DNA of 54,134 nt from a virus: IMG/VR virus record IMGVR_UViG_3300027749_003795, positions 1 through 54,134 of that record, one strand, 5' to 3'. The position numbers and the translations under genes were made by a program. Numbering within the stretch: position 1 is the stretch's first letter; each line of letters begins with the position of its first letter. The notes below the pieces were generated by a model, which was not told the DNA's origin, did no database searches, and was given only the letters and a program-made list of their open reading frames with translations. Positions 1-54,134 of this stretch are shown one piece after another.

Positions 1-2
1 GT

Positions 3-2930
3 GGTGGAGGTGGTACTCAAACTGGTGGGGGAACTCAAACACAAGGTGTAGGTGGATCAGTATTGCAAGGTGGTACTCCGGGTACTAACTCCTATGGCGG
101 TGGCGGAGGTGGTGGCTATTTTGGTGGCGGTGGGGGTGGTTATAGTGAATCTAATACCATGGCTGGGGGTGGCGGCGGTAGTTCATACTACAATAGTAGT
201 ACAGTATTTTTAGCCACCTTATATAGTGGAAGTGGAACTACTCCGGGCAATAGTAGTAATTCATTAAGAGGTTCATACGGTGCTGCTGGTGCTGTTGCAA
301 CTTCGGGTACTTCGGGAGTGGTTGTTATTAGATATGCTGGGGTATCTCAACGAGCAGCAGGGGGTACTGTTACAACAGATGGCGCTTATTATTATCATAC
401 ATTTACCACCGACGGCGTTCTTTTATATCTGGGATCACCAGTTGCTGGTAATTCCATAGTTGAAACATTAATTGTTGCCGGTGGTGGTGGTGCTGGTTCC
501 GATATGGGTGGTGGTGGCGGAGGCGGTGGTGTTATTACACCTTCATATTATATTAGTCCGGGTTCTTATACTATAACAGTAGGTGGTGGGGGTACTGGAG
601 CACCAGCAGGTGCTAGTCAGGTTAGGGGAACTAATGGCGGTGATTCTACATTTGTAAATCTTGGGTTGGTTAATACACAAACAAGTTATAGTTATACGTT
701 CAATGGTGTTACTGATTATTTGACTGTTCCTACTGGCGCAGCATTTCAATATGGCACCGGTGATTTTACTGCCGAAGCCTGGGTTTATAGATCAGCAGCA
801 TGGACCGCACAAAATATATTTTTTGGACAATGGTCTGGTTCAACCGGTGGTACAACGCTGTCATGGGTTGTTATGACCAGCAACGATACAAATGGATATG
901 CTAGATTTTTATTATCTACCAACGGCTCGGGCGTACTAACAGATAGTATATCGAGTACAGTTATACCGTTAACTCAATGGAATCATATTGCATTGGTTAG
1001 AAATGGTAGTACATTTACTTTATACTTAAATGGTATTTCAGTTGTAACATATTCAAGTGCGTCAGCCCTTTATAGTGCAACAAATACTATATCCATTGGG
1101 GCATCTAGCGCAGCCACACAACCATTTGTTGGTTATATCAGCAATGTACGTATAGTCAAAGGTCTAGCAGTTTATACAGGTGCATTTACACCACCAACAC
1201 AATTATTAACTACTACTCAAAATTCCGGAACCAACATTCAGGCGGTATCAACTGCAAGTTATACATCATTATTGGCTTGCTCAAGTAGTACAAGAGTGGA
1301 TCTTAGTACTAACAATTTCACAATATCAGCAACTGGTTCTCCAGTTATTACATTATGGAATCCATTCAATACAAATTATGCTGCTATAGGTGGTGGCGGG
1401 GGTGGATCAGAATATGGTAACAATCTTAGCCCTCCGGGTTCAGGTGCATCAGGTGGCGGTGTTGCAAGTTCGAGCCAAACGTCGTTGGGTTATGGTATAT
1501 TAGGACAAGGATTTCAAGGTGGTGCCTCCGGTGGCAGTTATTATCCAGGTGGGGGTGGTGGCGCTGGAGGTGCTGGTGCAAATACTCCAGGTAATGGTGG
1601 TACTGGTATTGCAAATTCATTCTATAATGGAATAACCTACTATTGGGGTGGTGGTGGTGGCGGTGCAGGTTATAGTGGCATTGCTGGTAACGGCGGTGCT
1701 GGCGGCGGAGGTGGTGGCGCACCATTTGTAAGTGGTGGTGGTAATGGTAACACACAGGGCATAAATCCTGGATCAACTTCAACAGCAGGTACTTTGGCTG
1801 GTCAAACAAACGTACCTGGTGGTAATGGTGGTACTAATACTGGTGGTGGTGGCGGGGGTGGCTCTCATTATAGTACAAACAATTATGGTGGTACAGGCGG
1901 CAGTGGTATTGTTATTATTAGATACGTTGGAACCCAACGTGCTAGTGGTGGTACAGTTTTTACATATACTACTGCAAGTGTAACCTATACAGCACATGCA
2001 TTTTTATCCAGTGGTGTTTTTGTATTAGGATACAATATTCCCAACTCCCAACAAAATGGAGGCCCCGGAGGTCCATATGGTGGTGGAGGTGGTGGTGCTG
2101 GCGGCCCTAGTGGTACTGCTGGCGGTATAGGTGGTCCAGGAACCGCATTAAACACAGGTTACGCATCAATTGCAGGTGGCGGTGGTGGTGGCGGTGTATC
2201 AGTTACTACATCTACCAGCGGTGGTGGTGGTGTAGATATATATGGATTTACTGGAGTTAATGGTGCAGGTGGAGCGGTAAATTCTTCAGGTAATGCTGGT
2301 TCAACATATTGGTACAATGTTGGCGGCCGATCAGGAACTGGTGGTAATGGTGGATTGTATGGTGGCGGTGGTAGTGGTGCAGCAGTTTCTTCAGTTGATA
2401 CTGCAACAGGAAATGGAGCGGGTGGTGCGTTATTAATAATATATAATACTACAGCATCTACGTATTCATACCCTAGTATTATGCCAGTAGTGGTTAATAG
2501 TGTAAGCACCGCTAGTGCTACATTATTAGTAGCTTCAAGCACAACAAATAACACATTATTAACACAATTTGATAATATTATAACTTCTTATCAAAGTTTG
2601 CAGTACAAAAGTCTTAATACTGTTAATTTAGTAAATTATGGTAATGTTGATATAAATGTGAATAAAATACCTCAATCACAGTCTATAGTTGCTGGAAATC
2701 TTCAAGTTATTACATATATAACTGATCATGAGATGATGTTAAAAAATAGTGATCCAACATTACCTGCTACATATAATACACCAGGAAACTATCAATTTAT
2801 ACAAGAAATTAGACCAGATAATGATCCTAGATTAATAACTGTGCGTGTTCAAAACTTTGTTACAGGAGTAACTGGTAGTGATGGATCTCCGGTTGTTTCT
2901 GTAACAGCAGGTGGACAAATTTGGTTCTAA
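3..2930 (+). CDS. Glycine-rich/LamG tail fibre protein, 5'-truncated
   Basis: The reading frame is open from the window edge, so the N-terminus lies outside; the first internal start-like codon is a TTG at 63, but glycine-rich coding continues upstream of it. The protein is a string of very glycine-rich blocks (runs of GGGGG) closed by GSGIVIIRY-type strands followed by a TGGT...HTFxSSGVF module, with one LamG/concanavalin-A-like domain at about nt 690-1190 (FNGVTDYLTVP, W-HIALVRNGSTFTLYLNG, YISNVRIVKG). The last ~130 residues are a non-repetitive C-terminal domain. Such architecture is known in phage adhesins; LamG domains usually bind glycans. It is probably a distal tail fibre or receptor-binding protein, and the following giant fibre is clearly paralogous. 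The receptor cannot be inferred. Confidence 0.85.
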   Translation, partial: GGGGTQTGGGTQTQGVGGSVLQGGTPGTNSYGGGGGGGYFGGGGGGYSESNTMAGGGGGSSYYNSSTVFLATLYSGSGTTPGNSSNSLRGSYGAAGAVATSGTSGVVVIRYAGVSQRAAGGTVTTDGAYYYHTFTTDGVLLYLGSPVAGNSIVETLIVAGGGGAGSDMGGGGGGGGVITPSYYISPGSYTITVGGGGTGAPAGASQVRGTNGGDSTFVNLGLVNTQTSYSYTFNGVTDYLTVPTGAAFQYGTGDFTAEAWVYRSAAWTAQNIFFGQWSGSTGGTTLSWVVMTSNDTNGYARFLLSTNGSGVLTDSISSTVIPLTQWNHIALVRNGSTFTLYLNGISVVTYSSASALYSATNTISIGASSAATQPFVGYISNVRIVKGLAVYTGAFTPPTQLLTTTQNSGTNIQAVSTASYTSLLACSSSTRVDLSTNNFTISATGSPVITLWNPFNTNYAAIGGGGGGSEYGNNLSPPGSGASGGGVASSSQTSLGYGILGQGFQGGASGGSYYPGGGGGAGGAGANTPGNGGTGIANSFYNGITYYWGGGGGGAGYSGIAGNGGAGGGGGGAPFVSGGGNGNTQGINPGSTSTAGTLAGQTNVPGGNGGTNTGGGGGGGSHYSTNNYGGTGGSGIVIIRYVGTQRASGGTVFTYTTASVTYTAHAFLSSGVFVLGYNIPNSQQNGGPGGPYGGGGGGAGGPSGTAGGIGGPGTALNTGYASIAGGGGGGGVSVTTSTSGGGGVDIYGFTGVNGAGGAVNSSGNAGSTYWYNVGGRSGTGGNGGLYGGGGSGAAVSSVDTATGNGAGGALLIIYNTTASTYSYPSIMPVVVNSVSTASATLLVASSTTNNTLLTQFDNIITSYQSLQYKSLNTVNLVNYGNVDINVNKIPQSQSIVAGNLQVITYITDHEMMLKNSDPTLPATYNTPGNYQFIQEIRPDNDPRLITVRVQNFVTGVTGSDGSPVVSVTAGGQIWF

Positions 2931-2980
2931 TTATTCAAAAATAAATATTACGAAATCCATATAGAGATAAATTACAATGT

Positions 2981-2988
2981 TATAAATA
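2981..2988 (+). promoter_or_regulatory. T4-like late promoter TATAAATA
   Basis: Exact T4 late consensus TATAAATA in the gap after the first fibre gene. By T4 geometry the transcript would start near 2994, giving a leader with AAGGA before the ATG at 3023. A weaker AATAAATA lies at 2940-2947. Confidence 0.65.
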
Positions 2989-3022
2989 GATATAACATCA
3001 TATTACAATAAGGAATTTTAAC

Positions 3023-3403
3023 ATGAGTCATTTTGCAAAAGTAGAAAACGGAGTAGTCACACAAGTAATTGTTATTGAACAAGACGTACTTAATACTGGA
3101 CATTGGGGTGATCCTAGTATGTGGGTTCAAACCAGTTACAATACATATGGTGGAGAACACAGGTTAGGTGGAACTCCTTTACGTAAAAATTATGCAGGAA
3201 TTGGATATACATACGATATCCAACGAGATGCTTTTTATACTCCTAAACCATATGTTAGTTGGATATTAAATGAAAATACATGCATTTGGGAACCACCTGT
3301 TGCCATGCCAACTGATGGAACGGAAAAGGGTGTATTTTATTCATGGAATGAAAGTCATCTAACTTGGGACTCTCATCCAATTCCAACGCCACCTACTGAA
3401 TAA
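3023..3403 (+). CDS. Conserved small phage protein between fibre genes
   Basis: A 126-aa protein starting MSHFAKVENGVVTQVIVIEQD. I recognise the general type from marine T4-like phages (cyanophages, pelagiphages), where close relatives with the same SHFAKVENG opening and a GGTPLRKNYAGIGYTYD-like core sit among tail fibre genes. No enzymatic motif, signal peptide or membrane segment is visible; the sequence is rich in aromatic residues, which suits a beta-structured virion or fibre-associated protein. The start is supported by AAGGAATT upstream and by a perfect late promoter at 2981. The function is unknown; a role as fibre adaptor or chaperone is only a guess from position. Confidence 0.8.
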   Translation: MSHFAKVENGVVTQVIVIEQDVLNTGHWGDPSMWVQTSYNTYGGEHRLGGTPLRKNYAGIGYTYDIQRDAFYTPKPYVSWILNENTCIWEPPVAMPTDGTEKGVFYSWNESHLTWDSHPIPTPPTE

Positions 3404-3417
3404 ATTAAACATCAATA

Positions 3418-6400
3418 ATGACCTACGATCTTGGTGTATTTAAACGTCAAAGATATGTATACCCCACCTTTAATGCGGTAGGCGGAAATATATCTTATTA
3501 CACCAGTAATGGCGTTGCTTATACTGTACATACTTTTTTATCAGGTACTAGTACTTTTGCAGTATTCTCCACATCAACAGTTGATATATTATTAGTAGGT
3601 GCCGGAGCATCTGGAACAAGTAACGGGCCTGGCGGTCAGTACGGTGCAGGCGGAAATGCAGGACAAGTTCTAACAACTAGTACTACATTAAACATTGGAC
3701 AATGTATTGTTACAGTTGGTCAAGGCGGCGCTGGCAATCAAACTGGCTCCTTTGCGGCAGGCGGAAATACTTCAATTGTAGGTACTATTAACATCTTAAT
3801 TGCATCTACTGCTACCGGTGCTACTAGTGGTGGTGGAGCTGATGGTGCCGGTGGCGGCCTTGGTGCTAGTGGTACTAGAAATGTTAATTCTGGAGGCCCG
3901 GGTGTTGCTAATAATTATGCCACTACCGTATCTACTTATTACGGCGGTGGGGGTGGTGCATACACCGCTGGTTATGGTGCTGGAAATGGTTCTGGTGGCA
4001 TTGGAGGGGGAGGTGGAGCAGGAGTTTCTGCAACACCTAATACCGGTGGGGGTGGGGGTGGTAGTGGCGATGGCTACTCTAGTGGCGGCTCTTACTATCC
4101 TAGTGGATCTGGTGGATCTGGTATTGTTGTAATTCGCTATCCAACACCTATTAACAGTATCATTCCAGTCAACGATCAATATTTTAATTATGTTAGTCTC
4201 TTACTCAGCAATCAAACAACAAATGTAACTACCCCCCAAGGAATTAGTTCTACAGTAATACCAAAAATTGAATATATAGCAGTAGGTGGTGGCGGAGCAT
4301 CTGGTCGAGAAACTGGCGGTTATCCACAAAACTATCACCTTGGTGGAGGTGGTGGTGGAGGTGGCGTAGTATTTGGAACATTTACTAATGTATTACTAGC
4401 ATCATCAAATACCTTTGTTGTTACAATCGGTGGCGGCGGTACAACAGGTGGTAGTGGCGGCTCGACAACTGTTACTAGCAGAGCAGGCTGGGGATTTTCT
4501 ACCGCAACTATTGCCGCATTAGGTGGGGGTGCTGGAGGCAATGGATCTTCTGGTAACACTTCCGATGCCACAGCAGGAACAGCCGGTGGATCCGGTGGCG
4601 GTGGAGGTGGCGGTTATGGTGGTGGTGGCGGTGGCGGTACAAGTACTCAAATTACAATAGTAGATGTAAGTCGAGGATATTCCGGAGGGGCTGGCGGAGC
4701 TCGAGGTGCCTCATTCAATTGGGCCTTTGGCGGTGGCGGTGGTGGTGCAGGCGGCGCCGGCCAAGCAGGAGCTCAAGATGCCGGAGGTGCAGGCGGCAGC
4801 GGATATACATGGCTTAATGGCAGTGCATATGGAGCTGGTGGTGATGGACATCCTGCTGGTGCTTCTACAAGTGGCTCTGGGGTTGCAGGAGCTGCCGGTA
4901 CAGGTAATGGTGGTACTGCTGATGGATCTCAAGTAAACGGAAGCCCGGGAAACCAACCCTATGGACCAGGTGGCGGCAGTGGAGCAGTAATATTTAGATA
5001 CGCTGGAACCCAAGTACTAGCAACTGGTGGTGCTATTTCAACTGTATCAAATTATGTTTATCACAGTTTTACATCAGGGGGGGTACTTTCTTTAATTGAT
5101 ACTATTAGTACCAGTACCACAGTTACATTGTCATCACCTATAAATTATCTATTAGTTGGAGGTGGTGGCGGCGGTGCTGGATCGACATTTAGTGGAACAC
5201 CCGGTGCAGGTGGCGCAGGCGGGCTTATTACAGGTACTTTTACCATAACAAATATTGCTACCTTATTGTCAATTTCAATAGGCTCAGGCGGAGGTGGCGG
5301 TGGTAGTGGAGCGGGCGGAAATATTGGTAATGATTCATCAATTACTGGTAATTATATAACTAAAATAGCATACGGTGGTGGAGCCGGTGGTGGTGGAGCC
5401 GGTGGTAGTGGTGGCGGCGCAACTGGTTTTAATCCAGGAACCTCTGGTGCTGGTGCAGCAACACAACCGGGATCAATTTATGGTGGTTATGGTAATGCTG
5501 GTAGTACGTCAAATAGTGGAGGCGGTGGCGGTGCTGGTGCTACTGGATCAGGTACTGCTGGCGGACTCGGTCTATATGTCAATACACCAAGTTCAACATA
5601 TGCAAAAACTTATGCAACTGGTGGTACAGGTGGTGCAGGCGATGGTGGAATAAATTCTACTCCAAATACTGGAAATGGAGGTGGTTCTGCTGGATCTGGT
5701 TCTTCAAATTCCGCCGGTGGCGGTGGGTCTGGTATTTCAATATTATGGGAACCATCTTCTAATCCTATGCCCAGTGTAATTGGTGCTCCTACTATAGTTA
5801 CCACAAGTGGTTATAGGGTGTATGTATTCACTAGTACAGGTGCATTAATATTTGGTAATTCACTAAGTAATACTAAATTTACAGATAATGGTACTAATTC
5901 ATATCCAATATTATACAATGGTAATCCTTCACAAGGTTCATTTAATCCGTATGCTAAAAACTGGAGTGTATATTTTGACGGAAGTAGTTATCTATCAATA
6001 CCAAATAGTGCATCATATGGCACCACTAGATTAAATTTAGGTTCTAATAGCGATTTTACTATCGAAGGCTGGGCATATTTTAATAGCGTATCATCGGGAA
6101 TGTTAATAGCACATGAATACACTATTTGGAGAATTGGAGTGGCCAGCGGGACCTTACAATATTCTCTTAGTTCGAATGGAAGTAATTATGCAGGAATAGC
6201 CAGTAGTGTATCAATGGGTACTGTAGTAGTAGGTCGCTGGTATCACTTTGCATTAGTACGTAATGGATCAACATTTACTCCATACCTAAATGGTATAGCA
6301 GGAACTCCAACTATAAGTTCGGCAAGTTTATATGGCGGTACTATTGAAGGTTTAACTGTAGGTATGGGAGATACGAACAATTATTTTAGCGGATACTTAT

Positions 6401-8604
6401 CAAACATACGTATATTAAAAGGAACTGCTTTTTATACAGCACCATTTACTCCGTCTATTAGTCCATTACCACTAGTAGCAAATACATTATTACTAACATG
6501 TTCTAATAGTATATGGGATGATGTAAGTGACTACAATTGGTCGATTATACCCAAGGGAATACCTGCTGTTAAGAAGTTTTCACCATTTTCTAATTTTGGT
6601 TCATATAATACTACATTAGTTGGAGGTAGTGCATATTTCAATGGGACTACTGATTACTTGACAGTCAGTAGTACAAGCACTACTAATGTACCTGATTGGA
6701 CATATCTACATAATGGAACCACTGACTACACTATAGAAGGGTGGATATATCCGTTTTCTACTTCTACTCAACAAGGATTAATTAGCACTGGTGGCAGTGT
6801 TACTGTCCCGGGAATGTCTCTATTTTATAGCTACTTTTATGCCGGTAAAGGAAGTCTTACATGGGAAATAACCAAAGGTGACAATAGTAGTTATACTCAA
6901 ATTTCTAGTAATGCTAGTATTGTTAAAGAAAATGCATGGAGTCACATTGCATGTACATTTGCTAGTAGCAATAAAACCACAAGTTTATATGTAAATGGAG
7001 TTAGGGTAGCAACCAGTGCTACTACCACATCATCATTTACTGCCACATCTACTGCTTATCCATTGGCTATTGGAAATTTTGGTGCTATTACAGGTTATTA
7101 CAAAGGTTACATATCTAATCTGAGAATATTAAAAGGTGTTATATCTGACGGTGTAGTTACTTCTAATATTCCTGTAGGAACAACTCTGGAATACCTAGTG
7201 GTTGGTGGCGGTGGTGGCGCTGGTACAGGTGGTGGCGGTGGTGCTGGAGGTTTCAGAACCAGTACATTTGTTACTACACAAACAGGTATAATTTATACTG
7301 TTACGGTCGGTAATGGCGGGGCTGCAGGTGGTGCAGGCGGAGATTCTTCGTTAGTAGGAGGCAGTTTAAACTTTGTTAGTGCTGGCGGTGGCGGCGGCGG
7401 CGGAACAGGTGGTAACGGTGGGTCGGGCGGTGGCGGTGGTGGATCCGGTACAGGCGGTTTTGGTAATACTCCGGCAACGGTTCCTGCTCAAGGTTTCAAC
7501 GGCGGCACCGGATCTGGCGGAAACGGCAATGGCGGTGGTGGTGGTGCAACTTCAGCGGGTACCGTCCGCAACGGCGGGGCTGGAGCACTATCAAATATAG
7601 ACGGATTAGGATATTATTATTCTGGTGGCGGAGGCGGCAATGGCGGCGGCTACACAGGCGGTGATGGTGGTATTGGCGGAGGTGGATACGGCCAAGGTTA
7701 TAATTTTGGCAATCAAGGCTCCGGTTCTCGGGGAACTGCTTCATCAACTTCGGGATTTTCAAATAGTGGCGGTGGTGGTGGTACTAATGGGGCTGGTGGT
7801 TCTGGTATAGTTATTATACGCTATTTAGGACCACAACGAGCAACCGGTGGTAATATTATAACAACTAATATAAGTGGATATACTGTACATACATTCCTTT
7901 CATCTGGCGTATTTACAGATAGTATACCTTCATACACATTACCAGTTGCTCCAGTAGTTGCTAGTTCAACTGCTACTAATTTATTACTTAACTTTACTGA
8001 TTCTGTAATTGTTGATGCATCATCAAACACTGATATATACACTGGAGGAGATGCGGGATTAATATCTCCTATTAAAAAATATAATAACATGAGTATGTAT
8101 TTTGATGGAACAACAGGAACTGGATTAATAATAAGTACAAGTTCAGCAGTTGCTTTGGGGTCTGGTGATTTTACTGTAGAAATGTGGATGTATCCATTAA
8201 CATCATATAATACAGGAAATGCACCTGCATTATTAGATGCACGAACAACAGGTGATGGAGCAGGATTAATACGTTTTGGATTTAATGGAACAACAATTTA
8301 TGGTGGACCGCAAATAGCATGGAAAGAAAATGTTACAAGCATTGTTACCGCTACTGTAATACTTAATGTATGGCAACATATAGCAGTGGTTAGAAATAGT
8401 GGAACAATAACTATGTACAATAATGGTACTGCTATTTCTAATGCTTCAAACAGTACATCGTTGACGGTGCCATTTAAATATATCGCACAAACATATAATA
8501 ATTTACCATTTAACGGATATATAGATGATCTAAGAATCACAAATGGTATAGCACGTTATACTACTGCATTTATTCCACCTATACAGAAACTACAACTCAA
8601 ATAA
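3418..8604 (+). CDS. Giant glycine-rich fibre protein with three LamG domains
   Basis: A 1728-aa protein with four or five glycine-rich blocks, each ending in a GSGIVVIRY-like strand, some followed by ATGG...HSFTSGGVL modules. Three LamG-like domains are visible: about residues 845-1010 (YFDGSSYLSIP, WYHFALVRNGSTFTPYLNG), 1053-1240 (AYFNGTTDYLTV, W-SHIACTF) and 1550-1718 (MYFDGTTGTG, W-QHIAVVRNSGTITMYNNG). The last domain ends the protein. It is clearly paralogous to the preceding fibre, probably by duplication of modules. No strong ribosome-binding site precedes the ATG. Role: receptor-binding or long tail fibre, with the LamG units probably binding surface glycans. The glycine blocks are far more GC-rich than neighbouring genes because of GGN codons. 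Confidence 0.85.
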   Translation: MTYDLGVFKRQRYVYPTFNAVGGNISYYTSNGVAYTVHTFLSGTSTFAVFSTSTVDILLVGAGASGTSNGPGGQYGAGGNAGQVLTTSTTLNIGQCIVTVGQGGAGNQTGSFAAGGNTSIVGTINILIASTATGATSGGGADGAGGGLGASGTRNVNSGGPGVANNYATTVSTYYGGGGGAYTAGYGAGNGSGGIGGGGGAGVSATPNTGGGGGGSGDGYSSGGSYYPSGSGGSGIVVIRYPTPINSIIPVNDQYFNYVSLLLSNQTTNVTTPQGISSTVIPKIEYIAVGGGGASGRETGGYPQNYHLGGGGGGGGVVFGTFTNVLLASSNTFVVTIGGGGTTGGSGGSTTVTSRAGWGFSTATIAALGGGAGGNGSSGNTSDATAGTAGGSGGGGGGGYGGGGGGGTSTQITIVDVSRGYSGGAGGARGASFNWAFGGGGGGAGGAGQAGAQDAGGAGGSGYTWLNGSAYGAGGDGHPAGASTSGSGVAGAAGTGNGGTADGSQVNGSPGNQPYGPGGGSGAVIFRYAGTQVLATGGAISTVSNYVYHSFTSGGVLSLIDTISTSTTVTLSSPINYLLVGGGGGGAGSTFSGTPGAGGAGGLITGTFTITNIATLLSISIGSGGGGGGSGAGGNIGNDSSITGNYITKIAYGGGAGGGGAGGSGGGATGFNPGTSGAGAATQPGSIYGGYGNAGSTSNSGGGGGAGATGSGTAGGLGLYVNTPSSTYAKTYATGGTGGAGDGGINSTPNTGNGGGSAGSGSSNSAGGGGSGISILWEPSSNPMPSVIGAPTIVTTSGYRVYVFTSTGALIFGNSLSNTKFTDNGTNSYPILYNGNPSQGSFNPYAKNWSVYFDGSSYLSIPNSASYGTTRLNLGSNSDFTIEGWAYFNSVSSGMLIAHEYTIWRIGVASGTLQYSLSSNGSNYAGIASSVSMGTVVVGRWYHFALVRNGSTFTPYLNGIAGTPTISSASLYGGTIEGLTVGMGDTNNYFSGYLSNIRILKGTAFYTAPFTPSISPLPLVANTLLLTCSNSIWDDVSDYNWSIIPKGIPAVKKFSPFSNFGSYNTTLVGGSAYFNGTTDYLTVSSTSTTNVPDWTYLHNGTTDYTIEGWIYPFSTSTQQGLISTGGSVTVPGMSLFYSYFYAGKGSLTWEITKGDNSSYTQISSNASIVKENAWSHIACTFASSNKTTSLYVNGVRVATSATTTSSFTATSTAYPLAIGNFGAITGYYKGYISNLRILKGVISDGVVTSNIPVGTTLEYLVVGGGGGAGTGGGGGAGGFRTSTFVTTQTGIIYTVTVGNGGAAGGAGGDSSLVGGSLNFVSAGGGGGGGTGGNGGSGGGGGGSGTGGFGNTPATVPAQGFNGGTGSGGNGNGGGGGATSAGTVRNGGAGALSNIDGLGYYYSGGGGGNGGGYTGGDGGIGGGGYGQGYNFGNQGSGSRGTASSTSGFSNSGGGGGTNGAGGSGIVIIRYLGPQRATGGNIITTNISGYTVHTFLSSGVFTDSIPSYTLPVAPVVASSTATNLLLNFTDSVIVDASSNTDIYTGGDAGLISPIKKYNNMSMYFDGTTGTGLIISTSSAVALGSGDFTVEMWMYPLTSYNTGNAPALLDARTTGDGAGLIRFGFNGTTIYGGPQIAWKENVTSIVTATVILNVWQHIAVVRNSGTITMYNNGTAISNASNSTSLTVPFKYIAQTYNNLPFNGYIDDLRITNGIARYTTAFIPPIQKLQLK

Positions 8605-8605
8605 T

Positions 8606-8633
8606 TTGACCTCAGGGTTAAAGAATGTATAAT
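8606..8633 (+). promoter_or_regulatory. sigma70-type promoter TTGACC-N16-TATAAT
   Basis: A -35 TTGACC (8606-8611) and -10 TATAAT (8628-8633) with 16-nt spacing. The expected start (~8640) is only about 3 nt before the ATG at 8643, which lacks a Shine-Dalgarno sequence, so the mRNA may be leaderless. Confidence 0.7.
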
Positions 8634-8642
8634 TAATAGCAT

Positions 8643-11600
8643 ATGAAACTTGCTATTATAGACATAATTGGTATACCGTACGATGGTAATACCGTAGATA
8701 ATCAAGGACTAGGTGGTAGCGAAAGTGCAGTTACCCTTATGTCCAGAGAACTTAATAATATCGGGTTCTCTGTTACTGTTTTTAATAATTGTGGAATCGA
8801 TCATGCACGTTCTGGAAATTTTAACGGAGTAGAATATCGACCACTCAGTGATCTAGCGTTAGATCACGAATTTGATATCGTTATAAGTTCCAGAACAATA
8901 ATACCTTTTACCAAACCTGAAGACTATCATAGATTAGGTGATGGAAGAGCTATGCCCTTCCAAAGTATGAATTTATATGATAGAGTAGTTAGTCAAGCCA
9001 AAATGCGTATATTGTGGATGCATGATACATTTTGTCTAGGTGATAATCTCATAGAAGAGCTTGCAACCGCAAATCGTATCACTGACATCTTTACTCTTAG
9101 TGATTTTCATTTAACTTATGTAGCTAATTGTAATCACGGCCGCCGTCGTAATTTTGAAGTATTAAAACGTAAATTGTTTATCACACGTAACGGGGCTCAA
9201 AACTTTAAAACAGAAGTTGATATAAACGCTAAAGATCCTAACTTGTTTGTTTACAATGCAAGTGTAACTAAAGGAATGGTTCCTTTAATTCAACAGATAT
9301 GGCCCCGTGTTAAAGCACATATACCTAGTGCTAGATTAAAAGTTATAGGTGGATACTATAGATTTAGTGAAAGTTCAGAACCCGATCAACAAGAAAAAGA
9401 CTGGCGAATAATGTCCGTTGATCCACGTAATCAAGAATTGGGTATAGAATATACAGGTGTTATATCTCAAAAAGAAATTGCCGATATACTCACCGAATCT
9501 AGTTTTATGATATATCCTTCAGTTTTTCCAGAAACATTCGGAATATCATCGCTAGAAAGTCTATTGTACAATACTCCTATTATCACGTGTAGATTTGGTG
9601 CATTAGAAGAAATTGCGTTAGAAGGTGCATGTTATCTAATGGATTATGCCATTGAACCTAACGGATTATTTCCTGATATAAACACTACTGAACAAGTTGA
9701 CAAGTTTGTAAATTTAACAATACAAGCATATCATAACAAGTATCTACATCAACAAAAACAATACTACTGTAATATTGTCAAAGACATCGCAGGATGGGAT
9801 GGTGTTGCTCTACAATGGAAACAGTTCATGGTATATAAACTAGGCAACTATTTGTCAAGAGATGAATATCGTGCTGTATCAAAAATTAATTGTAGAGTAC
9901 ATAAAGTTTGGAATAGAAGATTTACTAATACAATCGAACTAGAAAATTATAAATCTGGTAATGAACAAAGTATAACAATAATTAGCCCTTTCTATAATTG
10001 TGCCAATTATATATCTCGTTGTATAATAAGTGTAGCATCTCAGGATTATGATAATTATCAGCACATTTTAATCGACGATGCAAGTACCGATAATTCCATC
10101 GAAGTTATATTAGCAACATTAAAAGTTTTGCCTGAAGATATTAGAAATAAATTTACTGTTATATCTAACCGTGAAAATTTAGGAGCAGTTAGGAATCAAA
10201 TACAAAATATTAGAACCCTGATAAGTGATGATAACATAGTGATGTTGCTTGATGGTGACGATAGTTTAATTAATGACAATACTGTGTTATCCTATTACAA
10301 TTCTATATATGATGGTACTACAGAATTTACATATGGCTCATGCTGGAGCATGGTTGACAATATTCCTTTGATTAGTCAGCCGTATCCTGAATCAGTAAAA
10401 CAAAATAAATTATATAGAAATCATCACTTCAATTGGATATTACCCTATACACATTTAAGAACATTTAAAAAGAGTTTGCTCAATACAATTAACGACGATC
10501 AATTTAAAGATTTAAATGGTAATTGGTATAAGGCAGGTGGAGACGGAAGTGTATTTTATGCTTTGATAGAAGCCGCAGATCCTAACAAGGTAAAATGTAT
10601 AACAGATGTTGTATATAATTACAACGATGCAAGTCCATTAAATGATTATAAAGTTAATGGAGATGAGCAAAATAAAAATGCAAGAGAGATAGTTAATAAA
10701 ATGAATCAACAAAAAAAAACGATACTTATAGCAATACCAACAGCTAAAAATATTGAGCCGGATACATATAAAAGTATATATGACTTAATAGTACCCGATG
10801 GATATGAAACAACATTTCAATATTTCTTTGGATATAATGTAGATCAGGTACGCAATCTAATTGCAGACTGGGTTGTTAAAGGTTATGATTATCTATTCTC
10901 AGTAGATAGTGATATTGCATTTGCACCCGATACACTATCTAAAATGTTAGCACATGATCGAGATGTTGTGAGCGGATTATATATACAAAGAAAACCGGGG
11001 CAACATATTTTAGAAATATACGAACATACTCCAACTGGTGGAGTTGTAAATATGCCTTATGGAAAATTAAAAGGCAGACCATTGGTAGAAGTTGCAGGGT
11101 GTGGGTTTGGGTGTGCTCTTGTTAAAGCAGAAGTTATGCGTAAAATAGGATATCCCCAGTTTAAATATCATAGTGCTATTAGCATAAATGATACCGTATC
11201 CGAAGATGTTGATTTCTGTAGAAAAGCAAGAGACAATGGATTTACAATTTGGGCAGATCCTAGCATATTATGTAGACATACAGGAAGTTTTACATTTAAT
11301 GTAGATACTGCTATTCCAGTAATAAACACAACATCCGAAGTGATCGATATTAAACAATTTTTAAGAGCGCTACGTGATCCATATCCATTTCCTCCTGACC
11401 ATATAGAATATCTAAACAAACTAAAAAATGATGGAGTAGATCCGATGGTAATATATGATGTAGGTGCTTGTGTATTACATTGGACTGATAGGGTTAAAAC
11501 AATTTGGCCCGAAGCCACAGTAATTGCGTTTGAAGCAGCAGATGTACATGAATTTTTATATCAAGAAGCAGGAATACAATATCATATAGGGGTATTAAGT

Positions 11601-12014
11601 GATGCAAGTGGCAAAGAAGTAAACTTCTATCAAAATGATAACGCACCAGGCGGCAATAGTTATTACAGAGAAAATGCAGAGATACAACCAGCAGCCGCAC
11701 ATTTATATGCAGACAAATATTTAAGAAAACTTAGAACCATTACCTTGGATGCCATAGTAAATCTTAAAAAATTCCCTCCACCTGATTTAATTAAAATGGA
11801 TGTGCAAGGTGCAGAACTGGATGTTCTCAAAGGTGCTCAGGAAACTATTAAAACAGCCAAGCATATTATATTAGAATTACAAATAGTAGAATATAATAAA
11901 GGTGCTCCTTTAAAAGATACAGTTATTGATTATATGGATTCAATAGGCTACGATTGTTTAGGGCTGTTTAGTAATAATGGTCCAGACGGGGACTATCATT
12001 TCGTGCGTAGATAA
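8643..12014 (+). CDS. Four-domain glycosyltransferase/FkbM methyltransferase
   Basis: An 1123-aa multidomain enzyme. Residues ~1-410 look like a GT-B glycosyltransferase (GLGGSESAV near the N-terminus; YPSVFPETFGISSLESLLYN, the donor-binding EX7E-type region). Residues ~440-690 are a GT2-type GT-A domain (ITIISPFYNCANYISRCI, DDASTDNS, LLDGDD). Residues ~692-905 are a second GT-A-like domain (ILIAIPTAKN, FSVDSDIAF as the DxD motif, CRHTGSF). Residues ~935-1123 are an FkbM-type methyltransferase (YDVGAC, AFEA, IKMDVQGAELDVLKGA). Such fused proteins are known from large phages and modify virion proteins or surface glycans. Directly following the fibre genes, it may glycosylate and cap fibre sugars; that role is inference. 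Confidence 0.85.
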   Translation: MKLAIIDIIGIPYDGNTVDNQGLGGSESAVTLMSRELNNIGFSVTVFNNCGIDHARSGNFNGVEYRPLSDLALDHEFDIVISSRTIIPFTKPEDYHRLGDGRAMPFQSMNLYDRVVSQAKMRILWMHDTFCLGDNLIEELATANRITDIFTLSDFHLTYVANCNHGRRRNFEVLKRKLFITRNGAQNFKTEVDINAKDPNLFVYNASVTKGMVPLIQQIWPRVKAHIPSARLKVIGGYYRFSESSEPDQQEKDWRIMSVDPRNQELGIEYTGVISQKEIADILTESSFMIYPSVFPETFGISSLESLLYNTPIITCRFGALEEIALEGACYLMDYAIEPNGLFPDINTTEQVDKFVNLTIQAYHNKYLHQQKQYYCNIVKDIAGWDGVALQWKQFMVYKLGNYLSRDEYRAVSKINCRVHKVWNRRFTNTIELENYKSGNEQSITIISPFYNCANYISRCIISVASQDYDNYQHILIDDASTDNSIEVILATLKVLPEDIRNKFTVISNRENLGAVRNQIQNIRTLISDDNIVMLLDGDDSLINDNTVLSYYNSIYDGTTEFTYGSCWSMVDNIPLISQPYPESVKQNKLYRNHHFNWILPYTHLRTFKKSLLNTINDDQFKDLNGNWYKAGGDGSVFYALIEAADPNKVKCITDVVYNYNDASPLNDYKVNGDEQNKNAREIVNKMNQQKKTILIAIPTAKNIEPDTYKSIYDLIVPDGYETTFQYFFGYNVDQVRNLIADWVVKGYDYLFSVDSDIAFAPDTLSKMLAHDRDVVSGLYIQRKPGQHILEIYEHTPTGGVVNMPYGKLKGRPLVEVAGCGFGCALVKAEVMRKIGYPQFKYHSAISINDTVSEDVDFCRKARDNGFTIWADPSILCRHTGSFTFNVDTAIPVINTTSEVIDIKQFLRALRDPYPFPPDHIEYLNKLKNDGVDPMVIYDVGACVLHWTDRVKTIWPEATVIAFEAADVHEFLYQEAGIQYHIGVLSDASGKEVNFYQNDNAPGGNSYYRENAEIQPAAAHLYADKYLRKLRTITLDAIVNLKKFPPPDLIKMDVQGAELDVLKGAQETIKTAKHIILELQIVEYNKGAPLKDTVIDYMDSIGYDCLGLFSNNGPDGDYHFVRR

Positions 12015-12022
12015 CATAAATA
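12015..12022 (+). promoter_or_regulatory. Late promoter element CATAAATA
   Basis: CATAAATA overlaps the end of the glycosyltransferase gap; expected start ~12028, ahead of AAAGGA and the nuclease ATG at 12044. Confidence 0.5.
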
Positions 12023-12043
12023 ATGGTAGTTCAAAGGACTACT

Positions 12044-12856
12044 ATGAAAAAACTACTAACTATTGCCCTGCTATTTGTAGCAGGATTGGCTCAAGCCTGG
12101 GACCAACGTGCTCCACTACCACCGGGTGCATGTCAAGTACATAGCCCTTACGGATTTGCAGCCACACAAAGAGCAGCACAACCAATTTGCCGTGAAGCAT
12201 ACTTAGTAGCATATGATGCTCCTGTTAAGATTCCCGTATATGTAGCGTATACATTACTACCACAAAATGCGTTAGGATGCTGGCCACGTACCAATGCGTT
12301 TGTTGCAGATCAAAGTGTACAGGGTGGTGCTCGTCCAGATGACTATGCTGGTACAGGTTACGACAAAGGACACGCAGCACCAGATGGCGATTTAAGTTGG
12401 ACACAGCAGGTAGAGTATGAATCATTCCTAATGACCAATATGTATCCACAAGCAGGATCATTAAATAGAGGAATTTGGAAATTATTAGAAACCAGTGTTC
12501 GTGGTTGGGCAGTTCAGTTAAATCAACCATTTACAATCTTTGTTGGTGCATTTTACGGTGCTGGAGATAAAGTAATAGGTAATGGTATAATTGTTCCTCA
12601 TGGATATTATAAAATTGTTGTTAATAACACAACCAAAGAAGTTGCAGGATGGCGTTTCCCCCATGTTGCACCTTATCCTAATTTAGGTAATGATTTGAAA
12701 GCATTTCGTATTCCTGTTTCACAAATTCAAACTGAAGCAGGTGTAACATATGCATTACCACCAGGATACAAAGAACTCAACCCAGGACAAGAATGGCCTG
12801 TAGATTTCGGAGCACTAACTAATGCAAAACGATCCCGATGCAAATCAGCCGACTGA
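12044..12856 (+). CDS. Secreted DNA/RNA non-specific endonuclease (NUC1 family)
   Basis: A beta-beta-alpha-metal nuclease of the Serratia NucA/NUC1 type: the YDKGHAAPDGD motif corresponds to the DRGH catalytic signature (general-base His), followed by the conserved FLMTNMYPQ (Asn that helps bind the metal) and LNRGIWKLLE. I choose the ATG at 12044 over an in-frame ATG at 12023 because it has AAAGGA at proper spacing and gives a clean signal peptide, MKKLLTIALLFVAGLAQA. The mature enzyme would be exported to the periplasm or be virion-associated. The family degrades DNA and RNA. Possible jobs are clearing DNA at lysis, scavenging nucleotides or blocking incoming competitor DNA; these are inferred. 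Length (~270 aa) is normal. Confidence 0.85.
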   Translation: MKKLLTIALLFVAGLAQAWDQRAPLPPGACQVHSPYGFAATQRAAQPICREAYLVAYDAPVKIPVYVAYTLLPQNALGCWPRTNAFVADQSVQGGARPDDYAGTGYDKGHAAPDGDLSWTQQVEYESFLMTNMYPQAGSLNRGIWKLLETSVRGWAVQLNQPFTIFVGAFYGAGDKVIGNGIIVPHGYYKIVVNNTTKEVAGWRFPHVAPYPNLGNDLKAFRIPVSQIQTEAGVTYALPPGYKELNPGQEWPVDFGALTNAKRSRCKSAD

Positions 12857-12926
12857 TAATGAATATCCGGTATACCCGGAGGACGACGGCACGGACAGAC
12901 CCCGTAATCCATATAGTCCAGCGTAG
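12822..12926 (+). CDS. Possible 34-aa acidic, proline-rich ORF overlapping the nuclease end
   Basis: An ATG inside the nuclease C-terminus opens a 34-codon frame of acidic, Asn/Pro/Tyr-rich composition (DPDANQPTDNEYPVYPEDDG). Its composition looks more protein-like than the arginine-rich competing frame. No ribosome-binding site is evident. It could be a real translationally coupled peptide or a remnant tail of an older gene; low confidence. Confidence 0.25.
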   Translation: MQNDPDANQPTDNEYPVYPEDDGTDRPRNPYSPA

Positions 12927-12957
12927 ATCTCACCTTAGGGACCGTTGTCGTCACGGG

Positions 12958-12973
12958 TGTGAGCTTGCTCACA
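12958..12973. promoter_or_regulatory. Perfect palindrome TGTGAGC-TT-GCTCACA (CRP-like operator)
   Basis: A 16-nt inverted repeat matching the TGTGA-N6-TCACA half-site layout of CRP-family operators. It lies in an unusually GC-rich 186-nt gap (12857-13042) with no convincing gene. It could equally be a short RNA hairpin. A further GGGAG/CTCCC hairpin is at 13012-13030. Confidence 0.4.
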
Positions 12974-13030
12974 CAGGCGTCCGCGCAATTGAACTGTCAG
13001 GCGTACTTGACGGGAGATAAAGTAACTCCC

Positions 13031-13038
13031 ACTAAATA
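13031..13038 (+). promoter_or_regulatory. Late promoter element ACTAAATA
   Basis: Ends 5 nt before the ATG at 13043, so by T4 geometry transcription would begin at the start codon; no Shine-Dalgarno sequence is present. Confidence 0.5.
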
Positions 13039-13042
13039 CAGT

Positions 13043-13447
13043 ATGAAGATTACAGAGTTATTAACTGAAGGTAGAGAATCTAAACAAACATTTGTTGATA
13101 TGTTCAAGAAGTTTCTTCCCTTGGCCATGGAAATCTTAGAAATAGATAGACTACCTAAGATGAACTTTGAACCTGAAATAGAGTCTGGTGGTCAACCAAG
13201 TTTTGGTATGTATGTTAATGATGAAAAAACTCTACATGTTGCTATACTTAATCGCCATCCTGTGGATGTTTTACGTACAGTAGCACATGAATTAGTTCAT
13301 TTTAGGCAAGATATGCGTAATGAACTTAATGATAATAGTGGTGAAACAGGATCACCTGAAGAAAATCAAGCACACGAGATTGCCGGTGTTATAATGCGTC
13401 ACTTCAATAAGCAACATCCGCAATTCCTACGTAGTCAGCCAATCTAA
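13043..13447 (+). CDS. HExxH metallopeptidase-like phage protein
   Basis: A 134-aa protein beginning MKITELLTEG, an N-terminus common in T4-like phage proteins. It has a zinc-peptidase type HELVH motif in the run TVAHELVHFRQD, then a downstream acidic/His segment (EENQAHEIAGVIMRHF) that could supply a third ligand. The family is widespread in marine T4-like phages as a predicted metalloprotease without a known substrate. The ATG at 13043 is chosen over a GTG at 12959 because of the typical N-terminus and the late element just upstream. Virion assembly protease is possible but unproven. Confidence 0.7.
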   Translation: MKITELLTEGRESKQTFVDMFKKFLPLAMEILEIDRLPKMNFEPEIESGGQPSFGMYVNDEKTLHVAILNRHPVDVLRTVAHELVHFRQDMRNELNDNSGETGSPEENQAHEIAGVIMRHFNKQHPQFLRSQPI

Positions 13448-13459
13448 ACAGCCGTAAAA

Positions 13460-13484
13460 AAGCCTCGATCTAATGCCGAGGCTT
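13460..13484 (-). terminator. Rho-independent terminator for the minus-strand block
   Basis: AAGCCTCG (13460-13467) pairs with CGAGGCTT (13477-13484). Read on the minus strand it is followed by a run of T, so it terminates the leftward operon; on the plus strand there is no T run. Confidence 0.75.
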
Positions 13485-13514
13485 CTGGACTACGTCCTAT
13501 ATATTTTTATTATA

Positions 13515-13784
13515 TTATTTTTTAGATGCAGTATTACTAGCATTAACAAATGAATACATTTTTTCTGCTGTTTCTAGAACTTTATCTAGTCCTGGGAACT
13601 CTGGCATGTCTATACGGGTAACTACTTGGCCAGTCTTTTCGTCTTTAGCAACTGACATTTCCCATCCGCGGAACTTAGAGTGATATTCTTCACTAACTAG
13701 TCCTTTGGCCATGTCTAGAATGTCTGTACGGATTTCGTAACCGTTCTTGTTGAATTTTACTTCAGGTGCTTTCAATGTTGACAT
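13515..13784 (-). CDS. Small unknown protein of the minus-strand block
   Basis: An 89-aa protein starting MSTLKAPEVKFNKNGYEIRT. The ATG at 13784 is preferred over upstream in-frame starts because AAGGAG sits just before it on the minus strand. No known domain is recognised; the sequence is soluble, mixed charge and ends ASNTASKK. It is the last gene of a four-gene leftward operon driven by the promoter at 14536-14564 and closed by the terminator at 13460-13484. Opposite orientation and sigma70-type promoter suggest early expression. Confidence 0.75.
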   Translation of the reverse strand: MSTLKAPEVKFNKNGYEIRTDILDMAKGLVSEEYHSKFRGWEMSVAKDEKTGQVVTRIDMPEFPGLDKVLETAEKMYSFVNASNTASKK

Positions 13785-13809
13785 AATTTTCTCCTTGTGT
13801 GTGTATGTC

Positions 13810-14091
13810 TTAGGCAGTAGCCTTCTTGCTACGTGTAGTTTTAGCCTCAACCACTTCTTCATTCTTAGGAAACCATTTATCGGAAATGGCATCCATAGAA
13901 TACTTTGCGATGTCAGTAAAGTTGTGTGCTAGCATTTTAGCAAACTCAGTCTGCGCTTCGATGTAATCGTGTGCTGCCTTGTTTAGCGTAGGATCAGTAA
14001 TGATCTTGTCTGTTAGGCCTCGTTTGGTTTCTTGGAACGCTTCGATATGTGCTTCGAGCGTTAGGTATGGTGCGAACATTTTATTAAACAT
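13810..14091 (-). CDS. Small helical protein, weakly phasin-like
   Basis: A 93-aa, probably all-helical protein (FAPYLTLEAHIEAFQETKRG, AQTEFAKMLAHNFTDIAKYS) with a basic C-terminal tail (TTRSKKATA). The helical pattern and the AxxxYIEAQTEFAK region recall phasin-family proteins of polyhydroxyalkanoate granules, but the likeness is weak. AAGGAAA precedes the ATG. It is the third gene of the leftward operon. If phasin-like, it could be a host-derived gene; otherwise simply an early phage protein of unknown role. Confidence 0.7.
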   Translation of the reverse strand: MFNKMFAPYLTLEAHIEAFQETKRGLTDKIITDPTLNKAAHDYIEAQTEFAKMLAHNFTDIAKYSMDAISDKWFPKNEEVVEAKTTRSKKATA

Positions 14092-14164
14092 TTTTATTTC
14101 CTTGTGTATGTGTCTAGCAGTAATTGTACTGCATTAGTATTTATATTGCAAATTTAATGAGCAA

Positions 14165-14299
14165 TTAAATCCAGCCTTTAAAATCTTCCATCATAAGACG
14201 TTTGGCACCTCTATGATCGCCACGCTGTGCAAGATGTGTAGCAGCACGGGCCTTACCCATGTCACCTAAAAAATTATAGATTGATTTTAATATTTTCAT
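14165..14299 (-). CDS. 44-aa small protein (MKILKSIYNFLGDMGKARAA)
   Basis: A short ORF with ATG at 14297-14299 and stop at 14165-14167. The start is preceded by GAGGAT, which overlaps the stop of the upstream gene, a sign of translational coupling. The protein is a basic, amphipathic helical peptide ending RLMMEDFKGWI. It resembles small proteins with an ARAATHLAxRGD..GAKRLM pattern found in proteobacteria and their phages. Function unknown. Confidence 0.65.
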   Translation of the reverse strand: MKILKSIYNFLGDMGKARAATHLAQRGDHRGAKRLMMEDFKGWI

Positions 14300-14301
14300 G
14301 A

Positions 14302-14475
14302 TTACCATCCTCTACGTGAATGCATCATATCAAATTGACGAGTTAGACGATCTACGTCACATGAGTTTTGTGGTGCGTTTCTGACAATGTATTCTTCTAA
14401 TGCGGAACTGTAAGTTTGTGGCTTACTGAAATTCTGAAACATCTTGTGGAAGTATTCAGCTAGTTGGCTTAACAT
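14302..14475 (-). CDS. 57-aa small protein, first gene of the minus-strand block
   Basis: ATG at 14473-14475 with GGAGAAAAAT just upstream. The protein contains an ALEEYIVRNAPQNSCDVDRL segment and ends MMHSRRGW; similar short proteins with an ALExYI...P...DVERL core occur in phages and proteobacteria and recall the DUF3563 type. No catalytic motif. It is the first gene after the leftward promoter. Confidence 0.65.
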   Translation of the reverse strand: MLSQLAEYFHKMFQNFSKPQTYSSALEEYIVRNAPQNSCDVDRLTRQFDMMHSRRGW

Positions 14476-14535
14476 ATTTTTCTCCTGTTGTTAAAATATT
14501 GTAGAGACTCAGTGTTTCTACTAATATACTTATCT

Positions 14536-14564
14536 ATTTTATGCTGCAACCGCACAAAATGCAA
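14536..14564 (-). promoter_or_regulatory. sigma70-type promoter for the minus-strand block
   Basis: On the minus strand, TTGCAT (14564-14559) and TAAAAT (14541-14536) are separated by exactly 17 nt, upstream of the four leftward genes. Confidence 0.65.
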
Positions 14565-14598
14565 GTCTTTATTTTTCCAGACATCTATGTTACAATCT

Positions 14599-14606
14599 AC
14601 TAAATA
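14599..14606 (+). promoter_or_regulatory. Late promoter element ACTAAATA
   Basis: Precedes the TTG-started gene at 14627; expected start ~14612. Confidence 0.5.
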
Positions 14607-14626
14607 TCAATAACAAGGATAACGTC

Positions 14627-14926
14627 TTGAAAAAAGCAACTCGCAGCCTATTAGAAGAACTTAATTCCATATCGGAAAAGAAAAACAGTGAAGCCATAAT
14701 TGAAGCTAGGGCTACACATGTTATTGATAGTGCAATCAATCTATTAGCACTTATTAAGGAAAACTTCTCCGCAGAAGATGCTTATGAATTAGAACGTAGA
14801 CTAATTAATAGTATTAAAGGTGGTGATCCTGCCAAATTTACCCGTAGTATACGTAGATTAAGAGATAACAAAGAAACTGCTCGACATTTAATAGTTATAG
14901 AAGGTGATGTTAAAAACGACGATTAA
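14627..14926 (+). CDS. Conserved T4-like phage protein, TTG start
   Basis: A 99-aa protein read from a TTG (MKKATRSLLEEL) that has AAGGAT six bases upstream. The sequence is helical and charged: SLLEELNSISEKK, a THVIDSAINLL helix and a LERRLINSIKGGDPAKFTRSIRRL segment. This family is widespread in T4-like cyanophages and pelagiphages as a hypothetical protein. No motif identifies a function; a DNA- or head-assembly role is possible given its late element. Confidence 0.8.
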   Translation: MKKATRSLLEELNSISEKKNSEAIIEARATHVIDSAINLLALIKENFSAEDAYELERRLINSIKGGDPAKFTRSIRRLRDNKETARHLIVIEGDVKNDD

Positions 14927-14957
14927 TAGACCATTTGGTTAATTTTTTTCTAATTGA

Positions 14958-14965
14958 GATAAATA
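14958..14965 (+). promoter_or_regulatory. Late promoter element GATAAATA
   Basis: Expected start ~14971, giving a ~49-nt leader with AGGAGA before the ATG at 15020. Confidence 0.55.
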
Positions 14966-15019
14966 AAAACATAATAAGTTTCATGGGGAAACTTAAAAAC
15001 AAGATTAGGAGATTTTAAA

Positions 15020-15463
15020 ATGGCACAATTAATTAACAAAAATGCACAAACAGTAGCACCTTTTTTCAAGAATGGTGTATCACTACAATGGTTTGTATTA
15101 TCATTCCCAAGCACTGTAGCTACTAAATTAACCACAGACAACGCAAAGTTTCTAGATGGTACATATACAGCGGAGCAGGCTAAGAGTCCAGTTTCGACAG
15201 CATTACATGCTATTCAACAAGCATGTTCTATCGAAATGGTAGGTACAATTTCGGACTTGAGCACTAGAGAAAGTTCAGGCGGCGGCGCAGGACGTGATGT
15301 ACGTTTCGCAGTAGCAGCAGCTGGTGGCGACTTTGGTACATCTAAGTGGGACGGTACAAACAGCGAAAGCTTCGCTGCTTACCTACAACGCTTAGTTCAG
15401 GCTGCTGGAACAAAACAAGGTGTTAACCTAGCTAGCTGCACAGTGGCAGCAATGGTACTATAA
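15020..15463 (+). CDS. Putative abundant virion protein A
   Basis: A 147-aa Ala/Ser/Thr-rich protein (KNGVSLQWFVLSFPS, SPVSTALHAIQQACSIEMVGT, VRFAVAAAGGDFGTSKWDG). It is paralogous to the next gene: both share KNGVxLQ, SPVxxAL, IExxGT, FGTSxxDG and the C-terminal VAxxxxL. It has its own late promoter, a strong AGGAGA and a strong terminator, the layout of a highly expressed structural gene such as a decoration or tube protein. I do not recognise the fold. Confidence 0.75.
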   Translation: MAQLINKNAQTVAPFFKNGVSLQWFVLSFPSTVATKLTTDNAKFLDGTYTAEQAKSPVSTALHAIQQACSIEMVGTISDLSTRESSGGGAGRDVRFAVAAAGGDFGTSKWDGTNSESFAAYLQRLVQAAGTKQGVNLASCTVAAMVL

Positions 15464-15482
15464 TTTAAAAATTAGTGATAAG

Positions 15483-15512
15483 AAAGGGAGTTTAATAACT
15501 CCCTTTTTCTTT
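15483..15512 (+). terminator. Strong rho-independent terminator
   Basis: A 10-bp stem AAAGGGAGTT/AACTCCCTTT with TAAT loop, followed by TTCTTT, right after the 15020 gene. Confidence 0.85.
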
Positions 15513-15522
15513 GAGTAAATTT

Positions 15523-15530
15523 ACTAAATA
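15523..15530 (+). promoter_or_regulatory. Late promoter element ACTAAATA
   Basis: Directly after the terminator; expected start ~15536, ahead of GGGAGAT and the ATG at 15552. Confidence 0.55.
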
Positions 15531-15551
15531 TAAACATTCGGGAGATAGAAA

Positions 15552-15971
15552 ATGGTAGGAATAACAAAAACACATGAGACATTAGTTGCACCAGCGTATA
15601 AGAATGGTGTAACATTACAATTTATAACTATCACTTTTCCAAGTGCAGACCTAACAGCAAAATTAGGAAGATCAACTGCTGGTGTGCAAAGTCCAGTGGT
15701 ACAGGCATTAGATGCTGTTGCTAAATTAGCCAGTATTGAAATTATTGGTACTCCTAGATATGCTACTAGCAATACAACATTGACTATTGCCGTAGCAGCA
15801 TTAGGCGGTGCTTTTGGTACATCAGACTACGATGGCGACGGTGACAACGAAACGTTTGCTTTAGCATGCCAGCAAGCAATTGTTGCGGTTGCTACTAGTA
15901 CAGGTGCATTACAAGGTTATGACAATACTAATACCACAGTAGCATCAGAAATACGCGGCGTTGCTCTTTAA
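15552..15971 (+). CDS. Putative abundant virion protein B (paralogue of 15020)
   Basis: A 139-aa protein related to the preceding one along its whole length (YKNGVTLQFITITFPS, SPVVQALDAVAKLASIEIIGT, IAVAALGGAFGTSDYDGDGD). The DYDGDGDNE stretch resembles a calcium-binding loop and is absent from the paralogue. It also has its own late element, GGGAGAT ribosome-binding site and terminator. The duplication plus separate strong expression signals suggests two co-assembling virion components, or one virion protein and one variant. Confidence 0.75.
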   Translation: MVGITKTHETLVAPAYKNGVTLQFITITFPSADLTAKLGRSTAGVQSPVVQALDAVAKLASIEIIGTPRYATSNTTLTIAVAALGGAFGTSDYDGDGDNETFALACQQAIVAVATSTGALQGYDNTNTTVASEIRGVAL

Positions 15972-15990
15972 AATTAATTAAAGAATAAAG

Positions 15991-16017
15991 AAGGAAGTTT
16001 TTTAACTTCCTTTTTTT
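15991..16017 (+). terminator. Strong rho-independent terminator
   Basis: A 9-bp stem AAGGAAGTT/AACTTCCTT with TTTT loop, followed by a T run. Confidence 0.85.
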
Positions 16018-16021
16018 ACGA

Positions 16022-16029
16022 CATAAATA
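16022..16029 (+). promoter_or_regulatory. Late promoter element CATAAATA
   Basis: Follows the terminator; expected start ~16035, about 12 nt before the ATG at 16047. Confidence 0.5.
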
Positions 16030-16046
16030 TATTATATAGGTATATT

Positions 16047-16472
16047 ATGCAAACCATTGAAATAAAAACTTTAATAGATATAACAAACACCAATGTGTCT
16101 CGTCCCAATCAAGGCACACAACTTGAAATGGATCAACATAGAAACTTCACAACATTAAAACAATGTGCAGAACTTAGATCAATTATTTCTTATGATTTTT
16201 CACCTGAGCTGCAAGTAATAGATGTTAAAGATCAAGGATTTGGTTCTAAGTATAAAGGTAAACATGCTGTGTGGACTTTTAAATTTAGTCCTGATAGATC
16301 AGGAGCCTATGCTAACGATGATAATGATATAGGATGTTTACTCGAAGATGTACATGGAGTTCCGGTTGTTGAAAAGTTAACAGAAACGATAAATATCGAG
16401 AAGGCCATTTTCGAACTAATAGATGCGTCTTCCAAGAATACAGTTATCAAGGCAATCAAAGGCACAATTTAG
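16047..16472 (+). CDS. Conserved T4-like phage protein of unknown function
   Basis: A 141-aa protein (MQTIEIKTLIDITNTNVSRP, GTQLEMDQHRNFTTL, GFGSKYKGKHAVWTFKF, SPDRSGAYANDDND, TETINIEKAIFELID). This conserved block is familiar from marine T4-like phages, where it is annotated as hypothetical. It is soluble, with no signal peptide or membrane segment. It probably starts a late operon running toward the scaffold-like gene at 17885. Confidence 0.8.
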   Translation: MQTIEIKTLIDITNTNVSRPNQGTQLEMDQHRNFTTLKQCAELRSIISYDFSPELQVIDVKDQGFGSKYKGKHAVWTFKFSPDRSGAYANDDNDIGCLLEDVHGVPVVEKLTETINIEKAIFELIDASSKNTVIKAIKGTI

Positions 16473-16515
16473 GCAACAAGTTGGAAATTCGTACACCCTA
16501 AAGGAGATAGCTTAA

Positions 16516-16836
16516 ATGGCCCGAGAAGCACTAGCAACCGTTCCAGAACGTGTTAGCGTACTAGAAACAAAAGTAGATAACATAGAAGAAAAGATTGATG
16601 ATCTCAAAACAGATGTCAAGGAAATGCATGACTGCCTAGATCGTACTCGCGATAGTATCATGGATCAACTTACTGTAATGCATACAGCAAATGTTGATCA
16701 ACATAGTGATATGGCCAGTAAAATTAAAGCCCTTGAACAATTTAAAACTAAATGGGTGTATCTTAGTGCAGGAGCATTAGCAGCGTTAGGATGGATATCT
16801 GGACATGCCGAAACATTAATAGGCATTTTAAAATAA
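16516..16836 (+). CDS. Coiled-coil protein with C-terminal membrane anchor (XhlA-like)
   Basis: A 106-aa protein: residues ~8-75 are a heptad-rich coiled coil (VSVLETKVDNIEEKIDDLKTD), then one hydrophobic segment at ~82-98 (WVYLSAGALAALGWISG). This layout resembles XhlA-type holin accessory proteins and phage membrane-anchored coiled coils. AAAGGAGAT precedes the ATG. It may act in lysis or as a membrane tether; without a second lysis gene nearby this stays tentative. Confidence 0.75.
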   Translation: MAREALATVPERVSVLETKVDNIEEKIDDLKTDVKEMHDCLDRTRDSIMDQLTVMHTANVDQHSDMASKIKALEQFKTKWVYLSAGALAALGWISGHAETLIGILK

Positions 16837-16837
16837 T

Positions 16838-17191
16838 ATGCGTATAAAAGAATTAGTTGAAGCAGTACCAGTTGGGTCAAGTACACAACCTGTTGCTAAA
16901 CCAAATATTCCTCCTAACCAATCACCCGGTCAAACGCCGCCGGCAACAGGAACAGCACCTGCTACACCAGCACCAGCAACTGGAGCACCTACTACAGCGC
17001 CGACACCTGGAACACCACCCGCAGCACCAGCAACAGGAGCACCTCCTACAGCACCTGTACCTAATCCTGCACTACAGCAAGGTATGAAAGATACAATGAC
17101 TGACCTTGACAAAATTGCTGCACAAATTATAGCACTCAAACAACAACAACAGCAGATGCAGCAGCAAATGCAACAACCACCAAAAGTATGA
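16838..17191 (+). CDS. Ala/Pro/Thr-rich linker protein with polyglutamine tail
   Basis: A 117-aa low-complexity protein. The N-terminus MRIKELVEAVPVG has the short start motif seen on several proteins here; residues ~20-75 are Pro/Ala/Thr/Gly repeats (ATGAPTTAPTPGTPPAAP); the C-terminus is a Gln-rich helix with QQQQQMQQQMQQ. It is adjacent to and probably co-translated with its neighbours (1 nt gap before, 4-nt ATGA overlap after). Probably a structural linker or core component; no enzyme motif. Confidence 0.7.
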   Translation: MRIKELVEAVPVGSSTQPVAKPNIPPNQSPGQTPPATGTAPATPAPATGAPTTAPTPGTPPAAPATGAPPTAPVPNPALQQGMKDTMTDLDKIAAQIIALKQQQQQMQQQMQQPPKV

Positions 17192-17400
17192 AAATAGGTC
17201 AGTTATTATCAGGGATGCACATTGTTCTCACCAATGAAGAACAATCTTTTGTCCATAAACATAAAGATAATATATCTATAACCAGTTTGGATGAGCACGA
17301 GTTATGGCTTGCTCAAAACCTTGTACGCAAGGGAATTTACTCGATAAGTAAAGATAACCGAACAATGGTAAAACAACTAGATGAAACAACAACTACCTAA
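17188..17400 (+). CDS. Small unknown protein
   Basis: A 70-aa soluble protein (MKIGQLLSGMHIVLTNEEQS) overlapping its neighbours on both sides: ATGA at the start and 20 nt at the end with the 17381 gene. The overlaps imply translational coupling in the 16047-17854 operon. No domain recognised; similar short proteins precede structural genes in T4-like marine phages. Confidence 0.7.
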   Translation: MKIGQLLSGMHIVLTNEEQSFVHKHKDNISITSLDEHELWLAQNLVRKGIYSISKDNRTMVKQLDETTTT

Positions 17401-17854
17401 TGATGTTTATTCTGCAATAGAAAAACTCAGCAAAGACGCTAAATCAAAATTATTACAGCAAGGTGTAGTAGTGCCTATAAAGGGCAAGGATGGTGTTATT
17501 AATGTAGGAAACTACGCAATTAAACGAAAAAAAGATGGGTTTTATTGCATTTTAGACTTTGAAAAAGAAGTAATCCTAGACAGAATTAATCTCCCACAAA
17601 CAGCAGCAGTAATAGCTAATAGACTAGCACTAGGCAAATATATCGATGATGATGTTGTCGATGCTGATACAGGCTACGGATATTCATTGTTCAATGAAGA
17701 ACTACATACTAAATTAGCTGACAAGAATATAAAAACTAAGATGATAGATCGTGCTGATGTTATGTATACCAAAGCAAAAATTGATAGGTATAAGAAGGAA
17801 CAACACATGAAAACCGTAATGAGAAGTTTTAATAAACTTATGCAGTTTAGCTAA
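17381..17854 (+). CDS. Unknown conserved phage protein
   Basis: A 157-aa mainly basic protein with an N-terminal helix (VYSAIEKLSKDAKSKLLQQG), a central beta region around KGKDGVINVGNYAIKRKKDG and a C-terminal basic helix (DRYKKEQHMKTVMRSFNKL). No signal peptide or membrane segment. Position in the operon before a scaffold-like gene suggests a head or core component, but nothing in the sequence proves it. Confidence 0.7.
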   Translation: MKQQLPNDVYSAIEKLSKDAKSKLLQQGVVVPIKGKDGVINVGNYAIKRKKDGFYCILDFEKEVILDRINLPQTAAVIANRLALGKYIDDDVVDADTGYGYSLFNEELHTKLADKNIKTKMIDRADVMYTKAKIDRYKKEQHMKTVMRSFNKLMQFS

Positions 17855-17857
17855 ATA
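17850..17857 (+). promoter_or_regulatory. Late promoter element GCTAAATA
   Basis: Overlaps the stop codon of the 17381 gene; expected start ~17863, ahead of CGGGAT and the ATG at 17885. Confidence 0.5.
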
Positions 17858-17884
17858 ATATTATCAATCTTTCCGGGATTAACT

Positions 17885-19321
17885 ATGAAAACAAGTGATT
17901 TTAACTCTCCGCTGACCAGTACCAAACTAAACGAAAACATGAACAAGATGTTCGGTGTACGAGTTAAGTTAGAAAACTATTCAAGAGAACAGCTAGAAGA
18001 TATGCGTAATAAATTACGTACCCGCGTTTTCCAACAAGAGGGTTCAGCAGGCATCAATGATTTGCTAACCAACGAAACATATCAAAAAGACAAGGCCATG
18101 TTGGACTTGCTAAACACAAGGATTAAAGAAATGCTAGGCGAAGACATCAAAAAACTACGTGACAAAATGGATCAATTAAGTGAGGCCAAGAACAAAGACC
18201 GAACTGGTGACGGCAAGAAAAACTTTGACGATGTTCAAGTTGCCCGCATGACAGCAGGCGGCGTTCCTAAGAAGAAGGCCATTGCTAAGGCAACTAGTGA
18301 TAACTTTAAAGAAGCAATGAGCAAGAAGTGCTGCTGCTCTACCAAGGGTAAAGAAAAGTGTCCAGTGCATGGTATGAAAGAAGCGCAGGGAGACGATGCA
18401 AAAGCTCGTGTTGCTCAACAGCAGGCAGATCGGGATGATCCAATGAGTCCTTCTTATAAAGACAAGAAAGAAAAATCCAGTGGTGTTACCCGAGTTAAAG
18501 GTACAAGCTATGGTAATCAAGCTCAAGAGAAAGAGAAAGACAAAGATCTTGAAGAAGGCAAATCATGTTCAAAAGGTCATACTAAAATGACCAAAGGATG
18601 TAAAGAGTGTGCTGGTATGTACGAAGCCAAGCAATCTAAGCCTGATAAAAATAACAACAACATCCCTGACTCTGCAGAAGATGGTAAAGGTCCACACGAT
18701 ACAAAGAAGAAAGGTGCAGCACCTAAGAAAGGTGTAAATCCTTTTGCTAAAAAAGATGAGAAAAAGAAAGTTAAAGAGTCTTTTAACCAATTCAAACATA
18801 ATGTTCAATTTGTTAATGAAAGTTTAGGCTATCTATTGCAAGAAGACGAAGAAGGTAAAGCTAAGGCTATTACCGCAGCAGGTGATATGGTTAATGACTT
18901 TACCAGTTGGATGCAACGTGTTGGTCAATATCAAACTAAGACAATGATTGAATTAGCAGATGCTATCAAAGCAGACTTTGGAGCACAAGAAGCAGAAGCA
19001 TTCAAGGCCGCAGTTGGACCAGCATTGAGTTCTACACTTGAGACACTAACTCAACAACGTGAAGCAGTCAGTGGAGCGGTTGCAACATTAGCAGGTGAAG
19101 CTACAGCAGAAGTTAGTATGGGTATGGAACCAGAAATGCCTCCAGAACCAGGAATGGATATGAGCGCACCCGACGAGATGAATCCAGCACCAGCCGGTGA
19201 TGAATTTGGTGCGGCAGATGCAGCAGCAGGTATGGGGACAACAGGTCGTGAAATGCGTGAAAGCAGGTTTGCTCGCAAACTAGCCGAATCACATAACATC
19301 ATGTCCTCATTGGCAAAGTAA
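17885..19321 (+). CDS. Prohead-core/scaffold-like protein
   Basis: A 478-aa highly charged protein. The N-terminal ~100 residues (MKTSDFNSPLTSTKLNENMN, FGVRVKLENYSREQLEDMRNK, YQKDKAMLDLLNTRIKEM) match a family conserved in T4-like cyanophages and pelagiphages. The middle (~95-300) is Lys-rich low complexity with two Cys clusters, KKCCCSTKGKEKCPVHG and CSKGHTKMTKGCKEC, which could bind zinc. The C-terminal part is helical and Ala/Glu/Met-rich. Composition suits an internal core, scaffold or packaged protein. Own late promoter and ribosome-binding site. Function is inferred only from composition and neighbours. Confidence 0.7.
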   Translation: MKTSDFNSPLTSTKLNENMNKMFGVRVKLENYSREQLEDMRNKLRTRVFQQEGSAGINDLLTNETYQKDKAMLDLLNTRIKEMLGEDIKKLRDKMDQLSEAKNKDRTGDGKKNFDDVQVARMTAGGVPKKKAIAKATSDNFKEAMSKKCCCSTKGKEKCPVHGMKEAQGDDAKARVAQQQADRDDPMSPSYKDKKEKSSGVTRVKGTSYGNQAQEKEKDKDLEEGKSCSKGHTKMTKGCKECAGMYEAKQSKPDKNNNNIPDSAEDGKGPHDTKKKGAAPKKGVNPFAKKDEKKKVKESFNQFKHNVQFVNESLGYLLQEDEEGKAKAITAAGDMVNDFTSWMQRVGQYQTKTMIELADAIKADFGAQEAEAFKAAVGPALSSTLETLTQQREAVSGAVATLAGEATAEVSMGMEPEMPPEPGMDMSAPDEMNPAPAGDEFGAADAAAGMGTTGREMRESRFARKLAESHNIMSSLAK

Positions 19322-19678
19322 ATGAAATTATTTGAAGTAGATCTTGGATCCGCAAGCGACGTTCTGAGGATTCTACAAAGTAATGCCAATAAACCAGGGT
19401 CTGCGAGAACGGGTAAGTCTTTAACTGTTCCTTTTTCTACAATGATTAATCTGTTAGATCAATTCGATTTAGGTATTAGCACCATAGATGGAATACGTAA
19501 ATGGGTCGAAACAGTTCCCGGCGCTAAAGCAGTTATTGACAGTGTGTTGGATGACGGATCTGTAATAGTTAAAACCACAGCAAAAAATCCTAATAAAGAT
19601 AAAGCTCAATCAACAAGTGGTCCTAGCCCTGCAATTGACACCATGGCATCTAAGAATGCCAAAACTATAACCAAATAA
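19322..19678 (+). CDS. Unknown phage protein after the scaffold-like gene
   Basis: A 118-aa protein starting directly after the previous stop (MKLFEVDLGSASDVLRILQS). It has a short ordered N-terminal half with LLDQFDLGISTIDGIRKWVE and a Ser/Thr/Lys-rich disordered tail. Probably co-translated with the scaffold-like gene, hence perhaps a virion or assembly protein. It ends 7 nt from a convergent gene. Confidence 0.7.
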   Translation: MKLFEVDLGSASDVLRILQSNANKPGSARTGKSLTVPFSTMINLLDQFDLGISTIDGIRKWVETVPGAKAVIDSVLDDGSVIVKTTAKNPNKDKAQSTSGPSPAIDTMASKNAKTITK

Positions 19679-19684
19679 TTTTTA

Positions 19685-20314
19685 TTATAGGAAATCTCTA
19701 CCAGGTTTTCTGGTGCCTTGCCAATGTTGGTTATTTTTTCCTAAATGTTTACATATTACATTTTCTAACATAACTATATTTTGTTCTCTAATCTCATGAG
19801 TATTTCCCCAGCATATTATAAATCTATCATCACACATACTACAATCATTAGAATTGGTATAATAATTTTTTACCTTATATAATTGAAAAAATCCCCATGG
19901 CCAATTATTTTTGGTCTGATCATCTGTCTGATCATTATTAAAATTTTCTTTGGTATAAAAATAATGTCTGTATCCTGCACCGTATAATTTATTTGGATCT
20001 AACTTACTGGTATCAATAGAAAAATCTGAACAAAGTGCAATATCTGAATCAATATTTAAATACCATTCATCTGGATATTCCTTGAATGCTAACTCTTGTG
20101 CCATTTTTAAAGCACCGCCTTTGTCAAATGCTGCACCATTATTATTAAAATTCCAAAATAATACTGTATGATTATCAGTTTTAGGAATTTGATCTATAGT
20201 TGCTTGATCATTAGGATTAGTGACCCAATACCAATGTTTAAAATGTCTTTCATTTGACTCTAGTATAACTGGTATTAAATCGTGATAATTAGTTGAAACG
20301 GTAATTGCTATCAT
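19685..20314 (-). CDS. Minus-strand GT-A glycosyltransferase-like protein
   Basis: A 209-aa protein with a GT-A fold pattern: N-terminal MIAITVSTNYHDLIPVILES strand-helix, a GGALKMAQELAFKEY helix and the DxD-type metal site in WYLNIDSDIALCSDF, then an acceptor region with a C-x-x-C (CSMCDDRF) and WGNTHEIREQN. It is more AT-rich than its neighbours and points the other way, which suggests a separately acquired cargo gene. A late element (AATAAATA) ends 6 nt before its ATG and there is no Shine-Dalgarno sequence. Likely modifies a phage or host glycan; donor and acceptor unknown. Confidence 0.75.
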   Translation of the reverse strand: MIAITVSTNYHDLIPVILESNERHFKHWYWVTNPNDQATIDQIPKTDNHTVLFWNFNNNGAAFDKGGALKMAQELAFKEYPDEWYLNIDSDIALCSDFSIDTSKLDPNKLYGAGYRHYFYTKENFNNDQTDDQTKNNWPWGFFQLYKVKNYYTNSNDCSMCDDRFIICWGNTHEIREQNIVMLENVICKHLGKNNQHWQGTRKPGRDFL

Positions 20315-20319
20315 AAAAT

Positions 20320-20327
20320 TATTTATT
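20320..20327 (-). promoter_or_regulatory. Minus-strand late promoter element AATAAATA
   Basis: Read leftward, the predicted start coincides with the ATG of the glycosyltransferase at 20314. Confidence 0.5.
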
Positions 20328-20337
20328 TTTCTAAAAC

Positions 20338-20366
20338 TTGACTATACCTAAACATGATATTATAAT
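20338..20366 (+). promoter_or_regulatory. sigma70-type promoter TTGACT-N17-TATAAT
   Basis: Expected start ~20373, about 3 nt ahead of the ATG at 20376; no Shine-Dalgarno sequence, so leaderless translation is likely. Confidence 0.75.
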
Positions 20367-20375
20367 TAATACTAT

Positions 20376-21077
20376 ATGACAACAACTTACAATCCACCTC
20401 CCTTTGTTGAAAGATTTCAATATAAAAATTGTGTACAGATCAATGACCCAATAACTCGAAAAAGAGTTTATCGAACACCCGATGGTGAAAAGTTACCTAG
20501 TGTAACCACTATCTTAGGTGCTACTAAAGATCAAACTCATCTTAATGCATGGCGTAATCGTATCGGGCATGATAAAGCACAACAAATTACTACAGAGGCT
20601 GCTGGGGTAGGAACTGCTATGCATGCCAATTTAGAACGTTTCTTAATTGGAGAACAACGTCAACCTGGTAGTAATCCTGTACATGTACAGGCTAACAAAA
20701 TGGCCGACATCATTATTGAAAACGGTCTTAGTAAAATGAGTGAAGTTTGGGCCATGGAACAAAGTCTTTACTTTCCCGGCCTATATAGTGGTACTACCGA
20801 CTTGATTGGTGTTTATCAAGGTAATCCGTGTATTGCTGACCACAAACAAACCAACAAGCCTAAGAAAGCAGAATGGGTAGACGACTATTACATTCAACTT
20901 ATGGCCTATATATTAGCACATAATGAAGTTTACGGTACTGACATTAGAGAAGGACATATTTTCATGTGTAGTAGAGATTTACAATATCAACAATTTACAC
21001 TAGAACCTAAAGATTTTAACAAGTGGCAAGACGCTTGGTTAAACAAAGTTGAAGAATACTACGCCCTAACTAAGTAG
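20376..21077 (+). CDS. PD-(D/E)XK exonuclease (Cas4/RecB-like)
   Basis: A 233-aa nuclease-like protein. PSVTTILGATKD and GTAMHANLERFL are the N-terminal helices with the conserved His/Glu; YSGTTDLIGVYQGNPCIADHKQT carries the GxxD...(D/E)xK catalytic core (D in TTDLIG, D-H-K in ADHKQ), and YYIQLMAYILA is the conserved QxxxY-type helix. The family (PDDEXK_1/Cas4-like) is common in T4-like marine phages and processes DNA ends in recombination, repair or host DNA breakdown. Its strong sigma70 promoter suggests early expression. Confidence 0.8.
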   Translation: MTTTYNPPPFVERFQYKNCVQINDPITRKRVYRTPDGEKLPSVTTILGATKDQTHLNAWRNRIGHDKAQQITTEAAGVGTAMHANLERFLIGEQRQPGSNPVHVQANKMADIIIENGLSKMSEVWAMEQSLYFPGLYSGTTDLIGVYQGNPCIADHKQTNKPKKAEWVDDYYIQLMAYILAHNEVYGTDIREGHIFMCSRDLQYQQFTLEPKDFNKWQDAWLNKVEEYYALTK

Positions 21078-21086
21078 CCCTTTCAT

Positions 21087-21094
21087 GATAAATA
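21087..21094 (+). promoter_or_regulatory. Late promoter element GATAAATA
   Basis: Expected start ~21100, ahead of GAGGGAT and the ATG at 21117. Confidence 0.55.
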
Positions 21095-21116
21095 TCCCAT
21101 AGCGAGGGATATTATT

Positions 21117-22799
21117 ATGGCTGTGGTTGAGATCTCAAAAATTCAAGTCCGAAGAGGACAAGAAAATCAAACTGGTATACCAGCATTAGCTGGTGGAGAA
21201 TTTGGTTGGGCGGCTGATACTGAGCATTTATACATCGGCTTAAGAAGAGACGACGGCGGTGCTAGAGATGCCAATGTTAGAATTCTAACTGAAAATGATT
21301 TGATAGTATCAAATCTTTTTGATTCATCTATTGCAGCTAATTATACCTATCGTAATGATACAGATCCTCCTATTACTGCTCATCCAGTCACAGGTATTGC
21401 ATATGTAAGAGACATTAATAGAAAAATAGATGATTTTGTTAGTATTAGGGATTTTGGTGTAATTGGGCAGGGCGGTGCTATTATTGAATCAGAATTAATT
21501 CAGGCTGCTATTGATCATTTATTTCTTGATCCATTAAAAAATACTACGTACTTTGGAACATATACTGCCAAGGTATTATATTTTCCAGCAGGTGTTTACA
21601 ACATAGATCAACCTATACTTGTTCCAGCTTATACAACAATAGTTGGTGACGGAATTGGTAAGACTATTATTAATTTAAAAGGTACAAATAGTTCTGCTAT
21701 TCAAACAATAGATGCGGATACAAATAATATCTATACAAACAGGGTAACATTTGATACAGGCAATATGTCCTCGGGTCCAGCACAGCCGAATTATCTTCAT
21801 GTACAAAGTTTAACTATACGATATTCTCCAGATATTGGTGTGGCTAATTGTTTGCCGTTAGTAAGTTTAGACTGTTCTGAAAATGCTACGTTTAGAGATG
21901 TTAAATTTGCAGGCAATCATTATATAGGTGATAATATAGATCCAGGACATAGTGGTATTACTATTAGGGGATATGCCGGTGCTGAAAATTTAACAGTATC
22001 TTCTAATAATACATTGATTGATAATTGTGAATTTGATGGATTTTATCATTGTGTTATATCAAATTTTGATATTATAAATCCTGTTATACAAAATTCTCAA
22101 TTTTATAACTCTGTGAGAGGAATTTCATTTAACTCTGAAATAGACGAAGAAGCAACAACTGGTCCCCGTGGTGCTCGCATTTTAAATAATAGATTTGTAA
22201 AAATTAATCAACAGGCTATATACGTTGGAGATAGTGCTAACGGTTATACTACTGATAATGTTATTATGAATAATCGTTATTATAATGTAGGTAATCTTAA
22301 CTATGGTAGAACTAGTACAACCGGTACTTCTGTAATTACATTAGGTAACGGTGACGTAAGCATGAACGATTGGTTTGATAGACAAGAATACCAAGATACA
22401 AATTTTGGAAATATTGATGTTAATTATGTACCATTTATTGCTGGTCCTGCTGTTATTAATGATTTATCAGTTAAAACTTTTTCTATATATGCAGGAGCAA
22501 CTGTTATACTTAGATTACCTATAACTGGATCATCACAAAATTTAACTGTTAATTATAAGTTAACTAAAGGTAGTCCGGGCGCATATACCATTGATAGAAT
22601 TGGAAAACTTAATATATATCTACAGCCAGGCGATACTCCAAATGATACCAATATTTTAGATGAATATACTTACATCTTTGGGGAAGGTGACATTAAATGG
22701 AATTTAGCTGTTGCTGGTTCACGTAGTTATTATGAACTAAGTTTATTAACTTTACTTAACGAACTTACACTAGAATTTCAAACTAACCTAATGATCTAA
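21117..22799 (+). CDS. Beta-helix tailspike/fibre (pectate-lyase-like)
   Basis: A 560-aa virion protein. The N-terminus (ISKIQVRRGQENQTGIPALA, GEFGWAADTEHLYIG) is the attachment domain typical of phage tail proteins. From ~residue 100, DFGVIGQGGAIIESELIQAAID followed by VLYFPAGVYNIDQPILVPAYT is the start of a right-handed parallel beta-helix of the Pectate_lyase_3 type, with later turns such as NTLIDNCEFDGFYHCVISNF. Such spikes bind or cleave surface polysaccharide. Residues ~440-560 form a C-terminal beta domain. Depolymerase activity is plausible but catalytic residues cannot be assigned by eye. Confidence 0.85.
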   Translation: MAVVEISKIQVRRGQENQTGIPALAGGEFGWAADTEHLYIGLRRDDGGARDANVRILTENDLIVSNLFDSSIAANYTYRNDTDPPITAHPVTGIAYVRDINRKIDDFVSIRDFGVIGQGGAIIESELIQAAIDHLFLDPLKNTTYFGTYTAKVLYFPAGVYNIDQPILVPAYTTIVGDGIGKTIINLKGTNSSAIQTIDADTNNIYTNRVTFDTGNMSSGPAQPNYLHVQSLTIRYSPDIGVANCLPLVSLDCSENATFRDVKFAGNHYIGDNIDPGHSGITIRGYAGAENLTVSSNNTLIDNCEFDGFYHCVISNFDIINPVIQNSQFYNSVRGISFNSEIDEEATTGPRGARILNNRFVKINQQAIYVGDSANGYTTDNVIMNNRYYNVGNLNYGRTSTTGTSVITLGNGDVSMNDWFDRQEYQDTNFGNIDVNYVPFIAGPAVINDLSVKTFSIYAGATVILRLPITGSSQNLTVNYKLTKGSPGAYTIDRIGKLNIYLQPGDTPNDTNILDEYTYIFGEGDIKWNLAVAGSRSYYELSLLTLLNELTLEFQTNLMI

Positions 22800-22802
22800 A
22801 AT

Positions 22803-23237
22803 ATGTTTAACCAACCTGTTGATGCAAGACTAACAGAATGGATTGAACATAGGCGAGACTTAGACCATAGCAGTGAGCCCTTACAAGCAGTTTGGGATTT
22901 TTGGCAAGCCGCACCGTTCGTTCCACACAATAGAAATATTGATCCTTATCATCAAAAAAGCTGGCCAACCCCTTGGGAAATTATTGAAACAAATAGGTAT
23001 GATGATTTTACCAAGGCACTAATGATCAGTTGGACATTGAAATTGACAAAAAAATATCAAAATAGTAAGATAGAACTTAAAACACTCGTTGACTCTAATC
23101 GTACAAAAGAGTATAATGTAGTATGTGTAGATGATGTTTGGGTGTTAAACTATAATGATAACGGGCCTGTTTCCGTTGAAGAATTAACCAATGGATTTAA
23201 ACTTGAAAATCTAATTGAAATTGCAGGGCCCAGGTAA
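22803..23237 (+). CDS. Conserved phage protein of unknown function
   Basis: A 144-aa protein (WIEHRRDLDHSSEPLQAVWD, FVPHNRNIDPYHQKSWPTPW, EIIETNRYDDFTKALMISWTL). The HQKSWPTPWEII-like core occurs in hypothetical proteins of T4-like marine phages near tail genes. It follows the tailspike by 3 nt and is probably co-translated, so an attachment or assembly role for the spike is possible. No motif supports a specific function. Confidence 0.75.
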   Translation: MFNQPVDARLTEWIEHRRDLDHSSEPLQAVWDFWQAAPFVPHNRNIDPYHQKSWPTPWEIIETNRYDDFTKALMISWTLKLTKKYQNSKIELKTLVDSNRTKEYNVVCVDDVWVLNYNDNGPVSVEELTNGFKLENLIEIAGPR

Positions 23238-23240
23238 ATA
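23233..23240 (+). promoter_or_regulatory. Late-type element GGTAAATA before nrdA
   Basis: Expected start ~23246, ahead of AAAAGG and the nrdA ATG. A late signal on a nucleotide-metabolism gene is unusual; it may be fortuitous. Confidence 0.3.
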
Positions 23241-23267
23241 TCACCTAAGACATAAAAAGGTATAAGA

Positions 23268-25592
23268 ATGATAACAGTAGTAAAGCGTAATGGTAGCCGT
23301 GTATCCATGGACATAGAAAAGATTCAAAGACAAGTAGCATATTCTTGTAAAGGTATCGACGGAGTTAGTCCTAGCATGATTGAAATTAAAGCTCAGATAG
23401 AACTACATGACGGCATGACTACTAAAACCATAGATGAATTATTACTCAAGGCCATGGTGGACTTGGTTGACGAAACAGAAAATCCAGAAATTAATAATGT
23501 AAACTATCAATATGTAGCAGGCAAACAACGTGTTAGTATGTTACGTAAAGAAGTTTATGGACAATATGGTCCTCCTTCTTTATATGACATTGTAAAGAAA
23601 AATGTTGAGTTGGGTATGTATACTAGTGAACTATTAGATTGGTATTCTAAAGAAGAATGGGATATTATTGATCTGTTTATTGATCATGATAAAGACGAAA
23701 CATACACCTATGCCGCCATAGCGCAGTTATGTGAAAAATATCTAGTACAAAATCGTGCCACTGGACAGATATTTGAGACTCCTCAGGTACGTTATGCTGT
23801 TGCCTCTGCTACAGCATTCCACAATGAGCCAAAAGAATCAAGATTAAAATATGTTAAAGAATATTACGAATGTGCTAGTGCAGGCCATTTCACTCTTGCT
23901 ACTCCTGTTCTTGCCGGACTTGGCACAACTACCAAACAGTTTTCAAGTTGTGTGCTTATCAGCAGTGATGATACTTTGGACAGTATCTTTGCTAGTGGTG
24001 AAATGATGGCCAAGTATGCTAGTAAACGTGCTGGCATTGGATTAGAGATTGGACGCATTCGCCCATTAGGTGCTCCTATTCGTAATGGTGAAATCAAACA
24101 TACAGGTATGATACCTTTCTTAAAGAAATGGTTTGCGGATCTGCGTAGTTGTAGCCAAGGTGGTATTCGTAATGCAAGTTGTACAGTAACATTTCCTGTC
24201 TGGCATTATCAATTTGAAGACCTTATTGTATTAAAAAATAATCAAGGTACAGACGAAACCCGTGTACGTCAAATGGATTACAGCGTGGTAGTTAACAAGA
24301 TGTTTTGGAATCGTTATAAAAATGGACAAATGATGACATTGTTTGATCCACATGATGTTCCGGACCTTTACGAAGCATACTATCGCAACAGCGAAGAATT
24401 TGAAAAACTATACTTAAATTATGAAAAGCATCCGACAATTAAAAAGAAAAGCATATCGGCAGATGAAATATTCAAAAATGGTATACTTAAAGAACGTACT
24501 GATACTGGGCGCATCTACCTTGTCAACATTGACAACGTTATCAACCAGGGCCCGTTTGATACACAGCTTGACCCAATATATCAATCAAATCTATGCCAAG
24601 AAATACTTTTACCCACAAAGCCTTTCCAAAGAATTGAAGATCCAGAGGGACGCATTGCTCTTTGTACTCTTGGGTCCATAAATTGGGGTGCTTTCCGTAA
24701 CCCACAAGAGATGCGTAAAGCGTGTCGTGTATTAGTTCGTAGTCTAAGTAACTTGTTACAATATCAAGACTTCCTAAGCATACAAAGTAAATTAGCCAAT
24801 GAAGATTTTGAACCTCTCGGTGTTGGCATTACAAACTTGGCCTACTGGCATGCACGTAAAAGTTTTAAATATGGTGAAGCAGATGCACTGGCAGAAGTTA
24901 AACGCTGGATGGAACACCAAGCATATTACCTTACCGAAGCAAGTGTGGAACTGGCCCAAGAGCGTGGCCCATGTAAGCGTAGCGAACATACTTACTACGG
25001 TAAGGGAATATTTCCTTGGGAACGTAGAGCCAACGGTGTCAATGAACTTACAGATTTTACACCTAGTATAGATTGGGAACCATTGCGTGAACGTATGAAA
25101 AAATACGGAATACGTAATGCTACACTTATGGCAGTTGCTCCCGTTGAGTCTAGTAGTGTTGTATTAAATTCTACAAACGGTATTGAAATGCCCATGGAAC
25201 TGATCAGTGTTAAAGAAAGTAAAGCAGGATCATTTACACAAGTTGTTCCAGAATATCGACGCTTAAAGAATCGATATCAACTAATGTGGGAACAAACCGA
25301 CTGTGTTGATTACTTAAAAACATCAGCGGTACTAGCAGCATACATTGATCAAAGTCTAAGTACTAATACATTCTATAGTCCAAGACATTTTAAAGATGGC
25401 AAAGTCCCGGGCACTCTAATTGCTAAGAATTTAATGTTGGCCTACAAATGGGGAATCAAAACTTTGTATTATAGCCTAATAGACAAAGTGGGTAGTAAGA
25501 ATATATTAATGACACAGAGTGATAGATTAGTAGCATTAGAACCTGTTACCATATACAGTGATGAAGAAGATTGTGAGGCCTGCAAATTATGA
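23268..25592 (+). CDS. nrdA: Class Ia ribonucleotide reductase, large subunit
   Basis: A 774-aa NrdA. It has an N-terminal ATP-cone (VVKRNGSRVSMDIEKIQRQV), the active-site cysteines FSSCVLI and IALCTLGSIN, the NLCQE loop (Asn-Cys-Glu radical residues), the paired tyrosines of the radical path in KTLYYSL, and the C-terminal CEACKL pair that passes electrons from glutaredoxin or thioredoxin. All key residues are present. With NrdB it reduces ribonucleoside diphosphates to supply dNTPs for phage replication. It is followed by small ORFs, nrdB and a glutaredoxin in one operon. A full ATP-cone implies normal dATP control. Confidence 0.95.
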   Translation: MITVVKRNGSRVSMDIEKIQRQVAYSCKGIDGVSPSMIEIKAQIELHDGMTTKTIDELLLKAMVDLVDETENPEINNVNYQYVAGKQRVSMLRKEVYGQYGPPSLYDIVKKNVELGMYTSELLDWYSKEEWDIIDLFIDHDKDETYTYAAIAQLCEKYLVQNRATGQIFETPQVRYAVASATAFHNEPKESRLKYVKEYYECASAGHFTLATPVLAGLGTTTKQFSSCVLISSDDTLDSIFASGEMMAKYASKRAGIGLEIGRIRPLGAPIRNGEIKHTGMIPFLKKWFADLRSCSQGGIRNASCTVTFPVWHYQFEDLIVLKNNQGTDETRVRQMDYSVVVNKMFWNRYKNGQMMTLFDPHDVPDLYEAYYRNSEEFEKLYLNYEKHPTIKKKSISADEIFKNGILKERTDTGRIYLVNIDNVINQGPFDTQLDPIYQSNLCQEILLPTKPFQRIEDPEGRIALCTLGSINWGAFRNPQEMRKACRVLVRSLSNLLQYQDFLSIQSKLANEDFEPLGVGITNLAYWHARKSFKYGEADALAEVKRWMEHQAYYLTEASVELAQERGPCKRSEHTYYGKGIFPWERRANGVNELTDFTPSIDWEPLRERMKKYGIRNATLMAVAPVESSSVVLNSTNGIEMPMELISVKESKAGSFTQVVPEYRRLKNRYQLMWEQTDCVDYLKTSAVLAAYIDQSLSTNTFYSPRHFKDGKVPGTLIAKNLMLAYKWGIKTLYYSLIDKVGSKNILMTQSDRLVALEPVTIYSDEEDCEACKL

Positions 25593-25744
25593 AACAACAG
25601 AGTAACAAGAAAAAAATTGCTGATCAAAAAAAAATGATTAAAGAGGCTAATGAGAGACATGATCGTGAGTTTGGAGCAAATCCTATAATTGTTAAATATG
25701 CCACGCATGTAAAAGGTAGAAAAGATATTTCAAATAAAAGATAA
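25589..25744 (+). CDS. 51-aa basic protein between nrdA and nrdB
   Basis: The ATG overlaps the nrdA stop (ATGA) and the frame ends 5 nt before nrdB, a layout typical of a genuinely translated small gene. The peptide is Lys-rich (KQQSNKKKIADQKKMIKEAN) with ANPIIVKYATHVKGRKD near the end. Function unknown; it might only serve to couple translation to nrdB. Confidence 0.65.
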   Translation: MKQQSNKKKIADQKKMIKEANERHDREFGANPIIVKYATHVKGRKDISNKR

Positions 25745-25748
25745 TAAT

Positions 25749-26849
25749 ATGTCAAAAGAACAATACAATTTAAGCAAACAAACAAACTATCTCAAACGTA
25801 AAATGTTTTTGGATCCAGCGGGTCCAGTTACAGTACAGCGTTTTGAAGAAGTTAAATATCAAAAATTACAAAAGTACGAAGAGCTCGCCCGCGGATTCTT
25901 TTGGGTGCCTGAAGAGATTAGTCTCACCAAAGACAAAATGGATCACAAAGATGCCAGTGATGCTGTTAAACATATCTTCACTAGTAATCTATTAAGACAA
26001 ACTGCATTGGATAGTATTCAAGGTCGAGCACCATTTCAAATCTTTGGACCAGTATCTAGTTTGCCTGAACTCGAAGCACTTGCATTGACATGGAGTTTTT
26101 TCGAAACCAGCATACACAGCAAATCATACAGCCACATTATTAGAAACATCTATAGTGTGCCCAAGGATGAATTCAACAAGATCCACGACACTAAGGAAAT
26201 TGTTGAAATGGCTGCTAACATAGGACGCCATTATGAAAACCTACACTTACTTAACTGCCGTAAAGAAATGGGTGAAGAAATTGATCTCCACACTCACAAG
26301 CGGGCAATTTGGTTGGCATTACATGCAAGCTATGCACTCGAGGCATTCCGCTTCATGGTATCATTCGCAACATCGTTGGCAATGGTCGAAAACAAAATCT
26401 ACATCGGCAACGGAAACATCATTAGTCTCATCCTCCAAGACGAACTCCTCCATGCAGAATGGACCGCTTGGTTGATCAACAATGTAGTCAAGGATGACGA
26501 GGACTTTGTTGCACTTGAAGAAGAATGTGCAGAAGAAGTATACGCAATGTATATGGAAGTTATTGCTGAAGAAAAGGCTTGGGCAGATTACTTGTTCAAG
26601 AAAGGACCAGTCATTGGTCTCAATGCTACTATTCTAAAAGACTTTGTAGACTATACAGCATTTACACGTTTAAAAGACATTGGTATTAAGTATGCTGAAG
26701 AGCATCCACGTAGCAGTCCTATTCCATGGTTTAACAAACATGTTAACATTGGTAAGAAGCAAAGTGCATTACAGGAAACTGAAAGTACAAATTATGTAAT
26801 TGGGGTAATGTCAGATAGTGTTACCTATGATGACCTACCGGATCTATAA
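25749..26849 (+). CDS. nrdB: Class Ia ribonucleotide reductase, small subunit
   Basis: A 366-aa NrdB with di-iron ligands in place: the Glu of WSFFETSIHSKSYSHIIRNI with its downstream His and radical Tyr (in HSKSYSH, matching Tyr122 of E. coli), the Glu of ALEAFRF and the Glu/His of LQDELLHAEW. The C-terminal tail (SVTYDDLPDL) is the acidic, Asp/Leu-rich peptide that docks to NrdA. It generates the tyrosyl radical for NrdA. Length is normal. It is co-transcribed with nrdA and the downstream glutaredoxin. Confidence 0.95.
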   Translation: MSKEQYNLSKQTNYLKRKMFLDPAGPVTVQRFEEVKYQKLQKYEELARGFFWVPEEISLTKDKMDHKDASDAVKHIFTSNLLRQTALDSIQGRAPFQIFGPVSSLPELEALALTWSFFETSIHSKSYSHIIRNIYSVPKDEFNKIHDTKEIVEMAANIGRHYENLHLLNCRKEMGEEIDLHTHKRAIWLALHASYALEAFRFMVSFATSLAMVENKIYIGNGNIISLILQDELLHAEWTAWLINNVVKDDEDFVALEEECAEEVYAMYMEVIAEEKAWADYLFKKGPVIGLNATILKDFVDYTAFTRLKDIGIKYAEEHPRSSPIPWFNKHVNIGKKQSALQETESTNYVIGVMSDSVTYDDLPDL

Positions 26850-27013
26850 TGTCCACTGAAGCTGATAAAATTAAAAAACTTGAACAGCAGGTTGAGCAAT
26901 TGATCAAACAGAATCAAGAGTTAAACCAACGTATTAGTTTATTAGAAAGAGAAAATGGCCGTAGACGGCAAGAGGTTAATCAAATAACCTCAGCAATCAA
27001 TAGAAGAGGATAA
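26849..27013 (+). CDS. 54-aa coiled-coil protein after nrdB
   Basis: ATG overlaps the nrdB stop (TAATG). The peptide is a single charged coiled coil (KIKKLEQQVEQLIKQNQELN, RISLLERENGRRRQ) with a clear Leu/Ile heptad. It ends 5 nt before the glutaredoxin start. It may oligomerise, but its role is unknown. Confidence 0.65.
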   Translation: MSTEADKIKKLEQQVEQLIKQNQELNQRISLLERENGRRRQEVNQITSAINRRG

Positions 27014-27018
27014 TAAAA

Positions 27019-27240
27019 ATGAAAGCAATATTATGGAGTAAGTACAATTGTACTAATTGTGATCAAGCCCATGCATTACTAATTTCCAAAGGTTATCAAA
27101 TTGAAGAACGTAAGATTGGCGACGGATACTCTAAAGAAGAATTATTTGAAGAAGTACCTAATGCTCGCAGTGTTCCACAAATCTTTATTGAAGGTGCTCA
27201 TGTAGGTGGATTCAATGAGCTCAGGGAATATCTAAAATGA
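27019..27240 (+). CDS. Glutaredoxin (CTNC active site)
   Basis: A 73-aa thioredoxin-fold protein: MKAILWSKYNCTNCDQAHAL with a CTNC redox pair in place of the usual CPYC, the cis-Pro loop RSVPQIFIEG and the GGFNEL glutathione-binding turn. Located after nrdAB it most likely re-reduces the NrdA C-terminal cysteines, as phage T4 NrdC does. Its 4-nt ATGA overlap with the next gene shows coupling. The Pro-less active site may shift its redox potential. Confidence 0.9.
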   Translation: MKAILWSKYNCTNCDQAHALLISKGYQIEERKIGDGYSKEELFEEVPNARSVPQIFIEGAHVGGFNELREYLK

Positions 27241-27671
27241 CAAAAAATATAGAGATTGTTCCACTTGACAACGACACAATCAATACCATCACATTGGATA
27301 AGTTGTCGATACCACCCTATCTAACAGCAAACTTAACTAGTGGTCCATATCCTAGTCTTAATGTAGGTTTAGGAACAAGCGGTAGTGGTGGAACTTATTA
27401 TACCACCAACAGCACATCACCTTGGCAAAACCTTACTATGACTAATAATCATCAATCATCATTAAATGTAAAAGGTGATGCAGAGTTCGAAGGCAAGGTT
27501 AAAGTAAATGGCCAGGATCTCGGTGAGTTTATGGAAACAATATCCAAGCGTCTTGCTATACTTGTACCAGACCCGGCTAAGTTAGAACACTTTGAAGCGT
27601 TAAAGAAAGCCTACAACCACTATAAGATGCTGGAAAAGTTGTGCGAATTACCCAAAGAAGAAAAGGAATAA
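27237..27671 (+). CDS. Phage virion-associated conserved protein
   Basis: A 144-aa protein. The first half is Ser/Thr/Gly-rich and disordered (NLTSGPYPSLNVGLGTSG); the second half (SLNVKGDAEFEGKVKVNGQD, LGEFMETISKRLAILVPDPA, LEHFEALKKAYNHYKMLEKL) is a block conserved in T4-like marine phages. The VKGDAEFEGKVKVNG segment resembles fibre shaft motifs. It is cotranscribed with the nrd genes on one side and precedes baseplate-type genes on the other. Function unknown. Confidence 0.75.
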   Translation: MTKNIEIVPLDNDTINTITLDKLSIPPYLTANLTSGPYPSLNVGLGTSGSGGTYYTTNSTSPWQNLTMTNNHQSSLNVKGDAEFEGKVKVNGQDLGEFMETISKRLAILVPDPAKLEHFEALKKAYNHYKMLEKLCELPKEEKE

Positions 27672-27672
27672 A

Positions 27673-27960
27673 ATGTTAATAGAAAGAGGATTTACCACTG
27701 CTGATGTTGTTAGTTTAAAACTAATTAACGGTGAAGAATTAATTGCACGTTTTGAAAGTGAAACTGCTGACATAATTAAAATTGTTAAACCAATGTGCGT
27801 TACACTTAATGGTCAAGGTGTTGGATTAATGCCTTGGATGTTTCTTGGCAATGGTAAAGAAGTAACTTTAAACAAGTCACATATATTTGCCATAATGACC
27901 AGCAAGCATGAGGCTGCTGATCAATATAGAGACAGTACCACTGATATAGCATTACGATAA
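27673..27960 (+). CDS. Small Sm-like phage protein
   Basis: A 95-aa beta-rich protein (ADVVSLKLINGEELIARFES, IIKIVKPMCVTLNGQGVGLM, LNKSHIFAIMTSKHEAADQY). The VSLKLINGEELIARFES strand pattern recalls the Sm/LSm-like fold seen in conserved proteins of T4-like cyanophages. It may bind RNA, but no experiment-based family name can be given from the sequence alone. One nt separates it from the previous gene. Confidence 0.7.
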   Translation: MLIERGFTTADVVSLKLINGEELIARFESETADIIKIVKPMCVTLNGQGVGLMPWMFLGNGKEVTLNKSHIFAIMTSKHEAADQYRDSTTDIALR

Positions 27961-27963
27961 ATA
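27956..27963 (+). promoter_or_regulatory. Late promoter element GATAAATA
   Basis: Expected start ~27969, ahead of AAGGGGAT and the ATG at 27983. Confidence 0.55.
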
Positions 27964-27982
27964 TTATCCAAGGGGATAATAT

Positions 27983-29035
27983 ATGGCGGTAGATCAGCCG
28001 GTGGCTAGATTTGGTGATCCAACAACTACAGGACACGGGTGTGATGGGACAACAACTGTAATTGGTCCAACTGGTGCTACGGCTAAAGTTTATGCAAATA
28101 ATTTAGGAATAGAATGTAAAGATAATCCTACTGCTGCACATACCATACCGTCGGGTCGTATATGTGTTGATCATCCAGCAAAAATTAATGAGGGGTCTGA
28201 TAGTGTTTTTATTGCTAATATTCCTGTTGCTAGAGTTACTGATTCTACAGATGGCGGTGCAATAACATCAGGAAGTCCTAATGTATTTGTAGGGAAAGCA
28301 CCGGGAACTTTTGGAATATCGTCAGTATCTGTTTCAATTTATATTCCCGAAGGAGACCAAACTTCGGCAGTAACATTAGTTAATAATTATGTTGCTGCTC
28401 AAACTGGACAACCTAATACCTATTATAAACCAGAAGCGGCTGCGGATGGTGTTAAAGGTAACTATGCAGGTACTCCAGAAATATCCAATCCTGCTGCTGT
28501 ATCAACTGGAACAGTGGCATCTGATCCAACCGCATCGGATCTCATACCATTCTTACAAGCAAGAGTATTAGAGGCAGGATCTGGTACATGGAGAGAAACA
28601 GGTCAAGGTGGTAATGCAAGTAATACTAAGATAACTGGGATATGGACTAATCTTGGATATCCTGCTAGCAATCCTTGGACAACAGATCAAACTGCATGGT
28701 GTATGGGCTTTGTTAATTATGCTCTTAAAAATTCTGGATACAAATATGTTCAAACAGCCAGTGCAGCACTTATCACTAGTAATCCAGAAAAGTGGGGGGC
28801 AGTACAAGTACCCAAAGCAGAAGCACAACCAGGCGATATTGCATTTTGGAGTTATAGGCATGTGAATTTTGTTTATACCGCTGCAAATGGAAAATACAGT
28901 TTTGTCGGTGGAAATCAAACTCCAAGCGGCGGGAAGAACAATCCAGATGATGGAGATATCACCATTTCATATCCAGGTGGTACCGCTGCAAGTAACGCAA
29001 ATTGGGTCAGTTGCTGGCGTATAAAAAAATCATAA
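27983..29035 (+). CDS. Baseplate spike: PAAR domain fused to CHAP/NlpC-type hydrolase
   Basis: A 350-aa protein. Residues ~1-100 are a PAAR-type repeat (QPVARFGDPTTTGHGCDG, HTIPSGRICVDHPAKINEGS, IPVARVTDSTDGGAITSGSP) that forms the sharp tip of contractile tail spikes and binds a metal. Residues ~195-350 are a CHAP/NlpC-P60-like peptidase: WCMGFVNYALKNSGY (catalytic Cys), PGDIAFWSYRHVNFVY (catalytic His), then SFVGGNQTPSGG and SCWRIKK. It therefore both pierces and cuts peptidoglycan during entry. Own late promoter and strong ribosome-binding site fit a virion gene. Supports a myovirus tail. Confidence 0.85.
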   Translation: MAVDQPVARFGDPTTTGHGCDGTTTVIGPTGATAKVYANNLGIECKDNPTAAHTIPSGRICVDHPAKINEGSDSVFIANIPVARVTDSTDGGAITSGSPNVFVGKAPGTFGISSVSVSIYIPEGDQTSAVTLVNNYVAAQTGQPNTYYKPEAAADGVKGNYAGTPEISNPAAVSTGTVASDPTASDLIPFLQARVLEAGSGTWRETGQGGNASNTKITGIWTNLGYPASNPWTTDQTAWCMGFVNYALKNSGYKYVQTASAALITSNPEKWGAVQVPKAEAQPGDIAFWSYRHVNFVYTAANGKYSFVGGNQTPSGGKNNPDDGDITISYPGGTAASNANWVSCWRIKKS

Positions 29036-29044
29036 GTATTATAG

Positions 29045-29130
29045 TCTGCAAGGGCATAATGCATAGCATTTTGGAAGGTGCAAGTCCGGGAGGCAGGAGA
29101 AGCCAATTCTTGCAGATTTCTCCACTTTTT
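29045..29130 (+). ncRNA. Compact structured RNA element of unknown class
   Basis: An 8-bp closing stem TCTGCAAG (29045-29052)/CTTGCAGA (29109-29116) encloses 56 nt with three possible short hairpins (ATGC/GCAT, GGA/TCC, GGC/GCC). A competing stem GGAGAA (29096-29101)/TTCTCC (29118-29123) followed by ACTTTTT could be a terminator. The mutually exclusive folds look switch-like. It may simply be the terminator of the PAAR gene. No known riboswitch family is matched with confidence. Confidence 0.4.
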
Positions 29131-29143
29131 GGGTAAATTATGG

Positions 29144-29172
29144 TTGACAAACTGGTAAAACCATGTTATAAT
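29144..29172 (+). promoter_or_regulatory. sigma70-type promoter TTGACA-N17-TATAAT
   Basis: Consensus -35 and -10 hexamers with 17-nt spacing; expected start ~29179, ahead of AAAGGAG and the small gene at 29202. Confidence 0.85.
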
Positions 29173-29201
29173 TAACGCTTAACAACACAAAGGAGTCTGC
29201 T

Positions 29202-29348
29202 ATGTACCGATATAAAGTTTGGGTTCGTTTGAATCCTTATCAAACCGCCAATGTTATTGTTAATGCTGACAACGACTGGCAGGCTAAAATGATTGCCGAA
29301 GCCCAATATGGTCAAGGCATGGTGTTGAATTATATGCGAGAAGACTAA
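29202..29348 (+). CDS. 48-aa conserved small phage protein
   Basis: A short gene with a perfect sigma70 promoter and AAAGGAG before its ATG. The peptide (MYRYKVWVRLNPYQTANVIV, then AKMIAEAQYGQGMVLNY) has a beta-beta-alpha pattern; similar short MYRYxVxV proteins are frequent in T4-like cyanophages. Strong early-type expression signals suggest a host-takeover peptide. No function is known to me. Confidence 0.75.
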   Translation: MYRYKVWVRLNPYQTANVIVNADNDWQAKMIAEAQYGQGMVLNYMRED

Positions 29349-29408
29349 AAAATTTTACCAACGATGTAGGAATATTGAAAAAAAGAACTTAACTGATTGT
29401 ATACTATG

Positions 29409-29416
29409 CATAAATA
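29409..29416 (+). promoter_or_regulatory. Late promoter element CATAAATA
   Basis: Expected start ~29422; leader of about 20 nt without a Shine-Dalgarno sequence before the ATG at 29442. Confidence 0.5.
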
Positions 29417-29441
29417 GTTAGTAATTAATTTTTTCAACTAT

Positions 29442-30416
29442 ATGACACTACCGCTATATCCTACTTCATTAGCTTTTAGCCAGATTCAGGGAGAGTTCGG
29501 AGGTGGTGGTGACATCAGCCTAAGTGAATACTATGCCGGTGCTGCTAATAATTATGTGCCGGCAGGAACTCAGGGTTTTATACCATTGACAACCAGACAA
29601 TCTGTAGCTATAAATATACCAAGTTCTGGTCCAATAAGTGTAATCAAATTTTTCGGAGCCAGACAGAAAGAAGCTGCTGGTTCACAATTCTTTTATGCGT
29701 CTGGTACGTTTACTGGAAAATATGGTTATACAGCAATAACCCTAGAATGGTATGACAATGATGGATACCATGCTGTAACCTATGCAACAACCCCAGGTAC
29801 ATCTTATGATGTTACCATAGGTGGTGCAGGTGCTGCTAGTTCATTTGGTACACAAAATACTGGTGCTTTTGATAAAAGTGTTTTCAATGTTTGGAGTCGA
29901 GTTGATGCCGTTTCTTATCCCAGAACTACAATTTATAATGGTTTATCAGCGGCTTACAACTTTCGGGTAGGAACACAAACTCCCGTTATAGGGGGTTTTA
30001 GTACTTTTAATTATAATGGCAGTACGTACAATAATACAATGTATTCTACCGATGCGCTGCCTGCGGGTTACGACAAAAATAATAATTATTATCCTGCTGA
30101 ACCAAGACACGGATCATTAAGTGAGTATTTTAGTGACCAGTTTGGAATCTATTTTACTAATGACTACGAAGCCTATCATGGACAATTGTATCATAGTGCT
30201 GGTATTACTACTTTTCCATCTACAGTGGCCTATAACGGAGGTGTATATTTAAGTTATAATAGTTCTTACAGTGGCCAGGGTATAAGTATTGATACTTGGG
30301 ATGTTCTGACTGGTGATTTACGTATGGCGTTCGGCGAGTCTAACCCCGGCGAACGCGATATGCAAGGAGTAGTAAACTATAGACAGCCGGTTTGGATTAA
30401 AGCAAGTTGGGGATAA
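29442..30416 (+). CDS. Short tail fibre-like structural protein
   Basis: A 324-aa protein. The N-terminus (LAFSQIQGEFGGGGDISLSE, YYAGAANNYVPAGTQG, SGPISVIKFFGAR) is a virion-attachment module widely seen at the start of marine phage fibre and structural proteins. The rest is Tyr/Asn/Gly-rich beta sequence (YNGSTYNNTMYSTDALPAGY) with a C-terminal WIKASWG. No catalytic motif. Probably a short fibre or baseplate-attached adhesin, in an operon with the two following unknown genes. Confidence 0.75.
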   Translation: MTLPLYPTSLAFSQIQGEFGGGGDISLSEYYAGAANNYVPAGTQGFIPLTTRQSVAINIPSSGPISVIKFFGARQKEAAGSQFFYASGTFTGKYGYTAITLEWYDNDGYHAVTYATTPGTSYDVTIGGAGAASSFGTQNTGAFDKSVFNVWSRVDAVSYPRTTIYNGLSAAYNFRVGTQTPVIGGFSTFNYNGSTYNNTMYSTDALPAGYDKNNNYYPAEPRHGSLSEYFSDQFGIYFTNDYEAYHGQLYHSAGITTFPSTVAYNGGVYLSYNSSYSGQGISIDTWDVLTGDLRMAFGESNPGERDMQGVVNYRQPVWIKASWG

Positions 30417-30419
30417 AAT

Positions 30420-30839
30420 ATGACAACAAATGAATCAAATATAGATATTGAAGATATTCATTATCAAGCCAGACTAGAACAACATTTAAATCAAAACCCT
30501 TTATTTGAAGAACGTGTTAAAATTATTAAAGAGTTACCTACTAATGTTATTCATGATGAAGTTGAAGAAATATATTTAAGTTATCAACAATCAAATAAAT
30601 TAAGTCAAGATGGATATTATATTGAAACCAGTAAAGTACTTGACTCTAGTATAAGAGTTGAGGTTAGAAATGGTACAATAAATTGTTATTATTTTGATGG
30701 TCAATTTGTTGCAGGTCACGGAGCAATAAGTGAAAAAAAAGATATGGTTTCAAATGCACCACCTTTAAAGTATTCTTCACTTAACTATTCAGGCAATATG
30801 GTTAATGATCCATCTACAACAAAAGTTAGGAATATATAA
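30420..30839 (+). CDS. Unknown protein downstream of short fibre
   Basis: A 139-aa soluble, acidic protein (IDIEDIHYQARLEQHLNQNP, YYIETSKVLDSSIRVEVRNG). GGGGAT at the end of the fibre gene serves as ribosome-binding site. No domain recognised. Its place directly after a fibre gene could mean a fibre chaperone or accessory virion subunit, as in other phages, but this is only context. Confidence 0.65.
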   Translation: MTTNESNIDIEDIHYQARLEQHLNQNPLFEERVKIIKELPTNVIHDEVEEIYLSYQQSNKLSQDGYYIETSKVLDSSIRVEVRNGTINCYYFDGQFVAGHGAISEKKDMVSNAPPLKYSSLNYSGNMVNDPSTTKVRNI

Positions 30840-30841
30840 AA

Positions 30842-31372
30842 ATGACACGTACTGTTAAAGTAGCAAATGCATTTTCAAATTTAAAGTTATCGGTAATTGA
30901 AACGATATATTCATCCGCTGGTGAAGTTTTTGAATCTACTTTTTCAAATCCCATTTTAGAAAATGGCAATATTAAGACTTTTACTTTTAAAGGTGGTAAA
31001 AAGATTGAATTCCCAGATACAGAACAAACAACGGAAGTATATTATGCACCTTCGTTAATAGCGCCTGGTCCAATAATTGCAGGCAAAAAACACTTTAGAG
31101 TTACAATTTTACAAGATGATACTCGTGATTATTGTGTACAAACGTTAATAGCAACTTATTCACTTAATGCATCAATTACGGATATAGCCGCAGGAAACTC
31201 TTCAGATATTACTAAGGGATGTTTAATTTACATACATGGTACAAGGTACACACTAAATGATATAATTTGCACAGAAAGTGAGCTATTTGCTTTAGAGAAT
31301 AATGATGCCAAAATTACTGCAACAGATTCTTGCAAAGTTTATATATTCAGAGCAATATTAAAAGATTATTAA
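30842..31372 (+). CDS. Unknown protein, possibly virion-associated
   Basis: A 176-aa protein rich in Thr/Ile beta strands (TVKVANAFSNLKLSVIETIY, KKIEFPDTEQTTEVYYAPSL, CKVYIFRAILKD). The pattern looks like a small all-beta domain. Two nt separate it from the previous gene. AT-rich, no signal peptide or membrane segment. I cannot place the family. Confidence 0.65.
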   Translation: MTRTVKVANAFSNLKLSVIETIYSSAGEVFESTFSNPILENGNIKTFTFKGGKKIEFPDTEQTTEVYYAPSLIAPGPIIAGKKHFRVTILQDDTRDYCVQTLIATYSLNASITDIAAGNSSDITKGCLIYIHGTRYTLNDIICTESELFALENNDAKITATDSCKVYIFRAILKDY

Positions 31373-31373
31373 A

Positions 31374-31481
31374 ATGTTACTTACATTATTTGCTATATGG
31401 CAGTTTATTAAACTGTATATAGGAGTGCGACTATATAAATTTTTTAAAGTAAAATATATAACTTATAAGACAATAAAATGA
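31374..31481 (+). CDS. 35-aa hydrophobic/basic peptide
   Basis: ATG just after the previous stop and TGA overlapping the next ATG (ATGA). The peptide has one hydrophobic stretch (LLTLFAIWQFIKLYIGVRLY) then a basic tail, so it could be a single-span membrane peptide. The tight overlap supports translation; function unknown. Confidence 0.5.
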   Translation: MLLTLFAIWQFIKLYIGVRLYKFFKVKYITYKTIK

Positions 31482-32410
31482 AAATTGAATATAAATCACA
31501 ACCATTAAAACAAAACTGGGATCAAGTGTTACCAAAATATTGGTTTGATAATAGTCCATTTAAAACTCATTTTATGAATGCACTTAGTATAATGATACCT
31601 GTTTCTGAATTGGTAGTAATTCATACATTAAAAGAAACACAGAAACATTTACAAGATACTGAATTAAAAAATCAAATCAATGATATGATTGCTCAAGAAA
31701 ACTGGCATAGTTATTCACATAAAAAGTATAATTTTTGGTTGGAAAGTATTGATTTGCCTTCTTTTGAATTATCTTCAAAATGGTTAGTTAATTTAACAAA
31801 TGCTAAAAAAAGAGCAGATAAATTATTAGGACCTGTTTTTTGGCTTCCAGTAATTGTTGCTGGTGAACATACCGCAGTTTGTTTTTTAGAATACATATTA
31901 GAGCGTCCTTATCTACTAGAACAGATGCATCCACATTTTAGACAAGCATGGGTATGGCACAGTCTAGAAGAACTTGAACATAAAGGTACTTCCATGGATA
32001 TGTGGATTGATACTAAAGAAAAATTTAATCGAAAAAAATGGAAACTCAACCTGGCTCATATTATTCAAGGTATTAGATTTCACTCAACTGTTATACAATA
32101 TACATTTACTTTTTTAAATAGAGACAAACAACTGTGGAAATGGCGTACTCTTAAAGATGGTATGAGTTTCTTTTTTGGACTTGATGGTTTATTTTGGAAA
32201 ACTGTAGTACCTTGGTGTTCATTGTTTAAAACAGATTTTCATCCTTGGAATCATGACACCAGGTATTTGTTTGATCGTCATCAAAAGATTTTTGAAATTT
32301 CAAATATTTCATCAGAAAGATTAAAAGAAATCGAAGAGGACTTTCATGGATGTGTTGCTGATATGGAAACTATTATTGCACAAAATAATACCAAAGTAAC
32401 TGTGATATAA
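31478..32410 (+). CDS. Predicted metal-dependent hydrolase (PF10118/COG3687-like)
   Basis: A 310-aa helical protein with a ferritin-like set of Glu/His ligands: VSELVVIHTL, QENWHSYSHKKYN, AGEHTAVCFLEYIL and WHSLEELEHKG. This arrangement matches the predicted metal-dependent hydrolase family PF10118, found in proteobacteria and thought to be di-iron proteins. The substrate is unknown. It lies in an AT-rich cluster with an oxygenase-like gene and was probably acquired from a bacterium as an auxiliary metabolic gene. Confidence 0.75.
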   Translation: MKIEYKSQPLKQNWDQVLPKYWFDNSPFKTHFMNALSIMIPVSELVVIHTLKETQKHLQDTELKNQINDMIAQENWHSYSHKKYNFWLESIDLPSFELSSKWLVNLTNAKKRADKLLGPVFWLPVIVAGEHTAVCFLEYILERPYLLEQMHPHFRQAWVWHSLEELEHKGTSMDMWIDTKEKFNRKKWKLNLAHIIQGIRFHSTVIQYTFTFLNRDKQLWKWRTLKDGMSFFFGLDGLFWKTVVPWCSLFKTDFHPWNHDTRYLFDRHQKIFEISNISSERLKEIEEDFHGCVADMETIIAQNNTKVTVI

Positions 32411-32413
32411 AAA

Positions 32414-32998
32414 ATGTCATTTTATCATAAAATAAAAAATTATTTAAGTCCTACTCCATTACATATTGAAGAACCATTCCTTTGGAAATATGTTGATATT
32501 GATAGTGAATTAGTTGATGAAATTAAAGATATATATCTAAAAAAATTAAAAAAGAACTTACAAGATTATGAATTTTTTCAGATACTAAAAATTAAAATAC
32601 CAAATGTTGGAGGTCAAAAAGTAATAGGTGCAGGCCTTGCGGTATCAAAGGGTAATTATATACAGAAATATTGTCACAAGGATACCATAGATACTAATGC
32701 TTCTTATTATGCTTTAAACATTCCACTTCAAAATTGTGAAACCAGTGAAACGAATTTATATAATATTAAAAAAAATAAGTCAGTTTTATATAGTTTATAT
32801 GGCAGAACAATGCCGGGTGCTAGTATGGCCGAAATTGCAAAAGTTGTCGAGTGTGATGTGATTGCAACTTATACATTAGATCGACCTTTAATATTCAATA
32901 CTCAAATCTTTCATTCTGTAAATAATTTCAGTTTTGAAACTAGGTTAGCTATCAGTCTAAGATTTGATAACAGTGTAACACCTGATACTTTTAATTAA
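32414..32998 (+). CDS. Possible 2OG-Fe(II)-type oxygenase
   Basis: A 194-aa protein. YCHKDTIDT offers an HxD, and FNTQIFHSVNNFSFETRLAISLRF has the distal His and the Arg/Ser that bind 2-oxoglutarate in HxD...H...R enzymes; the beta-strand ending LAISLRF is typical. The match is suggestive rather than firm. Coupled to the preceding di-iron protein by a 3-nt gap. Alternative: a cupin-fold protein without this activity. Confidence 0.5.
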   Translation: MSFYHKIKNYLSPTPLHIEEPFLWKYVDIDSELVDEIKDIYLKKLKKNLQDYEFFQILKIKIPNVGGQKVIGAGLAVSKGNYIQKYCHKDTIDTNASYYALNIPLQNCETSETNLYNIKKNKSVLYSLYGRTMPGASMAEIAKVVECDVIATYTLDRPLIFNTQIFHSVNNFSFETRLAISLRFDNSVTPDTFN

Positions 32999-33018
32999 AG
33001 ACGTGAATCCTATTTTTG

Positions 33019-33047
33019 TTGACAAACTTAAAGAATAAATATATACT
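33019..33047 (+). promoter_or_regulatory. sigma70-type promoter of the tmRNA gene, with embedded late element
   Basis: TTGACA (33019-33024), 17-nt spacer, TATACT (33042-33047); expected start ~33054. A late element AATAAATA lies within the spacer at 33034-33041, so the gene could be expressed in both phases. Confidence 0.75.
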
Positions 33048-33119
33048 GTAAGCAATAGTTGTAATTCCTTCAAAGAGGATGTGTTCAAGAAGCCGGTTCG
33101 AATCCGGCCAGGTCCACCA

Positions 33120-33181
33120 TAAGAACATAAATTTACTATGGTATTCCGTATAAATTTACTTTGGTATTGTGTTTTTATGAT
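33120..33181 (+). other. Intervening segment between tmRNA halves
   Basis: AT-rich spacer joining the 3' and 5' halves of the permuted tmRNA. In two-piece tmRNAs this segment is removed by processing, leaving acceptor and coding RNAs. It contains a near-perfect 19-nt direct repeat. Confidence 0.8.
33127..33168 (+). repeat. 19-nt direct repeat in the tmRNA intervening segment
   Basis: ATAAATTTACTATGGTATT (33127-33145) is repeated at 33150-33168 with one mismatch (A to T), separated by 4 nt. It may reflect slippage duplication or an RNase-processing determinant. Confidence 0.85.
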
Positions 33182-33268
33182 GGGCCTGCTCTGGTAATCG
33201 ATTGGGCAAATAGTCAGCGACGGCAACTCGGTAGGCGATGACCGTTAATCAAGCAAATCAAACTAAAG

Positions 33269-33301
33269 GCAAACGACGAGTTATATTCCATGGCCGCTTA
33301 G
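33269..33301 (+). other. tmRNA tag reading frame ANDELYSMAA*
   Basis: Ten sense codons and TAG. The ANDE opening matches canonical proteobacterial tags; the end is SMAA instead of the usual ALAA. The resume codon GCA follows CTAAAG. The final Ala-Ala is retained, as needed for ClpX recognition; Met replaces Leu at the third position from the end. Confidence 0.9.
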
Positions 33302-33343
33302 GCTTTGGTGAGGTAGGAAATACCTTATTACCAAAACAACCAG

Positions 33344-33368
33344 AACCCGCTTCGGCGGGTTTCTTTTT
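33344..33368 (+). terminator. tmRNA terminator
   Basis: AACCCGC-TTCG-GCGGGTT hairpin followed by TCTTTTT. Confidence 0.9.
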
Positions 33369-33410
33369 GATTCTTGTAAACTTTTTGTTGTGCTACCGCG
33401 TTATATATAT

Positions 33411-33578
33411 ATGCAAGACAAAAAACAACTTGACTACGATAAACCGGTAGAGGATAAAACTGAACCGTTTTTGGAACAATATTTGCCCACTAGTTATGAT
33501 TGGAGATTATCCAATTGTGATGAAAGGCGATCTGGACCATGTCGTCGAGTTGATAATGTCAAGCATAAATTTCATTAA
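33411..33578 (+). CDS. Small unknown protein
   Basis: A 55-aa frame from the ATG at 33411 (MQDKKQLDYDKPVEDKTEPF, then RRSGPCRRVDNVKHKFH). An upstream in-frame start at 33390 lies close to the tmRNA terminator and is less likely. No clear ribosome-binding site. Composition is protein-like and hydrophilic with two Cys; function unknown. Confidence 0.5.
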   Translation: MQDKKQLDYDKPVEDKTEPFLEQYLPTSYDWRLSNCDERRSGPCRRVDNVKHKFH

Positions 33579-33596
33579 CTCTAAAGGAAACTTCAA

Positions 33597-33848
33597 ATGA
33601 AAACAATCGCTACTCTTATCGCTACTTTGGTAGCAACCGCTGCTTTCGCCACTGAGCCTGCTAAGACTGCTACACCTGCTGCTGCTCCAGCACCTGCTGC
33701 TAGTGCCGCTGCTGCTCCAGCCAAGTGTGATCCTGCTAAAGACAAACATTGCAAAGTAGAGGCTAAGAAAGCCGAGGCAACGCCTGTCAAAAGTGAAGCA
33801 CCTGCTACCAAGGACGCAGCAAAGACAACTGAGCCTGCAAAGAAGTAA
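33597..33848 (+). CDS. Secreted Ala/Pro/Lys-rich small protein
   Basis: An 83-aa protein: signal peptide MKTIATLIATLVATAAFA, then low-complexity Ala/Pro/Thr with a CDPAKDKHC segment (two Cys that could form a disulphide) and a Lys/Ala/Glu tail. AAAGGAAAC precedes the ATG. Such small Ala-rich exported proteins are common in betaproteobacteria. It would act in the periplasm or outer membrane, next to the porin gene, as part of an envelope cluster. Function unknown. Confidence 0.75.
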   Translation: MKTIATLIATLVATAAFATEPAKTATPAAAPAPAASAAAAPAKCDPAKDKHCKVEAKKAEATPVKSEAPATKDAAKTTEPAKK

Positions 33849-33858
33849 TTCATCCGAA

Positions 33859-34062
33859 TTGGATGATGACGACGATGATGCACTTGAGGACTTTCCAGAT
33901 CTTCAGATCGCATATCGTCGTCCAACTCTAATTCCATGTGATGATCGATGTCATAATCAAGATGATGAGTTATCTGATTATGTATTAGTAAGATTAGCCA
34001 TTGCTCGTGCAAAGGCCATGGACCGTTATCGTGAGATAAACACCGAGGAAAAAGGCTATTAA
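33859..34062 (+). CDS. Acidic small protein, start uncertain
   Basis: A frame rich in Asp (ELDDDDDDALEDFPDLQIAY) with a helical end (YVLVRLAIARAKAMDRYREI) that looks truly coding. No ATG exists near its beginning: the candidate starts are TTG at 33859 or GTG at 33793, the latter overlapping the previous gene by 56 nt in another frame. Neither has a good ribosome-binding site. A +1 shift from the preceding gene is conceivable but no slippery signal is clear. Confidence 0.5.
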   Translation: MDDDDDDALEDFPDLQIAYRRPTLIPCDDRCHNQDDELSDYVLVRLAIARAKAMDRYREINTEEKGY

Positions 34063-34075
34063 CTTAGCCTTTTTT
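34051..34075 (+). terminator. Terminator overlapping the gene end
   Basis: AAAGGCTA/TAGCCTTT 8-bp stem with a T run; it contains the stop codon of the 33859 gene and abuts the porin -35 box. Confidence 0.8.
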
Positions 34076-34076
34076 C

Positions 34077-34105
34077 TTGACCTCTGTCTAAAAGAGATAT
34101 ATAAT
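34077..34105 (+). promoter_or_regulatory. sigma70-type promoter of the porin gene
   Basis: TTGACC-N17-TATAAT; expected start ~34112. An 8-codon frame (ATG at 34111, TAA at 34135) begins at that point and its stop overlaps the porin TAAGGA ribosome-binding site. Confidence 0.8.
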
Positions 34106-34148
34106 ATAGTATGGTCAATTGGCTATATAAAACTTAAGGAAATTTAAT

Positions 34149-35036
34149 ATGAAAAAACTTGCAATATTTGCATTATCAATCGGTCTTATGGGATTCGCCC
34201 AAGCCGATGTCTCCGTTTACGGAATGGCTCGTGTCTATGAAGAATCATCTACTGTTGGCACAGCAGCATCTGTAACATCTTTAACCAATGACAAAAGTCG
34301 TATCGGCTTCAAAGCATCTGATGCTATCGGTAATGGGTTAACAGCATTTGCCGTTGTTGAAACCAATGTTGGTGTAGATGCTCCAGCGGCCAGTAGCCTT
34401 GGTGATCGTACTGCCGTTGTTGGACTATCACACAAGATGGGATCAATTGGTTTTGGACGTGACAAAACTGCTCTAACTAAATCACTTGACGGCTTTGATG
34501 CTATGGGTGGTGATTTGTTTGGATCTAGTGCGGCCGCTATCCATTCTTATCAAGGAACACGTTTAAGCAATGCAGTATTTGTATCTGCCCCAATTGTTCA
34601 GGGACTTACAGGTAATTATGTAATGTCTAACAGTGAAGTTGCCGGAACTGCAAATCCTCAGTCTCTCAGCCTAGTATATTCTACAGGCCCTGTAGGTGTT
34701 ACTTATGCTCGCTTTGACAATGGTTCAACCAGCGTAAGCGATGCAATTGGTGCTAAGTTTGAAATTGCTAAAACAGGTACAACTGTTTTTGGTCTATATT
34801 CTGACAATAAAGTAGCTAATGTAACCAGTCAAGGTAAGAGCATGGGTGTTACTCAAACTGTAACTCCAGCTCTATCCGCAATGGCCAGTTATGGTGAGAA
34901 CGGTGGTCTTAAGGCTTATAACCTAGGTGCTAATTATGCACTAGGTAAAAGTACTAAAGTATTGGCTCGTTACTTGAAAGAGACAGCAGCCACAGATACC
35001 ACACGTTATGGTGTTGGTCTAGAATACAATTTCTAA
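34149..35036 (+). CDS. Outer-membrane general porin (Burkholderiales type)
   Basis: A 295-aa beta-barrel porin: signal peptide MKKLAIFALSIGLMGFAQA, first strand DVSVYGMARVYEES, the SRIGFKASDAIGNGLTAFAVVE and GSIGFGRDKT signatures of Gram-negative porins, alternating beta strands throughout, and C-terminal GVGLEYNF with the terminal Phe required for BAM insertion. It is shorter than typical host porins (~350-400 aa), mostly in loops. It has its own sigma70 promoter, TAAGGA and terminator. A phage-encoded porin may replace the host receptor to block superinfection or alter permeability; that is inferred. Confidence 0.9.
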   Translation: MKKLAIFALSIGLMGFAQADVSVYGMARVYEESSTVGTAASVTSLTNDKSRIGFKASDAIGNGLTAFAVVETNVGVDAPAASSLGDRTAVVGLSHKMGSIGFGRDKTALTKSLDGFDAMGGDLFGSSAAAIHSYQGTRLSNAVFVSAPIVQGLTGNYVMSNSEVAGTANPQSLSLVYSTGPVGVTYARFDNGSTSVSDAIGAKFEIAKTGTTVFGLYSDNKVANVTSQGKSMGVTQTVTPALSAMASYGENGGLKAYNLGANYALGKSTKVLARYLKETAATDTTRYGVGLEYNF

Positions 35037-35056
35037 TCCAAATTAGATTTGTAAGT

Positions 35057-35080
35057 AAGGCCCTTCGGGGCCTTATCTTT
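35057..35080 (+). terminator. Porin terminator
   Basis: AAGGCCC-TTCG-GGGCCTT hairpin followed by ATCTTTT. Confidence 0.85.
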
Positions 35081-35094
35081 TGGTAAAATATTAG

Positions 35095-35123
35095 TTGACT
35101 TTATATTGGAATTACCGTATAAT
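35095..35123 (+). promoter_or_regulatory. sigma70-type promoter TTGACT-N17-TATAAT
   Basis: Expected start ~35130; AAGGAG precedes the ATG at 35150. Confidence 0.8.
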
Positions 35124-35149
35124 AATAACTTATCAACTAAGGAGTTATT

Positions 35150-35464
35150 ATGTCCGCAGAACTTACTATGAAAGCACTTGGTCAATTTTGTATAGAATCC
35201 TCCGGAGACTTTATGAAATGGAAAGGTAATAAAAGTATATATCATTGGAATCGTGGACGTGATACAGCATCCGGCGAGATTAATGGTGTGGTTCGAAAAC
35301 TTGCAGGTATTGATGCCACTGGTTTACAAATTTGGGTCGTTGCTGGTAGTTTTAAAATTTCTCCAAATGGTACTATCTTACGTTTTACTGGATTGACCAA
35401 AGAAAACTGGCGTGCAGTTGAACAACAGTCATTGCAAACTTCCGACCTTAAAGAAGTAGCATAA
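35150..35464 (+). CDS. Unknown small protein with early-type promoter
   Basis: A 104-aa protein (MSAELTMKALGQFCIESSGD, WNRGRDTASGEINGVVRKLA, LRFTGLTKENWRAVEQQSLQ). The sequence looks like a compact alpha/beta domain; no known motif. It has a near-consensus sigma70 promoter and AAGGAG, so it is probably expressed early and strongly, and heads an operon with the next gene (TAATG overlap). Confidence 0.7.
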   Translation: MSAELTMKALGQFCIESSGDFMKWKGNKSIYHWNRGRDTASGEINGVVRKLAGIDATGLQIWVVAGSFKISPNGTILRFTGLTKENWRAVEQQSLQTSDLKEVA

Positions 35465-35856
35465 TGTCTATGCACCTATGTGGTCCTGCCTTGACCACGA
35501 CTGGAAAAAAGCGAGGCAAATTTAAATTCCGTAATGCTGCTGAGGCTCAACGTGCTCGTGAACTTGATGCTGATTGGAAAGAACTTCTTAAACGACAAGG
35601 TGTTGAACAAGAAGATCGTCGTCGTCGACGTGCTATGTCTGCTGAGCCATTGGTGTATAAACTTGAGACACCTATTGGTCGTACTAACACTAAACATATA
35701 CCTAGTCTTAATACAGGTGCTGGTGTAGCAGTATTAGCACCTGCTAAAGTATATACCGGAACTAAAGTGAAAGGTATTGCCACTATGCATAAAAGTAATG
35801 CGGTACCAGTTTTCAGCGACGAAGAAGCAATTGACATTTCAAGGATGAGAAGATGA
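35464..35856 (+). CDS. Conserved phage protein (IPSLNTG...GIATMHKSNAVPV)
   Basis: A 130-aa basic protein. The first half has CGPALTTTGKKRGKFKFRNA and an Arg-rich helix (EQEDRRRRRAM). The second half has HIPSLNTGAGVAVLAPAK and KGIATMHKSNAVPVFSDEEA, a block I recognise as widespread in phages of many hosts with unknown function. It overlaps its neighbours by TAATG and ATGA. Confidence 0.8.
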   Translation: MSMHLCGPALTTTGKKRGKFKFRNAAEAQRARELDADWKELLKRQGVEQEDRRRRRAMSAEPLVYKLETPIGRTNTKHIPSLNTGAGVAVLAPAKVYTGTKVKGIATMHKSNAVPVFSDEEAIDISRMRR

Positions 35857-36392
35857 AATTTAATATTAATTGGACTATTATTCCTACACATACCATAGAC
35901 ATAGGAAATTTATATGTACCTTATGACATTTCCAGGATAATGAAATCACATAAAATTGACAAGTATCTTTATCAGGTTATGTTTAAGGATATTGTTATTA
36001 AGTATGGAATGAGTGCAGATAACTCTCGTGATTACGGAGAACGCATATATAGACAAATTGGTCATAGTCGTAGTTGGGGCGAGGATAGACTAAGTGGTTC
36101 AAGTGGTGCTGACTGGCGAATTATTGAAGAAGATTTTAATAATTTATATAAAATTGATATTGACAAAAACTTTATTAAAATTAAAGTATGGAATGTTTCA
36201 AAGTATCCTTTCCAAACAATAAATTCTAGAAATGAAATTATTGATATGGAGAATCAGCTGATTCAACAATATGTCGATGTTGTAGGGAAAAAACCTATTG
36301 GAAATATCAACGACGAGGCTAATATTATTAAGAGAGCGTTTATTAAAACCGATACTTGGGACGGTCTTTTTGACGTTGAAAATATCCGATAA
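35853..36392 (+). CDS. Putative GIY-YIG-like nuclease
   Basis: A 179-aa protein. KYLYQVMFKDIVIKYGMSAD fits the opening beta-strands of GIY-YIG domains (LYQV/IKYGMS), followed by RDYGERIYRQIGHSRSW carrying conserved Arg and Tyr, and a distal Glu in IDMENQLIQQY. The match is by pattern only. If correct, it could be a homing endonuclease or repair nuclease. ATGA-coupled to the previous gene. Confidence 0.45.
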   Translation: MKFNINWTIIPTHTIDIGNLYVPYDISRIMKSHKIDKYLYQVMFKDIVIKYGMSADNSRDYGERIYRQIGHSRSWGEDRLSGSSGADWRIIEEDFNNLYKIDIDKNFIKIKVWNVSKYPFQTINSRNEIIDMENQLIQQYVDVVGKKPIGNINDEANIIKRAFIKTDTWDGLFDVENIR

Positions 36393-36395
36393 ATA
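36388..36395 (+). promoter_or_regulatory. Late promoter element GATAAATA
   Basis: Overlaps the previous stop; predicted start coincides with the ATG at 36401. Confidence 0.5.
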
Positions 36396-36400
36396 TTCTT

Positions 36401-37534
36401 ATGAAACCAACACTAAACGAAAAATTTATAGCATATCTAACTTTACTAAGCGGATTATCTTTATCAGCAGTAGCAGTCTACTATAGTGTAGTAGGCCTTA
36501 CTGCTATATTCGCCGCCGCTGTGATTCCTATTATCATTATGGGAACCACATTAGAAATTAGTAAGTTAGTGGCCACAATCTGGCTCAAACAAAACTGGAA
36601 TACTGCTCCATTACTAATTAAGACATATCTCTTTACTGCAATTGTGGTATTGATGATTATTACCAGCATGGGTATATTTGGATTCCTCAGTAAGGCACAT
36701 AGTGATCAAAATTTAGTCAGTGGTGATGTATTGGCTAAGATTGCAGTCTATGATGAAAAGATTAAAACTAGTAAAGAAAATATTGATGTCAACCGCAAAC
36801 AACTTAAACAGATGGATGAGGCTGTGGATCAAGTTATGGGTCGAAGTGCAGATGAAAAAGGTGCCGACAAAGCAGTTGCACTACGACGAGGGCAAGCTAA
36901 GGATCGTGCAAGACTGCTTCAGGACATTGACGTTGAACAAAAAACAATTAGCAGTCTTAATGAAGAACGGGCCCCTATTGCCGCAGAAGTACGTAAGGTG
37001 GAAGCAGAAGTAGGACCAATCAAGTATATAGCAGCTTTCTTTTATGGTAGTACTGATACTAGTATTTTAGAGAAAGCAGTTACATGGGTTATTATTACAT
37101 TGATTGTGGTATTTGATCCACTAGCAGTTATACTATTGTTAGCTAGTCAAATAAGTTTTCAAGAGTTTAGAGAACGAGAAAACAAAATTGCGGAGGGTGA
37201 CAGCCCCAGAGAGACCACCGTTGTTGTAGACACAGAGCCGCTTACTGTCACAGAACATAAAGAAGAACAGCCACCACAAGTTGTTGCCGATGTACCCATA
37301 CCCGAGCCAGTTACTATTCAAATAAAAGAAACCGAAGGATATGTTCAAAATGAAGAACAAAAAGAAAGTGGTGTTTGGACCAGTACAATTACTCAATCAG
37401 AATATGCCGAAGTAAGCGAAGAAAGAAAAAAAGAAATGATAGTAAATCAATGGGCTGATCGCTTGAGAAATAAAGATGTCAGCGAACATCATATTCCAGT
37501 TGATATATTAGAAGCAGTCAAGGCAAAAGTATAA
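36401..37534 (+). CDS. Membrane protein with coiled-coil domain
   Basis: A 377-aa protein. Three N-terminal membrane segments (about 9-31, 34-58, 72-96), then a long charged coiled coil (~105-205; KIAVYDEKIKTSKENIDVNR, RARLLQDIDVEQKTISSLNE), a fourth membrane segment (~222-246; VTWVIITLIVVFDPLAVILL) and a Pro/Glu/Thr-rich cytoplasmic tail. Proteins with this plan are conserved in marine T4-like phages but lack a function. No Shine-Dalgarno sequence; a late element lies 6 nt upstream. It is followed by clpX-linked genes in a tight operon. Confidence 0.75.
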   Translation: MKPTLNEKFIAYLTLLSGLSLSAVAVYYSVVGLTAIFAAAVIPIIIMGTTLEISKLVATIWLKQNWNTAPLLIKTYLFTAIVVLMIITSMGIFGFLSKAHSDQNLVSGDVLAKIAVYDEKIKTSKENIDVNRKQLKQMDEAVDQVMGRSADEKGADKAVALRRGQAKDRARLLQDIDVEQKTISSLNEERAPIAAEVRKVEAEVGPIKYIAAFFYGSTDTSILEKAVTWVIITLIVVFDPLAVILLLASQISFQEFRERENKIAEGDSPRETTVVVDTEPLTVTEHKEEQPPQVVADVPIPEPVTIQIKETEGYVQNEEQKESGVWTSTITQSEYAEVSEERKKEMIVNQWADRLRNKDVSEHHIPVDILEAVKAKV

Positions 37535-37929
37535 TGGAAGGCAAGATAACACTTATTACGCCCCCGGACGTTTTTGAAAACGAATCTTATAGCATTCTTT
37601 TTATACATTTAAGTGAGGCAGATCAAGAGTCTGTTAGTCGTTGGTTATCAACTACTGATATAAAAGAAAATATTAATATATATTTTTATTCCGGAGAAAA
37701 CGATTTAACATGGTTTTTTCATGCTATGGCCATCTCCGAATATAAGTACATTAACCTAGATGGATTAAATAACATTAGCTCTATTTTAAATGGTTATATA
37801 TTAGGTAAGAAAAATACTTATTATAAAACTTCCGATGAAAATGTATCAGCAGTTTGTCATTATATTAATCAAAATAGAATCACTGATATAGAATCATTCT
37901 TAAAGAAAGCATTTAATGACAAAACTTAA
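37534..37929 (+). CDS. Unknown protein upstream of clpX
   Basis: A 131-aa soluble protein (MEGKITLITPPDVFENESYS, NINIYFYSGENDLTWFFHAM, SEYKYINLDGLNNISSILNG). Alternating beta-alpha elements resemble a Rossmann-like domain conserved in T4-like marine phages. TAATG overlap with the previous gene and 14-nt overlap with clpX imply co-translation; it may act with ClpX but nothing else supports this. Confidence 0.7.
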   Translation: MEGKITLITPPDVFENESYSILFIHLSEADQESVSRWLSTTDIKENINIYFYSGENDLTWFFHAMAISEYKYINLDGLNNISSILNGYILGKKNTYYKTSDENVSAVCHYINQNRITDIESFLKKAFNDKT

Positions 37930-39148
37930 AGATCATCACGCCTGTGATTTTTGTGGAAAAAGTAAAGAGGATGTAGAAAAATTAATTGTTGGAGAACATG
38001 CTGCTATCTGCAATGACTGTATTAATCTCTGTAATGATATTCTAATTGATGAAAAAATTAAAGTACCATTAGAAAACTCTAAATTATTGAATCCTGTTAA
38101 AATTAAAGATTATCTTGATGACTATGTAATAGGACAAGATGATGCTAAGATTGCTTTGAGTGTAGCAGTCAGCCAACATTTTAAACGTATAAACAATCCT
38201 AGTCCTGATATAGAAATTGAAAAGACCAACGTGCTTATGCTAGGTCCAACAGGCTGTGGTAAAACTATGATGGCACGTAAGATTGCGGATTATTTAGATC
38301 TTCCCTTTGCTATTTGCGATGCCACAGGTATCACAGAAGCAGGATATGTAGGAGATGATGTTGAAAGTATACTTACACGTTTAATAAGTGAAGCAGATGG
38401 TGATTTAGAAAAAGCAAGTCGCGGTATCGTATACATTGACGAAATTGATAAAATTGCCAAAAAAGGTGAAAGTACCAGTATTACTAGAGATGTCAGCGGA
38501 GAAGGTGTACAGCAGGCATTGTTGAAAATGATTGAAGGTAGTATTATGAGAATACCTGCTACCAGTAAGAGAAAACATCCTGGCGGAGAAATGCAGGAAA
38601 TAGACACCAGGGGTATATTGTTTATATGTGGTGGTGCATTTGTGGGTATTGATAAAATTATTAAACACCGTACGGATGCTAAATCTGTTGGTTTTCATGC
38701 CAACGTAAAAAACAGTGAAGATGATACATCGGTATATAAAGAATTAAATACCAAAGACTTAATTAAGTATGGGTTGATTCCAGAGTTTGTTGGACGCTTT
38801 GGACTAATCATCAACGTTGAAGAACTCAAAGAAGAACAACTTGTACAAATTTTAGTAGAAACAAAGAATAGTCCAATCAAACAATATCAATACATGTTTA
38901 AATTGGATAAAATTAAATTGGAATTTGATAATGATTCATTAAAAGAAATCGCTGCCAAGGCCAAAGAACTCAAAACCAATGCTCGTGGATTAAAAAATAT
39001 TATAGAGAAGATACTACTACCCTATCAATTTGATGCTGTTGAACTTGTAGAACGCGGTTTATCATTAATTCGGATAAGTAAGAATACTGTGAATGGCGAT
39101 CAGGCCATTATGATTTTTGATAAAAATAAAAATGAGCAAACCAAATAG
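37916..39148 (+). CDS. clpX: ClpX, ATP-dependent unfoldase of ClpXP
   Basis: A 410-aa complete ClpX: N-terminal zinc-binding domain with C10, C13, C32, C35 (CDFCGKS...CNDCINLC); Walker A GPTGCGKT (110-117); pore loop GYVGDD; Walker [12 protein letters not shown] loop in [15 protein letters not shown]; sensor/arginine-finger region [10 protein letters not shown]. The ClpP-docking loop is VGF (in SVGFHANV), so docking to host ClpP looks possible. ClpX unfolds substrates, including ssrA-tagged ones. No clpP is seen in the window. It overlaps bS21 and lies about 5 kb from the tmRNA. Encoding a second ClpX suggests altered substrate choice, which is inference. Confidence 0.95.
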
Positions 39149-39365
39149 AGTATTCGGAAATAAGGTTATTGTTGGCGATCTACCCATAGCTGTAGCACTA
39201 AGGAAATTAAAACAAAAAGTAGAAGATTCTGGTCTTTTGGACGACTATCGTGCCAAGGAGTTTTACGAAAAACCTACCACTGCCCGAAAAAGAGCCAAAG
39301 GTGCAGCCAAAGCCCGCTGGCGTAAAAAGCTACGTGACCAACAATTACCCAAAAAAATGTATTAA
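39132..39365 (+). CDS. rpsU: Ribosomal protein bS21 homologue
   Basis: A 77-aa protein whose [40 protein letters not shown] and terminal basic KKMY closely follow the bS21 family (EFYEKPTxxRKRKxxA). The ATG at 39132 is used, overlapping the clpX end by 17 nt. bS21 sits near the anti-Shine-Dalgarno region of the 30S subunit and influences initiation. Phage bS21 genes are known in pelagiphages and huge phages. It may exchange with host bS21 to favour phage mRNAs; here that idea fits the many leaderless starts. Confidence 0.92.
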
Positions 39366-39371
39366 AATAGG

Positions 39372-39400
39372 TTGACATTATCTAAGATCTATTGTATAAT
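39372..39400 (+). promoter_or_regulatory. sigma70-type promoter TTGACA-N17-TATAAT
   Basis: Consensus hexamers; expected start ~39407. The ~69-nt leader contains hairpins AACTTA/TAAGTT and CCGG/CCGG before AAAAGGAAAC. Confidence 0.85.
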
Positions 39401-39475
39401 ATATACATAACTTAGATAGTTAAGTTATATTTTTTAACCAATCCGGCATTGTGTCCGGTAAAAAGGAAACTTAAA

Positions 39476-40543
39476 ATGGCAGCAAAACGCCTCACACGTA
39501 AACTTACGGATGTAATTGCCGAAGTTGAAAAACAGCTTAAAGCACACTATGGTGTGACACAAAAAGATCTTGATGCATGGCGTGCTCGTGCAAAGGCTCT
39601 ATCACATAAATTCCCTGTCAGTGCAATGATAGAAATTGAAGATCTTTGGATTGACTATGAGGTGCAACGTGATGTTATTCATAAGCATATTATTAACATT
39701 ATGAAGAAGTGGGATCCACGCATCTGTGCAACTGGATCTGCTTGCCGAGTTCTTAATCGTCCAAATACCTATTTGTATGATGCACAGCATCGTACCATTG
39801 CCGCAGGTATTCTAGGATTTACAGAAGTTCCTTGTGCTGTTGTTGAAACAGACGACCCTAACTTTGCCAGTTATGCTTTTGAATTGCTCAACGACACAGG
39901 TGTTAAGCGTTTGACTCCTGGCGACTTACATCGTAATGCATTGGTTCGTTACAAGAACGGTAGCCGCGACAAGAAAGTTGTTAGTGCAAAAGTCATGCAA
40001 GATCAATTTGATACTGCCCGTATTGACTTGCAAGACAAGAACTCACGTGCCAGCGACAACTTGTGCGGCGACAACGAGTACTTCTTTAGTCACTTTAAAT
40101 ATGCCCAAAAGGGTATCGAAGTTGACGAAAAAGGTAAAGTGTTGTTGGAAATACTTACTGCAATCAAAGAAACTTTCCCAGTTGGTGACGAAATTGACCA
40201 AGGTGTTTACATTGGCCTGTTGGAATTGCACAAACTGTCCAAAGCAGAAACAGGTGCATTGCCTGCAGGTTGGATGAAAACTGTATTGTCAACAATCAAG
40301 ACAACGTTCAATCGTACAGCAGTTATTCATGCCAAGGCCAAAATACAGTGGGCTCATGTACGTCCGGGTGCTAGCTGGAGTGCTCCAGAAGCAATGAGTA
40401 ATTTCCTTCGTGAAATTTACATCTTGTCAGGCGGTACTATTAACTTGCCATACCACGGTGCAGGTTCTACTATGGGTATCCTTGAAGGTAACATTGCAGA
40501 AGGATTGATTCCTGAAAAAGTTATGGAAGCTGAACATGCTTAA
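39476..40543 (+). CDS. ParB/Srx-like N-terminal domain protein
   Basis: A 355-aa protein from the ATG at 39476 (MAAKRLTRKLTDVIAEVEKQ) with AAAAGGAAAC upstream. LYDAQHRTIAAGILGFTEVPCAVVET fits the (D/Y)DGQHR signature of ParB/sulfiredoxin-fold proteins, which bind nucleotide and can act as nucleases or regulators. The C-terminal half is helical. A strong promoter and structured leader suggest high early expression. It overlaps the next gene by 8 nt. Related proteins occur in T4-like cyanophages; molecular role unknown. Confidence 0.65.
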   Translation: MAAKRLTRKLTDVIAEVEKQLKAHYGVTQKDLDAWRARAKALSHKFPVSAMIEIEDLWIDYEVQRDVIHKHIINIMKKWDPRICATGSACRVLNRPNTYLYDAQHRTIAAGILGFTEVPCAVVETDDPNFASYAFELLNDTGVKRLTPGDLHRNALVRYKNGSRDKKVVSAKVMQDQFDTARIDLQDKNSRASDNLCGDNEYFFSHFKYAQKGIEVDEKGKVLLEILTAIKETFPVGDEIDQGVYIGLLELHKLSKAETGALPAGWMKTVLSTIKTTFNRTAVIHAKAKIQWAHVRPGASWSAPEAMSNFLREIYILSGGTINLPYHGAGSTMGILEGNIAEGLIPEKVMEAEHA

Positions 40544-41102
40544 AGAAGCACTTGAAAACTTTACACCACCAGTGTACGGTAAGACTAAGCGTACTGCGGC
40601 TACTTATAAAACAGTAGCCCAGCATTGCTCAACACATCTAAATCGTTTGGTAGGAGAATATCAAACAATTAAAAATGATCAACAATGGCTGCGAGAAGTT
40701 CGTAATGATATTGACTACTACCTACGCCGATATCATGAATACTGTATCAAACAGCGTGATGGCATGATGGCTCACTATCATGAAATTGATGCCGATGACG
40801 ACACTGACTTTGAACATCTTATTCCTGCTGCTCGTATAAGAGATTTATTGTTGGCAGGAGTAATTACTACAGATCAGTCGCTCAATGCACCTACTGTACG
40901 GTTAAGTCGTAGTAAACATCACGAGTTAAAAGAAACTGGATGGGCTAGTCATACACCAGATATGTGGTTGCCGTTTTTACGTTATTCAAATGTGTTTAAG
41001 GCCAATTTTGAGACACATGATGGAACTACAATTGATCCAGAAATATGGACACTGGAAAAACACTTTGAGTATTTTAAACATCTTGTCATTGACAAAGATT
41101 AA
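40536..41102 (+). CDS. Unknown helical protein coupled to the ParB-like gene
   Basis: A 188-aa protein, largely helical in the first half (STHLNRLVGEYQTIKNDQQW, YYLRRYHEYCIKQRDGMMAH) with RLSRSKHHELKETGWASHTP in the second. The 8-nt overlap with the ParB-like gene suggests they work together. No catalytic motif seen. Confidence 0.7.
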   Translation: MLKEALENFTPPVYGKTKRTAATYKTVAQHCSTHLNRLVGEYQTIKNDQQWLREVRNDIDYYLRRYHEYCIKQRDGMMAHYHEIDADDDTDFEHLIPAARIRDLLLAGVITTDQSLNAPTVRLSRSKHHELKETGWASHTPDMWLPFLRYSNVFKANFETHDGTTIDPEIWTLEKHFEYFKHLVIDKD

Positions 41103-41117
41103 TGTTTAATGTAAAAT
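41089..41117 (+). promoter_or_regulatory. sigma70-type promoter TTGACA-N17-TAAAAT
   Basis: Overlaps the end of the previous gene; expected start ~41124 ahead of AGAAAG and the exonuclease ATG at 41140. Confidence 0.7.
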
Positions 41118-41139
41118 AGTAATTTAATAGAAAGTAATT

Positions 41140-41670
41140 ATGGCAAAGCACCTTATGGTGGACCTTGAGACTATGGCAGTCTCTCCCAATGCTGTTATCC
41201 TTACACTAGGAGCAGTACACTTCAATCCCTACGGAACTGGATATTCAGATAAAATTTATTTCCGTGTAAGCATTGACGATCAAGATGCTCTAAATAGAGA
41301 AGTAGATCCTGCTACTTTGGATTGGTGGGCAAAACAAGATCCAGTAATTATGGAAGAAGCATTTAGCTCTGATAACAGATTGCCTTTAGCAGAAGCTATA
41401 GATCAATTCCATAAGTTTGCTTGGGGCTGTAGTGCTTTTTGGGCCCACGGTAGTTGTTTTGATATTGTAATTTTGGAAAACATTTACCGTCAATTAGGAA
41501 AACCAGTACCATGGAATTATTGGCAAATACGTGATACTCGTACATTGTTTGATTTAGGATTTGATCCAGATATGCCTAAAGGCGGAAAGCATGATGCATT
41601 AGAAGATGCTATCCGTCAGGCAGTGGGTGTACAGAATATGTATCGCAAGTTGAATATTAGAGAACGCTAG
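41140..41670 (+). CDS. DEDD 3'-5' exonuclease (Rv2179c-like)
   Basis: A 176-aa RNase H-fold exonuclease: MVDLETMAV gives Exo I (D-x-E), HGSCFDIVILENIY gives Exo II, and GKHDALEDAIRQAV gives Exo III (H...D). The PNAVILTLGAVHFNP strand and TLDWWAKQ segment match the Rv2179c-like exoribonuclease group, frequent in phages. Substrate could be RNA or DNA. It has its own promoter and ends 2 nt from a convergent gene. Confidence 0.85.
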   Translation: MAKHLMVDLETMAVSPNAVILTLGAVHFNPYGTGYSDKIYFRVSIDDQDALNREVDPATLDWWAKQDPVIMEEAFSSDNRLPLAEAIDQFHKFAWGCSAFWAHGSCFDIVILENIYRQLGKPVPWNYWQIRDTRTLFDLGFDPDMPKGGKHDALEDAIRQAVGVQNMYRKLNIRER

Positions 41671-41672
41671 AC

Positions 41673-42092
41673 TTATTTAAACCAGCCTAATTTTTCTCCA
41701 GATTCTTTTCTACGTTCTGCTTCTTCCCTACTACCCGGCAATCTACTTGCCCAAATTATAATCAGTGCAAAGAATATACCCATGCCCATTGTGGCCTTCC
41801 AATTCTGTGTGGCAAACCAAAAGATAACTAAACTAACATCCATGCTTATAAACATGAACCATTTGCCTCTGGTTGGGAATACGCTACCTGCTTGCCAATC
41901 TCGGATGAAAGGTCCAAATAATTTATGGTTCATCATGTAGTCATGGAACTTCTTACTGCTACGAGCAAAACAGTAGGTTGCAATCAAACTAGGCGTTGAC
42001 CATGGAATTCCGGGCACAATTATTCCAATATAAGCTATTCCCAAAAACAATATACCTGTGGTAAACCAAAGTGCTTTTTTAATTTTTTCCAT
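41673..42092 (-). CDS. DUF454/YbaN-like inner-membrane protein
   Basis: A 139-aa membrane protein: N-terminal hydrophobic segment (ALWFTTGILFLGIAYIGIIVPG), the DUF454 signature PGIPWSTPSLIATYCFARSS and KFHDYMMNHKLFGPFIRDW, then two further membrane segments (MDVSLVIFWFATQNW, MGMGIFFALIIIWAS). DUF454 (YbaN) proteins are bacterial inner-membrane proteins of unknown function. ATG at 42092 has AAGGATT upstream. Opposite orientation and bacterial family suggest host-derived cargo that may alter the envelope. Confidence 0.85.
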   Translation of the reverse strand: MEKIKKALWFTTGILFLGIAYIGIIVPGIPWSTPSLIATYCFARSSKKFHDYMMNHKLFGPFIRDWQAGSVFPTRGKWFMFISMDVSLVIFWFATQNWKATMGMGIFFALIIIWASRLPGSREEAERRKESGEKLGWFK

Positions 42093-42108
42093 AATCAATC
42101 CTTTTAAC

Positions 42109-42116
42109 TATTTAAC
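42109..42116 (-). promoter_or_regulatory. Minus-strand late-type element GTTAAATA
   Basis: Upstream of the DUF454 gene; expected start ~42103, at its AAGGATT. Confidence 0.35.
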
Positions 42117-42130
42117 GGTTTGAAAACCTC

Positions 42131-42159
42131 TTGACTAATTTACCAGTTTAGTGTATAAT
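42131..42159 (+). promoter_or_regulatory. sigma70-type promoter TTGACT-N17-TATAAT
   Basis: Predicted start ~42166 coincides with the ATG of the next gene; no Shine-Dalgarno sequence. Probably drives the long operon to 47266. Confidence 0.8.
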
Positions 42160-42165
42160 ATCAGT

Positions 42166-42519
42166 ATGGCAACAAAGAACGCATTCATCTTTAGTTGGGA
42201 TAATTTGGGCATTGATTCCATTATTCCTATCTCTCAATATGAGCATATAGAACAGCAAAATTTAATCCGTATTCTCAGTGAAAAGCCCACAATAAAAAAC
42301 CCACTCAGCGGTGTCGTACGAAGTTTGTTATTGCGAGCACAATTTAATCCACAACGGCATTATGAAATTTATGCCATTGATTGTACTGAGGATATGGATG
42401 AAGTATTTTGGAGAGAGCAGTGGGAAGAATATCCACAGGCCACAGCAGAATTGATCAGAGAACGCGGTCATAAATTATATTGTGATCGAGCAAACACAAA
42501 GCAGATAAAGATAACATGA
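42166..42519 (+). CDS. Conserved phage protein, predicted leaderless
   Basis: A 117-aa protein from ATG 42166 (MATKNAFIFSWDNLGIDSII), chosen over an upstream ATG at 42151 that lies inside the -10 region. The sequence (LSGVVRSLLLRAQFNPQRHY, EIYAIDCTEDMDEVFWREQW) matches a type of hypothetical protein common in T4-like marine phages. Function unknown; first gene of a long operon. Confidence 0.75.
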   Translation: MATKNAFIFSWDNLGIDSIIPISQYEHIEQQNLIRILSEKPTIKNPLSGVVRSLLLRAQFNPQRHYEIYAIDCTEDMDEVFWREQWEEYPQATAELIRERGHKLYCDRANTKQIKIT

Positions 42520-43331
42520 AAATTAGTCTAGTATCAGATTTACATTTAGAATTCGGCTACCAAGAACTTCCTGGGGGCGAAGTACTGATCTTGGCTGGAG
42601 ATATTGCTGAGGCACGTAGCATCAGCAAGCATCACCACAGCACTAAACTCATCCAAGATACTCCAGATACCTTTTATCGTTGTTCAGAGTTCTTCAAGTG
42701 GGAATGTGAAAAGTATGATCAAGTGTTTATGGTTATGGGAAATCATGAACATTATCACGGGAGATTTGATAAGACCTACAATGAATTAAAAAGCATCTTA
42801 CCTAAGAATGTAACCTTGTTAGAAAACGAAGTTGTTAATTACAAGGGTGTTATGTTCATGGGTGCTACACTATGGACTGACCTTAACAAGGGTGATAGCA
42901 TTACCGCATTTACTCTTAAATCATTCATGAATGATTATAAACTTATAACTAATCATTATCCTGCTAAAGATGTGTATCATAAACTAACACCCGAGCATAC
43001 TGCTGGAGTACATTTTAAGACTAAACAATACTTTAAAACCGTGTTGGAAATGAATCGTGACAAACCTTTTGTTGTCATTACTCATCACGGTCCTAGTTAT
43101 GCAAGTATCAATGACAAATACAAGAACGAGCAAACTATGAATGGGGGATACACCAGTGACCTAAGTGAATTGATTTTAGATTTTCCTAACATCAAAACTT
43201 GGGTACATGGCCATCTGCATGATCCAGTTGATTACATGATTGGTGATACCCGTGTGGTTAGTAATCCTCGTGGCTACATTGGTCACGAAGATACTAGTGG
43301 ATTTAAACCTGACTTTTACTTTGAGATATAA
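42516..43331 (+). CDS. Calcineurin-like metallophosphoesterase
   Basis: A 271-aa phosphoesterase with the full motif set: SDLHLEF (D-x-H), LAGDIAE (GD), MGNHEHYHG (GNHE), ITHHGPS and WVHGHLHDP (GHxH). These bind a two-metal centre. Families with this plan cleave nucleotides, cyclic nucleotides or phosphoproteins; the substrate is not evident. T4-like phages often carry such enzymes. ATGA overlap with the preceding gene. Confidence 0.85.
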   Translation: MKISLVSDLHLEFGYQELPGGEVLILAGDIAEARSISKHHHSTKLIQDTPDTFYRCSEFFKWECEKYDQVFMVMGNHEHYHGRFDKTYNELKSILPKNVTLLENEVVNYKGVMFMGATLWTDLNKGDSITAFTLKSFMNDYKLITNHYPAKDVYHKLTPEHTAGVHFKTKQYFKTVLEMNRDKPFVVITHHGPSYASINDKYKNEQTMNGGYTSDLSELILDFPNIKTWVHGHLHDPVDYMIGDTRVVSNPRGYIGHEDTSGFKPDFYFEI

Positions 43332-43332
43332 A

Positions 43333-43728
43333 ATGGATATAACTGTTTATAGTCGAAATCGGTTGTACGAAACATTCTCTAATTGGGAGGTTCCTAGAGA
43401 ATTTGCTGATACTATTGCTAACTATTTGATCTATGGTTACCAACCCGGCAGTTGTTTTACTGCTGTGTTATCCAATGACTTTATGGGTGCTATGCGTAGT
43501 AGCCATCCTGCTAATAGTATTGAGGCATTTAAGAATTTGGCCAGTTGGATCAACGAACACTGTCCTAAAGAAGCATACGGAAGTTATGAAAAAGTAGATG
43601 CATGGTGTGATATAACATCGGCTATGCGTCGGCCAATTTTGGAAAAACGCAGGCTTGTATTCACTGAAAAAGAAGAAGTATGGATGTCTCTAAAAGGTGA
43701 GCAAACCGTAGAATCTGTGTTGTATTAA
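43333..43728 (+). CDS. Unknown phage protein
   Basis: A 131-aa protein starting MDITVYSRNRLYETFSNWEV at 43333, one nt after the phosphoesterase stop; a longer frame from 43240 is a shadow within that gene. It contains YLIYGYQPGSCFTAVLSNDF and FKNLASWINEHCPKEAYGSY. The GYxPGSCFxAVLxND pattern is familiar from T4-like phage hypotheticals. No known activity. Confidence 0.75.
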   Translation: MDITVYSRNRLYETFSNWEVPREFADTIANYLIYGYQPGSCFTAVLSNDFMGAMRSSHPANSIEAFKNLASWINEHCPKEAYGSYEKVDAWCDITSAMRRPILEKRRLVFTEKEEVWMSLKGEQTVESVLY

Positions 43729-43729
43729 T

Positions 43730-44077
43730 ATGGTAACACAAACTGATCAGTTTCTACAAAGGGATGCACACTTACCTAAACCCAAGTACAACTATGGGGA
43801 TAGAGTTTTTGCTCGACTCAACAAAGTCCCCATAGTTGGAATGGTTATAAGACAAGTTGAAGATAATGTACTTGTACATTCGTATCTACCTCTCAGAGTA
43901 GAAGAACAAATTAGATATATTGTATCAGTACCAATGAAAGGTATGACACGATTAATAGATATGAATGGGTCTTGTCATTGTGGGCGTACTTTAGATCCAA
44001 ATGGAGATTGTGATACTAGCCATTCATTAACTGAAGAGCAATATCAAAAAATGCTTAAACGTAGGAAAACAAAATGA
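43730..44077 (+). CDS. Unknown protein with possible zinc site
   Basis: A 115-aa protein. PKYNYGDRVFARLNKVPIVG followed by VIRQVEDNVLVHS resembles a small beta-barrel (SH3-like). A later SCHCGRTLDPNGDCDTSH contains Cys/His that could bind zinc. Coupled to its neighbours by TAATATG and ATGA. Function unknown. Confidence 0.7.
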   Translation: MVTQTDQFLQRDAHLPKPKYNYGDRVFARLNKVPIVGMVIRQVEDNVLVHSYLPLRVEEQIRYIVSVPMKGMTRLIDMNGSCHCGRTLDPNGDCDTSHSLTEEQYQKMLKRRKTK

Positions 44078-44175
44078 CCTGGGATTTATTTTTTGGATTT
44101 TTAATTGGATATATTGTAGGAGTACTATATATGTGTTATCGTTCTAATGAAGATTCTAGGAGATATATAGAATGA
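44074..44175 (+). CDS. 33-aa single-span membrane peptide
   Basis: ATGA overlaps at both ends (with the genes at 43730 and 44172) argue for real translation. The peptide is one membrane helix (DLFFGFLIGYIVGVLYMCYR) with a charged tail. Function unknown. Confidence 0.6.
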   Translation: MTWDLFFGFLIGYIVGVLYMCYRSNEDSRRYIE

Positions 44176-44381
44176 ACAATTTAATCAAAGAACTTGAGCC
44201 CCAATGTTGGGAACACAACGAATTTGGACTTAATTTCAATTACGAAAAGTTTGCCAAGTTGATTATACAAGAGGCTGGAGAAGCATTCTGGAGTGAGGCG
44301 TGTAATGTCAGTGATTTAGCCTACGAAGAATATTATCGTAATAGAAAGAAAATTAAACAACATTTCGGAGTTGAACTATGA
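44172..44381 (+). CDS. Small unknown protein
   Basis: A 69-aa protein (MNNLIKELEPQCWEHNEFGL, NFNYEKFAKLIIQEAGEAFW). The FDYxKFAxLIIxE pattern is common among small T4-like phage proteins. ATGA-coupled on both sides. Function unknown. Confidence 0.7.
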   Translation: MNNLIKELEPQCWEHNEFGLNFNYEKFAKLIIQEAGEAFWSEACNVSDLAYEEYYRNRKKIKQHFGVEL

Positions 44382-44602
44382 TAGAAATTTTTATACCTGT
44401 ATTGTTTATATGCATGAATGGTAACTGCGATTTCATGCAGGCACAGAATGTTTATAAGTCAGAAGCACAATGCAGAGTGTCAATTGATAATCAAAAAAAA
44501 CACATGCTTGAAGTTGCTGATCGCGCCGGGCAAGGCAAATACACAGTGTTAGAAGGTACTTGCATCAATACTAAAATCAATAGTCCAGGAAAACAAGTAT
44601 GA
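44378..44602 (+). CDS. Small, possibly exported Cys-containing protein
   Basis: A 74-aa protein with a hydrophobic N-terminus (MIEIFIPVLFICMNGNCDFM) and four Cys, two in the N-terminal CMNGNC and two later (QCRVS, GTCIN). It might be a periplasmic, disulphide-bonded protein, although the signal is short. ATGA-coupled to both neighbours. Confidence 0.65.
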   Translation: MIEIFIPVLFICMNGNCDFMQAQNVYKSEAQCRVSIDNQKKHMLEVADRAGQGKYTVLEGTCINTKINSPGKQV

Positions 44603-44853
44603 GCAGTACCGTACGCATATCATGGAGTCGTGAGTTTGATGATCGACAACGTTGGAACGATGTATGTGCCTGGGCTATTGAACATTTTGGTCTACCTGGA
44701 GATAGATTCCAAAGCCATGCCAATGTCAACTATATGGACTTTGTTTTCAAAAGTAATAAAGATGCACTTCTTATGGCCCTGATGTGGAACGCTCCAATTG
44801 TGCCCGACGATGATCTCACCGTAGAACACGTTGGGCGTCTGTTCAATGCTTAA
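44599..44853 (+). CDS. Small protein, first member of the tandem LKWS-type family
   Basis: An 84-aa protein (RQRWNDVCAWAIEHFGLPGD, ALLMALMWNAP). The WCxEHFG helix resembles the corresponding part of the 45677 gene (DWCREHFGKSG), and FKSNKDALLMALMWN resembles the FKDEKDxTMFILRYS ending of that gene, so it appears to be a divergent member of the same family. ATGA-coupled upstream; 8-nt overlap downstream. Confidence 0.65.
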   Translation: MSSTVRISWSREFDDRQRWNDVCAWAIEHFGLPGDRFQSHANVNYMDFVFKSNKDALLMALMWNAPIVPDDDLTVEHVGRLFNA

Positions 44854-45166
44854 GAAACGTGCTATGGCTGCGGGCAGACAATTGGGTAAGACTGATTGGA
44901 TAAACAACATGGCTAAAGGATGGATAGATGAAATCAACGTGAAACGCCTTGAAACTGGTTACGCTGACAATCAACCTAAATGGCCCTATTGGGTTCGACC
45001 ATACAACTATGATATCGGAGAGTGGCAAGATATGAACCAGTGGATGTTTAACACAATGGGTGATAATAATTGGCTTACAGAAAATGCTCGTTGGGTGGGC
45101 AGTAATTCAAAGTACTGGTTCCGTGATGAACGTGATCGCACTATGTTTATTTTGAAGTGGTCATAA
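44846..45166 (+). CDS. Tandem-family small protein ending RTMFILKWS
   Basis: A 106-aa protein (MLKKRAMAAGRQLGKTDWIN). Tryptophan-rich (KWPYWVRPYNYDIGEWQDMN) with the ending YWFRDERDRTMFILKWS. The same F-x-D-x-x-D-x-TMFxLKWS layout ends the next genes. The ATG at 44846 overlaps the previous gene by 8 nt. Function unknown. Confidence 0.7.
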   Translation: MLKKRAMAAGRQLGKTDWINNMAKGWIDEINVKRLETGYADNQPKWPYWVRPYNYDIGEWQDMNQWMFNTMGDNNWLTENARWVGSNSKYWFRDERDRTMFILKWS

Positions 45167-45381
45167 TGAAAACTCCATTTTATAAATTAAGTAATCTTCC
45201 AAGACTGGAAAAGCAATTAACACCATTTGTTAATAAAATGATGGAATTACCAGCAGAAGATCGAAAAGCAGAATCACATAAAATTTTGGATAAATTTAAT
45301 ATATCAGTCGATAATGACATGGAATGGTGCATTTGGAAAACTGATAAAGATTATACAATGTTTGTTTTGAAGTGGTCATGA
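45166..45381 (+). CDS. Tandem-family small protein ending YTMFVLKWS
   Basis: A 71-aa protein from ATG 45166 (TAATG overlap). Body is charged helix (KMMELPAEDRKAESHKILDK); the end WKTDKDYTMFVLKWS repeats the family motif. Function unknown. Confidence 0.7.
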   Translation: MKTPFYKLSNLPRLEKQLTPFVNKMMELPAEDRKAESHKILDKFNISVDNDMEWCIWKTDKDYTMFVLKWS

Positions 45382-45677
45382 GTAATTTACAAGATCAAAT
45401 ATTAACTAAGATTGCTAAACAAATGCAACAAGAAATTGATGATGAGTTCATGGCAACTCTTCAATATAAACCGCATATTAAAATACACGACCAAAGTACG
45501 GTCGATGGTGAGACATGGTATACAGTGTCATGCTCTCATGTAGCATCACGATGGATGCGATCACAGTATCGAGAATTGTGGCACGAACATATACAAAATA
45601 AATGGGATGTGATTCATAACACATTTGACGTACACGAAAAACTTTATACTATGATGGCATTGAAATGGAGTTCATAA
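45378..45677 (+). CDS. Tandem-family small protein ending MMALKWSS
   Basis: A 99-aa protein from ATG 45378 (ATGA overlap), with an N-terminal helix (LQDQILTKIAKQMQQEIDDE), STVDGETWYTVSCSHVASRW in the middle and the ending HEKLYTMMALKWSS. Function unknown. Confidence 0.7.
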   Translation: MSNLQDQILTKIAKQMQQEIDDEFMATLQYKPHIKIHDQSTVDGETWYTVSCSHVASRWMRSQYRELWHEHIQNKWDVIHNTFDVHEKLYTMMALKWSS

Positions 45678-45973
45678 TGGCAACAACCATACCCGGCTTT
45701 CCTAATATTAGTACAAGTGTGTTTAATGGTGTCTCGATGGAACCAGAACTTGCTGCAATGAAAAAAGGTACGGCCAAAAGTTGGCTTGGTGAATATCATT
45801 GGGTATCACTACCCGTTACCGATAAGAACAAATATGATGATATAGTTACTCCTGCTATAGATTGGTGTCGAGAACACTTTGGCAAGAGTGGAGCACGTTG
45901 GTTTGAAAAAGATAAGAAGTTTTATTTCAAAGATGAAAAAGATGTGACTATGTTTATATTGAGGTATTCTTGA
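45677..45973 (+). CDS. Tandem-family small protein ending TMFILRYS
   Basis: A 98-aa protein from ATG 45677 (TAATG overlap). EYHWVSLPVTDKNKYDDIVT, DWCREHFGKSGARWFEKDKK and FYFKDEKDVTMFILRYS show the most complete version of the family: a WCxEHFG helix, a W/F beta strand and the terminal motif. Function unknown. Confidence 0.7.
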   Translation: MATTIPGFPNISTSVFNGVSMEPELAAMKKGTAKSWLGEYHWVSLPVTDKNKYDDIVTPAIDWCREHFGKSGARWFEKDKKFYFKDEKDVTMFILRYS

Positions 45974-46185
45974 AAACGGTTACCTTATATATAGATGCCT
46001 CAAGAACTATGGAAATAGTTCGTGAACTTAGACAACAAGGAATGATACAAGGTACAGACTTTGAGTTTACCTACGTGAGCTCCACGGAACATATCATGGC
46101 AAAAGCACCTATGCCAAGACATACAATCTTTGCTTTCCACACAGACAAATACGCTACTTTCTTTGCACTTAAATACTCTATATGA
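45970..46185 (+). CDS. Tandem-family small protein ending FFALKYSI
   Basis: A 71-aa protein read from a TTG that overlaps the previous stop (TTGA) and has GAGGT upstream. RTMEIVRELRQQGMIQGTDF and IFAFHTDKYATFFALKYSI show the family ending in modified form. ATGA-coupled to the D,D-peptidase. Confidence 0.65.
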   Translation: MKTVTLYIDASRTMEIVRELRQQGMIQGTDFEFTYVSSTEHIMAKAPMPRHTIFAFHTDKYATFFALKYSI

Positions 46186-46991
46186 AAAACTTCTTTATTA
46201 TATTAATGATGTTTGTAACATCTGCCTACTCTGCTACAACAGGCTCTTATGCGTTATATGATTATAGTTCTGCTAGTTATGTTGTAAGATACAATCACAT
46301 AGAAGTTCGTAGTATTGCCAGTATTACAAAATTATTCACTGCAATAACAGTATTGAATAGTGGAGTTGATCTTAATGAAAAAATCTACATAGATGGTCGT
46401 AGTGCAGGACATGTTATAAGAGGCACATATATGACTCGTATGGATCTTATGCGGGCTATGATTATTACCAGTGACAATAGAGCAGCAGAAACACTAGCCT
46501 ATCATCATCTAGGTGGCTTTGATAAATTCTTATTTGATGTTAATAACTATGTAAAAGATATCACATTAGAGAATACTACAATTGTAGACAGTACTGGTCT
46601 CAAACCGGGTAATCGCAGTACTGCCCGTGAACTTATAGAATTTTTATATCGTATTAAAGACAATCCAGTAATACGTAAAATTGCTCATGAACGTAATATG
46701 GTTTTAAAAGTACCCAAGGGTAAAAAAACTATTACAATTAATCTAAGAAATACAAATCCAGATCTATTTGTATATGATAACATCTTAATTAGTAAAACTG
46801 GATTTACCAATCCTGCTGGCCGATGTGTACTTATGTTAGTGGAAAAGAATAATGAATTATTTGGAGTAGTTGTTCTTGGACAAACTAATGTCAAGAATCG
46901 TAGCCATGTAGTAGAAGACCTACTAAGTATTGATGTGGAACCTACTCTTATACCTAAAATAAGTAGTACATTAGAATTTAATATTGAATGA
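46182..46991 (+). CDS. Exported serine D,D-peptidase (S11/PBP7-like)
   Basis: A 269-aa penicillin-binding-type enzyme: signal peptide (MKNFFIILMMFVTSAYS), SxxK at S47-K50 (SITK), SxN at 97-99 (SDN) and KTG near 205-207 (ISKTGFTNPAG). The compact size, without the extra C-terminal domain of DacA-type enzymes, fits PBP7/8-like D,D-endopeptidases. It would cleave peptide cross-links of periplasmic peptidoglycan. In a phage it may loosen the wall for lysis or growth; no endolysin is identified nearby, so it could contribute to lysis. ATGA-coupled on both sides. Confidence 0.9.
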   Translation: MKNFFIILMMFVTSAYSATTGSYALYDYSSASYVVRYNHIEVRSIASITKLFTAITVLNSGVDLNEKIYIDGRSAGHVIRGTYMTRMDLMRAMIITSDNRAAETLAYHHLGGFDKFLFDVNNYVKDITLENTTIVDSTGLKPGNRSTARELIEFLYRIKDNPVIRKIAHERNMVLKVPKGKKTITINLRNTNPDLFVYDNILISKTGFTNPAGRCVLMLVEKNNELFGVVVLGQTNVKNRSHVVEDLLSIDVEPTLIPKISSTLEFNIE

Positions 46992-47266
46992 GAATTAATC
47001 CAGATGAGACTATAGAGTCATGGGCGAATCGTGTTAGCATGTTTGAAAAAGGTCGTGCTATGCAACGTATCGCCCGAGGTGACGATATAGAAACAGTTAT
47101 AGAAGATATGAGTCGTAGGATCACAGATAAGATAATACATCCTGTATTAAAGGAAATTGATAAGTCAATAATATCCACTTTTGATTCGGTGCAAAGTAAT
47201 AAAGATTATCAAGAAAAAATGGAAAATGTAGCAAGAGCTGCGGATCATGTTGACATCGATACATGA
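46988..47266 (+). CDS. Small protein like the C-terminal dimerisation domain of HemA
   Basis: A 92-aa helical protein. FEKGRAMQRIARGDDIETVI followed by DMSRRITDKIIHPVLKEID closely follows the pattern at the end of glutamyl-tRNA reductase (ALRKLARGEDPEEVLExLxRRLTNKLLHxPT). The catalytic and NADPH domains are absent, so it cannot make glutamate-semialdehyde. Similar short proteins occur in T4-like marine phages. It might bind host HemA and influence heme supply for the downstream bilin genes; that is inference. Confidence 0.7.
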   Translation: MRINPDETIESWANRVSMFEKGRAMQRIARGDDIETVIEDMSRRITDKIIHPVLKEIDKSIISTFDSVQSNKDYQEKMENVARAADHVDIDT

Positions 47267-47278
47267 TTTATCTATAAT
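47250..47278 (+). promoter_or_regulatory. sigma70-type promoter of dnaK
   Basis: TTGACA-N17-TATAAT; predicted start ~47285. A late element AATAAATA overlaps at 47276-47283, giving a dual promoter. Confidence 0.85.
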
Positions 47279-47284
47279 AAATAA

Positions 47285-47365
47285 ATGCACGATATACCTA
47301 TATTGGATATCTTATCGGGCATAATGCCCAAACAAATCTTACTTAATTTAAAGGAGAAAAAATGA
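47285..47365 (+). CDS. 26-codon leader ORF overlapping dnaK start
   Basis: The ATG lies at the predicted sigma70 transcription start and the frame ([12 protein letters not shown]...) runs through the leader hairpins to a TGA that overlaps the dnaK ATG (ATGA). It could be a leaderless leader peptide that opens the hairpins and couples translation to dnaK. The downstream AAAGGAG serves dnaK itself. Speculative. Confidence 0.4.
47317..47329 (+). promoter_or_regulatory. Leader hairpin GGGCATAATGCCC of dnaK
   Basis: Self-complementary element ~33 nt before dnaK, preceded by a GATAT/ATATC hairpin (47291-47311). A near-identical element precedes hsp20 at 49304-49316, followed in both by CTTACTT...TTTAAAGGAGAAAA. 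Confidence 0.65.
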
Positions 47366-49263
47366 GTAAAGTAATCGGTATCGACCTTGGTACCACAAAT
47401 TCATGCGTAGCCGTTATTGAAAATGGTATCCCTAAAATCATCGAAAACAGCGAAGGTGCAAGAACTACTCCTAGTATTATTGCTTACGCTAACGATGAAA
47501 TCCTAGTAGGTGCTAGTGCAAAACGCCAAGCAGTTACTAATCCAAAAAATACAATCTATGCAGCCAAACGCTTAATTGGACGTAAGTTCAAAGAGCAAGC
47601 TGTACAGAAGGATATTGATCTAATGCCCTACAAAATCATTGAAGCCAACAATGGTGATGCTTGGGTAAGTGCAAATAATCAAGAACTTGCTCCTCCACAA
47701 ATTTCAGCTGAAGTTCTTCGAAAAATGAAAAAGACCGCCGAAGACTATCTCGGTCACGAAGTTATACAGGCTGTTATTACTGTACCTGCTTACTTCAATG
47801 ATCAACAACGTCAGGCAACTAAGGATGCTGGTAAGATTGCTGGACTTGAAGTTCTACGTATTATCAACGAACCAACAGCAGCCGCACTCGCTTACGGTGT
47901 TGACAAGCAAGATAAACGTGATCGCAAGATCGCTGTCTATGACTTAGGCGGCGGTACATTTGACGTAAGCATTATTGAAATTGCCAACGTTGATGGCGAT
48001 AAACAAATCGAAGTACTAAGCACTAATGGTGATACATTCTTAGGTGGTGAAGATTTTGACCAACGTATTATGGATTACTTGGTTGATGAATTCAAGAAGG
48101 ACAACGGTGTTGACCTCAAGAAGGATATGTTGGCACTCCAGCGTTTGAAAGAAGCCGCTGAAAAAGCCAAGATTGAATTGTCGAGTTCTGCTCAAACAGA
48201 TGTTAACTTGCCTTACATTACAGCAGATGCAAGTGGTCCTAAACATATGAATGTTAAGTTGACTCGTGCTAAGTTAGAGCAATTAGTTGAAGAACTAATT
48301 CAACGTAGTATTGAACCTTGTAAGATTGCTATGGCAGATGCCAAGGTTACTGCTGGTGACATTGATGAAGTTATCCTTGTTGGTGGTATGACACGTATGC
48401 CAAAGGTTGTTGAAACAGTTGAGAAACTATTTGGCAAGGCACCACGTAAGGATGTTAACCCAGACGAGGCAGTTGCCGCTGGTGCTGCTATCCAAGGTGA
48501 TGTATTAGGTGGTGGACGCACAGACGTTCTATTACTAGACGTTACTCCATTGAGCATTGGTATTGAAACAATGGGCGGTGTAATGGCCAAGTTGATTCAA
48601 AAGAATACAACTATTCCTACCAAACATAGTCAAGTGTTTAGTACGGCCGAAGACAATCAACCTGCTGTAGATATCAAAGTATTCCAAGGCGAGAGAGAAT
48701 TTGTCCAATACAATAAACTATTGGGCGAATTCAAATTGGAAGGTATTCCACCATCACGTCGTGGTCAACCTCAAATTGAAGTTACTTTAGATATCGATGC
48801 TAATGGTATTATGAATATCAAGGCAGCAGACAAAGGTACCGGCAAAGAGAATAAGATCACAATTAAATCTGATAGCGGACTCAGTAAAGAAGAAATTGAA
48901 CGTATGGTTCAAGATGCCGAAGCTAATGCTGAATCGGATAAGAAACAACGTGAGCTCATCGAAGCACGTAATGGTGCAGAATCCACATTAAATGATTTCC
49001 AGTCTGATATCAACAAGTATAGAGATCAAGTTACTGCTGAAGAAAAAGCCAATGTTGATGATGCAGCTCAAGCTATACGTGATGCTATAAAAGGTGATGA
49101 TGTTAAGATCATCCAAGACAGCGTTCCAAAACTATACGAAGCAATGGGTCCAATTACTGCTAAAAAGTCCGAAGAGGAAGAAGCAGTAAAGAAAGCCGAA
49201 GAACAGGCTAAGAAAGATGCGGAAGACGGCGTGGTTGACACAGAAGCTAAAGAGACTGTATAA
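47362..49263 (+). CDS. dnaK: DnaK (Hsp70) chaperone
   Basis: A 633-aa full-length Hsp70: [14 protein letters not shown] at the N-terminus, phosphate-binding [26 protein letters not shown], adenosine motif [13 protein letters not shown], the linker [19 protein letters not shown], a substrate-binding beta domain and helical lid, and an acidic tail ([14 protein letters not shown]). All ATPase motifs are intact. It folds and protects proteins with DnaJ and GrpE, not seen here, so host partners are probably used. It is expressed from a dual sigma70/late promoter with a structured leader shared with hsp20. A complete phage-borne DnaK is rare. Confidence 0.97.
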
Positions 49264-49269
49264 TAAATA
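49262..49269 (+). promoter_or_regulatory. Late promoter element AATAAATA of hsp20
   Basis: Overlaps the dnaK stop; expected start ~49275, exactly at the base of the following hairpin. Confidence 0.5.
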
Positions 49270-49274
49270 ATATT

Positions 49275-49299
49275 GTGGGACACCTATTAAGGGTCCCAC
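49275..49299 (+). terminator. Hairpin between dnaK and hsp20
   Basis: GTGGGAC/GTCCCAC 7-bp stem with an inner CCT/AGG. It could be a weak dnaK terminator or a 5' stem-loop protecting hsp20 mRNA. Confidence 0.6.
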
Positions 49300-49303
49300 T
49301 TTA

Positions 49304-49316
49304 GGGCATAGTGCCC
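49304..49316 (+). promoter_or_regulatory. Leader hairpin GGGCATAGTGCCC of hsp20
   Basis: Counterpart of the dnaK leader element, located ~33 nt before the hsp20 ATG. Confidence 0.65.
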
Positions 49317-49348
49317 AATTTTGTCACTTACTTTTAAAGGAGAAAAAT

Positions 49349-49789
49349 ATGACAAACCATCAATTAACTCGTTTTGATACCAACGCTCTAAACAGAGCAC
49401 TTCTAGGTTTTGATACAATGTTTAACGATTTTGAACATCGTTATGCAAATCAACTCAAAGATAACTATCCCCCTTACAACATTGTTAAACACAACGACGA
49501 TACCTATGAGATTGAAATTGCTGTAACAGGGTTTTCTAAGGACGAAGTTATAGTCGAGATTGATCAAAATCAACTCATTGTCAAGGGTATTCGAGATAAA
49601 AGCAGCGATGTTACTGCTGAATTCCTACATCGCGGTTTAGCCTTACGAGATTTTACTCGTAGCTGGACACTTGCCGAACACATGGAAGTTGGTAATGGAA
49701 CTATCAAGAATGGTGTGCTTACAATTGAATTAAAGCGTGTCGTTCCGGATGCGTTAAAACCTCGTGTCCTTAAACTCAAGGGCGAATAA
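49349..49789 (+). CDS. Small heat-shock protein (Hsp20/IbpA-like)
   Basis: A 146-aa alpha-crystallin-type chaperone. The N-terminal arm (LGFDTMFNDFEHRYA) matches IbpA-like proteins; the central crystallin domain spans ~35-130 (YPPYNIVKHNDDTYEIEIAV, GFSKDEVIVEIDQNQLIVKG), with the A-x-x-x-G-x-L-type motif in GTIKNGVLTIELKR. The C-terminal RVLKLKGE has a degenerate I-x-I. It holds unfolding proteins for DnaK. T4-like marine phages often carry hsp20; pairing it with dnaK is unusual. AAAGGAGAAAAA gives a strong start. Confidence 0.95.
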   Translation: MTNHQLTRFDTNALNRALLGFDTMFNDFEHRYANQLKDNYPPYNIVKHNDDTYEIEIAVTGFSKDEVIVEIDQNQLIVKGIRDKSSDVTAEFLHRGLALRDFTRSWTLAEHMEVGNGTIKNGVLTIELKRVVPDALKPRVLKLKGE

Positions 49790-49794
49790 AGATT

Positions 49795-49810
49795 GGGGGC
49801 TTCGGCCCCC
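49795..49810 (+). terminator. Hairpin GGGGGC-TTCG-GCCCCC
   Basis: A very stable UUCG-capped hairpin after hsp20, without a T run; could terminate weakly or protect the 3' end. Confidence 0.65.
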
Positions 49811-49827
49811 TATTATGAAATAAAATT

Positions 49828-50133
49828 ATGACCACTGATATCATAGTAGATAAAAAAACGAAAGTTAACAATAAACTTAAAGAGCCAAGTAAGTATAAGG
49901 TCATTGTATGTAATGATGATCAAACTTCTATGGAATTTGTAGTTTCCATGTTAATGACAGTATTCAAACATGATGAAAAATCTGCTCTTACATTAACATT
50001 AACAATCCATCAGAAAGGTAGTGCAGTGGCAGGAATATACGGTTTTGAAATTGCAGAACAAAAAGCAGTTGATGGAACCAATTTAGCCAGAGCCCATGCC
50101 TATCCTTTGATAATTAAAGTAGAACCCGAATGA
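49828..50133 (+). CDS. clpS: ClpS adaptor (N-end rule)
   Basis: A 101-aa ClpS: flexible N-terminal extension (~1-20), then KYKVIVCNDDQTSMEFVVSM with the N-degron-binding N29-D30-D31 and gatekeeper Met35, and His61 in IHQKGSAVAGIYGFEIAEQK. ClpS delivers proteins with N-terminal Leu, Phe, Tyr or Trp to ClpAP and blocks ssrA-tagged substrates at ClpA, sending them to ClpXP. No ClpA gene is in the window, so it would act on host ClpAP. Its presence with ClpX and tmRNA supports a planned change in host proteolysis. No clear ribosome-binding site. Confidence 0.93.
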   Translation: MTTDIIVDKKTKVNNKLKEPSKYKVIVCNDDQTSMEFVVSMLMTVFKHDEKSALTLTLTIHQKGSAVAGIYGFEIAEQKAVDGTNLARAHAYPLIIKVEPE

Positions 50134-50142
50134 GGAACTACT

Positions 50143-50688
50143 ATGAGTTTAAAAGATTTAACTGCTGACAAACATCAGCAAGCAGAAGATACCCTATTCA
50201 TGAAGGCAGTGTTTGCAAAGACATTGCCTTTTGATATTTGGGTGGACTTCACATACCAGAAGCAACTTTGGTATAAAGAAATTGAACATGCTGCGCGGGC
50301 AGCAGGATTGTTAAATGCGTTCCCTGCAGGCTTCGAACGTGCAGGATTAATCATGGATGATTACGAAGCCATGGATAAACCTATAGGAAGTTTCAATACT
50401 TATAAAGAACAAACCAAAGAGTATGTTAGTTACATAAGAACATTAGGTGATCCTACTCGTATTATGGCACATCTTTATACTTGGCACATGGGCGATCTAC
50501 ATGGCGGACAAATGATTAAGAAAATTGTGGAAGCACCACACTCACATTTAGAGTTTGAAGATCGTGCCGAGTTAATTAAAACTGTACGTACCATGCTGTC
50601 AGACGAAATGGCCGTTGAAGCCAACATAGCCTTTGAATGGGCAATTAAAATAATGGAATCATATGACAGCAGTTTGGGACAAAATTGA
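50143..50688 (+). CDS. Heme oxygenase (biliverdin-forming)
   Basis: A 181-aa HO-fold protein: LTADKHQQAED with the proximal heme ligand His11, a helix around FDIWVDFTYQKQLWYKEIEH, and the distal-helix signature LYTWHMGDLHGGQMIKK (GDLxGGQ). HO opens heme to biliverdin, CO and iron, using host ferredoxin-type electrons. It is followed by a bilin reductase with a 26-nt overlap, so biliverdin is probably passed on to make a bilin. T4-like cyanophages carry ho1 with pebS; here the neighbour is of the PcyA/PcyX type. Confidence 0.9.
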   Translation: MSLKDLTADKHQQAEDTLFMKAVFAKTLPFDIWVDFTYQKQLWYKEIEHAARAAGLLNAFPAGFERAGLIMDDYEAMDKPIGSFNTYKEQTKEYVSYIRTLGDPTRIMAHLYTWHMGDLHGGQMIKKIVEAPHSHLEFEDRAELIKTVRTMLSDEMAVEANIAFEWAIKIMESYDSSLGQN

Positions 50689-51328
50689 AGAACTAGCTAA
50701 AAAGTTCGAGGACAAATTTAATGCTACCGGTGAACCAATAGCAGGTAATTTAGATTACGAGTGGCATAATCAACTTTGGTCAAGTCTTCGATATCGTAGA
50801 GCACATATAGAAATTGTAGACAATAGAGAAAGTCACAATATATACATTCTACATTGTACTGTATTTCCACATTTCAACGACTCTAGTCCTATTTTTGGGT
50901 TTGATGCTGTATGCGGTCCAAACAAAATTACAGGTGCATTCTGCGATTATAGTTCAGCAGGTGATAGCACACATCCTATGATGCGTTGGTTTGCCAACGA
51001 AGGACTATATTATAATTGGGAAAAAAATAGAAACCTTCCTGAGTGGGCTAGCAGTATATTCAGCCCTGCAATGGTTGCTGCGGGTAATGTCAGAACAGGC
51101 GAAGAATTAGACAATTTATGTGAATTAGCACTACGTACATTGGATTATTACTTAAAAAACGTAGGAAATACGCAACAAGATCTAGCAGATTATCACATGG
51201 CACAGAATCGTTATTGTCACTATCAAAAACAGAATCCACACGTAATTAAAAGTATGGTTAGTATGGGTGTGGAAGAAAGTAAAATGCGTCGGTTTGTCAG
51301 CGAAGTCCTGTTTCCAGAAGTAGTATAA
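50663..51328 (+). CDS. Ferredoxin-dependent bilin reductase (PcyA/PcyX-like)
   Basis: A 221-aa protein. HIEIVDNRESHNIYILHCTV, the central SSPIFGFDAVCGPNKITGAF and CDYSSAG, and the C-terminal CHYQKQNPHVIKSMVSMGVE follow the ferredoxin-dependent bilin reductase pattern, including the Asp of FGFD near the bilin. PcyX enzymes, described from uncultured marine phages, convert biliverdin to phycoerythrobilin. Substrate range cannot be read from the sequence. Overlap with the heme oxygenase gene supports a two-step pathway. The product in a non-photosynthetic host could feed phytochrome-type receptors, an inference. Confidence 0.85.
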   Translation: MTAVWDKIEELAKKFEDKFNATGEPIAGNLDYEWHNQLWSSLRYRRAHIEIVDNRESHNIYILHCTVFPHFNDSSPIFGFDAVCGPNKITGAFCDYSSAGDSTHPMMRWFANEGLYYNWEKNRNLPEWASSIFSPAMVAAGNVRTGEELDNLCELALRTLDYYLKNVGNTQQDLADYHMAQNRYCHYQKQNPHVIKSMVSMGVEESKMRRFVSEVLFPEVV

Positions 51329-51331
51329 ATA
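51324..51331 (+). promoter_or_regulatory. Late promoter element TATAAATA
   Basis: Exact consensus over the previous stop; predicted start ~51337, 2 nt before the ATG at 51339. Confidence 0.6.
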
Positions 51332-51338
51332 TACTACT

Positions 51339-52946
51339 ATGCGAGCAAGAGACTTTATCCTTACTGAAACTCAAATCACACTCAGCGATTTTGTATTTAA
51401 AAATAATATTTATTGGCAGAATATTTTAAATTTAATCAAGCAAGATGCAGAGATAGAAATTAAGGGCGGGGATTTTGTCAAGGTAGAAAATCCAGAATTG
51501 GTTTACAATGAATTATCTAACATTTGGGATGGAGAAACGTTTGCATCCAACGATCAAGTAAGTGCTCTTAAATCATATAAATTACCCGTTATTGGTAAGA
51601 AAAAACCCATACCACTTCAAAGCATTACAAAAACAACAGAGATTAGATTCGGTGGATCTGAGAATGAAGGACTTGCTAAATTCTGGAATATAGGAAATGT
51701 TATAGAATGTGTAATGGGTGCAGCAGTAACAGCAAAATTTACTAAACCCACTGATCAGATTAGTTGGAAAGATATAACTGATATATTAAAACAAATGAAT
51801 CCAGGATCGCAGATCGTAAACACAAAAGGAGTTGCAAGTAAACTTGTTCCTTATACAGTAAGCACAATGGCATCAAATGATAAACTCACATTTACTATGA
51901 GTTTAAATACCGGAGATTTTGATGCATTAAAAATGTCATATTTAGATGCCGACACATTAAAAAAATATAGCAAACATCAAGAGATATTTAAAGCATATAC
52001 AGATGCGGCTGATTATGTTAATACTGCCGATACTATTAAAACAGCAATAGATCGTGTTCAAACAGACCCTAACGCAAATTCAATAGTTATTGAAAGTGAA
52101 GGTGCAAGTCATGAGAAACAAACTAGCACCAAAGCAGACCTATTCATTACAATTGATAATAAACGCGAAAGACTATTAAGTTTAAAATCTAAAGTAACTC
52201 CGCAGGTTGGACAAGTAAGTGGTCATGCTTTTGAAAATTTAGAAGAATTTTTCAAAAGCACTTTAGGATTTGGATTACCTAAAAATTTTGCTAAAGAATT
52301 TCCTAGAGGATCATTTAATGAGGTTGGCAGTGCTATATATGAAAAAGCATTCCCTAAGGCCTATCAACATATGTTTTCGGAATTAAACAAGACACTTGCA
52401 GGACAGAGCGAATATAACGAATATAATTTTGTTCAGCAAATATATCATGCTATTCAGCACCATGCAACATTAGGTGAAGATGTTATTATTGTGTATTTAA
52501 GTCCAAGTGCAAAACGTTCTTATACAGAATTAAAAATTGGTACAGAATTATTAGAAGCGTTGAAAGAATTCAATCTGGTTCCGACTCTATCAGGTACTAC
52601 ACTTAAGGTATGGGGACATCCTGTTACAGATTTAGGTAGGCAAATAACCGGAGGCAAACCTCAAGAATTTGTACAATTAAGATCTTATCTGCAAAAAGGT
52701 AGCACAATTAGAAATATTATAGAAATTAAAACATTGTTAAAATCTTTAGCAGATGTTGAGATGATCAAACAAAGACAAATTACCAAACAACCAGATGAAC
52801 TTGATGCCGTGAAAAAGAATGCCGGTATAACTCCTCCACCGGCACAAGATACACGTACACCGGGGATTCGTAACCAAACTCGAACCATGCAGGGATCTAA
52901 AGAGACAATGGGTCAAGAACCTATTACACCACAAGGCGTACAATGA
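51339..52946 (+). CDS. Large unknown protein with PD-(D/E)XK-like signature
   Basis: A 535-aa protein beginning MRARDFILTETQ. SHEKQTSTKADLFITIDNK followed by LLSLKSKV resembles the D...(E/S)xK core of PD-(D/E)XK nucleases, but this is a short pattern. GGSENEGLAKFWNIGNVIEC lies upstream, where such enzymes often have a helix. The C-terminus is Pro/Gln-rich and disordered. Late consensus promoter and no Shine-Dalgarno sequence. It could be a nuclease or a virion protein; the family is not known to me. Confidence 0.6.
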   Translation: MRARDFILTETQITLSDFVFKNNIYWQNILNLIKQDAEIEIKGGDFVKVENPELVYNELSNIWDGETFASNDQVSALKSYKLPVIGKKKPIPLQSITKTTEIRFGGSENEGLAKFWNIGNVIECVMGAAVTAKFTKPTDQISWKDITDILKQMNPGSQIVNTKGVASKLVPYTVSTMASNDKLTFTMSLNTGDFDALKMSYLDADTLKKYSKHQEIFKAYTDAADYVNTADTIKTAIDRVQTDPNANSIVIESEGASHEKQTSTKADLFITIDNKRERLLSLKSKVTPQVGQVSGHAFENLEEFFKSTLGFGLPKNFAKEFPRGSFNEVGSAIYEKAFPKAYQHMFSELNKTLAGQSEYNEYNFVQQIYHAIQHHATLGEDVIIVYLSPSAKRSYTELKIGTELLEALKEFNLVPTLSGTTLKVWGHPVTDLGRQITGGKPQEFVQLRSYLQKGSTIRNIIEIKTLLKSLADVEMIKQRQITKQPDELDAVKKNAGITPPPAQDTRTPGIRNQTRTMQGSKETMGQEPITPQGVQ

Positions 52947-53257
52947 AAAAATTAATTACTATACTAATTGCCGCGTTATTGACCACTGCGGCAATACCAC
53001 AATCTACTGCTGTTGAAAAAAAGAAAACGGTCATTTGTGATGATACTAAAACAATGTACAACGAATTAGTCAATGGTGAATATGCAGAAAGACCAGTGTG
53101 GGGCGGTGAAAATGAAAATAGTAAATTTGTTTTATTAATTAATAAAAAAACCGGTACTTGGACATTCATCGAATTTGTTAAAGATACATCATGTGTATTA
53201 GGAGTTGGTGAAGGCTCCCTTATATTAGACCTTGAGAAGAAAAAACTAAGTTTGTAA
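52943..53257 (+). CDS. Exported small protein of unknown function
   Basis: A 104-aa protein with signal peptide (MKKLITILIAALLTTAAIPQ), then KTVICDDTKTMYNELVNGEY, FVLLINKKTGTWTFIEFVKD and TSCVLGVGEGSL. The two Cys (ICDD, SCVLG) could form a disulphide. Similar CDxxxxMxxxLxxxYxE...GxxTxxxxxxxxxSCxLxxGxG proteins are frequent in phages and bacteria. ATGA-coupled to the previous gene. Confidence 0.75.
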   Translation: MKKLITILIAALLTTAAIPQSTAVEKKKTVICDDTKTMYNELVNGEYAERPVWGGENENSKFVLLINKKTGTWTFIEFVKDTSCVLGVGEGSLILDLEKKKLSL

Positions 53258-53288
53258 TATTAATGTAATATTAAAAAAATATTACACC

Positions 53289-53296
53289 AGTAAATA
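53289..53296 (+). promoter_or_regulatory. Late promoter element AGTAAATA
   Basis: Predicted start coincides with the ATG at 53302. Confidence 0.45.
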
Positions 53297-53301
53297 TAGG
53301 T

Positions 53302-54096
53302 ATGAAGACATACCGATCCATCTTCGTCAGTGACGTTCATCTCGGTACAAGAGATTGTAAAGCAGATCAACTTAACAATTTTTTAAAAAATAATTCTTGT
53401 GACACACTATATCTTGTAGGAGACATAATAGATGCCTGGAGAATCCAACAAAACAAATGGAGATGGAAACAGAGCCACACTAATGTGGTCCGTCGTGTTC
53501 TCGGTCATGCTAAACGTGGCACTCGTGTCGTGTATATTGCAGGAAATCATGACGAATTCTTGCGTCCGATGATACCATATGGGTTCAGTTTTGGACTCGT
53601 TGAGATACATAATCAAATAGAACATATAGGTGCCGACGGCAAACACTATCTTGTAGTACATGGAGACTTGTTTGACGGTATAACCAGACTAGCACCCTGG
53701 ATAAGTTTTTTAGGGGACAAAGCATATGATGTCATTTTATCGCTTAATAGCAAATTCAATTGGATACGTCATAAGTTTGGTTTTGGGTATTTTAGTCTTA
53801 GTCAATATCTTAAAACAAGAGTAAAGAAAGCGGTAGATTTTATATTCCACTTTGAAAAGAATCTTGCTAAGTATTGTAAGAAAAGAGGATATGACGGTGT
53901 AATATGTGGTCATATTCATCATGCTGAAATAAAAGATATAGATGGTGTTATCTATATGAATGACGGTGACTGGGTTGAAAGTTGTACAGCATTAGTCGAA
54001 CATCACAATGGACGTTGGGAAATTATAACTTGGACACAGGAAAACGATAATGTGGACTCTAATACTAATAGCCATGCACATAAACAATCCCGCTGA
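53302..54096 (+). CDS. LpxH-like UDP-2,3-diacylglucosamine pyrophosphatase family phosphoesterase
   Basis: A 264-aa calcineurin-type enzyme of COG2908: SDVHLGTRDCKADQL, YLVGDIIDAWR, AGNHDEFLRP, VHGDLFDG and CGHIHHAEI give all metal ligands; FGYFSLSQYLKTRVKKAV and MNDGDWVESCTALVEH are typical of the long bacterial subgroup that lies near glycolipid genes. LpxH itself cleaves UDP-diacylglucosamine in lipid A synthesis; this subgroup may act on a related lipid. A phage copy may change the outer surface or lipid A. Closely bacterial in sequence, so probably acquired. Confidence 0.85.
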   Translation: MKTYRSIFVSDVHLGTRDCKADQLNNFLKNNSCDTLYLVGDIIDAWRIQQNKWRWKQSHTNVVRRVLGHAKRGTRVVYIAGNHDEFLRPMIPYGFSFGLVEIHNQIEHIGADGKHYLVVHGDLFDGITRLAPWISFLGDKAYDVILSLNSKFNWIRHKFGFGYFSLSQYLKTRVKKAVDFIFHFEKNLAKYCKKRGYDGVICGHIHHAEIKDIDGVIYMNDGDWVESCTALVEHHNGRWEIITWTQENDNVDSNTNSHAHKQSR

Positions 54097-54134
54097 TCAA
54101 CCGGGTAGGATAGAGCTTGAATTTAAAGATAAAA
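54050..54134 (+). CDS. 3'-truncated small phage protein
   Basis: ATG at 54050 (an alternative ATG at 54074) opens a frame running off the window: MWTLILIAMHINNPADQPGR then IELEFKDK. AGGAAAA precedes it. The MW-hydrophobic...NNP...G pattern resembles short T4-like marine phage proteins. It overlaps the LpxH-like gene by 47 nt. Confidence 0.6.
   Translation, partial: MWTLILIAMHINNPADQPGRIELEFKDK

Follow-up and report, generated by a model that had tools for sequence, protein, structure and literature searches.

A circularly permuted tmRNA gene on a probable giant-phage fragment, and an apparent cargo slot in the intervening segment of its relatives

The tmRNA locus and its neighbourhood

tmRNA is the RNA that rescues stalled ribosomes. 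We analyzed a stretch of 54,134 bases (the window), which is an entire virus record and carries phage-type genes including those for ribonucleotide reductase and virion structural proteins. At positions 33054-33368 it holds a complete tmRNA gene in circularly permuted form, with the 3' acceptor half preceding the 5' half on the same strand (Table 1). An earlier note on this DNA had proposed a phage-encoded two-piece tmRNA of this kind, and a check of the sequence recovered every element described there, from the P2 helix and the intact ANDELYSMAA tag frame to the promoter and terminator that bracket the gene. The acceptor strands, GGGCCTG and CAGGTCC in the DNA, pair at all seven positions (7/7), including the predicted G-U third pair, which is the G3-U70 alanine identity pair. 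Promoter-like sites as a class are not above chance frequency in this region, where TTGACA-17-TATACT ties for the best match. The phage origin also stands, as the source is a virus record and close relatives have the same gene.

Table 1. Positions of the tmRNA elements and of the linked clpX gene in the window
Feature	Position	Strand	Basis
Sigma-70-like promoter TTGACA-17-TATACT, predicted start ~33054	33019-33047	+	11/12 consensus match only; not evidence of function
3' half (acceptor piece): P2 strand, T-arm, 3' acceptor, discriminator A, encoded CCA	33054-33119	+	RF04321/RF01850 alignment, sequence
P2 outer strand GUUGU, pairs with GCAAC at 33223-33227	33058-33062	+	cmscan structure line
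T-arm GCCGG-UUCGAAU-CCGGC	33092-33108	+	sequence, cmscan
3' acceptor strand CAGGUCC, U70 opposite G3	33109-33115	+	sequence, cmscan, relatives
A-CCA after the 3' acceptor strand	33116-33119	+	sequence
Intervening segment (IVS): non-coding, 62 nt, with an 11-bp closing helix that lengthens the acceptor stem	33120-33181	+	sequence, fold, relatives
Tandem duplication in the IVS: 19-nt repeats ATAAATTTACTWTGGTATT at 33127 and 33150, 23-nt spacing	33127-33168	+	sequence
5' acceptor strand GGGCCUG	33182-33188	+	sequence
5' half (mRNA-like piece): GGGCCUG acceptor, D-like region, P2, PK1, tag, 3' hairpin region	33182-33345	+	sequence, cmscan
Tag frame ANDELYSMAA*, GCA resume codon to TAG (GCA..GCT-TAG)	33269-33301	+	ARAGORN
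Intrinsic terminator, hairpin GAACCCGCTTCGGCGGGTTT and T-run CTTTTT	about 33343-33370	+	sequence
Phage ClpX, 410 aa, full-length	37916-39148	+	Pfam; NCBIfam equivalog, 522 bits against a cut-off of 359; PDB ClpX, E 5e-122; sequence

Searches with Infernal against Rfam and with ARAGORN had been proposed as a check, and the permuted models match far above threshold. When all Rfam families were scanned with cmscan, the window gave two matches only, both over the whole model: beta_tmRNA (RF01850; 143.3 bits against a gathering threshold of 84, E 7e-44, 33005-33364) and tmRNA_permuted (RF04321; 113.5 bits against 47, E 2e-21, 33057-33301, positions 1-213), to which the T-arm and tRNA-like domain fit. 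RF01850 is the sole clan match that remains after removal of overlaps, and the alpha subtype RF01849 was not the window's best match in the clan. ARAGORN reports the permuted form, tmRNA*, at 33027-33392 with the tag ANDELYSMAA. The locus is confirmed as a real and correctly identified permuted tmRNA gene.

The gene resembles the betaproteobacterial two-piece tmRNA described by RF01850, with which P2, PK1 and the resume context align. It differs in encoding CCA where the beta consensus reads ACC-cAAG, and in an IVS that is longer than that of the model and contains a tandem repeat. The same half order and an encoded CCA are found in the phage-encoded permuted tmRNA of the Methylophilales phage Melnitz (MZ577097; PMC9004378), in whose IVS, too, a closing helix (arms TAAACAC/GTGTTTA) continues the acceptor stem. 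However, the Melnitz gene is alpha-type (RF01849, 106.7 bits) whereas that of the window is beta-type, its IVS measures 142 nt against 62 nt, and a glutamine riboswitch lies downstream in place of the terminator. At the Melnitz locus (L424, MZ577097 45780-46436), the IVS contains a 41-codon frame that is open into the 5' half.

Phage tmRNAs are on record: tmRNA together with SmpB was noted in huge phages in 2020 (PMC7162821), 53 of 133 phage tmRNA structures were reported as two-piece in 2022, 50 of them aquatic and Melnitz among them (PMC9004378), and a tmRNA database of 2025 includes 79 sequences from phages and 11,946 of permuted form (PMC11915505). Since two-piece tmRNAs of phages were already published, the guarded suggestion of the earlier note that a permuted version on a phage is rare and may be undescribed falls. 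The most unusual aspects of the locus are its IVS and the linked phage ClpX, both absent from that note.

ClpX is the unfoldase that reads tmRNA tags. Unlike Melnitz, the window encodes it near the tmRNA, 4.6 kb downstream, and the protein contains what we take to be the motifs of a ClpX, namely a zinc finger, Walker A (AAA+), the GYVG pore loop, the RKH loop and the VGF ClpP-docking tripeptide. All of the shorter records that have both genes (8/8) show clpX on the strand of the tmRNA, 3.6-5 kb downstream of it; these records are related to each other, and the arrangement is therefore the synteny of one clade. In several larger phages ClpX is far from the tmRNA or absent, so that the proximity is limited to the near clade of the window, and several encode ClpX and/or ClpP elsewhere. 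A search of 28 related records, any of which may be incomplete, gave no SmpB; the set includes G036, with no RF04321 match, and G038, with a sub-threshold one, in both of which our script finds permuted tmRNAs. Because SmpB was not found in these records, the phage tmRNA presumably uses host SmpB, and as the window encodes none its function would depend on the host.

Other genes of the window include one for a gram-negative porin just downstream of the tmRNA (34149-35036; Porin_4, 1.4e-21; PorB-like start), a D-alanyl-D-alanine peptidase-like protein (46182-46991; Peptidase_S11, 2.7e-30) and a phage DnaK of 633 aa (47362-49263; NCBIfam equivalog, 968 bits). A heme oxygenase followed by a phycocyanobilin:ferredoxin oxidoreductase-like bilin reductase is encoded by overlapping ORFs at 50143-51328.

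Related tmRNAs and the proposed function

Relatives of a 1123-residue protein, encoded at 8643-12014, occur in 409 stretches of viral contigs. Of 32 related virus records, 16 gave RF04321 matches, and in a further set of 12 large records 10 scored above the cut-off. Because related records with a permuted tmRNA reach 364 and 383 kb and several of the large ones have a terminase, the window is probably a fragment of a giant phage. Its origin is presumably freshwater, an assumption from general knowledge of this tmRNA type and not a computed result. DNA searches of a phage collection with the tmRNA of the window and that of one relative returned short, irrelevant matches only. Two scans of a bacterial genome collection for the host gave no match; the second is uninformative on this point because it demanded that CCA be encoded, which is not the case in the beta consensus.

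Using DNA patterns and a script that required the acceptor stem, G3-U70 and the T stem, we collected 218 unique permuted tmRNA genes from the viral contigs of IMG/VR. Relatives were also found by a pattern on the 5' side only, with the 3' side left free. Here, 104 of 105 cases with a detected T-arm gave 7/7 acceptor pairs and G3-U70; no T-arm was found in a further 18 cases. The acceptor types vary in a compensatory way, as GGGCCTG, GGGGATG, GGGCCAG, GGGCCGG and others each occur with their own complement. For some relatives, unlike the window, the best model is alpha. CCT is encoded instead of CCA in 26 of the 218 genes, in which the CCA must therefore be completed after transcription; these ACCT-ending genes (L083, L087, L088, L093, L096 and 21 others) mostly have a very short IVS of 23 nt. 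Tags were called in 190 genes and comprise 125 distinct ones, although some listed tags begin too far upstream because the calling is imperfect. Most have 10 residues, start with Ala and end in L/M-A-A, with LAA (152) prevailing over the rarer MAA (19) of the window.

We consider it very probable that the window carries a working phage ssrA gene, circularly permuted, whose product tags stalled chains, and that the excised segment of its relatives is a modular slot. Host RNA polymerase would make one precursor from about 33054, RNase P would cut before G33182, and tRNA 3' processing would mature the CCA at 33119. This would release the 62-nt IVS and leave a two-piece tmRNA joined by the acceptor stem and P2. 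Charging by host AlaRS via G3-U70 and delivery to stalled ribosomes by host SmpB would then allow ANDELYSMAA to be appended to the stalled chains, which ClpXP would unfold, plausibly with phage ClpX docked on host ClpP.

Alternatively, the RNA might have its main role not in tagging but in competition with host tmRNA, from which it would withhold SmpB, AlaRS or stalled ribosomes. Phage DS6A has a tag-less tmRNA-like RNA for which inhibition of endogenous tmRNA has been reported in E. coli (PMC11915505), and the lack of a phage SmpB among the 28 records would fit such a role. However, the tag frame of the window is intact and the Ala start and the usual tag end are kept across the 125 distinct tags, a conservation that a pure decoy would not need. 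We therefore regard competition as unlikely and favor tagging.

The intervening segment and its protein-gene cargo

The acceptor strands and IVS of the window fold into a single long hairpin (-32.7 kcal/mol, z -6.5), and the 23-nt unit that is duplicated in it occurs as a single copy in the IVS of L226. Among relatives with an IVS of at least 24 nt, the two ends of the segment pair with each other, and the resulting helix is stacked onto the acceptor stem across ACCA/NGAU. This closing helix has at least 6 uninterrupted bp in 83% of them, against 8.6% of shuffled sequences. Its register is common to 162 of 193 genes, with alternative Watson-Crick pairs at its positions. What lies between the arms is hypervariable and travels separately from the body of the tmRNA. 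Thus, the IVS of the window recurs at 94-95% identity on the divergent bodies of L082 and L146 (95% against a body identity of 62% for L146), and L228 and L371 share 95% of the IVS and 58% of the body. Conversely, the window and L084 are 93% identical in the body and 58% in the IVS. Judged by these comparisons, IVS content is exchanged between tmRNA bodies in the manner of a modular slot. Non-coding IVS of L157, L161, L182, L213, L222, L141 and L120 contain T-arm-like hairpins of the GGTTCGANTCC type, some of which sit inside a larger tRNA-like stem.

We also considered a regulatory role for the non-coding IVS of the window, for instance as an antisense RNA against the 5' UTR of the gene that lies upstream, since the segment has a 13-nt perfect complement at 32387-32399, upstream of the ORF at 32414-32998. 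When 62-nt segments were drawn at random from the window, 10% had such a match; being no rarer than that, the match led us to reject the antisense role, and a regulatory IVS is very unlikely.

In relatives the IVS can hold a protein gene. In searches without selection for ORFs, an ORF filled the IVS in 20 of 140 unique genes, and in 16 of these 20 the stop codon ended exactly 1 nt before G1. ORFs ran from wall to wall in 20 of the 22 IVS of at least 117 nt, which shuffled sequences rarely matched. Together with a targeted search, in which CCA had to be followed by a ribosome-binding site and ATG, the total came to 63 unique genes with an ORF-filled IVS and 42 unrelated protein families (L397, L339, L168, L195, L228, L173, L204, L193 and about 55 more loci). 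The ORFs start 6-14 nt after CCA, 42 of the 63 have their stop 1 nt before G1, and a ribosome-binding site precedes 59, partly through the selection in the search. In 13 of 13 loci tested, one Rfam tmRNA model bridges both halves over the ORF. The cargo includes a thioredoxin (PF00085, 4e-21; L397) and a DUF2061 protein (4e-20; L168), while most cargo proteins had no confident match in Pfam or PHROG. The resemblance of the L173 cargo to Tpt1 is below threshold and that of L228 is a GNAT-like look only; neither is claimed.

It could be argued that these ORFs are assembly chimeras or chance open frames, given that all loci come from metagenome assemblies and that the targeted search chose its start signals. 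The unselected searches, with their exactly placed stops, and the known protein families among the cargo argue against this; moreover, several ORFs recur in independent contigs, and three of four comparable cargo pairs are under purifying selection (pN/pS 0.13-0.21), the fourth being too similar to judge. We consider artifacts even less likely than a regulatory IVS and take the ORFs to be genuine cargo.

The closing helix itself takes part in the layout of these genes. Its 5' arm, TAAGGA..., is the ribosome-binding site and pairs with the 3' arm, which encodes the frequent cargo C-terminus VSL. With the ribosome-binding site directly next to CCA and the stop in most cases next to G1, the segment leaves little room for a promoter or terminator of its own, and cargo ORF and tmRNA most likely lie on a common transcript. 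Across the wider family, the excised slot would be swapped between bodies, often with a small gene that may be translated from the site in the 5' arm. From this layout we think it likely that the IVS is an exchangeable cargo slot across a large group of aquatic giant phages, with whole protein genes that sit between CCA and G1, share the promoter of the tmRNA and have a ribosome-binding site paired with the 3' arm. Maturation would then excise a mini-mRNA and translation of the cargo would compete with tmRNA folding; the window would represent the non-coding version.

The L309 cargo has homologues only in four Melnitz isolates within the phage collection searched, and there outside the IVS: Melnitz gene 85 ends 3 nt before the annotated tmRNA. 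The same gene is thus located outside the tmRNA in one phage and inside it in another.

Relation to known insertions and significance

Removable segments that can hold other sequence are known from tmRNA genes, namely group I introns with homing endonuclease genes and IVS of permuted tmRNAs with tRNA-Ala or a repeat element (PMC11915505). The IVS of the relatives, not that of the window, differ from these in holding ordinary small protein genes of 42 unrelated families, and their removal is expected to occur by tRNA processing in contrast to the self-splicing of group I introns. In the literature covered, to which subscription journals largely do not belong, we found no account of protein-coding genes within the IVS of a permuted tmRNA, and the use of the IVS as a cargo slot is apparently undescribed so far. 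tmRNA genes are also common integration sites of mobile elements (PMC9004378, PMC11915505), but a nonfunctional remnant, either a fragment captured from a host or the scar of a prophage attachment, is the least credible reading, since the gene is complete, has its own promoter and terminator, and is kept in related large phages, where its structure covaries and its tags are numerous and diversified.

Permuted tmRNAs of phages were known; what appears to be new is the cargo-bearing IVS of the family to which the window belongs. An RNA for ribosome rescue is encoded by giant phages themselves, in some together with a matching unfoldase that reads its tags, and the pair of phage tmRNA and ClpX would give the phage a hold on quality control and proteolysis in the infected cell. 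The IVS, usually seen as waste, appears in relatives as a parking place for whole genes, and if this is true the maturation of a stable RNA would also release an mRNA. The cargo layout is directly testable; in Melnitz, which is in culture, the homologue of one cargo gene adjoins the tmRNA on its upstream side and does not lie inside it.
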